Shown piece after piece: positions 1 through 42,906 of a stretch of DNA of 42,906 nt. The notes under the pieces are model-generated. The model did no database searches, was not told the origin of the DNA, and worked only from the letters and a program-made list of their open reading frames with translations. The stretch lies in assembly GCA_019912395.1 (NCBI GenBank), contig JAIOIH010000081.1, forward strand, positions 1-42,906. The letters run 5' to 3'. Origin of the DNA: Flavobacteriales bacterium (GTDB lineage Bacteria > Bacteroidota > Bacteroidia > Flavobacteriales_F > PHOS-HE28). The position numbers were made by a program, and so were the translations under genes. Each line of letters begins with the position of its first letter. The stretch's first letter is position 1.

Positions 1-207
1 TGCTCTGTCTGTGGTTTTATTTCATATCTTTTTAATTTAATTCGCGGATTTATTGTTTCCCTAAACTGTGCCGCTCGTCTTTTGTTTTTATATTTCTCGG
101 CCGGGCTATTTATTTAACGCGCCATTTAATTGCGCCCAACTTCTCGGTTGTAAACATATGTGGTTTATTTCTCCTTCAGTTCGTGAGGGAACTTCGGCAG
201 TAGGTCA
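1..207. other. AT-rich intergenic stretch
   Basis: This stretch is visibly richer in A and T than the rest of the window. I see no open reading frame, tRNA or clear hairpin in it. It could hold promoters for a gene outside the window on the left, but no convincing TAnnTTTG box with a partner could be picked out. Confidence 0.4.
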
Positions 208-1449
208 CTATTGAGGACGGTAAAGCCACATGGGCCAATCCACAACTGGCGCGAGCCACCGGCAGAGAAAGGGCGAGCTCGTGCCTGCTTGGTTGTTCAG
301 GGTGCATGGGGTGCCCGCGCATGAGGCTAAGGTAAGCGCGCCTGGTTGATGAAAGCACGGAAGTGAGCACGAGCGAACTCCGATATACATCGGAGGCTGG
401 CGCAATAACAAGGAGCTCATCGCCGGCCCTTTCTTATGATCTTCATTGCGCGGCCGTATGATATCGGCCAAGTTCCAGTTGTACATCTTGGGGTCCGTGG
501 TGCTGGTGAATTGGACCACCACCGCATCGATGTCCTTGTGGTATTTCGCGATGCTCTGGTAGCCGGGTACCCATCCCTTGTGTTCGTACTCATAGATGGA
601 CGAGTAGATCTCCTGCTCGCCGGCATCGAACAAGGATCCATCGTTCAAGGCGCGGAGGAACAGGCCCACGTCCTCCGCCGAGGCCACCATGCCGATATCG
701 TCGGTCTTCAGATCGAGAGGATAGCCGACATGATAACCGCTCATCACATCCTTCATGTCCACATCACCGACCGATCGGAAGGTGTGTTTGAGCTGAAGCC
801 GGTCCAGGATCCTTTCCTGGATGAACTCAAAGTGAGGATGGTCCAGCACCTGGTCCATGATCTTGGAAAGCAAGAGGTAATTGGTGTTGCAGTAGGCGTA
901 GCCTTCGCCCGGGGCGAAGTCGGCCGGCAGGCCGAGGATCAAGTTGAGCTTCTCCGCATAGCTTCCTTTCGGGCTGGCCCAATAATCGGGGGCATCGGTA
1001 TAGTTGGGGATCCCGCTGCGGTGCTGGACCAACATCCGCAAGGTGATCCTGTCGGCATTTTCGATCCTGCCGATCAGCTCGGGCAGATAGTTCGCCAGCG
1101 TCTTGTCCAAGGACAGCCGGCCATCCTGTACCAATTTGGTGACGGCGACCACGGTGTACAGCTTGCTGATGCTGGCGATCTTGAACAGCGCATGCGGGTC
1201 CGCGGGTATTTTATTCTCACGGCAATGCCAACCGGCGGCAAAGAATGCAGGTGGCCTGCCCGCTTGGTCCACATAAACGATGATCCCGGCAAAGCCCTCG
1301 TCAACGGCTTCCTCCAACTGCTCCTGCACGGTATCGGGCAACGGTAAGATCCACGCTTTCACCAGGATCCATGGCACGAAGAACAAGGAGATGACCGTTC
1401 CGGTCAACAAGACGAACTGGATTATTCGTTTTGTTCTTCTCTTAGACAT
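208..1449 (-). CDS. Serine hydrolase, beta-lactamase/DD-peptidase fold, membrane-anchored, with aberrant C-terminal tail
   Basis: This is a penicillin-binding-protein-like serine hydrolase (class C beta-lactamase / D-Ala-D-Ala carboxypeptidase superfamily). Residues 8-35 form a hydrophobic N-terminal anchor. The catalytic SxxK is S93-I-S-K96, the second motif is Y186-C-N188, and HKG at 290-292 replaces the usual KTG. The catalytic domain is likely periplasmic; the substrate (peptidoglycan peptide or an ester) cannot be told from sequence. The recognisable domain ends near residue 335-340 (about position 430). The last ~70 residues are Cys/Pro/Leu-rich, do not resemble the family, and are read through the repeat at 330-397, so the original stop has probably been lost. 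Upstream of the start lies another copy of that repeat. Confidence 0.85.
   Translation of the reverse strand: MSKRRTKRIIQFVLLTGTVISLFFVPWILVKAWILPLPDTVQEQLEEAVDEGFAGIIVYVDQAGRPPAFFAAGWHCRENKIPADPHALFKIASISKLYTVVAVTKLVQDGRLSLDKTLANYLPELIGRIENADRITLRMLVQHRSGIPNYTDAPDYWASPKGSYAEKLNLILGLPADFAPGEGYAYCNTNYLLLSKIMDQVLDHPHFEFIQERILDRLQLKHTFRSVGDVDMKDVMSGYHVGYPLDLKTDDIGMVASAEDVGLFLRALNDGSLFDAGEQEIYSSIYEYEHKGWVPGYQSIAKYHKDIDAVVVQFTSTTDPKMYNWNLADIIRPRNEDHKKGPAMSSLLLRQPPMYIGVRSCSLPCFHQPGALTLASCAGTPCTLNNQAGTSSPFLCRWLAPVVDWPMWLYRPQ
330..397. repeat. Dispersed element with palindromic core, copy 1
   Basis: A repeat of about 60-70 nt ending in the imperfect palindrome CTCCGATATACATCGGAG (380-397), preceded by GCACGAGCG and by the string AAGGTAAGCGC. 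Related copies lie at 1529-1592 and 4979-5036. Here it is read as the 3' tail of the serine hydrolase gene. The copies differ by several substitutions and small indels, so they are old or diverging. Confidence 0.6.
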
Positions 1450-1528
1450 TTAGTTATTACTCGGTTGTCCTGGGGCTGGCCATGCTCCTGCCTTCTTCTG
1501 GTCTCCAGGTAGGAGTGGCGTTCATTCC

Positions 1529-1592
1529 AGATGCCAAGGTAAGGGCCTTGGATGAAGGGAGCACGAACGTAGACGATCGTGATACGGAGATG
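1529..1592. repeat. Dispersed element with palindromic core, copy 2
   Basis: Shares with the element at 4979-5036 the order ATGCCAAnGTAAGnGCC, then GAAAGCACGAGCGT or a variant (here GGAGCACGAACGT), then a degenerate palindrome. It sits 80 bases upstream of the serine hydrolase start. Read on the minus strand it encodes a peptide weakly similar to that at copy 3 (NERHSYLETRRR against SEGYKFVETKAR), which suggests both derive from the same longer element. Confidence 0.5.
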
Positions 1593-1624
1593 GGAAATGG
1601 ATTGACCGGCAGGAGCAAGGTCCA

Positions 1625-2290
1625 CTACCTGTTCAAGAAGTACGTCTTGAACTCAGCGATCTCCTGCCGCTCGATCTCCAAGTATTTGCCGAAGATCTTG
1701 TCACCCACTTGGGACTGCAATGCGGAGATCCCCACGTCGATCAGGCGCAGCCCTTTTGGCGTGAGCAGGATGTTGTCGAAGGCAAGCCCGCCGATGTTGG
1801 AGGGGCGCTTCAGGTCGCGATGAACGAAGCCTGCTTGGTGCAATTTGGTGAGGTCATCCTCGAACACGTCCAGCCAGAGTTCCCGGATCTCCACCTCGTA
1901 CGATCTATAGTCCATGGGATACAAGCGCTCCATCACGAGCATCTCGGCCTGGAGCTCCTCGTTGAAATCCAAGCGGATGAATTGCACCACCAGACCGTTG
2001 ATGCGATTCGCGAACTGCATCTTCTCCGCCTCGCTCCCGATCTCGGAGCGTGTGTCGCCGAGAAAGAGTTTGCCCACCTCGGTCTCGCTGAGGACGATCA
2101 CGGTGTTGTTCGCGCCGGAAGAGAGTTTGCGGGGGTGTTTCAACGGTCCGGGGGCTATTGGATGAACGAATGATCCGACCGTTTCCAGTGCCTGGCGTTG
2201 GGAACGGCCTTTGATCGACCTGCCCAAATGTAGGCGCGGGGAACCGTGTAGGACCTGATGCTGGCGCGTGCGTGGCCCGAGTGCCAGCAT
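1625..2290 (-). CDS. Small protein-kinase-like protein (Kdo/WaaP or Ser/Thr kinase fold), start uncertain
   Basis: Kinase landmarks are visible in order: a GANNTV nucleotide-loop-like segment near residue 59, a likely ATP-binding lysine at K74, the catalytic loop HRDLKRPSN at 157-165 and a metal-binding position D185 in DVG, where DFG is usual. The protein is much shorter than typical Ser/Thr kinases and lacks most of a C-lobe, as in lipopolysaccharide-core (Kdo/WaaP) or RIO-like kinases. The start is a problem. The 5' end overlaps a REPIN (2258-2358), and a promoter-like TACATTTG (minus strand, 2225-2232) lies inside the reading frame with no in-frame ATG after it. The true start may be non-ATG (for example CTG at 2188), or the gene may have lost its 5' end. 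Substrate unknown. Confidence 0.6.
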   Translation of the reverse strand: MLALGPRTRQHQVLHGSPRLHLGRSIKGRSQRQALETVGSFVHPIAPGPLKHPRKLSSGANNTVIVLSETEVGKLFLGDTRSEIGSEAEKMQFANRINGLVVQFIRLDFNEELQAEMLVMERLYPMDYRSYEVEIRELWLDVFEDDLTKLHQAGFVHRDLKRPSNIGGLAFDNILLTPKGLRLIDVGISALQSQVGDKIFGKYLEIERQEIAEFKTYFLNR

Positions 2291-2358
2291 CAGGGCTTCG
2301 AGTGCGCTTCGAGTGCGCTTCGAGTGATCGCTCGCACTCGCGACACGCGAGCGCTATC
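2258..2358. repeat. REPIN-like paired palindromic element, long form
   Basis: Left half: ATGCTGGC...GCCAGCAT inverted repeat (2258-2290). Right half: CACTCGCGACACGCGAGCG (hairpin CTCGCG/CGCGAG) ending at 2358. The spacer holds three tandem copies of the 11-mer CTTCGAGTGCG or a variant (2296-2326). The sister element at 5522-5600 has only one copy, which accounts exactly for the length difference (101 against 79 bp). Two inverted REPs joined by a spacer is the layout known for REPINs mobilised by RAYT transposases. Confidence 0.75.
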
Positions 2359-2392
2359 CCAAAACGTGGACGTTCGCGCTACCGTGCTGCGG

Positions 2393-2836
2393 CTATGATC
2401 CCCCCTTTTGCGCAGAACCGTACTTCGACCAGATCAAATGATCAATGGAGAATCTGCCCGCTCCGGCGATCAGGAGGGACAGGTACACCAGGCTATGCAG
2501 CAATGGCAGTTCCTGCTTTCCAAATCCATCGGTCGCATGCACGATCAGGGCTGCCACCAGCATGGTGATCAGCAAGGGAATGGCGGCTGCGCGCGTGGCG
2601 AATCCCACGATCAGGAACAGGGAGCAGAAGAATTCAGCGAATACCGCAAGCGCCAGGGAGATCGGCGCGCCCACGCCAAGAGGGTCGGAGAAGCGTATCG
2701 GCTCGTCCCCGAACAAGCGGGTGAACTTGCCCATGCCGTGTGTCAGCATGAAGATGCCGATACCGACGCGGAGCAGCAGGAGTACCGTGTCGATCCGCGT
2801 GGAATATTTGCCCGGGTTGAAAAGGACCTTGATCAT
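2393..2836 (-). CDS. DoxX family membrane protein
   Basis: This is a 147-residue protein with four predicted transmembrane segments (roughly 16-36, 55-78, 82-100 and 108-127) and the DoxX signature LRVGIGIFMLTHGMGK near residues 27-42. DoxX-family proteins are small integral membrane proteins linked in some bacteria to redox or thiol stress; no enzymatic role can be read from this sequence. It is the last gene of a same-strand AraC - pirin - DoxX cluster, about 150 bases behind the pirin gene. DoxX and pirin genes are commonly neighbours, which suggests a shared response to oxidative or electrophile stress. Its 3' end lies 35 bases from the REPIN. Confidence 0.88.
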   Translation of the reverse strand: MIKVLFNPGKYSTRIDTVLLLLRVGIGIFMLTHGMGKFTRLFGDEPIRFSDPLGVGAPISLALAVFAEFFCSLFLIVGFATRAAAIPLLITMLVAALIVHATDGFGKQELPLLHSLVYLSLLIAGAGRFSIDHLIWSKYGSAQKGGS

Positions 2837-2987
2837 TCGTTCTTTATTGGTCTATGTTGAGTTGTTCGCTGTTCCCTAAGTGGCCATCCACGGTGCCTGA
2901 ATATGCCATCGTGCTGCTCACCTATCGCCAGCAGCAAACAGCTTCGTCGGCCCGCGTTGGCCAGATTCCGGGATCTCCCGCAATTGA

Positions 2988-3866
2988 TCAGATGCTCATC
3001 GGGACGTCCATGAGCAGCACGCGGGATCCGGTGGTGGCTTTCACCGTGATCGCATCCGTATCCCATACGCCCATGCCATCCCTTTTCGAAAGCTTTTCGC
3101 CGTTGATCTCCACGTCCCCCTCCAGGATGAACGCGTACACGCCGTTCCCGGCTCTCTTGATGCTGTACTTCTCCGCGTGCCCGGCATCAAAGTTCCCGAG
3201 GTGGAACCAAGCGTCCTGATTGATCCACACCCCTTGGTCATCCGGGTCGGGGGAGAGGACCTGATAGAATGCGTTCTGCTTCTGGATGTCACGGATCGAG
3301 ATCTGGTCGTACCGCGGTGTTACGCCGCGCTTTCTGGGAAAAAGCCAGATCTGCAGGAACTTCACTTCGCTGTCCGCGTTCTTGTTGTACTCCGAATGGG
3401 TCACGCCCGTGCCTGCGCTCATCACCTGCACATCGCCTTCCTTGATCACGGCCACATTGCCCATGCTGTCCTTGTGCTCCAGATCGCCTTGGAGCGGAAT
3501 GGAGACGATCTCCATATTGTCGTGCGGATGTGTCCCGAAGCCCTTCCCAGCTTGTACCCGGTCGTCGTTGAGGACCCGGAGCACGCCGAAGTTCATCCGC
3601 TCCGGGTTGTGGTAGTTGGCAAAGCTGAAAGTGTGATGGGAGTTGAGCCATCCGTGGTCGGCATGACCTCTGGTCGCCGCTTTATGTATCACCGTGTTCA
3701 TCGTTCTGTGTTCCTTATTGGGTAAATGGTTGAAGCCGACCCGCTCCATCAATTCATCGTAGGTCGAGTCCGCGACCTGGTCTTTTGCGGCCCTTGCCAG
3801 GCGTGGAGCAACAACGCCCACTACGCCGGCCAGCAGCGACTTTTTGATGAAGGTGCTTCGTTCCAT
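2988..3866 (-). CDS. Pirin family protein with N-terminal export-type leader
   Basis: This is a bicupin pirin protein. The first cupin carries the metal-binding pattern HTFSFANY, then HPHDNMEI and later HSEYN; the C-terminal cupin begins near WFHLGNF. Pirins are Fe(II)-binding proteins, some with quercetin 2,3-dioxygenase activity. The start chosen (3866) gives an unusual 55-residue leader, MERSTFIKKSLLAGVVGVVA onward, with a hydrophobic core and an ARAA-like cleavage region, suggesting export. A second possible start, ATG at 3701 (residue 56), would give a standard cytoplasmic pirin and has AAGGAA about 10 nt upstream. Because the 55-residue leader stays open and is signal-like, I favour the longer form. 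It lies between the AraC regulator and DoxX. Confidence 0.87.
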   Translation of the reverse strand: MERSTFIKKSLLAGVVGVVAPRLARAAKDQVADSTYDELMERVGFNHLPNKEHRTMNTVIHKAATRGHADHGWLNSHHTFSFANYHNPERMNFGVLRVLNDDRVQAGKGFGTHPHDNMEIVSIPLQGDLEHKDSMGNVAVIKEGDVQVMSAGTGVTHSEYNKNADSEVKFLQIWLFPRKRGVTPRYDQISIRDIQKQNAFYQVLSPDPDDQGVWINQDAWFHLGNFDAGHAEKYSIKRAGNGVYAFILEGDVEINGEKLSKRDGMGVWDTDAITVKATTGSRVLLMDVPMSI

Positions 3867-4008
3867 GATCGTCCGGTTTTGAACTGCGGGACAAAGGTCG
3901 GGCGCCCGCCTACGCCTTGGAATATGACAATGCGGGGCATGCGTATGAAAATCCGACATCTCCCCGGAAAACGGGTTCCGGTCCTGCACTTCAACTCACG
4001 CGCTGGGC

Positions 4009-4935
4009 TCAAAGGGGCCGTTCCTTCCGTTTGAATGCCGAAGGGGAAAGCCCTTCGCATTTCTTGAAGAAGGCGCTGAAGTTGGCGGGCTCGCTGAAGC
4101 CCAGTTCATGGCCGATCTCCTTGGCGGAGAGGCCGGAGAAAAAGAGCAGCCTTTTGGCTTCGGTGATGATGCGGGCCTGGATGTATTCCTTCGCCGTCTT
4201 CCCGATCTTCCCCTTGATCGTGCGGTTCAAGTGGTCCGGTGTCACATCCAGCTGGTCCGCATAGTACGCGGCGGAATGCTGGCTCTTGTAGTGCGCTCCC
4301 ACCAGGGTCTTGAATTCCCGGACGATGAGGCTTCCGCCCATGGGGGCTTGCGCTTCCAGAGGGTCTATGGAGCAGATGTTGTTGCACTCGATCAGCAGGA
4401 GCTTGAGGTAGGCGCCAATGGATTGCATCCTCAGCTTGCTCTCACTGCGGAAGAGCGCCAGCGTTCTTTCCGCGAGATCCTCGATCCGGTCGAACTGCGC
4501 TTGCGTGGCCGGTAAGGGCGGGCTCTCCCCATAATTGCGGAAGAGGTTGAGGCTCTCGATGAACGCCAGCGGGATGCTGGTCTCGATCAAGAACTGCGAA
4601 GAGAACGTGAGTGCGAAGCCGAGCGAAGACTCCTCTTCGATCACCTGATGCACCTGTCCGGGAGCGACGAAGAAGACCTGTCTCCGGCCAAGGGGGTAGG
4701 AGCGGAAATCCACTTTATGCACGCCCTTGGCCCTTTTGACCACCAGCACGGTAAAGAAATCGTGCCGATGGGGTTCATCCACCGCTCCATCGCGCTTGGC
4801 ATGGATGTCCTCCATCCGGGAAATTCCAAAGCTCAGCTCCTCATTCCGAGGATTGACGTTCGGGTACTCCTTGATCGGGGTCATTCGAATGGGCATGGGG
4901 GCTTCTCCTGCAGGCACAACTGGCGCGTGCGTCAT
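4009..4935 (-). CDS. AraC family transcriptional regulator
   Basis: The N-terminal half (about residues 35-150) is a cupin-type sensor domain with the motif PHRHDFFTVLVV and the strand FFVAPGQVHQV. The C-terminal ~100 residues form the double helix-turn-helix of AraC/XylS regulators, with the conserved second helix LSAKEIGHELGFSEPANFSA and the terminal SPSAFKR. It probably activates the downstream pirin and DoxX genes on the same strand (about 140 bases to the pirin start). The first 13 residues are encoded within sequence resembling the nearby dispersed repeat, so the native start may be the ATG at 4896 or 4884. The ligand is unknown. Confidence 0.9.
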   Translation of the reverse strand: MTHAPVVPAGEAPMPIRMTPIKEYPNVNPRNEELSFGISRMEDIHAKRDGAVDEPHRHDFFTVLVVKRAKGVHKVDFRSYPLGRRQVFFVAPGQVHQVIEEESSLGFALTFSSQFLIETSIPLAFIESLNLFRNYGESPPLPATQAQFDRIEDLAERTLALFRSESKLRMQSIGAYLKLLLIECNNICSIDPLEAQAPMGGSLIVREFKTLVGAHYKSQHSAAYYADQLDVTPDHLNRTIKGKIGKTAKEYIQARIITEAKRLLFFSGLSAKEIGHELGFSEPANFSAFFKKCEGLSPSAFKRKERPL

Positions 4936-4978
4936 GCTCGTGCCTTGGTCTCAACGAATTTGTAGCCTTCGCTCATGA

Positions 4979-5036
4979 TGCCAAAGTAAGCGCCTGGGGG
5001 AGGAAAGCACGAGCGTGCTCCGACACGTATCGGACC
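4979..5036. repeat. Dispersed element with palindromic core and RAYT-like leader, copy 3
   Basis: Contains GCACGAGCGTGCTC and the palindrome CTCCGACACGTATCGGA, and shares the AAAGTAAGCGCCTGG block with copies at 330-397 and 1529-1592. On the minus strand it runs into an ATG at 4976 that opens the 14-codon peptide MSEGYKFVETKARA. This resembles the first residues of Bacteroidota REP-associated (IS200-like) transposases, which often begin M-x-x-x-YKF. It may be a relic of a RAYT 5' end with its REP. Confidence 0.45.
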
Positions 5037-5176
5037 GAAATCCAACGGACCACGCGATAGAGCAGGGAGGTATTGGCGTTGTTGATAAATTCCATCACCG
5101 GCGTTGCTCTTTCCATGCCGTTCGGACCGTATGTTGTGGTCGTTGCCTTGACGGAAATTTCGGCAGCGCCAGACCA

Positions 5177-5227
5177 ATGAGATCACTGGAATTGTTCGCG
5201 GGCGGAGGCGGGCTCGGCATGGGCTAA
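5177..5227 (+). pseudogene. Remnant resembling the N-terminus of a DNA C5-cytosine methyltransferase
   Basis: An ATG at 5177 opens MRSLELFAGGGGLGMG followed at once by a stop. The string LELFAG-G-GGLG is motif I (S-adenosylmethionine binding) of C5-cytosine methyltransferases, which normally sits at the extreme N-terminus exactly as here. No motif IV (PCQ), VI or VIII is found in the following bases in any frame. The fragment is only 16 codons, so chance similarity cannot be excluded, but it has the right motif, position and start codon. It lies in a repeat-bearing 340-base stretch between the AraC gene and a small conserved gene. Confidence 0.4.
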
Positions 5228-5278
5228 TAGCCAAACGGTTCACCAATGAAGCAGCCTCACGATCAGGAAAAATGTAAC

Positions 5279-5479
5279 ATGATGAAGTCCCCGTACACGG
5301 TGATCGGCTATTGGACCGATACAATGCAACGTTTCGCCACTTCGCTTTGTGCCGCCAATGCGGACGATGCTGAAAAAGCTTGTTTGCACCTTCATCCCGG
5401 CGTTGCCGTTTGCGGAGTTCTTGCCAAGTACCACAGAAGTGCTGAAACAGCGGTTCACGTTGGGTTATCGCTGGGTTGA
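5279..5479 (+). CDS. Small conserved hypothetical protein (YTVIG...QRFA type)
   Basis: This is a 66-residue product beginning MMKSPYTVIGYWTDTMQRFA. The pattern YTVIG-(Y/L)-x-x-DT-x-QRF(A/C), an alanine/acidic middle (AANADDAEKAC) and VxVCGV near the end recur in short hypothetical proteins of diverse bacteria as I remember them. Function is unknown; no catalytic motif, signal or membrane segment is visible. An upstream in-frame ATG at 5246 would add 11 residues that do not fit the pattern. The last ~15 residues look less conserved, so the 3' end may have drifted. Confidence 0.5.
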   Translation: MMKSPYTVIGYWTDTMQRFATSLCAANADDAEKACLHLHPGVAVCGVLAKYHRSAETAVHVGLSLG

Positions 5480-5521
5480 ACCGAGGTAACGGTACACTGC
5501 AACTGGCCTAAGCATCCCCAA

Positions 5522-5600
5522 ATGCTTGCGCTCGCGTGTCGCGAGTGCCAGCATGTGGGCTTCGAGTGATTGCCCGCACCCGCGACACGCGAGCGCTATC
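5522..5600. repeat. REPIN-like paired palindromic element, short form
   Basis: A 79-bp sister of the element at 2258-2358. The left palindrome is CGCTCGCGTGTCGCGAGTG, the spacer has one GGCTTCGAGTG 11-mer, and the right palindrome is CGCGACACGCG followed by AGCGCTATC. The two halves are imperfect inverted copies of each other. It occupies the gap between the small gene at 5279-5479 and the T9SS gene at 5775; the rest of that gap shows nothing recognisable. Confidence 0.75.
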
Positions 5601-5774
5601 TGAGGGTGGGGTCGGAACCAGTCCAACCGGTCTTGCAAGACCCGGCGGCTTTGGGCGCAGCTCCTTGGCGGAAGCCATGGGTCCCGGTACCGGAAGCGGA
5701 AAAACCACATGAATATATGAGAAGGACATGGCATTGATCATTCTTAAAATTGTTGATCCAAAAACTTGAGATAA

Positions 5775-6185
5775 ATGAAGACACGCACCAACACATCGCT
5801 GCCGCTGTTCCTGATGCTCTTGTCAGCCCCCTTGCTGGGCCAAACCTTGGAGCACGACAATCTCACCCCTCAGTTCGGGGAAGTCTTTGAGATCAACGAA
5901 ACTTCCTATGAAGCCACGAATACCGGAAGCGCCGGAATGATCTGGGATTTTTCCGCGCTACCCGGAACCCCTGCCTATTCCCTGACCTTCTTGGATCCGG
6001 CGGGCACACCCGGCGGGTCATCCGCTCCGAATGCAACCCATGCAGCGGATTCCCAGCAGGAGGTGATCGAATATTATGCTTATTCCCCGGAAGGCATTGA
6101 CTATTACGGGGCGTATTCAACGTTATTCGAATATTATGGCATTTACCAAGACCCGGAGCGAAGGCTTCAATTCCCCACAAGTTTG
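5775..6185 (+). pseudogene. T9SS-sorted secreted protein, 5' part (split by IS)
   Basis: The N-terminal 137 codons of a secreted protein. Residues 1-22 are a Sec signal peptide (MKTRTNTSLPLFLMLLSAPL, then LGQ). The mature part is rich in Gly, Ser, Tyr and Thr. The reading frame is interrupted after SL at 6185 by the IS at 6186-8015; read-through gives only ten further codons from the IS end. Joining 6185 to 8024 gives a continuous frame (FPTSL followed by NTTWEDDL), so the gene was intact before insertion, encoding about 341 residues. The 3' part and sorting domain are at 8016-8638. Function of the secreted domain unknown. Confidence 0.85.
6178..6185. repeat. Target site duplication, left copy (CAAGTTTG)
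   Basis: The eight bases CAAGTTTG directly precede the left terminal inverted repeat of the IS and recur exactly at 8016-8023 directly after the right one. Removing the IS plus one copy restores the reading frame of the host gene. Confidence 0.85.
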
Positions 6186-8015
6186 AGTCCACTCCGAAAA
6201 CTCGATCAGGATAGTTGATAAAGTGTGCTCATGCACAAAAGTATGATGAGCGGTGATCCGTATCTTGAAGCCATGTTCAAAAGGACACCTGATACACAAG
6301 TTGATCTGTTCGAGAATTTCTCGGCACAACTGCCTGCCCGCAAGTCCTCCATGTTGGATGACCCCAATGCCTGGCACAATGTGTTCCTGCGGGAGGTTAC
6401 TTCACGGGTGGATGAGGCGGTCTTCGAGCCGCTGTTCAATGCCGGTGGCCGACCCAATGCTCCGCTGCGTGTGCTCATAGGCATGATGGTGCTAAAGGAA
6501 GGCAACGGTTGGAGCGACAAGCAACTCTTTGACCATTGCCGGTTCGACCTGCGTTGCATGCGGGCCTTGGGGCAGTTCAATATCGAAGATGATGTACCTG
6601 TGGAGTCCACCTACTATGAGCTTCGCAGAAGGCTGAACGAATATCAGAAAGAGCACGGCAAAGACCTTGCGGGAGCAGCCTTTCGCACCGCCACCCAAGG
6701 CCAGATAGAAACCTACGACATCAAGGGTTCAAAGATCCGGATGGACTCCAAGCTCATCCAATCCAACATCGCCAAATCGGGCCGTTTGGAACTGATCTTG
6801 AACACCATTAAGAAGGCCATTAGCACGTTGGACCTAACAGTAGTATCCCAGCTACCGGAGCAGGACATGCAAATGCTCAAGGACCTCAGGGAGAAGAACA
6901 AGACGGTGACCAATATCACCTATCCGTTGGACGATGCGCAGAAAGGCGCACTGCTGATCAGGGCCGGCTACATCATAGAGCGGCTACTACCCCACTGCAT
7001 TGGTGAGCAAACCTTGGCCCGGCTCTATCAAGAACACTATCAACAGGTGCCCATAGAGCAGGACCAGGACGAGCCGGGCGGTCCTGACCAGCAGAAGGTG
7101 GCGTTGAGGCCCCCGGGCAGTATCCCGGCAAACAGCCTGCAGTCCGCCCATGACCCGCAGGCGGCATACCGTCGCAAGGGCCAACAAAAAGTATCGGGCT
7201 ATCATGCCAACATCACCGAGACATACGACCCGTCCAATCCCTTCGAGCTGCTAACCGATGTACACGTGGATGGGGCCGACATCTCAGAGGCCACCTTTCT
7301 ACAGCCCGCTGTGGAGAACAGCAACGCGGTATTGGGCCCTCAGGCCGTTGAACATGTGACCACCGATGGCGGGTACGACAGCATAGAGAACCGAGAGGTG
7401 ATGGCCCAACAAGGCAGCCCCCATTGGAACATGGCCAAGCACAAGGGCACCCGGCAGCGCTATGCGATAAGTGTGGATGAACATGGCCAACTACAGGTGT
7501 ACTGTACGAAAACAGACGCCCAATGCGAGCACAACATGGCCAAAAAGGGAGATAAGCTGATAATCCACCATAAGGATGGAAGCAAGAGGTACATGACCCG
7601 CAAAGAATTGGAGGAATATCTGCTCCTACAAGCCCACCTGAGCCACCAGAAGCAGGAGGATGCCAACATCCGCCCCAATGTGGAAGCCACCATTCATCAG
7701 GTCTTCCATAGGTTGCTCAAAAGGGACAAGATGAAATACCGGGGAATGTTCAAGTGCAAGTTGTACGTCCTCTCACGCGCTTGGTGGACCAATTTCAGAA
7801 GGATCCTGAAAAACGAAGTGGAAAAGACCGCATCAGGCCTTGTTGCTCAACTTTTGCGCGCCATAAGCGTCCTGTTCGAACCAAACCAAGTGATCCTCCC
7901 AAGATCGAGGTCGCAGAAATATACATTCCAACCGATCCAACTCTTCGCAAAAAGCAGCCTATCGCCCCGAAACTCCAACGCATCAGTTCAGAATGGTCAA
8001 TAACCGGAGTGGGCT
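6186..8015 (+). mobile_element. Complete IS1182-family insertion sequence (1830 bp)
   Basis: The ends are terminal inverted repeats AGTCCACTCCG (6186-6196) and its complement at 8005-8015, with one mismatch (T/C). They are flanked by the 8-bp direct repeat CAAGTTTG. A single transposase gene fills the element, stopping only 2 bases before the right repeat. The match of ends, target duplication and restored host frame marks a fairly recent insertion. The family call comes from the transposase. Confidence 0.88.
6231..8003 (+). CDS. IS1182-family transposase
   Basis: A DDE transposase of about 590 residues, the usual length for IS1182. The N-terminal DNA-binding region carries the family pattern LIGMMVLKEGNGWSDKQLFD followed by HCRFDLRCM. 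Catalytic residues are probably D in RMDSKLI, D in TDGGYDS and E in NVEATIHQVF, the last followed by the family's KYRG segment. No frameshift or stop interrupts it, so it is potentially active. A GTG at 6225 is two codons upstream; I prefer the ATG at 6231. The last ~45 codons run almost to the right inverted repeat. Confidence 0.92.
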   Translation: MHKSMMSGDPYLEAMFKRTPDTQVDLFENFSAQLPARKSSMLDDPNAWHNVFLREVTSRVDEAVFEPLFNAGGRPNAPLRVLIGMMVLKEGNGWSDKQLFDHCRFDLRCMRALGQFNIEDDVPVESTYYELRRRLNEYQKEHGKDLAGAAFRTATQGQIETYDIKGSKIRMDSKLIQSNIAKSGRLELILNTIKKAISTLDLTVVSQLPEQDMQMLKDLREKNKTVTNITYPLDDAQKGALLIRAGYIIERLLPHCIGEQTLARLYQEHYQQVPIEQDQDEPGGPDQQKVALRPPGSIPANSLQSAHDPQAAYRRKGQQKVSGYHANITETYDPSNPFELLTDVHVDGADISEATFLQPAVENSNAVLGPQAVEHVTTDGGYDSIENREVMAQQGSPHWNMAKHKGTRQRYAISVDEHGQLQVYCTKTDAQCEHNMAKKGDKLIIHHKDGSKRYMTRKELEEYLLLQAHLSHQKQEDANIRPNVEATIHQVFHRLLKRDKMKYRGMFKCKLYVLSRAWWTNFRRILKNEVEKTASGLVAQLLRAISVLFEPNQVILPRSRSQKYTFQPIQLFAKSSLSPRNSNASVQNGQ

Positions 8016-8638
8016 CAAGTTTGAACACCACTTGGGAGGACGATCTTGGTGGTCCGTGGATGGCCTCGGGGCTAGCTGCATACACTTATGGTCATATCTC
8101 CTGCGTCGCCGATGGCGCGGGCACGTTGATCATGCCCTACGGCACGGTGGAGAACGTATTGCGGATATCCACCAGCTACAGCGATTCTGATGTATACATC
8201 GGTTCCGGATACATGAATTACCTCGTGGAAATAGTGGACTTCTACAAGCCCGGCGTTCCATACCCCCTGCTCTCCTTTAGTCGCCAGCGCGCAGGTGGCT
8301 CGATCAGCAATGACAGTGCGAATTTCGATTATGGCGCTTGGTTGGCCTTTGCCACTTCCGGGGTCCGTGAAGCGGTGGCCGATCCGATCGGCATGGACCT
8401 GGTGCCCAACCCTGCGCATGATGCCACTACAATTCTGTACTCTACCACGGGGGAGGCATTGAACCTGTCCATCTTTGACGCAACTGGCCGGTTGGTGCGC
8501 TCCGCCATACTTGGACCGCAGCCCGTGGGTATCGGCAGGCATGTGGTGGACCTGAGTTCATTGGCACCGGGATTGTATTCCGTACAGATCGCCACAGCCA
8601 AGGGGCAACGCGGGACAAAGCTCCTCTTAGTGGAGTAG
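8016..8638 (+). pseudogene. T9SS-sorted secreted protein, 3' part with type A sorting domain
   Basis: Begins with the right copy of the target duplication and continues the frame of 5775-6185 for 204 more codons. The last ~80 residues form a T9SS type A sorting domain: a MDLVPNPAHDATTI start, then LNLSIFDATGRLVR, then LAPGLYSVQIATAKGQR and a terminal LLVE. In the Bacteroidota this domain directs export through the PorV/PorU route and surface attachment or release. Split from its signal peptide by the IS, this part cannot be exported by the normal path, so the gene is inactivated unless the IS excises. Confidence 0.85.
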
Positions 8639-8710
8639 GCCGGCCACACCCGTGACGCGGCCCTGCACTGGATGCAACATCCGACCAAGGCCTCGCTCCC
8701 CGGTTCGGTT

Positions 8711-8735
8711 CCGGCCCGGAAATTTTCCGGGCCGG
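8711..8735. terminator. Strong inverted repeat, possible bidirectional terminator
   Basis: CCGGCCCGGAAA and its complement are separated by a single T, giving a 12-bp perfect stem. It lies 73 bases after the stop of the T9SS gene. There is no T-run on either side, so it may stop transcription poorly or instead protect mRNA 3' ends; terminator is the most economical reading. Confidence 0.45.
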
Positions 8736-9115
8736 CAGGCAACTGCGCCACATTTCCCCGTCTTGACCCTAAGTAAGGTCTGTTGAAAAAAATTCCTCCC
8801 ATTCCTGCGCCCGGCTTCCTGCCCCGGCGCTCGGCTTCTCCAGTATTTTCAACAAGCTGCCGAGTGCCTGGCGAAAGACTTCATCCGACGGATCTAAGAC
8901 AGTCCAGGTCATTCAACCGAGCGACAGCGTGCCATGGTTCGCTCCGTGTCGCGGTCTGAAACCTTCGCCAAGGCTTCGGCTTCCGAGAAAGACTGCCGCG
9001 CGCTTCTTCGCTTTGACCGGCTCTTGTGCGTGTACCCACAAGTCGCCCCGGCCTGTGCTTTGAGAAGCTCACTTTTTGGTTGGGCCGGGAAGACTTGCGG
9101 GAGCGTAGGCTATCC

Positions 9116-9323
9116 GAGATGGCGATTCGCTGATGCAGGTGATTAGCTGATCAGCTGATGGCTGCTTCGAGAGGATCCATCAGCTAAATACCCGCACTCG
9201 CGACACGCGAGCGCTATCTGAGATGCCGATTAGCTGATGCGGTGGATTAGCTGATCAGCTGATGGGTGCTTCGAGCGGATACATCACTTGAATGGCCGCA
9301 CTCGCGGCACGCGAGCGCTATCT
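9116..9323. repeat. 104-bp tandem duplication carrying REP palindromes
   Basis: Two units of exactly 104 bp (9116-9219 and 9220-9323), each starting GAGATnnCGATT and ending CGCGnCACGCGAGCGCTATCT, followed by the start of a third (GAGATACCGAT). Each contains TTAGCTGATCAGCTGATGG, itself a palindrome, and the right-half REP seen in the REPINs at 2258-2358 and 5522-5600. Units differ at several positions, so the duplication is not recent. It lies immediately after the Nramp gene's stop. Confidence 0.8.
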
Positions 9324-9343
9324 GAGATACCGATCAGCAGATC

Positions 9344-11212
9344 CTACTTCACCACCAACACCGGCACCTTCACCCGGTGCCGCACCGCATCCACGGTAGC
9401 GCCGAAGAGCAGGTCCTTCAAGCCGCGGTGGCCGTGTGAGCCCATCACTAAGAGGTCGGCCTCGCTGGTGTTCACCAGTTTGGCGATGGCCACTACCGGG
9501 CTGCCTTGGCCCACCACGGCTTCGGCGTTGTAGCCGGCAGCGCGGAGCTTCTCGGCGTAGTGCTCCAGGTTGGTGGCATCGTCCACGGCCTCGCGGTCGC
9601 CGCTGTGCGCGCCGAGGTAGCGGGCGGCGGCGCTTTCGGTGATGTGGATCAGGATGTACTCGGCCACCTTTCCGCCTTGGGCGATGGCGGTGTTCAGCAC
9701 CCGCTCGTCCAGCGGCTTGAATTCCACGGTCACGGCGATGCGCTGCGGCGGGCGCAGTTCCTGGACCTTCAGCTCCGGCAGGGTGCTATCGATATGTTGC
9801 TTGGCGGTTCTCAGCTTGGCAAAGAACGGCTTCACGGTGATATAGAGCAGCAGGAGCGCGAAGAGCACGATGACGGGGATCACCACGGTCTCCACCCAGA
9901 TCACGTGCGGTCCACCGCTTTGCAGCCAGCCGTCCACCTCCTGCACCACCAGTTGGGCGTTGAGCACCACGATGATGAGCGCCGTGGCCCACGCCAGCAG
10001 CTGCACCCAGGGCTTGGTGACGAATTTGCCCATGGTCAGCTTGTCGGAGGTAAAGTGGATGAGCGGGATCACGGCGAAGCCCAGCTGCAGGCTGAGCACC
10101 ACTTGGCTGAGGACCAGCAGCTGGCCCAGGGAATCCGGCCCGAACCAGATGATGCTGACGATGGCGGGGATGATGGCGAGCAGGCGGGTGATGAGGCGGC
10201 GGAGCCATGGGCGGATGCGCAGGTCCAGGTAGCCTTCCATCACGATCTGCCCGGCGAGGGTGCCGGTGATGGTGCTGCTTTGGCCCGCGCCGATGAGGGC
10301 GATGGCGAAGAGGGCCGGGGCCATGGTGCCGAAGAGCTCGCCGAGCAACTCGTGCGCCTGATCGATCTCCGCGACATCGTAATGCCCTGCGGTGTGGAAG
10401 GCGGCGGCGGCAAGGATGAGGATGGCGGCGTTGACGAAGAAGGCGAGGTTGAGCGCGATGGTGGTATCGAAGAAGTTGAAGCGGATGGCTTCGCGCATGC
10501 CCTTGTCGGTGCGCTCGAAGCGGCGCGTTTGCACCAGCGAGCTGTGGAGGTAGAGGTTGTGCGGCATCACGGTGGCGCCGATGATGCCGATGGCGATGTA
10601 GAGCGCCTTGTCGGAGAGCGCGGATGGAATGAAGCCTTTGAGGACATCGCCCACCACCGGTTCCACGATGAACATCTCGGCGAGGAAGGAGAGGCCGATC
10701 AAGGTGACGATGGAGACGATGAAGACCTCGAGCAGCCGCATGCCCTTGTTCATCAGGAAGAGGATGAGCAGCGTATCCAGCGCGGTGATGAGCACGCCCC
10801 AGAGCACGGGCAGGCCGAAGAGGAGGTTGAGGCCGATGGCCATGCCCACCACTTCGGCGAGGTCGCAGGCGGCGATGGCGATCTCGGCCATCACGTAGAG
10901 CGGGATGTTCACGATGGGCGGGTAGGTGTGCCTGCTGGCCTGGGCGAGGTCGAGGCCGCGGACGATGCCGAGGCGTGCGCTGAGGCTTTGCAGCAGCAGC
11001 GCCATGAGGTTGCTCATCAGCAGCACCCAGATCAGCTGGTAGCCGAAGGCGGAGCCGCCGGCGATGTCGGTGGCCCAGTTGCCGGGGTCCATGTAGCCCA
11101 CGCTTACCAGGTAGGCGGGGCCGAGGAAGGCGAGGATGCGGCGCCAGCCTTTCGCCGTGGGGATGGCCACGCTGGAATGCGCGTCGCCGAGGGAACGGCG
11201 GTCGTGTGTCAT
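9344..11212 (-). CDS. mntH: Nramp divalent metal transporter fused to a universal stress protein domain
   Basis: The N-terminal ~455 residues are an Nramp-family proton-coupled Mn/Fe importer with the metal-binding motifs DPGN (residues 42-45, first helix) and MPHN (216-219, sixth helix) and about eleven membrane segments. After a linker, residues ~480-622 form a UspA-type domain ending in the nucleotide-binding-type motif GSHGHRGLKDLLFGATVDAV. Standard MntH is about 410-450 residues without this domain; the cytoplasmic Usp module may sense nucleotide or energy state, which is inference. The start overlaps the stop of the upstream repressor gene by 4 bases (ATGA), so the two are translationally coupled and under the repressor's own promoter. 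Confidence 0.93.
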   Translation of the reverse strand: MTHDRRSLGDAHSSVAIPTAKGWRRILAFLGPAYLVSVGYMDPGNWATDIAGGSAFGYQLIWVLLMSNLMALLLQSLSARLGIVRGLDLAQASRHTYPPIVNIPLYVMAEIAIAACDLAEVVGMAIGLNLLFGLPVLWGVLITALDTLLILFLMNKGMRLLEVFIVSIVTLIGLSFLAEMFIVEPVVGDVLKGFIPSALSDKALYIAIGIIGATVMPHNLYLHSSLVQTRRFERTDKGMREAIRFNFFDTTIALNLAFFVNAAILILAAAAFHTAGHYDVAEIDQAHELLGELFGTMAPALFAIALIGAGQSSTITGTLAGQIVMEGYLDLRIRPWLRRLITRLLAIIPAIVSIIWFGPDSLGQLLVLSQVVLSLQLGFAVIPLIHFTSDKLTMGKFVTKPWVQLLAWATALIIVVLNAQLVVQEVDGWLQSGGPHVIWVETVVIPVIVLFALLLLYITVKPFFAKLRTAKQHIDSTLPELKVQELRPPQRIAVTVEFKPLDERVLNTAIAQGGKVAEYILIHITESAAARYLGAHSGDREAVDDATNLEHYAEKLRAAGYNAEAVVGQGSPVVAIAKLVNTSEADLLVMGSHGHRGLKDLLFGATVDAVRHRVKVPVLVVK

Positions 11213-11889
11213 GGCTTCCGGCTTTTCCCCTTGGGCAGCAGTTCCACCAGCAGGTGCGCGGCCACTTGCGCGGAGAGGGTGAGAAGCATCGTTTTTCCGC
11301 TTTGCAGTTCCACGCTCCCGTCGAAGGCATGGCGGGCCTTCACCTCAAAAGTCATCCCGATGCTGAGGCCTTTGCCATCCAGCAGGTGCAGCAGGTCGTC
11401 GCTGCCGTCCTTCACGGCGGCGATGCGCACGTGCATGCCCGCGCTGCATTCGGTCAGCGGCCGGGTGTCCCGCTCGGTCATGCGCCCGTCGCGGTCCGGG
11501 ATGGGGTCGCCGTGCGGGTCGAAGGCCGGGTCGCCGAGGTATTCGGCGAGGCTGTCGGTGAGCTTTTCACTGCTGACGTGCTCCAATTGCTCCGCCACCT
11601 CATGCACCTCGTTCCACTTGAAGCCGAGGCGTTCCACCAGGAAGGTCTCCCACAGGCGGTGCTTGCGGACGAGCTTCAGGGCGGCGGCCTTGCCCTTGGC
11701 GGTGAGCTTCACGCCGTAGTAGGGTTCGTGCTTCAGCAGGCCTTTCTCCGCGAGCTTCTTCAGCATCACGGTAACGCTGCTGGCCTTGATGTTGAGCTTC
11801 TCGGCGAGGTCCTTGGTACCGGCCGTAGCGCCATCCTGCAGGAGGGCATGTACGGCCTTGATATGGTCCTCTTCGCTGCGGGTGAGCAT
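11209..11889 (-). CDS. mntR: DtxR/MntR family metal-dependent repressor
   Basis: A 226-residue protein with an N-terminal winged helix-turn-helix (residues 1-60, with DLAEKLNIKASSVTVMLKKL as recognition unit), a dimerisation and metal-binding region (HRLWETFLVERLGF to HEVAEQLEHVSSEKLTDSL, with the typical His/Glu ligands) and a C-terminal FeoA/SH3-like domain (about 150-220). Such proteins repress metal uptake genes when loaded with Mn(II) or Fe(II). Its gene leads the repressor-transporter operon. A TACTTTTG promoter box lies 5 nt before the ATG, and a TTAG-N6-CTAA palindrome in the -33 region is a plausible operator for autoregulation. Confidence 0.92.
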   Translation of the reverse strand: MLTRSEEDHIKAVHALLQDGATAGTKDLAEKLNIKASSVTVMLKKLAEKGLLKHEPYYGVKLTAKGKAAALKLVRKHRLWETFLVERLGFKWNEVHEVAEQLEHVSSEKLTDSLAEYLGDPAFDPHGDPIPDRDGRMTERDTRPLTECSAGMHVRIAAVKDGSDDLLHLLDGKGLSIGMTFEVKARHAFDGSVELQSGKTMLLTLSAQVAAHLLVELLPKGKSRKP

Positions 11890-11894
11890 GGGTG

Positions 11895-11902
11895 CAAAAG
11901 TA
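11895..11902 (-). promoter_or_regulatory. -7 promoter box TACTTTTG of the repressor-transporter operon
   Basis: Read on the minus strand, TACTTTTG fits the Bacteroidota sigma-factor -7 consensus TAnnTTTG. It ends 5 nt from the repressor ATG at 11889, so the transcript would be leaderless or nearly so. Confidence 0.65.
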
Positions 11903-11918
11903 GGTCTAAATAAAATGA

Positions 11919-11932
11919 TTAGTTGCGTCTAA
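11919..11932. promoter_or_regulatory. Candidate DtxR/MntR operator TTAG-N6-CTAA (repressor side)
   Basis: TTAGTTGCGTCTAA has the outer half-sites of DtxR-family operators (DtxR consensus ends TTAG...CTAA). It lies 16 bases upstream of the -7 box of the mntR-mntH operon, over the expected -33 region. The same spacing of half-sites recurs before the divergent TonB receptor gene. Confidence 0.55.
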
Positions 11933-12063
11933 GTATCGTTCGTGGTCCGGAATGCGCAGGAAGGCCCGTGTACAAAGGTTCCGCAGCCCCTACAGCCCCA
12001 TGCGGCTGCGGGCCGCGAAGTGGTGAACGGGTGAATGCAGTTTGATGCGTGTATCAATGATAA

Positions 12064-12077
12064 TTAGATAAGACTAA
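12064..12077. promoter_or_regulatory. Candidate DtxR/MntR operator TTAG-N6-CTAA (TonB receptor side)
   Basis: TTAGATAAGACTAA lies 22 bases before the TonB receptor ATG, just upstream of a -7-like TTCCTTTG (12088-12095). Matching half-sites and position to the site at 11919-11932 suggest the receptor and the transporter are repressed by the same metal-loaded regulator. Confidence 0.55.
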
Positions 12078-12099
12078 AAATAGTTCGTTCCTTTGCGGC

Positions 12100-14349
12100 A
12101 TGAAACGGATCGCAGCGCTGGGGAGCGCCCTGCTCCTCCTCGGCACTACGGCATGGGCGCAACCAGCCACCGTAAGCGGCCAGTTGGTGGATGCGGACGG
12201 CCTGGTGGGCTTCGCCAATGTGGCGGTGCAAGGCACCAAGGCCAGTGCTTCCACCGGCATGGATGGTCGCTTCGCCCTCGAGCTGACGGCCACGGGCACT
12301 TACAATTTGGTGGTGGTGGGCATGGGCCATGCCCGCAAGGAACAGTCCTTCACCTTGGCCTCGCTGGCGGACATGGACCTGGGCATCATCACCCTGGTGC
12401 GGGAGATGCACGACCTGGAGGAAGTGGTGGTGACGGGCACGATGAAGCCGATGTCGCGCAGTGAAAGCTCGGTCTCCGTGGAGGTGATCACCCCGGCGCT
12501 GTTCCGCAAGAACCCGAGCCCTACGCTGTTCGAGGCGGTGGGCATGGTGAACGGGGTGCGGCCGCAGATCAACTGCAGCGTATGCAACACGGGCGACATC
12601 CACATCAACGGCATGGAAGGCCCGTACACCATGATCCTGATCGACGGCATGCCCATCGTGAGCGGCCTCAGTTCGGTGTACGGCCTGAGCGGCATCCCCA
12701 CCAGCCTGATCGAACAGGTGGAGGTGGTGAAGGGTCCGGGTTCCTCGCTCTACGGCAGCGAGGCCATGGGCGGCATCATCAACGTGATCACCAAGGATCC
12801 CGTGCTGGCACCCCAGGCCTCGGTGGACCTGATGGCCACCAGCTGGCAGGAGTACAATGCCGACATCGGCGTGAAATTCGGCCAGAAGAAGGTGACCGAT
12901 CTGCTCGGCGTGAACGTGTTCCACTACGATGATCCGCGCGACAGCAACGGCGATGGCTTCACCGATGTCACGCTGCAGAAGCGCATTTCGATCTTCAACA
13001 AAGTGGACCTGCGCCGGCCGGACCGGAAGGTGGCCAGCCTGGCGGGGCGCTATGTACACGAGGACCGCTGGGGCGGTGAGATGGATTGGACCCCGGAGTT
13101 CGGCGGAAGTGACAGCATCTACGGCGAATCCATCAGCACGCGTCGCTGGGAGTTGATCGGCCAATACCAGTTGCCGGTGCCGGGGAACGTGGTGCTGCAG
13201 ATGAGCGCCAACGGGCACCAGCAGCGCTCCTTCTATGGCGATACGCCGTACGATGCGGATCAGGAGGTCTACTTCGGCCAACTGTATTGGAGCAAGCGCT
13301 TCGCGGCGCGGCACGATGTGCTCGGCGGCGTCGCGTACCGGTACACGCGCTACGACGACAACACACCGGCCACCTTCGACTACACGGAAGGAGCGGAGCG
13401 GAATGCGCCCTCCAAGCGGCCCTTGCCGGGGCTTTTCGTGCAGGATGAATGGAGCATCACCGATGTCCACAAGCTCCTGCTGGGCTACCGGCTGGACCAC
13501 GACCGCGATCACGGCTTGGTGAGCTCCCCGCGGGTGGCCTACAAATGGGCGCCGAGCGGTCGCTGGGCGGTGCGCCTCAACTTCGGCACCGGCTTCCGCG
13601 TGGTGAACCTGTTCACGGAGGAACATGCCGCACTGACCGGTGCCCGCACGGTGATGATCACCGAGGACCTGCGTCCGGAACGCTCCCTGAACGGCACGTT
13701 GAACATCGTGCGCAAGTGGCCGGGGGAGAAGCGCTACTTCGGCGTGGATGGATCCCTCTTCTATTCGCACTACACCAACCAGATCCTGCCGGACTACACC
13801 ACCGACCAGGACCTGATCATCTACTCGAACCTGAGCGGCTACGCGGTATCGCGCGGGGTGAGCCTGAACACGGAAGCGCGCTTGGGCAAGCACCTGCGGA
13901 TCCTCGCAGGAGGCACGTGGATGCAGGTGTTCAGCGAGCAGGAGGGCGTGCGGGAGGATCTGTACTTCGCACCGAAATGGTCCAGCACCTTCACCGTGAG
14001 CCAAGAGCTTCCAAAGGACTGGACGTTGGACCTCACCGGCCAGGTCTATGGCCCGATGCGCCTGCCGGTACAACCGAACGACTACCGGCCGGAGTATTCA
14101 CCGGAGCATGCGCTGCTGAACATCCAGGCCACGCACAAGATCAACGAGCAATGGGAGGTCTACGGCGGCGTGAAGAACCTGCTGAACTTCGTACCGAATG
14201 ACCCCCTGATGCGGCCCTTTGATCCCTTCGATAAAGCAGCTGATGATCCGGTTGGGAATCCGTACGGGTATACGTTCGACCCCTCGTATATCTATGCGCC
14301 TTTGCAGGGTGTGCGGGGATTTTTGGGCGTGCGGTGGGTGCTTGGTTAG
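12100..14349 (+). CDS. TonB-dependent outer membrane receptor, probably for a metal complex
   Basis: A 749-residue outer membrane receptor. Residues 1-20 are a signal peptide (ending AWA). Residues ~23-105 form a carboxypeptidase-regulatory-like beta-sandwich (VSGQLVDADG...GFANVAVQGT), typical of Bacteroidota receptors. The TonB-box-like region EEVVVTGT is at about 108-115, and the plug domain (~120-230) includes the double-cysteine NCSVCNTGDIHINGMEG and ILIDGMPIVSG. The remainder is a beta-barrel ending in an aromatic-rich strand (GVRWVLG). It imports ligands across the outer membrane using TonB energy. The divergent mntR-mntH operon and the shared TTAG-N6-CTAA site suggest the ligand is iron or manganese, or a chelate; that is inference. 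Confidence 0.9.
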   Translation: MKRIAALGSALLLLGTTAWAQPATVSGQLVDADGLVGFANVAVQGTKASASTGMDGRFALELTATGTYNLVVVGMGHARKEQSFTLASLADMDLGIITLVREMHDLEEVVVTGTMKPMSRSESSVSVEVITPALFRKNPSPTLFEAVGMVNGVRPQINCSVCNTGDIHINGMEGPYTMILIDGMPIVSGLSSVYGLSGIPTSLIEQVEVVKGPGSSLYGSEAMGGIINVITKDPVLAPQASVDLMATSWQEYNADIGVKFGQKKVTDLLGVNVFHYDDPRDSNGDGFTDVTLQKRISIFNKVDLRRPDRKVASLAGRYVHEDRWGGEMDWTPEFGGSDSIYGESISTRRWELIGQYQLPVPGNVVLQMSANGHQQRSFYGDTPYDADQEVYFGQLYWSKRFAARHDVLGGVAYRYTRYDDNTPATFDYTEGAERNAPSKRPLPGLFVQDEWSITDVHKLLLGYRLDHDRDHGLVSSPRVAYKWAPSGRWAVRLNFGTGFRVVNLFTEEHAALTGARTVMITEDLRPERSLNGTLNIVRKWPGEKRYFGVDGSLFYSHYTNQILPDYTTDQDLIIYSNLSGYAVSRGVSLNTEARLGKHLRILAGGTWMQVFSEQEGVREDLYFAPKWSSTFTVSQELPKDWTLDLTGQVYGPMRLPVQPNDYRPEYSPEHALLNIQATHKINEQWEVYGGVKNLLNFVPNDPLMRPFDPFDKAADDPVGNPYGYTFDPSYIYAPLQGVRGFLGVRWVLG

Positions 14350-14353
14350 TGAG

Positions 14354-14444
14354 GAGTCGTGAGTCTGGAGTCTTGAGTCCGGAGACTTGAGTCGTGAGTC
14401 GTGAGTCTTGAGTCTGGAGTCTGGAGTCTTGAGTTTTGAGTCCG
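14354..14444. repeat. Heptameric tandem repeat, 13 x GAGTCNN
   Basis: Exactly 13 units of 7 bp (91 bp), mostly GAGTC followed by TT, TG, GT or CG, with one GAGACTT and one GAGTTTT. It starts 4 bases after the stop codon of the TonB receptor gene and shows no open frame of its own. It resembles the short tandemly repeated heptamers (STRR) known from cyanobacteria in form, not in sequence. Confidence 0.9.
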
Positions 14445-14512
14445 ATCCTCAGGCACCAAAAGCACTATGCATTTCTCTGCGCCTCCGCGCCTCCGCGTCC
14501 CATTCACGCAAC

Positions 14513-15721
14513 TTACTCCAACGCCACTTCTTCCGGCCGTGCCGCTCCCAAGCCGGTGTAGAGCTTTATCGCGGCCACAGCGAGCAGTAGGATGAACACG
14601 TAGTTCCAGTTGGCGGTGAGGTCGAAGAGGCTGCCCGCGATGAAGGGTCCGGTGGCGGCCAAGGAATAGCCAATGGCCTGGGCCATGCCGGAGAGCTTTG
14701 TCGCGGTCTGCGTATCGCTGGAACGCACCACGATGAGGTAGAGCGAGAGGCCGAACGCACCGCCGAGCGCGAAGCCGATCATGGCCACCCAGAGCTGCAC
14801 CGGCCCGATGCCGGGGAAGATCAGGCCGAACAAGGCCACCACTTCCATGGCGATCAAAACCAGGATGATGGAGCGTTGGTCCGGGCGCTTGCCCGCCCAC
14901 AGCGGGGTGAGCAAGGAGCCGAGCACGCCCGTGGCCTGTGATAGCGAGAGCATCCAGCCCGCGAAGACGGCGTCCTCGCCGCGCCCTTGAAGCATGTCCG
15001 GAAGCCACGCCAGCACCACGTAGAAGGCGAGCGATTGCAGCCCCATGTACAGCGCCACGTTCCACGCGAGGCGGGAGCTGAGCAGCTGCTTCATGGCCTG
15101 CTTGTAGCTGCCCGGTGGCCGTACATACTTGGAGCGCGAAAGTTGCGGAAGCCAGATCAGGAGCGCTGCTGCTGCCAACGCGGCCCACACGGCCAGGGCG
15201 CCGCGCCAGCCCCAGGACATGCCTTCCGCCAGCGGCACCGTGATCCCGGCGGCCACAGCCGAACCCAGGCCCATGGCACCGGAGTACATGCTGGTCATCA
15301 ATCCGAACTTCTTCGAGAAGCTCTGTTTGACCAGACCGGGCAGCAGCACGTTGCCGAAGGCGATGGCGATGCCGAGCAGCAGCGTGCCGATGTACAGGGC
15401 GAACACGGCAGGGATGGAACGCACGAGAATGCCGATGGTGAGCAGGCCCATGGCAGCGGCCAACATGCCGGGGATGCCGTAGCGCCGCGTGACCAGGGGC
15501 GCCACCAAGGAGATCCCGGCAAAGGCCAGCAGCGGCATGGTGGTCAGTAGGCCCAGCATGGTATTGGAGAGCCCCGTGCTGTCGCGGATCATGGCCACCA
15601 ACGGACCCACCGCAGCCAGCGCGGGCCGCAGGTTGACGGCGATCATCATGATCCCGGCGATCAGGAGCATGTCCGAGGACCGCGACGCGGCAGGGGAGGC
15701 AGGCGATCGAAGGTCGGTCAT
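14513..15721 (-). CDS. Major facilitator superfamily permease, CynX/NimT type
   Basis: A 402-residue protein with twelve predicted membrane segments. The first helix carries the CynX-group signature NLRPALAAVGPL (about residues 30-41), and the central helices contain GIAIAFGNVLLPGLVKQSF, also typical of the cyanate/2-nitroimidazole transporter group. It is expected to move a small organic anion or drug across the inner membrane, but no cyanase gene is adjacent and the substrate cannot be assigned. It stands alone on the minus strand between repeats. The start at 15721 gives a short hydrophilic lead before helix 1, normal for the family. Confidence 0.88.
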   Translation of the reverse strand: MTDLRSPASPAASRSSDMLLIAGIMMIAVNLRPALAAVGPLVAMIRDSTGLSNTMLGLLTTMPLLAFAGISLVAPLVTRRYGIPGMLAAAMGLLTIGILVRSIPAVFALYIGTLLLGIAIAFGNVLLPGLVKQSFSKKFGLMTSMYSGAMGLGSAVAAGITVPLAEGMSWGWRGALAVWAALAAAALLIWLPQLSRSKYVRPPGSYKQAMKQLLSSRLAWNVALYMGLQSLAFYVVLAWLPDMLQGRGEDAVFAGWMLSLSQATGVLGSLLTPLWAGKRPDQRSIILVLIAMEVVALFGLIFPGIGPVQLWVAMIGFALGGAFGLSLYLIVVRSSDTQTATKLSGMAQAIGYSLAATGPFIAGSLFDLTANWNYVFILLLAVAAIKLYTGLGAARPEEVALE

Positions 15722-15813
15722 GGGTGTTCCGGAGGCAAGCGGATGCCAAGCAAAGGTTGTGCGCAGCCAGCTTGAAGAAGGCCGGCGAAGGTAGAGGGAC
15801 GGCGATCTGATGA

Positions 15814-15841
15814 AAACAGGAAACAGGAAAGCGGAAACAGG
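15814..15841. repeat. Short heptameric repeat, 4 x AAACAGG-like
   Basis: Four contiguous 7-bp units: AAACAGG, AAACAGG, AAAGCGG, AAACAGG. It lies in the 200-base gap upstream of the permease start. The rest of the gap (15722-15922) has no supported gene. Confidence 0.7.
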
Positions 15842-15922
15842 AACCGTATTCGCCGGAGGTAAGTCCTCAGATCAGAAGCCATAGCGTCAGCAGGTTCAGC
15901 GCAAAAGCCTCAGCGGCGGTAC

Positions 15923-16006
15923 GTACTCGGTACCCCGTACTCGGTACCCTGTACTCGGTACTCTGTACTCTGTACTCGGTACTCTGTACCCTGTACCCTG
16001 TACCAT
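15923..16006. repeat. Heptameric tandem repeat, 12 x GTACYCN
   Basis: Twelve units of 7 bp (84 bp): GTACTCG, GTACCCC, GTACTCT, GTACCCT and a final GTACCAT. It ends 9 bases from the ftsH stop codon (minus strand), so like the 14354-14444 array it directly follows a gene's 3' end. Confidence 0.9.
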
Positions 16007-16015
16007 CCACACCGA

Positions 16016-17998
16016 TCACTCCACCGCACCAACTCCCCCCGGACCCGCACCATGCAGCCCCGTGGCCTCCCGGATGGCCTTTTCATCCAAGGTCTCTCCA
16101 TCCAGCAGTGCTTTTGCCAAGGCATCCAATTGGGGCCGGTATTCGGTAAGCACCTCTGTGGCCATGGCATGGCTCTCCTGAATGATCCGCCGGACCTCCA
16201 TGTCGATCAGCTCCGCCGTGTGCTCACTGATGTTCTTGCTGCTCATCTGGCCGTAGCCGCTGCTGAGGTAGGGGTTTTCGCGAGCGGCCAATTCCACCAT
16301 GCCGAGCTTGTCGCTCATGCCCCAGCGCGTCACCATGCGGCGCGCGATGCCGGTGGCTTGCTCGATGTCGTTCTCCGCTCCCGTAGTGCGGTCGCCGTAA
16401 ACGATCTCCTCGGCCACGCGACCGCCCAAGAGGCCCACCACCCGTGCCTTCAGGAAGCTTTCGGGATAGTTGTAGCGCTCGTCATCCGGCATCAGGTAGG
16501 TGACGCCGAGGGCCTGCCCACGCGGCACGATGCTCACGCGCTTCACGGGATCGGAGCCGGGGACCACCAGCGCGAGGATGGCATGGCCGCCCTCGTGGTA
16601 GGCCACGCGTTCGCGGTCCGCAGGATTCAGCAGCAAGGCACGGGCGGGGCCCAGCAACACTTTCTCCAACGCATCCATAAAGTCGACCTGCTTCACCATA
16701 TCCTGCTCCCTGCGTGCGGCCAGCAGTGCCGCCTCGTTCACCAGGTTCTTCAGGTCGGCACCCGAAAGCCCCGGCGTGGCCTTGGAGACATTCTCCAGCT
16801 TCACATCGGGATCCAACGGCACCTTGCGGGTGTGTACTTCCAGGATCGCCTTGCGCCCCGTGCGGTCGGGCAGGTTCACCACCACCCGGCGATCGAAGCG
16901 CCCTGCGCGCAGCAGCGCTTTGTCCAGGATGTCCGGTTGGTTGGTGGCGGCCAGTACGATCACGCCGGTGGAACTGGAGAAGCCATCCATCTCGGCGAGT
17001 ATCTGGTTCAGCGTCTGCTCCTGTTCCTGCGCCCCGCCCATGGCCGTCATGCCGCGTGCCCGGCCGATGGAATCGATCTCGTCGATGAAGATGATGGACG
17101 GTGCATGCTCCCGGGCCTGCTTGAAGAGGTCGCGCACACGGGCCGCGCCCACGCCCACGATCATCTCCACGAACTCCGAACCGCTCATGCTGAAGAAGGG
17201 CACGCCGGCCTCACCAGCCACGGCCCGCGCCAACAATGTCTTTCCCGTTCCGGGCGCTCCCACCAGCAGCACACCCTTGGGTGCGGCACCGCCCAGCCGG
17301 GAGTATTTTTTCGGGTTCTTCAGAAAATCCACCACCTCCACCAGTTGGTCCTCCGCATCGTCGATGCCGGCCACATCCTCGAAGGTGACCTTCTGGTCCT
17401 TTTCGGTATCGAAGCGGCGGGCCTTGCTCTTGCCCATCCCTGTCATCCCGCTCATGCCGCCCATGCCGCCGAAGCCTCCCTTGCGCATCCGGCGGAACAG
17501 GAAGAGGTAAATGCCGACGATCAGCAGCACCGGGCCGAACATGTAGAGGAAGCCGAGGATCGGGTTGGTCTCCTCCATGATCGGGTCCGCACTGATCTCC
17601 ACGTCATGATCGATCAGCAGGGTCTCCAAGTGCGTGTCCGCAAAGGCGGGCAGCACGGTGCTGAAGTACTTCACTTCGGCGGGAATTTCCTTGCGTCCCA
17701 GCTCCACCACCGTATCCCGTGGCCAAATAACGACCTCGTCGAACGTGCCGGTGATGTGTTCCCCCTTTCCATACACTTCCTTCACGTTGCCCCGTTCCAC
17801 CTCCGTCTTGAAGAGGGTATAGGGAACACTCACCGCCTTATCGGCCCCCACACCAAAGAAGGCGCGGGCAAACCACACGTTCACGATCACGAGGAGCGCG
17901 ATCCAAAGCCAGAAGCGTGGGGGCAACTTGGGTTTATCACCCGGCTTGGGGGTTCCGGAAGGCGAGGAAGTGTTCTGATTCGATTGTTGTGCGGACAT
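16016..17998 (-). CDS. ftsH: ATP-dependent zinc metalloprotease FtsH
   Basis: A membrane-bound AAA+ protease of 660 residues that degrades misfolded membrane proteins and selected regulators. Two membrane segments (about 29-48 and 150-168) bracket a periplasmic domain. A Gly/Met-rich linker (174-189) leads to the AAA module with Walker A GAPGTGKT (247-254), Walker B IIFIDEID (302-309) and the second region of homology near RAGRFDRR. The zinc site is HEGGH (468-472, where HEAGH is usual), with the third ligand in [11 protein letters not shown]. Start: the ATG at 17998 is chosen because a TACCTTGG -7-like box lies just upstream; in-frame ATGs at 18016 and 18085 would only add basic, unconserved residues. 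Divergent from pyrD. Confidence 0.96.
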
Positions 17999-18098
17999 GT
18001 CCGCCAAGGTATCCATTGGAAGCCTGACGGTAACTGATGGATGACGGAGCTCCATCAGGGTCTCACGAATTGGACCCTGATGCACACATGAACCCGGC

Positions 18099-18106
18099 TA
18101 CTTTTG
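18099..18106 (+). promoter_or_regulatory. -7 promoter box TACTTTTG of pyrD
   Basis: Matches TAnnTTTG and ends 7 nt before the pyrD ATG, again implying a very short or absent leader. No clear TTTG partner at the expected spacing. Confidence 0.55.
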
Positions 18107-18113
18107 CCGGCCG

Positions 18114-19151
18114 ATGTACAAACTGCTCCGTCCGTTCCTCTTCAGCCTCTCTCCGGAGCAGGCCCATCACCTCACCTTCTCGCTGTTGGAAGTGGCGAAG
18201 CGCATACCCGGCGCACTGGCTTTGGTGGGTGGCAAGCGGCCTTCCGCCGCAGCCGCAGTGGAAGTGATGGGCTTGAAATTCCCCGGTCCGGTGGGCCTTG
18301 CGGCAGGCATGGACAAGGATGCCAAGCACGTGGACGCGCTGTCGCGGATCGGCTTCGGTTCCGTGGAGATCGGCACGTTGACGCCCGTGGCCCAGCAGGG
18401 CAATGAGCAGCCACGGCTCTTCCGCCTGAAGGCCGATCGCGCGTTGATCAACCGCATGGGCTTCAACAACAGCGGCGTGCAGGTGGCGGTGGAACGCTTG
18501 CAGAAGCGCATGTCGGGCATCATCGTGGGCGGCAACATCGGCAAGAACAAAGTGACACCGAACGAGCAGGCCATCGATGATTACGTGAAATGCTTCGAGG
18601 CACTTCATGACGTGGTGGACTACTTCGTGGTGAACGTGAGCAGCCCGAACACACCGGGTCTTCGCGCATTGCAGGAGAAGGGGCCGCTCTTGGCCATCCT
18701 GAATGAATTGAAGAAACGTGATGCCGCGAAGCGTGTGCATCGCCCCATCCTATTGAAGATCGCGCCGGACCTCACGGATGAGCAGTTGAACGACATCGTT
18801 TCCGTGGTGAAGGAAAGCGGCATTGCGGGCGTGATCGCCACCAACACCACCATCTCACGGGAAGGCTTGAAAATGCCGAAAGGCGAAGTGGACGCGATGG
18901 GCGCGGGCGGCGTGAGCGGAGCACCCGTGCGCGAACGGAGCACGGCGGTGGTGAAGTACCTGCGTGAACGCTTGCCGAAGCCGATCGTGATCATTGGCGT
19001 GGGTGGCATCGATAGCGCCGAGGCTGCCATGGAGAAGCTCGACGCCGGTGCTGATCTTGTGCAGGTGTACACGGGTTTGGTGTATGAAGGACCTGCGCTA
19101 TTGAAGAGGATCAATAAGGCCTTCGCTGCGCGAAGTAATTTGATAACCTGA
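18114..19151 (+). CDS. pyrD: Dihydroorotate dehydrogenase (quinone), class 2
   Basis: Oxidises dihydroorotate to orotate in pyrimidine synthesis, passing electrons through FMN to membrane quinones. The 345-residue length and the N-terminal helical extension [20 protein letters not shown], which docks to the membrane, mark class 2. FMN and substrate motifs are [20 protein letters not shown], the catalytic-serine loop [21 protein letters not shown], and the phosphate-binding GVGGIDS near the C-terminus. It is a single-gene unit, divergent from ftsH with a 115-base gap. Confidence 0.96.
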
Positions 19152-19261
19152 CGGCGAAGGACAGTAGTTGGATAGACCTAATGGACCCGCGCTGTCAAAT
19201 TGGCCGCGCCGATCACATCAGCTATATTTTTCGTCTACATTCGTCTGTAAATAACCTACAC

Positions 19262-20455
19262 ATGAGAGTCCTTTTGTTCTTCCTCGCACTATTGGCATCA
19301 GTGGTGTGCCAATCACAGTGGTCGACCCATCCAACAGGTAGTGACGCCTTCTTCAGGTCCGCGGATTGCGTCGGACAAGTGGTTCTGGTCGTTGGGGATA
19401 ACGTCGTTTTTCGAAGCACCGACGGTGGCACCACATGGACCTTCACCTTGAGCATACCCCCACAATCTCAAGGCCACGGTTTTAATGGGGTTGCGTTCGC
19501 GGATGCAAATACGGTATACTGTGGCGGTGGCGAATTCGCATTCAAAAGCACTGATGCAGGAGCCACTTGGACGCAACTCAACACGCCACCCCTTGTGGAT
19601 GATATATGGTCGGTCGAAGCCCCAAGTCCGAACAACGCCTTTTTCGGTCGAGATGGATCCGACATTTTGCGCACCACTAATGGCGGTGGAAGTTTCTCAT
19701 CGCTCTATTTGCCGGGGAGTGGGATCCAAACGAGCTGGTCCATATGTTTCACAAGTAACTCCATCGGATTTGTCACCACAGGGACTTCGGTCTATCGGAC
19801 CCAGAACGGGGGTGTCACTTGGACCGAAGTGGATCAGGGCCTTGGTCGCCAAGCAGTTTACTTTCCGGATGCCCTGCATGGTTGTGTCGTGGGTCAGTTC
19901 GGTACGATCCGTACCACCTCGGACGGTGGTACTACCTGGGTTTCCCGTGTCTCGGGCACCTCCAACTACCTGAAGGCCGTGCATTTCTTCGACGCACAGC
20001 ATGGCATCGCCGTAGGGGCGAATTCGATCATTGTGCGCACGAATGATGGTGGGGTCACTTGGTTCACCGAACCTCCTCCGACAAGTGATGATTTTGAATC
20101 GGTCGTTATGGTCAGCCCCACTTCGGTCGTCATCGGTAGTCAGTTTGGCACCATCTACAGCAATAGTTCATTAGCATTAGGAGTTCCGAAGCACGATAAG
20201 CCTGATCTTTTAGCGATCCATCCGAATCCGGTCTCTGACATTGCTGAGATCACTCTTCCACCCGAATATCAAGGAGCGCTGGTTGAAGTTGCGATATGGG
20301 ACCAACTTGGGCACCAAGCTTTCCATAAGCAAATACAGTCTGAATTCAATGAACTTACCTTGGATCTCTCAGGGCTAATGCCCGGGGCGTATAACGGTGT
20401 TGTGCGGGGAAAGAACTCCATTCTGGGGCATTTGCGAATAATGCGGATCCCGTAG
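19262..20455 (+). CDS. Secreted YCF48/BNR-repeat protein with T9SS sorting domain
   Basis: A 397-residue protein. Residues 1-18 are a signal peptide (MRVLLFFLALLASVVCQSQ). The body is a beta-propeller-like set of repeats built on the pattern (T/S)xDGGxTW, for example RSTDGGTTW, KSTDAGATW, RTQNGGVTW, RTTSDGGTTW and RTNDGGVTW, as in YCF48/photosystem II stability-factor-like and BNR proteins. The last ~85 residues form a type A sorting domain (IHPNPVSDIAEI, then LSGLMPGAYNGVV and a terminal LRIMRIP), so it is exported by the type IX system. An in-frame upstream ATG at 19181 would put 27 non-signal residues first, so I chose 19262. Ligand or partner unknown. Confidence 0.87.
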   Translation: MRVLLFFLALLASVVCQSQWSTHPTGSDAFFRSADCVGQVVLVVGDNVVFRSTDGGTTWTFTLSIPPQSQGHGFNGVAFADANTVYCGGGEFAFKSTDAGATWTQLNTPPLVDDIWSVEAPSPNNAFFGRDGSDILRTTNGGGSFSSLYLPGSGIQTSWSICFTSNSIGFVTTGTSVYRTQNGGVTWTEVDQGLGRQAVYFPDALHGCVVGQFGTIRTTSDGGTTWVSRVSGTSNYLKAVHFFDAQHGIAVGANSIIVRTNDGGVTWFTEPPPTSDDFESVVMVSPTSVVIGSQFGTIYSNSSLALGVPKHDKPDLLAIHPNPVSDIAEITLPPEYQGALVEVAIWDQLGHQAFHKQIQSEFNELTLDLSGLMPGAYNGVVRGKNSILGHLRIMRIP

Positions 20456-20675
20456 GTGCTTTACAGTGTTTGCGCAGCTCTCGCCGGTGTTGTTGAAATG
20501 GCACGGTAGACTATTGGCAAATCCGCCAAGGTGGCAATAGCCGCTCCCCCCTGGGCCATCTGTGTAATCTGCAGGGAAGGAGTCAGCTTGCTTGGAGTGT
20601 TCCAGTGCATGGTTGTACTGCGTAAAATCCCTTGTTTGTAAGTTTCCCCGGACCTTTGCCTTCTTTATACGAGCC

Positions 20676-21536
20676 ATGCAGCCGCAAGTGAAACTGATCG
20701 AATGCCCGCGCGATGCCATGCAAGGCATCCATCAATTCATCCCCACGGATGTGAAGGTGAACTACCTCAACGGACTGCTGCGCGTGGGCTATGACACCAT
20801 CGACATCGGCAGCTTCGTCAGCCACAAGGCCATACCGCAACTGGCGGATACGGCGGAAGTGCTTCAGCGCATCGACCTTTCAGGAACGAAGAGCAAACTT
20901 TTGGTGATCATCGCCAACGAGCGCGGCGCGGAGGATGCCGTGAGGCAGGAGCACGTGCGTTACCTCGGCTATCCCTTCAGCATCAGCGAGACCTTCCAAC
21001 AGCGCAATACGAACACGAGCATTGAAGGCAGTTGGGCGCGCACGGCACACATCGCGGAACTCGCGCGGAAGGCGGGGAAGGAGATGGTGGTGTACATCAG
21101 CATGGCCTTCGGAAATCCGTACGGTGATCCTTGGAATGCGGAGATCGCGCATCAGTGGACGGAGCGCTTAGTGAAAGAGCTCGGCGTGCGCATCATCGCG
21201 CTGAGCGATACCGTGGGCGTGGCGAATGCGGAGGACATTACAAGGATGTTCAGTGCGCTGGTCCCGGCGATGCCGGAAGTGGAGTTCGGTGCACACCTCC
21301 ATGCGCGCTTGGACAATTGGAAACCGAAGACCGATGCCGCTTGGAACGCAGGTTGTCGCCGCTTCGATGGGGCGCTGAAAGGCTTTGGCGGCTGCCCCAT
21401 GGCCGAGGATGACCTTGTGGGCAACCTGGCGATGGAGCAGTTCGTGCGGGACCTGGAAGCGCGAGGCATCCGCACAGGGCTGGACCTGGAGCAGATGGAG
21501 CGTAGCGTGGCGGAAGCGGGCACAGTTTTCCCTTAG
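20676..21536 (+). CDS. Hydroxymethylglutaryl-CoA lyase
   Basis: Cleaves 3-hydroxy-3-methylglutaryl-CoA to acetyl-CoA and acetoacetate in leucine breakdown and ketone metabolism. The 286-residue TIM barrel shows the family's N-terminal IECPRDAMQG with the catalytic arginine, the SFVSHKAIPQLAD segment, the metal-binding HLHARLDN, and the cysteine loop GFGGCPMAED that closes over the active site. The start at 20676 matches the family N-terminus; an upstream in-frame start at 20592 would add 28 unconserved residues. A GACCTTTG (20651-20658) is a possible weak -7 box. It is not in an operon with other leucine-degradation genes here. Confidence 0.92.
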   Translation: MQPQVKLIECPRDAMQGIHQFIPTDVKVNYLNGLLRVGYDTIDIGSFVSHKAIPQLADTAEVLQRIDLSGTKSKLLVIIANERGAEDAVRQEHVRYLGYPFSISETFQQRNTNTSIEGSWARTAHIAELARKAGKEMVVYISMAFGNPYGDPWNAEIAHQWTERLVKELGVRIIALSDTVGVANAEDITRMFSALVPAMPEVEFGAHLHARLDNWKPKTDAAWNAGCRRFDGALKGFGGCPMAEDDLVGNLAMEQFVRDLEARGIRTGLDLEQMERSVAEAGTVFP

Positions 21537-21635
21537 CCCTGCATTCCCGGCGCCACGCCGCCGATGGCATGCTCAGCGCCTCCGCGTCTCTGCGTTGAAT
21601 AATTCCGGTTTTATTCCTTGACAGGAACCTCGTCA

Positions 21636-21667
21636 TTTGGAATCCGGTTATATCGTCAATACATTTG
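21636..21667 (+). promoter_or_regulatory. Promoter TTTG-N20-TACATTTG of the XRE/S24 regulator gene
   Basis: TTTG at 21636-21639 and TACATTTG at 21660-21667 match both Bacteroidota promoter elements (-33 TTTG, -7 TAnnTTTG) at the usual 19-20 base spacing. The regulator's ATG is 20 bases downstream. This is the cleanest two-part promoter seen in the window. Confidence 0.7.
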
Positions 21668-21687
21668 GCGCACCAATCCATTGCGTC

Positions 21688-22518
21688 ATGAGCCCCAATC
21701 CCTTTTTTGGACCGAATCTCAAGTTGCTCCGCGCCCGTCGCGGTCGTTCACAGGAAGAAGTCGCTGTCGGCCTCGACGTGAAGCGCTCCAGCTGGAGCGG
21801 TTACGAGAACGGCAGCGCGGAGCCACCCTTGGACCTGCTGGTGCGTATCAGCGGCTACTTCAAGGTGAGCTTGGACAAGCTGCTGAAGGATGACCTCACC
21901 CAGTTGAGCGAAAGCCAGCTCGGCATTCTGGAACGTGGCGGTGACGTGGACCTCAGCGGGCGTCGCCTGCGTGTGCTGGCCACCACCGTGGACAAGGCCG
22001 ATCGCGAGAACATTGAACTGGTGAATGAAAAGGCCAAGGCCGGCTATGCGCTGGGCTATGCGGACCCCGAGTACATCAGCGTGCTGCCGGCCTTCCAGAT
22101 GCCCTTCCTCAGCCGCGACCGCAAGTACCGCACCTTCCAGATCAGCGGCGACAGCATGCCGCCCGTGAGCGAGGGTTCGTGGGTCACCGGCGAGTATGTT
22201 CAGAACTGGCAGACCATCCGCGACGGGCAGCCGTACATCATCATCACCAAGGAGGATGGTATCGTCTTCAAGGTGGTGTACAACCAGTTGAAGACCTCGG
22301 GCGGGCTGTTGCTCTGCAGCACCAATCCGGCCTACCAGCCTTACGAGGTGCCTATCTCGGAGGTGTTCGAGGTCTGGAAGTTCGTCCACTTCATCAGCCA
22401 CGAACTGCCCGAGCCGAACCTGAGCCGCGATGAACTTTCGCGCAGCGTAGTGGACCTGCGCAAGGAGGTGGGCCAGCTCCGGATCACCTTGGAGAAGCAG
22501 GGTAGACTGGCGCTTTAA
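21688..22518 (+). CDS. XRE-type regulator with S24 (LexA/CI-like) domain
   Basis: Residues ~8-62 form a Cro/CI-type helix-turn-helix (LKLLRARRGRSQEEVAVGLD, then SSWSGYENG). Residues ~125-240 resemble the S24 fold: FQISGDSMPPVSEGSWV with the serine of the Ser-Lys dyad and a candidate lysine in GIVFKVVYN. LexA/CI proteins cleave themselves when RecA is activated, but I see no clear Ala-Gly cleavage site, so it may be a non-cleaving relative. The C-terminus (from about 250) is a short helical, coiled-coil-like segment (SRSVVDLRKEVGQLRITLEK). Proteins of this layout are frequent in Bacteroidota and need not be phage-derived; no prophage genes surround it. Confidence 0.82.
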   Translation: MSPNPFFGPNLKLLRARRGRSQEEVAVGLDVKRSSWSGYENGSAEPPLDLLVRISGYFKVSLDKLLKDDLTQLSESQLGILERGGDVDLSGRRLRVLATTVDKADRENIELVNEKAKAGYALGYADPEYISVLPAFQMPFLSRDRKYRTFQISGDSMPPVSEGSWVTGEYVQNWQTIRDGQPYIIITKEDGIVFKVVYNQLKTSGGLLLCSTNPAYQPYEVPISEVFEVWKFVHFISHELPEPNLSRDELSRSVVDLRKEVGQLRITLEKQGRLAL

Positions 22519-22669
22519 GCCCACGCCGACCACCTTTTCGGCGGCTCGCACGAGCTCCTGGCAAATTTCGGAGGGGCCTTGCGTGCTGTCCGCGGGGATC
22601 CTGCCGTGAATGGTTACCGCCTCCCAATCGTGGCCGAATACCTTTGGCACGTTCCATCCTTTCTATCCC

Positions 22670-23362
22670 ATGAGATCATTCCCCTTAACCAACCGGCCGC
22701 TCCGTCGGTTGGCCGCGTTCCTGTTGATCGTCCTGGCTACCGGCTGCATCACCATCGAGGAGCACTACACCTTCAAGAAGAACGGTTCCGGCACCATGGA
22801 ATACGTGATGGACATGAGCGCCTTGGCGGGGTTGATGGATGCCTTTGACCAGGGCAGCGGAAAGAGCAAGGAGAAGAAGAATGACGGCCCCACGGGCACG
22901 GGTTTCGATGAGCGGGCCGAGCAGCTGAAGCATGTGCAGGGTATCAAGCGCGTGAAACAGAAGAACGAGGAGGACGGCTTTATCCAGCGGGTCTCCTTCG
23001 CCTTTCAGGACCTGGACGCGCTGAACCGTGCGTTGAACGTGCTGATGCCCGATAGTACCGGCACGCAACAGACCTTCTTCCGCTGGGAGGGCAACACCTT
23101 GGTGCGCACGAACAACAACTATGCAAAGCAGTTGGGCGGCGAGATGGGGGATGGGGCGGACTCCACCGAACTGAGCGGCATGCTGGAGAGCATGAAGTAC
23201 AAGTACAGTTTCAAGTTCGCCAAGCAGGTCGCGGACGTGCAGTTGGCCGAAGGCGTGACCAAGGAAAGCCCCAGCCCCAAGAAGCTGGAGCTGGCCACGG
23301 ATTGGTCGGTGATCATGAAGGACCCGAACGCGCTGGACCTGCGCATCACCCTGGACAACTGA
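22670..23362 (+). CDS. Lipoprotein of unknown function
   Basis: A 230-residue predicted lipoprotein: N-terminal basic and hydrophobic segment RRLAAFLLIVLATGC with lipobox LATGC, cysteine at about residue 26. The mature part contains EEHYTFKKNGSGTMEYVMDM, a Lys/Gly-rich low-complexity stretch (SGKSKEKKNDG), and paired beta-rich halves. I do not recognise a named family, though the EYVMDM...GIKRVKQKNEEDGF order resembles hypothetical Bacteroidota lipoproteins. A TACCTTTG promoter box (22639-22646) lies 23 bases upstream of the ATG chosen. It is followed after 8 bases by the HD-domain gene, probably co-transcribed. Confidence 0.75.
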   Translation: MRSFPLTNRPLRRLAAFLLIVLATGCITIEEHYTFKKNGSGTMEYVMDMSALAGLMDAFDQGSGKSKEKKNDGPTGTGFDERAEQLKHVQGIKRVKQKNEEDGFIQRVSFAFQDLDALNRALNVLMPDSTGTQQTFFRWEGNTLVRTNNNYAKQLGGEMGDGADSTELSGMLESMKYKYSFKFAKQVADVQLAEGVTKESPSPKKLELATDWSVIMKDPNALDLRITLDN

Positions 23363-23370
23363 TCGCGAGC

Positions 23371-23871
23371 ATGGAGGAGTACCTGCTGGAAAGCGCCATC
23401 CGCATTGCGGCCAAGGTACACAAGGGCCAAAAGGACCGCGCGCACAAGCCCTACATCCTGCATGTGATGCGGGTGATGATGCGCGGACAAGACTTGGAGG
23501 AGCAGTTGTTGGGAGCCTTGCACGATGTGCTGGAGCGATCGGAACTTACCGTGAAGGACCTGGAGCAGAAGGGAATTCCGCCCCGGGTGCTCAAGGCCCT
23601 GGAACATATCTCGCGCCGCAGCGATGAGGACTATGCGGGCTACATCGAGCGTGTGGCACAGGACGGGCTGGCGGTGCGGGTGAAGCTGCACGACCTCAGC
23701 GACAAGATGGACATCCGCATGCTGAACGAGCTGACCCAGGCGGACCTCAAGCGGTACAACCGCCAGTTGGCCGCATACCACAAGCTGCGCAGATTGGCCG
23801 AGGAAACAAGGGCCGGAGGCGGGTTGACCAACGGCCCGACAGGTCTCGGCCGCAACCGTCCGACGAAATAA
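23371..23871 (+). CDS. SpoT/MESH1-like HD-domain phosphohydrolase
   Basis: A 166-residue protein with the order seen in SpoT-type hydrolase and MESH1 domains: AIRIAAKVHKGQKDRAHKPY near the start, the metal-binding HD in LLGALHDVLERS (about residue 51), and KLHDLSDKMD (about 108-117) where SpoT has its second Asp. Stand-alone proteins of this type hydrolyse (p)ppGpp or NADPH. No synthetase domain is present, so synthesis activity is not expected. The last ~20 residues are a disordered Gly/Arg tail. It starts 8 bases after the lipoprotein stop. Confidence 0.75.
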   Translation: MEEYLLESAIRIAAKVHKGQKDRAHKPYILHVMRVMMRGQDLEEQLLGALHDVLERSELTVKDLEQKGIPPRVLKALEHISRRSDEDYAGYIERVAQDGLAVRVKLHDLSDKMDIRMLNELTQADLKRYNRQLAAYHKLRRLAEETRAGGGLTNGPTGLGRNRPTK

Positions 23872-24019
23872 GCGCCGAGGCTTGGCGCGTGCGGACCCAA
23901 AGCAGGCGTGATCGGTACGTGAGGTGGATCGTCCGGGCCACAAGGGGTGCTACTCCCGGTTCCCGCGTGATCCCTCCCTCCTGCATGCCATTATATTCGC
24001 GGTCTTGAAATTCACCACC

Positions 24020-26059
24020 ATGCAGCGATCCTTCCTCGCCTTTCTGGCACTACCCCTCCTATTGGCCTGCGGTAGCCCCGGTGCCGGACCGGACAAGACG
24101 AACACGGCCGACACCTTGGCCACGGACACCTTCAAGTGGGAGGTGGACCAGTTCGGCGATGTCCGCATCCTGCGTTACCAAGTACCGGGCTGGGAGCAGC
24201 TTTCGCTCCAGCAGAAGAAGTTGGCGTACTACCTCACCATGGCCGGCCTCAGTGCCCGCGACATCATTTGGGACCAGAACTATCGGCATAACCTCACGGT
24301 GCGGAGGGCATTGGAAACGATCATCAAGGATTACAAGGGCGAGCGTTCCGGAGCGGAATGGGATGCCTTCATGACCTACGCGAAGGAGATCTTCTTCGCC
24401 AACGGCATTCACCACCACTACGGCATGGACAAATTCACCCCGGAGTTCCCACGGGCCTACATGGATACCTTGGTAGCGGCCAGCGGTGCGAAGTTGCCCA
24501 AGGAGGTGGTGGACATCCTCTTCGATCCCGCCATCGATGCCAAGAAGGTGAGCCTGGACAAGGACAAGGACCTGGTGCTGGCCTCGGCCGTGAACTTCTA
24601 CGGCGATGATGTGAACGCAAAGGAGGTGGATGCCTTTTATACCGCCATGGAAGTGAAGGGGGACACCACACCGTTGAGCTATGGCCTGAACAGCAAATTG
24701 GTGCGCGGCAAGGACGGCAAGCTCATGGAGCGGACCTGGAAGATCGGTGGCATGTACGGCGCGGCCTTGCAGGAAAGCGTGAAGTGGTTGGAGCAAGCGA
24801 TGGACGTGGCCGAGAACGACCAACAACGCAAGGCGATCAAGCTATTGATCGAATACTACCGCACCGGCGACCTGAAGACCTGGGATGATTTCAACGTGGC
24901 CTGGGTGCAGGACACTGCCGGCACGGTGGACTTCATCCAAGGTTTCGTGGAGGTGTACAACGACCCCTTGGGCAAGCGCGGCTCCTATGAATCCATTGTG
25001 GAGGTGAACGATCCCATCGCCACCAAGAGCATGTCCGTGATCCAGGAAAATGCACAGTGGTTCGAGGATCATTCCCCCTTGCTTCCGGAGCACAAGAAGA
25101 AGAAGGTGGTGGGCATCACCTACCGCTTCATCAACGCGGTGGGCGAATCCGGCGACGCAGCACCCAGCACACCCATCGGGGTGAACCTGCCCAACGCCGA
25201 CTGGATCCGCAAGGACCACGGGAGCAAGAGCATCAGCTTGGGCAACATCATCGATGCCTATGACAAGAGTTCGGGCCAGAGCAGCCTGAAGGAGTTCTGC
25301 TACGACCAAGCGGAGATCGACCGGGCGGTGAAGTACGGTTCACTCGCAGGTAATCTGCATACTGCCCTGCACGAAGTGGTGGGCCACGCCAGCGGCCAGA
25401 TCGAGCCGGGCATTGGAGGTCCCGATGCCACGCTGAAGAGCTATGCCAGCACCTTGGAGGAAGGCCGTGCCGACCTGGTAGCCTTGTATTTCATGATGGA
25501 CCCCAAAATGGTGGAGCTTGGCGTAATGCCCTCCCTGGATGCGGGCAAGGCCGAGTACGACGGCTACATCCGCAACGGCCTGATGGTGCAATTGCGCCGG
25601 TTGAAGATGGGGAAGCAAGTGGAGGAGGCACACATGCGCAACCGCCAGTGGGTGAGCGCTTGGGTGTATGAGAAGGGCCAGCCGGACAGCGTGATCGTAA
25701 AGGTGGAGCGCGATGGCAAGACCTACTTCCACATCCGCGATTACGACAAGTTGCGGACCCTCTTCGGCGATCTACTGCGCGAGGTGCAGCGGATCAAGAG
25801 CCAAGGCGATTTCCAGGCCGGGCACGACCTGGTGGAGAACTACGGCGTGAAGGTGGATCCCACGCTGCATGCCGAGATCTTGAAGCGCGCGGAGAACATC
25901 AAGACCGCACCGTACGCCGGCTTCATCCAGCCACGCTTGCTGCCGGTGACGGACGCGAACGGGAACATCACGGACGTGAAGGTCGAGTACCCGGACGACT
26001 TCGTCCAACAGATGCTGGAGTACGGTGAAAAATACAGCTTCCTGCCTGCGGTGAATTGA
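24020..26059 (+). CDS. M49-family (dipeptidyl peptidase III-like) metallopeptidase, lipoprotein
   Basis: A 679-residue zinc peptidase. Residues 1-16 are a lipoprotein signal with the lipobox LLLAC, cysteine 17, so it is anchored outside the cytoplasm. The zinc motif is the six-residue HEVVGH (451-456), the HExxxH form found only in DPP III-type enzymes, followed by the third-ligand motif EEGRAD (480-485). Eukaryotic DPP III is cytosolic; in Bacteroidota secreted lipoprotein forms are common and probably trim peptides taken up as food. A second M49-like lipoprotein gene lies 2 kb downstream. A TATATTCG near 23991 could be its -7 box. Confidence 0.9.
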   Translation: MQRSFLAFLALPLLLACGSPGAGPDKTNTADTLATDTFKWEVDQFGDVRILRYQVPGWEQLSLQQKKLAYYLTMAGLSARDIIWDQNYRHNLTVRRALETIIKDYKGERSGAEWDAFMTYAKEIFFANGIHHHYGMDKFTPEFPRAYMDTLVAASGAKLPKEVVDILFDPAIDAKKVSLDKDKDLVLASAVNFYGDDVNAKEVDAFYTAMEVKGDTTPLSYGLNSKLVRGKDGKLMERTWKIGGMYGAALQESVKWLEQAMDVAENDQQRKAIKLLIEYYRTGDLKTWDDFNVAWVQDTAGTVDFIQGFVEVYNDPLGKRGSYESIVEVNDPIATKSMSVIQENAQWFEDHSPLLPEHKKKKVVGITYRFINAVGESGDAAPSTPIGVNLPNADWIRKDHGSKSISLGNIIDAYDKSSGQSSLKEFCYDQAEIDRAVKYGSLAGNLHTALHEVVGHASGQIEPGIGGPDATLKSYASTLEEGRADLVALYFMMDPKMVELGVMPSLDAGKAEYDGYIRNGLMVQLRRLKMGKQVEEAHMRNRQWVSAWVYEKGQPDSVIVKVERDGKTYFHIRDYDKLRTLFGDLLREVQRIKSQGDFQAGHDLVENYGVKVDPTLHAEILKRAENIKTAPYAGFIQPRLLPVTDANGNITDVKVEYPDDFVQQMLEYGEKYSFLPAVN

Positions 26060-26069
26060 ACATGGCGCG

Positions 26070-26099
26070 TTGCGGACGGGGTCGGCGCTGCTATATTTG
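26070..26099 (+). promoter_or_regulatory. Promoter TTG-N19-TATATTTG of tRNA-Leu
   Basis: TTG at 26070-26072 and TATATTTG at 26092-26099 fit the -33/-7 pattern with 19 bases between. The tRNA 5' end is 28 bases downstream, leaving room for a short 5' leader removed by RNase P. Confidence 0.7.
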
Positions 26100-26127
26100 C
26101 GGCCCCTGAAGGGAACAACAAGTCCCT

Positions 26128-26211
26128 ACCGAAGTGGCGGAATTGGTAGACGCGCACGTTTCAGGGGCGTGTGACCGTAAGGTTGTGAGGGTTCGAGTCC
26201 CTCCTTCGGTA
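26128..26211 (+). tRNA. tRNA-Leu(CAG)
   Basis: The acceptor stem ACCGAAG (26128-26134) pairs perfectly with CTTCGGT (26204-26210), followed by discriminator A. The D-arm TGGCGGAATTGGTAGACGC is typical of leucine tRNA. The anticodon arm CACGT-TTCAGGG-GCGTG gives anticodon CAG. A long variable arm (TGACCGTAAGGTTGT) confirms the class II type, and the T-arm GGGTTCGAGTCC is canonical. No CCA is encoded after the discriminator (CAA follows), so it must be added after transcription. Confidence 0.95.
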
Positions 26212-26214
26212 CAA

Positions 26215-26246
26215 GCAAAGCGGCGGGAGCCGCTTTGCTGCTTTTC
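26215..26246 (+). terminator. Rho-independent terminator after tRNA-Leu
   Basis: GCAAAGCGGC, loop GGGA, GCCGCTTTGC: a perfect 10-bp stem followed by TGCTTTT. It begins 4 bases after the tRNA. Confidence 0.85.
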
Positions 26247-26365
26247 GGGAATCCCCGGTCGGTGGACCGAGCGGACATTCCGCAGCGCCACGGGCGGTAC
26301 CATCATCACGCCCGCCGGCATCGGACCCCAACTGAAGATCCCGATTATCTTTGGTCGTATTCAAC

Positions 26366-26944
26366 ATGTCCGTAAAGCGCTTTCATAGTCGGCGATCCCA
26401 TCGTGCTTGGATCTTCTGGGGTTCCGTAGGCGCGGTGCTTGCCCTGCTGGGGCTTTTGGCCATGGACATCACGGGTTCGGATGCCCTGATGATCGTTGCC
26501 CTGGGCCTGGTCATCCTCTGCGTGATCGCCGCCATCGTCATCAGTAGGCGGGAGATCATCGAGTATGATCTGGGGCACGACGTGCTCTTGCTGCGCCGCG
26601 GGGTGGACGAGGAACAACTACCGCTGAACGAGCTGCTGGACGCGAATCTGATCGATCTGGTGACCGCCAAGGATTACGTGCAGCAACATCCGGAGGTCCT
26701 GCAAGGGGCCAACGGCACGGAATCGGTGGAGGCACGCCGGATGCTGACGCGTTTCTGCGGGGTTCCCCTGGGCGGCATCGCAGCGTTCACTACCGGCCTA
26801 TCACGGCTCAGTGCCCAGGATTTCAGGCGGACATTGGTCCTGCTGCGGATCCGCAATGGAGGTGTAATGCTCCTCTCCCCGAAGTACAGCGAGAGCATGG
26901 TTTCCGCCATCGGCAAGGCGATCGGCGACCTCATGGAAGCGTGA
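26366..26944 (+). CDS. Membrane protein of unknown function
   Basis: A 192-residue protein with two adjacent hydrophobic helices (about 16-33 and 38-58) after a basic N-terminus (MSVKRFHSRRSHRAW), then a soluble domain with REIIEYDLGHDVLLLRRGVD and a C-terminal SPKYSESMVSAIGKAI. The strand pattern (polar strands then a final helix, and the order LRIRNGGVMLLSP) recalls PH-like domains found in small bacterial membrane proteins, but I cannot assign a family. A TATCTTTG -7 box (26346-26353) lies 12 bases before this ATG; a TTG at 26351 within the box is unlikely to be the start. Convergent with the M23/LysM gene, 8 bases apart. Confidence 0.7.
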   Translation: MSVKRFHSRRSHRAWIFWGSVGAVLALLGLLAMDITGSDALMIVALGLVILCVIAAIVISRREIIEYDLGHDVLLLRRGVDEEQLPLNELLDANLIDLVTAKDYVQQHPEVLQGANGTESVEARRMLTRFCGVPLGGIAAFTTGLSRLSAQDFRRTLVLLRIRNGGVMLLSPKYSESMVSAIGKAIGDLMEA

Positions 26945-26952
26945 GCCAGGGG

Positions 26953-27831
26953 CTACCGGACCCGCAGGCGCTGGCCCACGCGCAGGGTGCTGCGGGAGCT
27001 GATCTTGTTGATCTTGCACAGGCTGGCCACCGTTGTGCCCGTGCGCCGGGATATGCCGTAGAGCGTATCGCCCTTCCGCACCCGGTAGCTGGCCGATCCG
27101 CTCGCGGTGGGGCTGTGGAAGGTGCGCGGGGTAATGGAGAAGCGGTCCGTGCGCAGCACGCCCTCCTCCATGTCAAAGAGTTTCTCCGGATCGATGGGAT
27201 GCCCCAGATAGCGCGTCTCGAAATGCAGATGGCTTCCAGTGGACCTTCCGGTGGAACCGCCGAGCCCGAGCACATCGCCGGCCTCCAGTTCGTCGCCCAC
27301 ATCCACCAGGCGCTTGCTCAAATGGCCGTACAGGGTCTCCAGCCCGTTGGGGTGGCGCACCACCACCACATGGCCGAAATCACGGTGATAGCGCGAGATG
27401 CGCACCTTGCCCGCGAAGGCGCTCATCACCGGGTCGCCCGTCTGCAGCTTCAGGTCGGTGCCGTAATGGTGGCGACCGTGGCGAATGCCGAAGGGAGAGG
27501 TGATGCGCCCGCAGATGGGCATGTAGTGATCGCAATCGGCCCAGGCGAGGTGGAGGTTGATGGTGTCCGCGATGGCCGGGCGCCGCTCGAAGATCTGGTC
27601 CGTGTTCCAATCGCCGTACGTTTCATAGGCCGGGATGTGGAAGGCGGAATCCGCGGCGGTCCACACCTCCGTTTCAGCCTCGTCCACGATGATGCCCGCG
27701 CCGGTCTCCTCATACGTCTCCACGCTTTCGGGTCCGCCGATGGCGCTGTTGTCCTCTTGCCCGAAGGCCGGTGACTGCATCGCCCCCCAAAGACCGAGGG
27801 CCAAGGCGATGGCAAGGGTTTTTCCGGTCAT
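26953..27831 (-). CDS. Secreted M23 peptidoglycan endopeptidase with LysM domain
   Basis: A 292-residue protein. Residues 1-24 are a signal peptide (MTGKTLAIALALGLW, then AFGQ). The M23 (LytM) domain lies centrally: SPFGIRHGRHHYGTDL with the zinc His and Asp, then GHVVVVRH and SHLHFE with the HxH motif. A LysM domain closes the protein (YRVRKGDTLYGISRRTG, then RVGQRLRVR). It should cut peptide crosslinks in peptidoglycan, held to glycan by LysM. Both active-site elements are intact, so it is likely an active hydrolase. Start: the TAGATTTG -7 box at 27838-27845 lies only 6 nt upstream of this ATG; in-frame ATGs at 27855 and 27909 lie before that box. Confidence 0.92.
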   Translation of the reverse strand: MTGKTLAIALALGLWGAMQSPAFGQEDNSAIGGPESVETYEETGAGIIVDEAETEVWTAADSAFHIPAYETYGDWNTDQIFERRPAIADTINLHLAWADCDHYMPICGRITSPFGIRHGRHHYGTDLKLQTGDPVMSAFAGKVRISRYHRDFGHVVVVRHPNGLETLYGHLSKRLVDVGDELEAGDVLGLGGSTGRSTGSHLHFETRYLGHPIDPEKLFDMEEGVLRTDRFSITPRTFHSPTASGSASYRVRKGDTLYGISRRTGTTVASLCKINKISSRSTLRVGQRLRVR

Positions 27832-27837
27832 GGCGCG

Positions 27838-27845
27838 CAAATCTA
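27838..27845 (-). promoter_or_regulatory. -7 promoter box TAGATTTG of the M23/LysM gene
   Basis: TAnnTTTG match on the minus strand ending 6 nt from the chosen ATG. It decides the start codon, since the other in-frame ATGs would lie upstream of transcription. Confidence 0.6.
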
Positions 27846-27993
27846 TTCGGCTCATCCGGTCCTGCAAGCCCAAAGGCCCGGCCGTTCGCCAACAGCGCCA
27901 TGTGTCCAACGCGCAGTTGTGAAGATTCCCTTGATCCGCGCACAGCTACGGCACAGCCACCATCTTTGTGCCCCCGGTTAATGATCGTTAAGC

Positions 27994-29667
27994 ATGCATT
28001 CCACCCTTTCCCTGCTCCGCTTCGCATCCCTGCTTCTGCTTATCGCGTGCGGATCCCCGAGTGAACCACCGATGGGGGACAGCCTGGGGGTGGACAAGGC
28101 CACGATGGATGCACGCGTCCGCCCCTCGATCTACGTGCCCGTGAAGCTCACTGCGGACCTGAGCGCGCTGAGCGATGGCGACCGGCGCATGCTGCCGCTG
28201 CTGATCGGGGCCGCGCAGATCATGGACAGCCTCTTCTGGCGCGAGGCCTGGGGAGCACCGGACAGCATCCCCGAAAAGCACCCCGATGCCGAACTGCGCC
28301 GCTTCTTCCACATGAACTACGGCCCGTGGGACCGGCTCGCCGGGGACCTGCCCTTCATGGACGGCGTGGGCGAAAAGCCCAAGGGTGCCCGCTTCTACCC
28401 GCCGGACATGACGGATGCCGAGTTCGAGGCCTGGGAGGACAGTGCCAAGAAAAGCCTCTACACCATGGTGCGCCGCGACAGCGCAGGAAAGCTCATCGCC
28501 CTTCCCTACCACAGCTTCTTCGCCGCACCGGTGGCGCGTGCGGCAACGCTGTTGGAGCAGGCCGCTGAACTGGCCAGGGACCCGGGCCTGAAAGCCTACC
28601 TGACGGCCCGCGCGAACGCCCTGCGCACGGACGAGTACCGCGCCAGCGATATCGCGTGGATGGACATGCGCTCCAATGACCTCGACCTCATCATCGGCCC
28701 CATCGAGACCTACGAGGACCAGCGCTACGGCTACAAGGCCTCGCACGAGAGCTATGTGCTGGTGAAGGACAAGGAGTGGACCGCCCGACTGGAACGCTTC
28801 GCGAAGCTGTTGCCGGGCCTGCAACGCGGGCTGCCCGTGCCGGATGCCTATAAGCAGGAGAAGCCCGGGAGCGATGGCCAGCTGGGCGCCTATGATGTGA
28901 TCTTCTATGCCGGCGCCTGCAATGCAGGTGGCAAAACGATCGCCGTGAACCTGCCCAACGACGGATCCATCCAGCTGCAAAAGGGAACGCGCCGCTTGCA
29001 GTTGAAGAACGCCATGAAGGCCAAGTTCGACAAGATCGTGGTGCCCATAGCGGACATGCTCGTGGCCGAGGACCAGCGCGAGTACATCACCTTCGATGCC
29101 TTCTTCCAGAACGTGATGTTCCATGAGGTGGCGCATGGATTGGGGATCAAGAACACGATCAACGGGAAGGGTACCGTGCGCGAAGCCCTGCTGGATGAGG
29201 CCAGCGCACTGGAGGAGGGCAAGGCGGACATCCTCGGCCTATACATGGTGGAGCAGTTGCGTGAGCAGGGCGAGATCAGCGACGGCGTGATCATGGACAA
29301 CTATGTCACCTTCATGGCCAGCGTGTTCCGCTCGGTACGCTTCGGTGCCAGTTCGGCACATGGACGTGCCAATATGGTGCGCTTCAATTTCTTCATGCAG
29401 GCGGGTGCCTTCCAGCGGGATGCCGCCACTGGGACCTACCGGGTGGATGCGGAAAAAATGCAACAGGCAATCGGCGACCTCAGTGCCGTGATCCTGAAGT
29501 TGCAGGGCGATGGGGACCTCAAAGGCGTGCAGGAGCTGATGGCGGAACAGGGGACCATGGGGAAGGAACTGCAACAGGACCTGGACCGGTTGAAGAAGGC
29601 CAAGATCCCCGTGGACGTGGTGTTCGAACAAGGACTGGACGTGCTCGGGCTGAGCTCGGCACGATGA
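27994..29667 (+). CDS. M49-like zinc metallopeptidase with HExxH motif, lipoprotein
   Basis: A 557-residue lipoprotein (signal with LLLLIAC, cysteine near residue 20, followed by GSPS as in the first M49 gene). The zinc motif is HEVAH (377-381), a five-residue HExxH, with the third-ligand motif EEGKAD (407-412) about 25 residues later, the same layout as M49. DPP III homologues with a five-residue motif are known (Caldithrix abyssi, HEISH). The N-terminal half (RFFHMNYGPWDRLAGDLPF) also fits DPP III-like proteins. Probably periplasmic or surface peptide digestion. The transglutaminase-like gene follows after 16 bases, so the two may be one operon. Confidence 0.83.
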   Translation: MHSTLSLLRFASLLLLIACGSPSEPPMGDSLGVDKATMDARVRPSIYVPVKLTADLSALSDGDRRMLPLLIGAAQIMDSLFWREAWGAPDSIPEKHPDAELRRFFHMNYGPWDRLAGDLPFMDGVGEKPKGARFYPPDMTDAEFEAWEDSAKKSLYTMVRRDSAGKLIALPYHSFFAAPVARAATLLEQAAELARDPGLKAYLTARANALRTDEYRASDIAWMDMRSNDLDLIIGPIETYEDQRYGYKASHESYVLVKDKEWTARLERFAKLLPGLQRGLPVPDAYKQEKPGSDGQLGAYDVIFYAGACNAGGKTIAVNLPNDGSIQLQKGTRRLQLKNAMKAKFDKIVVPIADMLVAEDQREYITFDAFFQNVMFHEVAHGLGIKNTINGKGTVREALLDEASALEEGKADILGLYMVEQLREQGEISDGVIMDNYVTFMASVFRSVRFGASSAHGRANMVRFNFFMQAGAFQRDAATGTYRVDAEKMQQAIGDLSAVILKLQGDGDLKGVQELMAEQGTMGKELQQDLDRLKKAKIPVDVVFEQGLDVLGLSSAR

Positions 29668-29683
29668 TCGCGGACCGGGTCTG

Positions 29684-30607
29684 ATGCCCACGAACGAACC
29701 AGGAACGGAGGACGAGGAATCCAAGGGCGGCCTGGTGCAGGCGGCCCTGCAGTTCCTGGTGGCCCTGGTGGTGGCCTTGCCGGTTTCCATGGCAATATGG
29801 CCGCACCTGCCCCTGATGCAAATACCGTCGGTGCTGGGGCTTAGTGTGGACCGCCTGGCGGTGTTCCTGCTGGTGCTGGTGCTGCTGCTGTTGATGCTTC
29901 GCCGCTTCCCGCTGCTCAGTTACACCGCGCTGGTGGTCTTCGTCGGCGTGGTCACCTTCCAAAGCTTTCGCGGGGGCTACGGTTTCGGGGACCTTTTCCG
30001 CAGCTATGGCGCTTCGATCTCCGCGTTTTCCCAAAGCACCACGGCCTTGCCGGACGTATCGGAACTGAGGCCCTTCAAGGGTGCGGAGGAATTGCGGAAA
30101 GCGATGAACCATACCGACCCCGTGGTGCGCTCCTTCGCGGTACGTGCCGCCACCACCTGGTTCAACGAGGAAGCCTCGGAAGGGGACCGCACCCTGATAC
30201 AGGCCTTCTCCATCTTCAAGGTGATCAACTCCTCGTGGATCTACGTGAGCGATCCGGCCGATGGCGAGTACTTCGCCATGGCCAGTGAGAGCGTGCCGCT
30301 GCTGGCGGGTGATTGCGACGATCATGCGGTGTTGATCGCGGCCTGCATCAAGGCCATCGGCGGGAAAGTGCGCTTGGTCCGCACCACCGGCCACATCTAC
30401 CCGGAAATGTGCGTGGGCGATGCGAAGGGCCTTCAGCGCGCCATCTACCTGATCCGCAATGTGCTATTCCCCGAAGAGGCCCGGTACGCCGACCTCTATT
30501 ACCACACCGATGCCAACGGCGACCGTTGGATCAACCTCGATTACACGCGCCACTACCCCGGCGGGCCCGTGATGAACGAGAAGATCATCGGCATCCTGCA
30601 CGTGTGA
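29684..30607 (+). CDS. Membrane-anchored transglutaminase-like protein
   Basis: A 307-residue protein with membrane segments at about 20-40, 56-72 and 76-92. A soluble domain follows with the transglutaminase-like (cysteine protease fold) triad: C211 in GDCDDHA, His in TGHIYPEM, Asp in INLDYTRHYPG. Many bacterial members are proteases or amide hydrolases, not crosslinkers. GDCDD (in place of GxCxD/H) is common in archaeal and bacterial relatives. It lies 16 bases after the M49-like peptidase, suggesting a joint role in protein or peptide processing at the envelope; this is inference. Which side of the membrane the catalytic domain faces is not decided. Confidence 0.8.
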   Translation: MPTNEPGTEDEESKGGLVQAALQFLVALVVALPVSMAIWPHLPLMQIPSVLGLSVDRLAVFLLVLVLLLLMLRRFPLLSYTALVVFVGVVTFQSFRGGYGFGDLFRSYGASISAFSQSTTALPDVSELRPFKGAEELRKAMNHTDPVVRSFAVRAATTWFNEEASEGDRTLIQAFSIFKVINSSWIYVSDPADGEYFAMASESVPLLAGDCDDHAVLIAACIKAIGGKVRLVRTTGHIYPEMCVGDAKGLQRAIYLIRNVLFPEEARYADLYYHTDANGDRWINLDYTRHYPGGPVMNEKIIGILHV

Positions 30608-30691
30608 TCCCGCTTGGAGATGGCAACTCCCGACCACGCCTGGCCTGCCCTGAGATTGCCGAAGGGCGGCGCGGCTCGCCCCTGAAGGGGA

Positions 30692-30771
30692 ACCACGGAT
30701 CCACACGGTTTTACACGAATAAGGGCGGCATTTATCCGTGTGTATCCGTGGTCCGAAACGTATCGGACCAA
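30692..30771. repeat. Palindromic intergenic repeat (ATCCGTG type plus CGTATCGGA hairpin)
   Basis: Two consecutive hairpins as described for the surrounding gap. The outer one can form a 16-17 bp stem with a 27-base loop; the inner has an 8-bp perfect stem. Such ATCCGTG-containing palindromes are frequent intergenic repeats in environmental genomes as I remember them. Confidence 0.6.
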
Positions 30772-30896
30772 ATTCCGAGCGCGAAAGGCCCAAGGGGCGT
30801 TCGATGTCCCGCTTCCATTGGCCCCAGGGGCGCATGATGATGTGGAAGAGATGCATTAGTCCTGCCCGATAACCCTGTGTGATGCCGGTCCCGCCC

Positions 30897-30904
30897 TACA
30901 TTTG
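30897..30904 (+). promoter_or_regulatory. -7 promoter box TACATTTG of the OlsF-like gene
   Basis: A perfect TAnnTTTG ending 5 nt before the ATG at 30910. As for mntR, pyrD and the M23 gene, a transcript starting 5-8 nt after the box would be leaderless. Confidence 0.6.
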
Positions 30905-30909
30905 ACCGT

Positions 30910-32661
30910 ATGGGGGAGGACCGCAAAATGATGAACCCCGCGGAACTGGCGAAGGCCAGCCACATGCGGCCGGGTGATCCGCGCTTTGCCGTACTGGCCG
31001 AGGTGAGCGGCCTTAACCGCTTGGAGCGCTTCTACAACGAGATCTCCGTGCTCCCCGGAGAGGATTTCATCGAGGCGCTCTTTGCCCACCTGGACCTGCG
31101 GCTGGAAGTGGACCCCGCCGACCTGGAGCGCGTGCCTGCGGAGGGCGGTGTGGCCATCGTGGCCAACCATCCCTACGGTGCCATCGACGGGCTGGCCCTG
31201 CTGCACGTGCTGCGCGATCGCCGCCCGGACCTGAAAGTGATGGCCAACTTCATGCTCCAGCAGCTGGAGCCGCTGCGCGATCGCTTCATCGGGGTGAACC
31301 CCTTCGAGCAGATCACCACGCGCAGCAGTTTCCAAGGCATGCGGCAGGCCCACCAGCACCTGGCCGACGGCGGCGCGCTCGGCGTGTTTCCCGCCGGGGA
31401 GGTGAGCAGCTACCGCAAGGACCTGGACGCGGTGGCGGACCCCCGCTGGAAAACGCCGGTGATCAAGCTCATCCGCCATGCCGGCGTGCCCGTGGTGCCC
31501 TTGTGGTTCGACGGTGCGAACAGCCTGGTGTTCCAGATCCTCGGCATGGTACACCCGAGCCTGCGCACCCTGCAGCTGCCCCGCGAGATGCTGCGGATGC
31601 ACGGCAGAACGGTGCGCATGCGCATCGGGAACCCGCTCACCGAGAAGGAGCTCGCGCAGTTCACCTCCATGGACGCCTTGGCGCGCTACCTGCGGGCCAA
31701 GACCTACGCCATCGGGAGCGGGGTATCGGTGCGCCGCGAACATTTCAGGCCCCTGTACTTTCCGCGTCGGCCGAAACCCGTGGTGAGCGCCGGGCCCGTG
31801 GAGCCCATGGAACAAGAGCTCTCAAAGCTGGCGGACAAGCGATTGAACAGCCAGGGCGAATTCGACCTGTACCTCGCGCCCAGCGGCCGCATCCCCAACA
31901 TCCTGCGCGAGATCGGCCGCCTGCGGGAGGAGACCTTCCGCGCCGTGGACGAAGGCACCAACAAGGCCATCGACCTCGACGAATTCGATCACTACTACGA
32001 TCACCTCTTCCTCTGGGACCGTGAAAAGCGCAAGCTCGCCGGGGCCTACCGCGTGGGCGATGGCCAGGTGATCATGGAACGCTACGGCAAGCGGGGCTTC
32101 TACCTCAACACGCTCTTCAAGCTCGGCAGGCCCATGCGGGATATCCTGGCCAGCAGTTTCGAACTGGGCCGCTCCTTCATCGTGCCGGAATACCAGCGCC
32201 ACCGCCTACCGCTCTTCATGCTCTGGCGCGGGCTGCTGTTGCACGTCACCTCCCATCCCGATCACCGCTACCTCATCGGCCCGGTGAGCATCAGTGGCGG
32301 CTATAGCAAATTCTCCCGGCGCCTCATCACCGAGTTCGTGCGCAAATACCACTACGACGAAGCGCTCGCCAAGCATGTGAAGCCGCGCAACCGCTTCTAC
32401 ATCGGCATCGACAAGGAGGATGGCGGCGCCCTGCTGGAAGCCTCCGGCGAGGACATCAAGAAGCTGGACCAGGTGATCTCGGACATTGAAGCCAGCGGCT
32501 CCGCCGTGCCGGTGTTGCTGAAGCGCTACCTCGGGCTCAACGCGAAGATCATCGGCTTCAACCGCGATCCGCATTTCAACGATTCGCTGGACGGGCTGGT
32601 GCTGCTGGACCTTTCCAAGGTGCCGCCAGCCACCATCGAAGGGTTGCGGAAGGGGATGTGA
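30910..32661 (+). CDS. OlsF-like bifunctional acyltransferase for aminolipid (ornithine lipid) synthesis
   Basis: A 583-residue two-domain enzyme. The N-terminal half (about 75-270) is a PlsC-type O-acyltransferase with NHPYGAIDG (86-94), FPAGEVSS and VPLWFDG. The C-terminal half (about 318-450) is a GNAT-type N-acyltransferase of the Acetyltransf_5/hemolysin group, with FDLYLAPSGRIPNILREIGR and LREETFRAVDEGT. This order and length match OlsF, shown in Serratia and Flavobacterium to make phosphate-free ornithine lipids by N-acylating then O-acylating ornithine. The natural amino acid in this organism could be ornithine, lysine, glycine or serine and is not readable here. It is a single-gene unit with its own promoter. 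Confidence 0.82.
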   Translation: MGEDRKMMNPAELAKASHMRPGDPRFAVLAEVSGLNRLERFYNEISVLPGEDFIEALFAHLDLRLEVDPADLERVPAEGGVAIVANHPYGAIDGLALLHVLRDRRPDLKVMANFMLQQLEPLRDRFIGVNPFEQITTRSSFQGMRQAHQHLADGGALGVFPAGEVSSYRKDLDAVADPRWKTPVIKLIRHAGVPVVPLWFDGANSLVFQILGMVHPSLRTLQLPREMLRMHGRTVRMRIGNPLTEKELAQFTSMDALARYLRAKTYAIGSGVSVRREHFRPLYFPRRPKPVVSAGPVEPMEQELSKLADKRLNSQGEFDLYLAPSGRIPNILREIGRLREETFRAVDEGTNKAIDLDEFDHYYDHLFLWDREKRKLAGAYRVGDGQVIMERYGKRGFYLNTLFKLGRPMRDILASSFELGRSFIVPEYQRHRLPLFMLWRGLLLHVTSHPDHRYLIGPVSISGGYSKFSRRLITEFVRKYHYDEALAKHVKPRNRFYIGIDKEDGGALLEASGEDIKKLDQVISDIEASGSAVPVLLKRYLGLNAKIIGFNRDPHFNDSLDGLVLLDLSKVPPATIEGLRKGM

Positions 32662-32758
32662 AGGGAGCATGTGATCGACCTCATATTCCGTTCCTCACCT
32701 CGCGCTAAGATGGGTGTGGGGACGAAGTCCCCCATCCATCGTCATCCATTCGTTGGAT

Positions 32759-32834
32759 GGCACGAGACATCCGCCCACTGGAGCCGTGCCTACGGCAGGC
32801 AGGCGCATAGTTCTGGAAGCGGAAGTCTCGCGCC
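32759..32834. repeat. REP-like element GGCACGAGAC...GTCTCGCGCC at a gene break
   Basis: The ends GGCACGAGAC (32759-32768) and GTCTCGCGCC (32825-32834) are inverted copies with one G-T mismatch, enclosing 56 bases. The right end coincides with the point where the peroxiredoxin-like frame (32790-33089) loses family similarity. Related but shorter palindromes occur at 36729-36765, 39580-39620 and 40460-40499. Confidence 0.6.
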
Positions 32835-33089
32835 GATATGAGCGGTATCGCCTACTTGGCGAGCGGCTTCCAGGATACCGCTGGCGCGCACCGCGTCGAT
32901 CCCTTCCGCATAGTCGCGCTTCGTTCCCGCATCCGCTTTTTTCTCAAAGGCGGTCTTACGGGCATCGAGGGTGTCTTGCAGCGGTATGTAGCGCATCGTG
33001 TCGTTCGTTGAGGCTCCGGTGTGGACCGGTGCGCGTTCGTTCGTGCAGGCAGCGAACAGGAGGGGGAGCAGGAGCAGGGAATGGCGCAT
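32790..33089 (-). pseudogene. Truncated peroxiredoxin-like (AhpC/TSA, thioredoxin-fold) lipoprotein
   Basis: Residues 1-15 are a lipoprotein signal (MRHSLLLLPLLFAAC). Residues 40-83 (LDARKTAFEKKADAG, then IDAVRASGILEAARQVGDTA) match the helical lead-in of a peroxiredoxin-like family in which GD-x-AP-DF opens the thioredoxin fold. After GDTAH (position 32838) the similarity stops, exactly where the repeat element begins, and the frame ends 15 codons later. The catalytic cysteine region is absent from the following bases in any frame. It is therefore a 5' fragment, dead as an enzyme. Confidence 0.6.
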
Positions 33090-33406
33090 GGCAACAAGGT
33101 CGGCAGAATAGGTTAGACCTGACAACGCATACCGTTGGTCCCACTTGCTCACCGACCATCGGCAAGCTCCCGGCCGCGGATGCCCGGGAGACGATGCTCT
33201 TAACATACCTCTAAACCCAGCGCTGGGTAGGAGTTCAAGCCGCACGCCCGCATCCATGGGGCGGGATGCTCCGAGGACCTGGGTCAGTTCGAAAGCGGAA
33301 CTAACCGGCCACCCGCCCGCCGCAGCACCGCCACCAACGCAAAAGCCCCCGGTTTCCCGGGGGCCAGTGCTTTGCAGAAGGATGTAGTTCGTGTGCAGCA
33401 TACCAC
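33090..33406. other. Intergenic gap with palindrome and terminator
   Basis: No supported gene. It contains the perfect 14-bp palindrome ACCCAGCGCTGGGT at 33215-33228 and the terminator of the Fn3 gene at 33341-33364. Confidence 0.4.
33341..33364 (-). terminator. Rho-independent terminator of the Fn3 protein gene
   Basis: Read on the minus strand: GCCCCCGG, loop GAAA, CCGGGGGC, then TTTT. An 8-bp GC stem with a T-run, 43 bases after the stop codon. Confidence 0.85.
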
Positions 33407-34024
33407 TTACGCGGCCTTCGCTGACACTATCTCGCTCATCGGACCTTCCCCCACTACGCCGAGGGCGGCCACTCTGAACGAGTACATCTTGTCCGTTTCC
33501 AGACCGGAAACCGTCAGCTTGGCCTTGGTGGATGTACCAGCCAAGGTCCACTTGCCGTCCATCGTGGGGTCGCCGTCGCAGATGTACGTATTGTACAGCC
33601 GTCCGCCGCGCACGCCTTTCCACCGCAGGGCGATCTGCCCTTTGATGGTGCCGCGCGCACCCTCTACTTTGGTCGGAGCATCCAGTTTATCGATCGGATC
33701 CGGGGTCTTGCTAAGTTCGAAGCCGCTGCTCACCGCCACGTCCACGTCACTGCCGGCCACGCTGTTCACATAGCGGGCAAGTTGGACGAGCATGCTGGAG
33801 AGCTTCTTGGCAGCTACGTTCTTGCTGGCGATCGCTGCGTGTGCACCACTTGTGGCTTCCGCGATAGCGGCCACCAGGGCGGTACGAGCGGCGGTCACAT
33901 CGGCAATGGCTGGCGAGGGAGTGGCGAAATTCACGTTACCGGTCATTCGCTCTTCCACGTGCATGCTCTTACCGATCAGCTGGGAGGTTGTAAAACCTTT
34001 AAGTCCTGCTTTTATGATCCTCAT
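33407..34024 (-). CDS. Fibronectin type III domain protein of unknown function
   Basis: A 205-residue protein without signal peptide. The N-terminal half contains NFATPSPAIADVTAARTALV and an Ala-rich helix (AAIAEATSGAHAAIASKNVA), followed by VQLARYVNSVAGSDVDVAVSSGF. The C-terminal ~88 residues form an Fn3 beta-sandwich (LRWKGVRGGRLYNTY, then TVSGLETDKMYSFRVAALGV). Similar short proteins are common in Bacteroidota and unassigned in function; some are linked to structural roles. It has its own terminator and stands alone. Confidence 0.75.
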   Translation of the reverse strand: MRIIKAGLKGFTTSQLIGKSMHVEERMTGNVNFATPSPAIADVTAARTALVAAIAEATSGAHAAIASKNVAAKKLSSMLVQLARYVNSVAGSDVDVAVSSGFELSKTPDPIDKLDAPTKVEGARGTIKGQIALRWKGVRGGRLYNTYICDGDPTMDGKWTLAGTSTKAKLTVSGLETDKMYSFRVAALGVVGEGPMSEIVSAKAA

Positions 34025-34270
34025 GGTTACTCGTGTTCGTTTTCCTAGGGTTTCGAGTCCTTCAGTTGACTTTGGCCCCGGCGGTCCGATCAGGGGGTGT
34101 CGCTGGCCGAGGGAGCGATTCGGAAGTGCCCCTTGTCGTGTTTCACCCCGATTTGATGTGAATAACGGTTTGCCGTACTGGACGCGGCTTTGCGAGGGAA
34201 TTATTTTTCAACTTTAACATTCAGGGGCGAAACTGTCCAGCGCTACCCGACCTCTGCAGGACCCCGTTTT
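34025..34270. other. Intergenic stretch upstream of the Fn3 gene
   Basis: No gene, tRNA or clear palindrome is seen. It should hold the promoter of the Fn3 gene (minus strand), but no perfect TAnnTTTG box was found. Confidence 0.35.
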
Positions 34271-34655
34271 AACAATGTCAAAGCGATCTTTACCTATGTC
34301 TTTGCCACGTTTACCTATGTACTTGCGGCATTGTCCTAGGTACTTGCGGCGTTTACCTATGTACTTGCCACGTTTACCTATGTACTTGCCACGTTTACCT
34401 ATGTACTTGCCACGTTTACCTATGTACTTGCCGCGTTTACCTATGTACTTGCGGCGTTTACCTATGTACTTGCGGCATTTACCTATGTACTTACGACGTT
34501 TACCTATGTACTTGCCACGTTGTCCTATGTACTTGCGGCGTTTACCTAGGTACTTGCCGCATTGTCCTATGTACTTGCGGCATTGTCCTAGGTACTTGCC
34601 GCGTTGTTAGAGGTACTTGCGGCGATGTTAGAGGTAATTGCCGCACGGACCGACG
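34271..34655. repeat. 21-bp minisatellite, about 18 units
   Basis: Units follow ACCTATGTACTTGCCACGTTT with variation at fixed positions (CC/GG before CG or CAT, TTTACC against TTGTCC, TATG against TAGG). The outer units are most diverged. Because 21 is divisible by 3, frames stay open: plus strand gives a repeated MYLPRLP heptapeptide (34275-34610, 111 codons) and minus strand a repeated KYIGKRG. Neither has a promoter, signal or recognisable context, so I treat it as non-coding DNA unless expression is shown. There are no unique spacers, so it is not a CRISPR. Confidence 0.9.
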
Positions 34656-34887
34656 CACACGGGGTCACCCACCCACACGAGGCGCATGGCACCCGGGGCG
34701 CGAGGCACCCTGCGCAGGGAGGCTCCCGCACGGTCCGGCCACCTTTCCGGCACCCCTCAGGCAAGCTGCATTTATACCTTATATATATAGGGGCATTCCA
34801 GGGGCGGCATGAACCCCTCCGGTAAGGGCGCTCCAAGGGGCCACGGAAGCTCGCGCTGCAGACACGCAACCGGGAAAATCCCTACAA
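34656..34887. other. Intergenic stretch after the minisatellite
   Basis: GC-rich at first, then a short AT-rich patch (TATACCTTATATATATAG, 34774-34791) that could be a promoter region for the following gene. No gene recognised. Confidence 0.35.
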
Positions 34888-35496
34888 GTGGGTATTGTAC
34901 AGCTTCGGGCAGCTCGGGATCTTCGGCCCATGTGCCTCAAGGAGCTCGGGGCGGAACTGCCGATGATGCTCGGCACCCGTCCATTGGTCTTCGCTTGGAT
35001 ACTGTACGACGGGGTGCGCCTCTTCCGCTTGGCCCTGCACCGCAACAACCTCCCGCTGCGCGTACCGATGACCCCCGAAATGAAAGCCCTGCTGGAGCAG
35101 GACCGTCGCCAGCGGGGCGAGCGCCGACCCAAGCGCCTGCACCTGGGCCCCTTCATCCGCGAGCCCTACCACTTCTTCAGTGCCAAATTGCCCAACGGCG
35201 GCCTCCACCTGCCCCACGGCAACCTTTGCGGCCACCTCGGCGTGGAGCTTTATGTGGATTCCCCCCAGCCGCTCTATCCCTATCCCGTGCTGCTGCACTT
35301 CAAAGGCAGCGAACCCCGCCACCATCCCTTCGGCAACCACCTCCGCTGGGTGGCCCATCCGAACTGGACCCTCGCGGAGCAGTGGGCACGGCTGGTCCGC
35401 TGGCGCGATGAAAGCCCCTGCGGCTGCTGCCTCCGCGAGCGCTTCAGCTTCGAGGCCTATACCGAGCAGCCGCAAGGCCCGCTCTGGTCGGGTTAG
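34888..35496 (+). CDS. Hypothetical protein
   Basis: I do not recognise this family. The frame is open for 202 codons with even composition. Features: a possible hydrophobic stretch early (LVFAWILYDGVRLFRLAL), many His, Pro and Trp residues (HHPFGNHLRWVAHPNW), GPFIREPYHFFSAKLPNGGL in the middle, and a CGCC motif near the end. The plus-strand start is either GTG at 34888 or ATG at 34930; the latter drops 14 residues without losing any obvious motif. It lies between the minisatellite and a repeat-rich gap, with no operon partner. Confidence 0.55.
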   Translation: MGIVQLRAARDLRPMCLKELGAELPMMLGTRPLVFAWILYDGVRLFRLALHRNNLPLRVPMTPEMKALLEQDRRQRGERRPKRLHLGPFIREPYHFFSAKLPNGGLHLPHGNLCGHLGVELYVDSPQPLYPYPVLLHFKGSEPRHHPFGNHLRWVAHPNWTLAEQWARLVRWRDESPCGCCLRERFSFEAYTEQPQGPLWSG

Positions 35497-35900
35497 CGTG
35501 GGGCGCATTGGCTGTTGGCTTTTGGCTGCATTCAGGCCTCTCGGTGCATTCGGTCAAGCTTGCGGCTGTTGGCTTCTGGCTTACGGCTGCATTCAGGCTT
35601 CTCGGTGCATCCGGTCAAACTTGTGGCCCCGGGCGCCGACCGGGGGAGGCTGCATTCAGGCCTCCAAGTGCATTTGGGGTTCAGGCCAGGCCAGCCTGAC
35701 AACAGACAACGGCTAGCTGACAACTGGACCACGGCCTCCGGCACACCCGGCATTTAGGCCGTTTGGTGCATTCGGTGTTCAGGCGCATTCAGGCAATTGG
35801 TACTTTGTGCGAAAGATGCCCGACAACTGGTCAGGCCACCGGTCCCTTTCGGGCACGCGCCAAGATCCAGTTTCGGGACATCCGGTGCGAAGGTAGGGCG
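35497..35900. repeat. Intergenic stretch with degenerate GGCTGCATTCAGGC repeats
   Basis: Three imperfect copies of a ~40-nt unit, GGCTGCATTCAGGCcTCTCGG-type, followed by TGCATTCGGTCAA or a variant (near 35525, 35587 and 35649), and further GTGCATTCGG / GCGCATTCAGGC fragments near 35768-35795. No gene is supported here. Confidence 0.6.
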
Positions 35901-36689
35901 ATGGATGCACCGAGATGGAAGTCGAACCGACCTTTTCGTTTTGGTATTGATTTCCATTGCGATGGTGGTCCGAGTGAAATAGCCTGCTTCAACAGTCTTG
36001 TGGGAACGTATGATCCTTGTTACTTTCAACGTCGCATGCCGTTCGCAACAGGTCCATGGCACAGTCCTCCGCAGTTGCCCGATGATCCGGAAGAGCTGTG
36101 CTTGGTGCTGCTCTTTCATAGGGGCGAGCATCACCGCTACGTGGCCATGCGCTATGCCGATGGATGGACCTATCAGGATGGCCAGGTGATGGAAGCGGGC
36201 ACATGGGTTTCCCGCTGGGCGTATATCACCAGCAGCGTGGAGCGCCTTAGCGAATTGCCGCCGGTGCAAGAGCTGCCGCCTGAGAGCCGCTTGTTCGTGC
36301 ACGATGCTTTGACAGCGCCAGAGCAACTGCGCTTCCTATGCACCTACGTGGCCATGCTGAAAAAGGACATTGCCGACCTGCATGCGGAATTGGAAAGCAC
36401 GAAACATGGATCGGCCATAAGGACATTGCAAGGAGAGCTAAAGTCCCTGGAGAACATGCGGCACTCTCAAGTGGCCAGCAAAGAACGGCGTATCGAGGAG
36501 CAACGTGCTGCCCTGGTGGAGATGCACGAACAGATCCAGAAGCTCAAAAGTCAGTTGGCCAAAGCTGAACTTCGCACGCAGGACCTCATCCAGCGGGAAG
36601 CGAAGCAACGCAGATCGGCACATACGGAACTGGGCAAGCTGAAGCAGGAGTTGAACCGCTTGCGGATGAAACTGGAGAAGGCTCGTTGA
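35901..36689 (+). CDS. Coiled-coil protein of unknown function
   Basis: A 262-residue protein. The N-terminal ~140 residues form a globular region (FRFGIDFHCDGGPSEIACFN, then VLLFHRGEHHRYVAMRYADG) with no family I recognise. From about residue 145 to the end it is a long coiled coil rich in Glu, Lys, Leu and Gln (KSLENMRHSQVASKERRIEE, then HEQIQKLKSQLAKAE). An upstream in-frame start at 35763 would add 46 residues across repetitive sequence, so the ATG at 35901 is preferred. There is no signal or membrane segment, so it is probably cytoplasmic and oligomeric. Confidence 0.65.
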   Translation: MDAPRWKSNRPFRFGIDFHCDGGPSEIACFNSLVGTYDPCYFQRRMPFATGPWHSPPQLPDDPEELCLVLLFHRGEHHRYVAMRYADGWTYQDGQVMEAGTWVSRWAYITSSVERLSELPPVQELPPESRLFVHDALTAPEQLRFLCTYVAMLKKDIADLHAELESTKHGSAIRTLQGELKSLENMRHSQVASKERRIEEQRAALVEMHEQIQKLKSQLAKAELRTQDLIQREAKQRRSAHTELGKLKQELNRLRMKLEKAR

Positions 36690-36728
36690 GATCCCGGGGC
36701 CCGGAGCTGTGCGTGTGGTGTATGCCTC

Positions 36729-36765
36729 AAAGGCACGAGCGTGACGCTCGCGCCAGAGCGGGGCC
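36729..36765. repeat. REP-like palindrome AAAGGCACGAGCGTGACGCTCGCGCC
   Basis: The core GAGCGT-G-ACGCTC is a perfect hairpin within GGCACGAG...CTCGCGCC. A close copy lies at 40460-40499. It sits 40 bases after the coiled-coil gene's stop. Confidence 0.65.
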
Positions 36766-37004
36766 AAAAGCCTGAGCCCAAAGCCGAACCGCCGAGGACC
36801 AGCCATCGGGATCGGAACGGGCTTGGCCCTGTTATAGAGTGTACCACCTGTTGTTGATAGTCGGTTCCATAAGCGCAGATCCCTTTCGCACCCGATCATA
36901 GGTAGCAACGCAGGCAGGCGTGCTTAGGGGGCGGGCCGGAGGCCTAGCAGGCTCGCTCACTCGGCAAAAAGCCGAGCGAGTGCCCGTGTGGGGAGACACG
37001 CGAG
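36766..37004. other. Intergenic stretch with hairpin
   Basis: No supported gene. CTCGGC-AAAAA-GCCGAG (36960-36976) is a compact hairpin. The stretch leads into the palindromic repeat array beginning near 37005. Confidence 0.4.
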
Positions 37005-37290
37005 CGAGTGAAGGGGGGTCAAGCCCGCCATGACGGAGAACCGGGATGGCGGGGCAAGCCCGCCATGACGGACAATCGCCATGACGGACGGCCCGATGCT
37101 CACACGTCGACACTGCGGGCCCGACCCGCAGTCCCGGTTACCCAGCAACACATGCAAGGCCACGCTCAGGCGATCGCCCTTAATGAGCCGGGATGGCGGG
37201 GCAAGCCCGCCATGACGGACAACCGCCATGACGGACGGCACGATGCGCACACGTCGTCACTGCGGGCCCCGACCCGCAGTCCCGGTTCCT
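37005..37290. repeat. Modular palindromic repeat array, left block
   Basis: Built from three modules. Hairpin A is ACTGCGGG...CCCGCAGTCCCGGTT (near 37111 and 37258, 147 bp apart). Module B is a ~50-base GGTTACCCAGCAACACATGC...AATGAGCC. Hairpin C is GATGGCGGGGCAAGCCCGCC followed by ATGACGGA (several copies, including 37043 and 37190). It stops 2 bases before the GIY-YIG gene's stop codon. The right block continues the same modules beyond the gene. Confidence 0.85.
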
Positions 37291-37292
37291 CT

Positions 37293-37583
37293 TCAGTACC
37301 AATCCTCACTCAAGTCCTTCCACTCCGGGTTGTGCTCCACCACCAACGCATCCTTCCATGCGCGCTTCCAATTCTTCAATTGCTTTTCGCGGGCAATAGC
37401 GACGTCAATGTCGTTGTGCTCTTCGTACCAAACCAGCTTTTCGCAATTGTACCGCGCGGTGAAAGAGGTAGGATATTTGTGCTGCTTGTGTTCCAATACG
37501 CGCTTGGGCAGTTCGCTAGTGACACCTGTATACAGCACGCTGTTCCACCGGTTGGCCATCATGTATACCCAGGACTGTTGCAT
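37293..37583 (-). CDS. GIY-YIG nuclease family protein inside a palindromic repeat array
   Basis: A 96-residue single-domain GIY-YIG protein of the UPF0213/URI type. The signature is VYMMANRWNSVLYTGVTSEL (YMM in place of GIY, YTG in place of YIG), then the catalytic Arg in LPKRVLEHK and the Glu in AIAREKQLKNWKR, with YNCEKLVWYE between. All nuclease positions look intact. Such small proteins occur in many copies in some Bacteroidota genomes and lack proven functions. It is enclosed on both sides by direct copies of the same hairpin module (37258-37283 and 37615-37640), with less than 35 bases of unique flank, suggesting the gene and repeats move or spread together (inference). Confidence 0.88.
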   Translation of the reverse strand: MQQSWVYMMANRWNSVLYTGVTSELPKRVLEHKQHKYPTSFTARYNCEKLVWYEEHNDIDVAIAREKQLKNWKRAWKDALVVEHNPEWKDLSEDWY

Positions 37584-37611
37584 GTAGCGAATGTAAGTTG
37601 AGGATGCGTTT

Positions 37612-37987
37612 CGTCACTGCGGGCCCGACCCGCAGTCCCGGTTACCCCAGCAACACATGCAAGGCCACGCTCAGGCGATCGGCCTTAATGAGCCGGGATG
37701 GCGGGTCAAGCCCGCCATGACGGACAACCGGGATGGCGGGGCAAGCCCGCCATGACGGACAATCGCCATGACGGACGGCACGATGCGCACACGCCGTCAC
37801 TGCGGGCCCGACCCGCAGTCCCGGTTACCCAGCAACACATGCAATGTCGCGCTCAGGCGATCGGCCTCAATGAGCCGGGATGGCGGGTCAAGCCCGCCAT
37901 GACGGAGAACCGGGATGGCGGGGCAAGCCCGCCGTGACGGACAACCGCCATGACGGACGGCACGATGCTCACACGTCGTCACTGCGG
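37612..37987. repeat. Modular palindromic repeat array, right block
   Basis: Two near-complete units of 183 and 182 bp (hairpin A starts at 37615, 37798 and 37980). Each unit contains hairpin A, module B, two tandem copies of hairpin C (one with GGGTCAAG, one with GGGGCAAG loop) and a tail CGCCATGACGGACGGCACG. The last partial hairpin A overlaps the 3' end of the next gene. Confidence 0.88.
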
Positions 37988-38973
37988 GACCCATCCGCCA
38001 CGGACTTCACCATGGGGTCGGAACTCCCGTAGCTCACTATCCGCACGTCCAGCGGAACATTCTTGAACTTCCCAAAAGCTTGTGTGATCGCATCGATGAT
38101 CCATGCGGGTGGATTGCCGAAGGCACCGCCACCCACCAAGGTGAGGTATACGATGTTCGAGCCGCGCATCTCCATGTTGATCAGCGCCGCGTAGAGCGTG
38201 GCTTCATAGGTCGCCTCCAGGATCAAGCGTGCAAATGGCTCCCAGAGGTTGGTTTCCACATGCGAATAGGCCACCGGCAATGCCGAGCAGTAGGCCTGTG
38301 AAACGCGTTGCCCGTTGCCCATCAGGGTCACTTCCGTGTCCAATTGCAAACCGATCTTCAGCTTTCCTTTCACCTGTTCCCTGCCGTGCGGGCCCATTGC
38401 GTTGAGCCGCTTGCCGATGTGCTGCAAGCCCGCTGCATTGGACATCACGTAGCCATTGCTCATTTTCCACAACCCAAGCTCCTTGTTGCCCAGCGCCGCG
38501 CCGATCAGGTCCAGGCAATCGATCTGCTCGTCCTTGGTCTGCCCTAGTTGGCCATTCACGGGCACGAAATAGTTCCGGTAGGCCGTGCCCGCCCCACAGG
38601 CGATGGCACACGCAGGCCCTTGCGTCCGGTCGTATCCATAGCGGCCTATGCCTTGCTCCGGGGTCACCTGCGGACTGACCATTTCCAGCAGGTTGAACTG
38701 GGAGGCCGCTTGGAACAAAGCATGGCGGCTTCCTTTGATGCAGTGCAGGTCCTGCACATCGCCCACGAATTCACGGATGCGGATGGCATCGGTGAAATCT
38801 CCCGGTCGTGGTGCCTTGGCTCGTAATTCTTCCAAGGTCGCTATCTCCAAGGTGCCACATTGGAAGCTGTGCCCGTTCACGTTGGAATGCAGCACTTCAC
38901 CTTGCAGCACCAAGTTCTCGCGGACCTGTTCGGGTGTTTCTTCCTCGAAACCGAAGAGTTCTTGGAACCACAT
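37969..38973 (-). CDS. Hypothetical protein with macrodomain-like C-terminus
   Basis: A 334-residue protein, probably cytoplasmic (no signal or membrane segment). The C-terminal part shows an alternating strand/helix order with EATYEATLYAALINMEMRGS, then IVYLTLVGGGAFGNPPAWII, then DVRIVSYG, which recalls ADP-ribose-binding macrodomain/PARG-like folds (a GGGxFGN loop after a hydrophobic strand). The middle contains RTQGPACAIACGAGTAYRNY. I cannot name a family with confidence. The final residues (DGSRSDDV) and the stop are encoded by the incoming hairpin-A repeat, so the original C-terminus may have been replaced. Confidence 0.7.
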   Translation of the reverse strand: MWFQELFGFEEETPEQVRENLVLQGEVLHSNVNGHSFQCGTLEIATLEELRAKAPRPGDFTDAIRIREFVGDVQDLHCIKGSRHALFQAASQFNLLEMVSPQVTPEQGIGRYGYDRTQGPACAIACGAGTAYRNYFVPVNGQLGQTKDEQIDCLDLIGAALGNKELGLWKMSNGYVMSNAAGLQHIGKRLNAMGPHGREQVKGKLKIGLQLDTEVTLMGNGQRVSQAYCSALPVAYSHVETNLWEPFARLILEATYEATLYAALINMEMRGSNIVYLTLVGGGAFGNPPAWIIDAITQAFGKFKNVPLDVRIVSYGSSDPMVKSVADGSRSDDV

Positions 38974-39138
38974 GGGTTAGCAAGATAGGTGTGGACCGTT
39001 GCAGATGAATGTCGCTGGTGCAGGGCTCAAGGCACTCAACTAGCGCGAGCGCCCATGCTCGTCCCTATGTATAGCGCGATCGAACAAACGCACGAGCGAA
39101 GACGCCCGCGTTAAAGAGGGGTTCTCGTTTTGATCCAG

Positions 39139-39330
39139 TCAAAGGATCGGCCCCGAACCCGCTTCCGCATTCCTTATGTCCTGCGCTTGGTCCGTGGAGG
39201 CCAACTCTTCGGCGTTGTCCTTTGACATTCCCAGAATGCGTTGATAGTACTGCACCTCTTGTTCCCGGGTGAGCATGCCTTTTGCATATCCGTCAAGTAG
39301 TTGGTCGTCCGTCAGTGGATCCGGGTTCAT
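39139..39330 (-). CDS. Small hypothetical protein
   Basis: A 63-residue acidic protein, MNPDPLTDDQLLDGYAKGML onward, mostly helical and hydrophilic with no signal or membrane segment. Similar length and composition are common among small uncharacterised regulators, but there is no recognised domain. It is flanked by short REP-like fragments (39040-39105). Kept because the composition is protein-like and the start is a clean ATG. Confidence 0.4.
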   Translation of the reverse strand: MNPDPLTDDQLLDGYAKGMLTREQEVQYYQRILGMSKDNAEELASTDQAQDIRNAEAGSGPIL

Positions 39331-39590
39331 CTTTTGCTTGTTATCAACGTATTCGGGATCTGCCTGATCGGCTCAGTGATCACATCGAAACGTGTGCGAC
39401 CCCACGTTCGTGCTCTTGCAAGAATGTGCATCAAGCTTGTAAGGGGGAACGGCCCATGGATAGTGAGGATGCCCGCTTCGGACTGAATTGAAACTACGCC
39501 ATGGTTAGGCGCAGTGATCTTTCAGTCTTCAACGGGCATCGTTACAAAGCTAAGGTCACAACTACGGGGTGAGCGTTCATTCTCGCGCTT
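39331..39590. other. Intergenic stretch
   Basis: No gene, tRNA or strong palindrome is seen until the REP-like sequence beginning near 39575. Confidence 0.35.
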
Positions 39591-39620
39591 TTACGGAATT
39601 GGCCGGGCACGAGCGTGCTC
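39580..39620. repeat. REP-like fragment at the HIRAN gene break
   Basis: TCTCGCGCTTTTAC followed by GGGCACGAGCGTGCTCACG; the palindrome GAGCGTGCTC is contained in it. Read on the minus strand, it begins exactly where the HIRAN-like reading frame loses similarity (after DLVRE). Confidence 0.5.
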
Positions 39621-39841
39621 ACGCACCAGGTCCAACGGGTCCTCGGCCTTTATGCGCGGCAACAGCTCCGGACCCTTGTGGTGGCGGAAGCCCTTTACAA
39701 AGGCATCGAAGACGAAGACGCCGTGCGATCCTGCGTCCATGCCAAGCGGTCCTGCTCCTTGGCGTTGAGCATGGTCCAAGGCGGCAGGGTGAGCAAGGCG
39801 GCGCTGCCCAGCATGGTTTTTAGAAAGATGGGGCGGTCCAT
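39594..39841 (-). pseudogene. Frameshifted, truncated HIRAN-domain protein
   Basis: The ATG at 39841 opens MDRPIFLKTMLGSAALLTLP, an export-type leader, followed by a stretch ending LAWTQDRT. The frame then shifts near 39718-39740: the first frame stops after SSSSMPL while a neighbouring frame continues as VFVFDAFVKGFRHHKGPELL, then DPLDLVRE. This is the start of a HIRAN domain (V-x-GFxxHxG...L..GD.L.LVREP.N). After LVRE a REP-like sequence replaces the rest of the domain. HIRAN domains bind damaged or 3'-ended DNA in helicases; a short exported form is common in Bacteroidota. It lies 20 bases after the CpXC gene, as if once in one operon. Confidence 0.65.
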
Positions 39842-39861
39842 GGGGGGAAGGTAGGAGGGAT

Positions 39862-40284
39862 CTAATCCGCTCCCCACTCCGCGCAGAGTTCCCGAAAAAC
39901 GATGTAGGCCGCCATCTCGCGGGTGGAGAACACGTAGTGCGGGTTTTTGAAATAGTCTCCTTCAGTGCGCTCCAGTATGCCGGTACTTATTGGATCAATG
40001 ACCAAGGTGCCACGTTTGGTGATGCGCTTGTAGAAGTCTTCGTTGCCGAACGCCCCCAGACTCACGTACTGCACCAAGTACTTGTGTTCCATATCGTGGT
40101 AGAGAACGTTCTCATCGATGAACGCATCACTTCCGCACCCCTCGCAGTGGAAGATGTTGAGCTTCATGTCGCGCACCAATTGGCTGGCTTCCTTGTCCAT
40201 GCTGTTCACTGTGGACCACACCATCACCTCCTGCTTGTGGCTGCATTTGGGGCAAGCCAGCTCCTTCCTTGTTTTCATGGTCAT
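39862..40284 (-). CDS. CpXC-domain protein
   Basis: A 140-residue protein with two zinc-ribbon-like cysteine pairs, CPKC near residue 11 and CEGCG near residue 47, spaced as in the CpXC domain. The middle and C-terminal parts (LYHDMEHKYLVQYVSLGAFG, then FYKRITKRGTLVIDP) are typical of the family, whose function is unknown. Two adjacent ATGs (40284 and 40278) are possible starts; the upstream in-frame frame to 40335 is not family-like. A promoter-like TACTTTCG (minus strand, about 40433-40441) would give a ~145-base leader containing the inverted repeat at 40343-40429. Confidence 0.78.
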   Translation of the reverse strand: MTMKTRKELACPKCSHKQEVMVWSTVNSMDKEASQLVRDMKLNIFHCEGCGSDAFIDENVLYHDMEHKYLVQYVSLGAFGNEDFYKRITKRGTLVIDPISTGILERTEGDYFKNPHYVFSTREMAAYIVFRELCAEWGAD

Positions 40285-40342
40285 GGGCGCGGATCTTCTA
40301 ATAGAATTGTTCGGGCAAGGTAGATGGAGCGCCAAGACATAG

Positions 40343-40429
40343 CAATGGCGGCCTTCGTTTCGTGGAGCAGACCCCCTTTCAAGCCTTTCAGCCCTCCGGA
40401 GGTTTCACCCCGACACCTGGCCGCCATTG
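40343..40429 (-). promoter_or_regulatory. Inverted repeat in the CpXC gene's leader region
   Basis: CAATGGCGGCC (40343-40353) and its exact complement GGCCGCCATTG (40419-40429) enclose 65 bases that include a smaller hairpin CCTCCGGAGG. It lies between the ATG and an upstream promoter-like sequence, so it could fold in the 5' leader. I do not recognise a known riboswitch. It could equally be the ends of a small mobile element. Confidence 0.35.
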
Positions 40430-40459
40430 GATGCGAAAGTACAAACCTTGCTAATGCGG

Positions 40460-40499
40460 AAAGGCACGAGCGTGGACTCTCGCGCCAGAATGGGGGGCC
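40460..40499. repeat. REP-like palindrome AAAGGCACGAGCGTG...CTCGCGCC
   Basis: A near copy of 36729-36765, with GGACTCTCGCGCC in place of GACGCTCGCGCC. It lies between the lipoprotein gene's stop and the CpXC leader, a position where such repeats may act as transcription attenuators. Confidence 0.6.
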
Positions 40500-40505
40500 A
40501 CAACC

Positions 40506-41396
40506 TCAGTGCATCTTCGCTTCGATCGCTTGCAACTCCTCAGGATGCTTGTCAAAGTATTCAGCACATTCGTTTCCCGTCCAATCTGCTCGTTGACCAA
40601 CGAAATCCAGAACGAGGTCCGGATCGAAGTCGAGTACTATTGAAGCCTTTGACGCATCCCCAACATAGCTCGTGTAGAAGGTGAAAGATTTGCTCGATCC
40701 ATTCTCGATCGGATCATAGGAAATGTACCCATCGTCACTGGTAATCTCATTTCCGATACGGTCCTTGTAGATGACCTTATACTTCAGGCGTGGAATACTA
40801 AAGCCGGACTGGTTCTGGACGATCCCCTTTCCGGATGCGCTTCCAGCATAACCGCTTTCCCATGACCAACCGGACACCGTGCATCCATCATGCAGCTTGT
40901 TCAACAGCTCAGCCGCCTGATCGACCTTAATGGTCGAAGCCTTCGCCATTCCGAACAGGACTGATTGGTCAAGGGTATCCTCCTTCGCGATGCAGCCTGT
41001 TCCGAGGCCGACCTTGTAGTCATCATCGCTCGCGAAGTCCGTTAGTCCCGATGAGTTGACGATGGACATACTTTCATCTTCATTGGTCTTCAACAGCAAG
41101 TAGATGGCCTTCTCGGTCTTCTTCCCAAATCCATTGGTGAAGTGATTATCGACCGTTACGATGAAGAGCGAGTCCAGATGGACCACTCCTTTTACAAGGG
41201 CTGAATCCGACTTATAGTAAGTAGTGAGGTTGCTGAATTTTGGGTAAAGGACCGCAGCCTTCGCTTCATCACTGTTCCGGATTGCTTGAAAGAATTGCAG
41301 CGCCGTAGCGGATGCTTCCTTCTTAAGCTTGGATTCAGAGCAACTGGAGATCAGCACGACGCAAGAAGCAAGGCAGAGGAGTTGTGAGGTTCGCAT
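40506..41396 (-). CDS. Lipoprotein of unknown function
   Basis: A 296-residue lipoprotein: signal MRTSQLLCLASCVVLISSC with lipobox ISSC, then SESKLKKEAS. The first part after the anchor (ATALQFFQAIRNSDEAKAA, then YPKFSNLTTYYKSDS) looks like a helical NTF2/DUF4878-like module, and the second part (SIPRLKYKVIYKDRIGNEIT) a beta-sandwich. Neither is certain. It has lower GC than the neighbouring blocks, as does the following HEPN gene, hinting that both came in together. No operon partner is clear. Confidence 0.72.
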   Translation of the reverse strand: MRTSQLLCLASCVVLISSCSESKLKKEASATALQFFQAIRNSDEAKAAVLYPKFSNLTTYYKSDSALVKGVVHLDSLFIVTVDNHFTNGFGKKTEKAIYLLLKTNEDESMSIVNSSGLTDFASDDDYKVGLGTGCIAKEDTLDQSVLFGMAKASTIKVDQAAELLNKLHDGCTVSGWSWESGYAGSASGKGIVQNQSGFSIPRLKYKVIYKDRIGNEITSDDGYISYDPIENGSSKSFTFYTSYVGDASKASIVLDFDPDLVLDFVGQRADWTGNECAEYFDKHPEELQAIEAKMH

Positions 41397-41553
41397 GGTG
41401 GGTCATATTTCGTTGGGGCACATGCAAATAAATGACCTTTTCTGGAAATCGGTCATTAGTGTGGTACACCACAAGTCGCTCCGGCCTGCTGGCTCACGAG
41501 CTCACATTCATGTGAACGAGAGCGTATCGCTTGCTTGAGTTCGTGTTAACCCG

Positions 41554-42805
41554 TCACCTTCGAAAGTCGATCACGATGGGTTTTGCAGAACCGACATCCT
41601 CAACTACGGTCTGCAAACGGACGCAATACGTGAAGCTCATAATAGCCGCACGAGTTAACTGCAGCAAATGCAAAGCCTTATCCCTGAACACTTCCAAGTC
41701 GACGGAAACTATTGACTCGTCGTCCAGCAGACCTAATGGATCTAAGGGTGCCTGTTCGTTGTCGATGAGCATGAAGAGGCCATGCTCCATTTTGTTTCGC
41801 CAAGTCTTGAATTCGCATAATTCGCCCCCCTCTTTCAAATCACAGGCTATGCTCACGAGTGCGGTGAGATGGTTGTTCTTTATCTCGAAAAACTTCTCCT
41901 TAACCTCCGTTTGGTCCCAGATAGTAGCGAAATAAACCTTCTTCTTGGGCTGAATGCTATATAGCTGGCATATTCCTTCCGCCAGTTTATCCAAGATGCC
42001 GTAACACTGGCGGTAGCTCGAGCGCAACATTTCCGTCGCTGGCTCAAGGGATTCACCCTCGAACAGTTCGGAGAACTTTGCGTCAAGAGTGAAATCGTTC
42101 TCCTCCTTGGCTGACTTGAAGTACATCCAGCGAGCCAAGGAATACTCGGACTTGACTCGATTCAAGAGCAATTCCAATCGAGGAACAACAGGGCCTAAAA
42201 GCATAAGCCGCGATGAACCGATCTGCAGGTCATCCCACTTCGCCGCGTCACAGGAACAATAAATCGCGTGCTCATTGAGTGTAAGAAAATTCTCAATGCT
42301 GAACCGGCGCTGCTCTGAAAGAGACTGGAACTCGACCAAGGACTCGCTGAGTTCCCTTTCGAGATCAGGGAGATCAAAGCCAAAGGATTTCAGCTTTGTC
42401 AAGGCTTGTTGCATCCGAAGCTCACAATGCTGTTTGAGTTTTGACGGAAGCGGTCCACAGTGAAGAGCTGAGCGGTAGCCATTATAGAGCTGCGCTATCA
42501 GGGATGCGGACAGCCCTCCGTTAGAAAAAATGGGAAGCATCCACAAAGCATCAGCACGAGAAACCAATGCCTGCGGAAATGCAGGTGACCTGCGCAGTAC
42601 TTGATCTAAGAACTGAATGGCTTCAAGTCGCCGTTCCAAAGAAATTAGGTGATTGGCAAGGTTGATGGCAATGTTATCTTGCAGGTCACCAGGTAGAACT
42701 GCTTTAAATGCCAACCAATAGAGAGCAAGAGATTCTTGTAGGGCCTCAGAAGCCTCATATGGTGAACGTGTAAGCTCCCCCAAGATCAGGTGTGCGGGAT
42801 AGTAG
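41554..42805 (-). pseudogene. LA2681-type HEPN-domain protein, 5' end lost at an IS3-family insertion
   Basis: A C-terminal HEPN domain carries the RNase-type motif RNKMEH (in FKTWRNKMEHGLFML), with the preceding helices IWDQTEVKEKFFEIKNNHLT and the end VIDFRR, matching the LA2681 HEPN group. The N-terminal part contains TPR-like helical repeats (NLANHLISLERRLEAIQFLD). HEPN proteins are often RNases in toxin or abortive-infection systems. The frame stays open to 42903, but the residues before about YYPAHLILGEL are read from the reverse strand of the IS, so the native start and first repeats are missing. GC is lower than in the housekeeping region, consistent with transfer. Confidence 0.7.
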
Positions 42806-42906
42806 AACCGCAAAATCAACCTGAACTTTGGGACAATGAGAAAGAGCAAATGGACGGAAGCGCAGATCGTGGCGATGCTGCGCGAGCATGAGCAAGGCCG
42901 CAAGGT
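42806..42906 (+). mobile_element. IS3-family insertion sequence, left end (continues past window)
   Basis: The start of an IS3-type element, recognised from its OrfA gene at 42836. The left tip lies between about 42805 and 42822; I cannot fix it because the other end and target duplication are outside the window. The insertion faces the HEPN gene head-on and removes its 5' end. Confidence 0.65.
42836..42906 (+). CDS. IS3-family transposase OrfA (partial, N-terminus)
   Basis: Translates as MRKSKWTEAQIVAMLREHEQ and on to GRK before the window ends. This matches the start of IS3-family OrfA helix-turn-helix proteins (M-[RK]-[KR]-[SR]-[KR]-[FW]-[TS]-x-x-QI-[VI]). The fragment is too short to name the subgroup. 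The ATG is followed by an unbroken frame to the window edge. Confidence 0.75.
   Translation, partial: MRKSKWTEAQIVAMLREHEQGRK

Follow-up and report, generated by a model that had tools for sequence, protein, structure and literature searches.

An IS1182-like insertion sequence splits the gene of a T9SS-sorted protein in a Flavobacteriales bacterium of the GTDB lineage PHOS-HE28

The window, by which we mean the whole stretch of 42,906 nt analysed here, belongs to contig JAIOIH010000081.1 of assembly GCA_019912395.1, from a Flavobacteriales bacterium of the GTDB lineage PHOS-HE28, and contains an insertion sequence that lies between the two halves of a gene for a T9SS-sorted protein (Table 1). 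The 5' half of the gene encodes an N-terminal hydrophobic stretch that, read by eye, resembles a signal peptide, and its frame continues for 10 codons inside the element until a stop at 6216-6218. The sorting domain encoded by the 3' half scores 35.8 bits against PF18962 (cut-off 27) and 35.4 bits against TIGR04183 (cut-off 23). Elsewhere in the window, a 24-bp repeat with a palindromic core, CGCGRCACGCGAGCGCTATCTGAG, occurs exactly on the + strand at 5581-5604, 9199-9222, and 9303-9326, with a fourth, partial copy at 2339-2362 (+ strand, 3 mismatches); the copies lie outside the frames taken as genes, none appeared in 100 shuffles, and the exact sequence was found in 8 of the 76 loci examined, all 8 from the window's own contig. 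The frame at 9344-11212 on the - strand fuses an NRAMP-type metal transporter with a universal stress protein domain.

Table 1. Features of the split gene and of the element inserted in it (positions in the window).
Feature	Position	Strand	Basis and remarks
Split gene, 5' half	5775..6185	+	137 codons; reading frame and homologue comparison
Target duplication AAGTTT, left copy	6179..6184	+	In the 8-bp reading, CAAGTTTG at 6178-6185
Left terminal inverted repeat GAGTCCACTCCG	6185..6196	+	10 related elements likewise start with GAG or GAC
Transposase	6273..8003	+	Longest ATG frame from 6231; start chosen by alignment with relatives
Right terminal inverted repeat GAGCCCACTCCG (reverse complement)	8005..8016	-	End comparison
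Target duplication AAGTTT, right copy	8017..8022	+	In the 8-bp reading, CAAGTTTG at 8016-8023
Split gene, 3' half	8024..8638	+	C-terminal T9SS type A sorting domain (Por_Secre_tail); profile matches and homologues

When 6186-8023 is deleted, that is, the element together with one copy of the repeat, a single open frame of 341 codons is obtained, whose joint reads FPTSL-NTTWEDD, just as a sequence-only reading of this DNA had anticipated; the filled and empty sites differ by these 1838 bp whether the duplication is taken as 6 or 8 bp. Homologues of the split gene were searched for in 45 genomes of the genus, among them the genome to which the window belongs. The 3' half was matched in all 45, many of the matches covering the sorting domain only, and the 5' half in 41. 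From the best matches we aligned 20 genes from 19 other genomes of the genus, leaving out five duplicate hits to these genes and a second, weak match in L017 (24%); some of the aligned genes are truncated at a contig or locus boundary or align over part of the protein only. At the insertion point, between residues 137 and 138, all 20 align without a gap, and in L014 a gap lies slightly upstream of the joint. Together with the sorting-domain scores above their cut-offs, this uninterrupted alignment confirms the earlier view that the insertion splits a T9SS-sorted protein.

The closest homologue of the restored protein is 45% identical to it. Around the homologues in four regions compared (G004, G022, G059, and G008) there are no neighbours shared with the window, and a fifth region, the 4.4-kb contig of G013, shows only matches of 26-30% to a distant window gene. 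Since this gene order is unlike that of the window, orthology is not claimed, and the homologues are better described as family members than as proven orthologues. The 5' half is matched four more times in the window's own genome, twice on contig C76 and once each on C77 and C81, all in open frames of 329-393 codons. The split gene thus seems to be one member of a multi-copy T9SS protein family, which tempers the idea that a trait has been lost.

The 8 bp CAAGTTTG are present at both 6178-6185 and 8016-8023, directly abutting the inner ends AGTCCACTCCG (6186-6196) and CGGAGTGGGCT (8005-8015). The terminal inverted repeats, initially described as complementary, are nearly so: AGTCCACTCCG agrees with AGCCCACTCCG at 10 of 11 positions, and the pair extended by one more base, GAGTCCACTCCG and GAGCCCACTCCG (11/12), borders a single transposase ORF. 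We estimated how often such an arrangement would arise by chance by scanning the window and 40 first-order random windows for direct repeats next to terminal sequences that pair as inverted repeats at 9 or more of 11 positions and lie 1.0-2.6 kb apart. With an 8-bp repeat, two places were found in the window, of which only the 6178-8023 site reaches 10/11, and 6 pairs over the 40 random windows; with a 6-bp repeat, the numbers were 8 and 164, not far above chance, so that a 6-bp duplication by itself carries little weight. The insertion call rests jointly on the ends, the repeat, the enclosed transposase, and the homologues, and it is the transposase and the homologues that rule out chance.

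Where exactly the element ends was addressed by comparing 11 elements with both ends readable: the one in the window, four from other Bacteroidota (L045, L055, L056, and L064), and six from haloarchaeal plasmids (L048-L053). L055 is the same element as L054; L057 and L058, two of the three G786 copies, were excluded from the count because, judged by reading, they have lost their ends, and the haloarchaeal elements come from 6 of the 7 matching plasmid records, without H5, which is of one species with H6. The left tip is G and the right tip C in 11/11, and GA is found at both tips in all of them; most of the ends come from a search in which the tip bases had to be complementary to each other, not G and C specifically, and, as the elements are related, the agreement does not amount to 11 independent cases. 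With the G and C tips counted as part of the element, the exact duplication is 6 bp in the window element, L055, and L056; L064 has 5 bp exact, or 6 bp with one mismatch, and five haloarchaeal elements (L048, L049, L051, L052, and L053) have exact 7-bp duplications. A duplication of 5-7 bp therefore accompanies 9 of the 11 elements, the window's counted, while L045 (2-bp agreement) and L050 have both ends present and no duplication.

On this comparison, ends of the form GAG...CTC (6185-8016, 1832 bp) with a 6-bp duplication, AAGTTT, are the more likely drawing, and the duplication of 8 bp first proposed is kept as a real and exact repeat, of which one outer base in each copy (G in the left, C in the right) would more probably be the tip of the element. 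We consider it rather unlikely that the 8 bp CAAGTTTG are the true duplication and that the element starts with AG (6186-8015, 1830 bp), a question that concerns the ends only and not the insertion. The repeat is exact over 8 bp at the window element, which is rarer by chance than 6 bp, and L056 has C-ATAGTT-G on both sides, while the two flanks of L064 read C-N6-G and differ at one position; C and G thus enclose the 6 bp in the window element, L056, and L064, which are 3 of the 4 Bacteroidota elements having a duplication. Against it stand the G and C tips common to the 11 elements, among them L055, in which the two outer bases of the would-be 8-bp repeat disagree and only the inner 6 agree, and the six haloarchaeal elements, five of them with exact 7-bp duplications. 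The enclosing C and G of the window element, L056, and L064 may themselves be a target preference. In the haloarchaeal elements, whose ends can alternatively be drawn with a 5-bp duplication and tips TGA, the five duplications all read AG-N4-T, and two different L050 flanks both fit this pattern, which suggests either that certain targets are preferred or that the tips extend beyond the ends as drawn.

The element's transposase had been called intact, and its frame is indeed open, with the D-D-E residues kept; what changes is the start. The frame from 6231 to 8003 encodes 590 residues. Its M15-F16 (numbering from 6231) are aligned to MF in 5 of 7 relatives (L045, L049, L051, L053, and L054), MF is the annotated start in L049, L051, and L053, and L064 also reads MF there, which makes the ATG at 6273 the likelier start. 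D172, D379, and E485, in the same numbering, are invariant in 8/8 aligned transposases and, judging from their motifs, would form the catalytic D-D-E triad; the enzyme is presumably still able to act. The N-terminal DUF772 domain is recognized (PF05598, 39.4 bits, cut-off 23.1), and the DDE profiles remain below their cut-offs (DDE_Tnp_1, 18.6 bits against 23; DDE_Tnp_1_6, 13.5 against 25.1); DDE_Tnp_1_6 is passed by 4/4 haloarchaeal relatives scanned and not by the two Bacteroidota ones. The best NCBIfam model is IS1182 (NF033551), ahead of the ISNCY and IS5 models and covered from position 29 to 487 of 488, with 90.4 bits against a curated cut-off of 270. IS1182 is likewise the top NCBIfam model in the six relatives scanned, which are six of the seven in the transposase alignment, at 95-134 bits, all under the cut-off. 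The family proposed at first is therefore right as the best model and not as a formal assignment: because the cut-off is not reached, we describe the element as IS1182-like instead of filing it as a member, a divergent element for which, at the level of its transposase, IS1182 would be the best-fitting family and not a settled one.

Searches by DNA, by end pattern, and by transposase all give a single copy of the element in this draft assembly of 87 contigs, in which further copies could be hidden. The ongoing mobility suggested by the sequence-only reading consequently gains no support. Contig C49 was considered as a second IS1182-like copy and rejected, since what it carries (L074, 79-1125) is an unrelated kind of transposase, intact over a frame of its own of 348 aa, weakly matching the IS1182 model and presumably of IS5 type. 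The element is absent from 44/44 other genomes of the genus at E <= 0.001; completeness is 90% or more and contamination 5% or less in 29 of these genomes, and 15 fall outside these limits.

Beyond the genus, relatives are sparse. A sample of 395 genomes of the class gave no match at 1e-20 except the window's own, and an earlier search of 38 other genomes gave two of the class in which some 120 residues match weakly, at 27-30%; a phylum sample of 395 genomes gave one other match at 1e-10, with 37% identity. Around that phylum genome, relatives occur in 2 of 92 genomes of its family, searched with its own transposase, and in 3 of 244 of its class; the class, phylum, and family sets overlap. One relative of 35% identity lies on a Bacteroidales contig of isolate RUG429, a name that presumably indicates a rumen origin. 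Seven of 72,556 plasmid records match, all haloarchaeal by name; the search of viral contigs with the transposase found no relative, and a phage search gave one partial match (24.6% identity over 44% of the query). The G+C content is 53.5% in the element and 59.4% in the remainder of the window, which speaks for an arrival from elsewhere, although the target gene is low as well (55.8%). Third-position G+C is similar in the transposase (67%) and the target gene (65%), so that by this measure the element does not stand out from the gene it interrupts. A single copy in the assembly and the absence from 44 genomes of the genus suggest a horizontal arrival, and the patchy spread of the element and its relatives fits horizontal transfer.

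Taken together, we are highly confident that the locus contains a 1832-bp insertion sequence with a DDE transposase, related to IS1182 and probably acquired horizontally, that inserted into a T9SS cargo gene and duplicated AAGTTT. The anatomy of the element, the duplication, the split frame, the uninterrupted homologues, and the single copy in the assembly are direct observations. The sequence of events would have been the arrival of an IS1182-like element by horizontal transfer and its insertion by the DDE transposase, which would have cut the two target strands 6 (or 8) bp apart and so duplicated AAGTTT, or CAAGTTTG under the drawing that sets each tip one base inward. What the 5' half can now yield would be no more than a secreted stub lacking the sorting domain, and the 3' half would be left without a start and an export signal of its own; with the sorting domain severed from the export signal, this copy of the protein is presumably lost. 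The insertion is probably recent, as had been proposed, given the exact duplication, the two halves still open, and the absence from 44 genomes of the genus.

It is very improbable that the element acts as a reversible switch of a surface protein through precise excision. Removing the element and one repeat copy does restore the frame exactly, but any insertion with a target duplication permits such a restoration on paper, only one state has been seen, and relatives of the split gene stand in open frames elsewhere in the genome (C76, C77, and C81); precise excision across repeats of 6-8 bp is generally rare. We give hardly any credence to an old insertion in which one half still functions, for instance the 3' half through the frame 7754-8638 that opens inside the element. 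In its favour, this frame has 294 open codons, the first a GTG; against it, the frame overlaps the transposase in another register and shows by eye no noticeable export signal, and the duplications are still exact. A recent insertion that inactivated the gene remains our reading of the locus. The event is an ordinary one, one insertion sequence in one member of a gene family, except for the rarity of the element among the relatives of its host. It answers no long-standing question, and it provides a clear-cut case of one T9SS cargo gene put out of action by an insertion sequence, as well as a usable exemplar, with ends, duplication, and transposase start, for a little-sampled IS1182-like branch.

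In comparison with known systems, the element resembles the IS1182 family in being a DDE-type element of about 1.8 kb with a single ORF, a DUF772 domain, and a near full-length profile match, and differs from it in the score of its transposase, which lies below the family cut-off. Duplications of 2 to 60 bp are reported for the family (PMC7335449), a range within which the 6 bp (or 8 bp) found here falls, so that the length is compatible and not diagnostic. IS1272 of Staphylococcus is placed in the IS1182 family and described in another report (PMC5678879) as replacing a target inverted repeat upon insertion and leaving no duplication; in contrast to that description, the window element has an exact duplication of its target, and nothing is missing, not a residue, at the joint against the 20 homologues. 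For ISPse1, an IS1182-family element of Paracoccus, a table row (PMC3281130) gives 1653 bp, 16/16, and 4, which we read as length, inverted repeats, and duplication; on that reading of the columns, and by description only, its duplication is shorter than that of the window element.

The nearest relatives that we found are those in other Bacteroidota (L045, L054-L058, and L064), of which the L045 and L054 transposases are 36% identical to the window's, and those of haloarchaeal plasmids, with transposase identities of 24-27% (L049-L053) and of 24% by tblastn (L048). The haloarchaeal elements are longer, about 2.0-2.1 kb, and 5 of the 6 have the 7-bp duplication of the form AG-N4-T. It is conceivable, though less likely than not, that the window element belongs to a sparse, putatively undescribed IS1182-like branch common to Bacteroidota and haloarchaeal plasmids, the literature having been checked by the IS1182 name only. 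Possible marks of such a branch, put forward with the same caution, would be GAG or GAC tips, duplications of fixed length (6 bp in Bacteroidota and 7 bp in haloarchaea), and target preferences, unlike the duplication-free IS1272.
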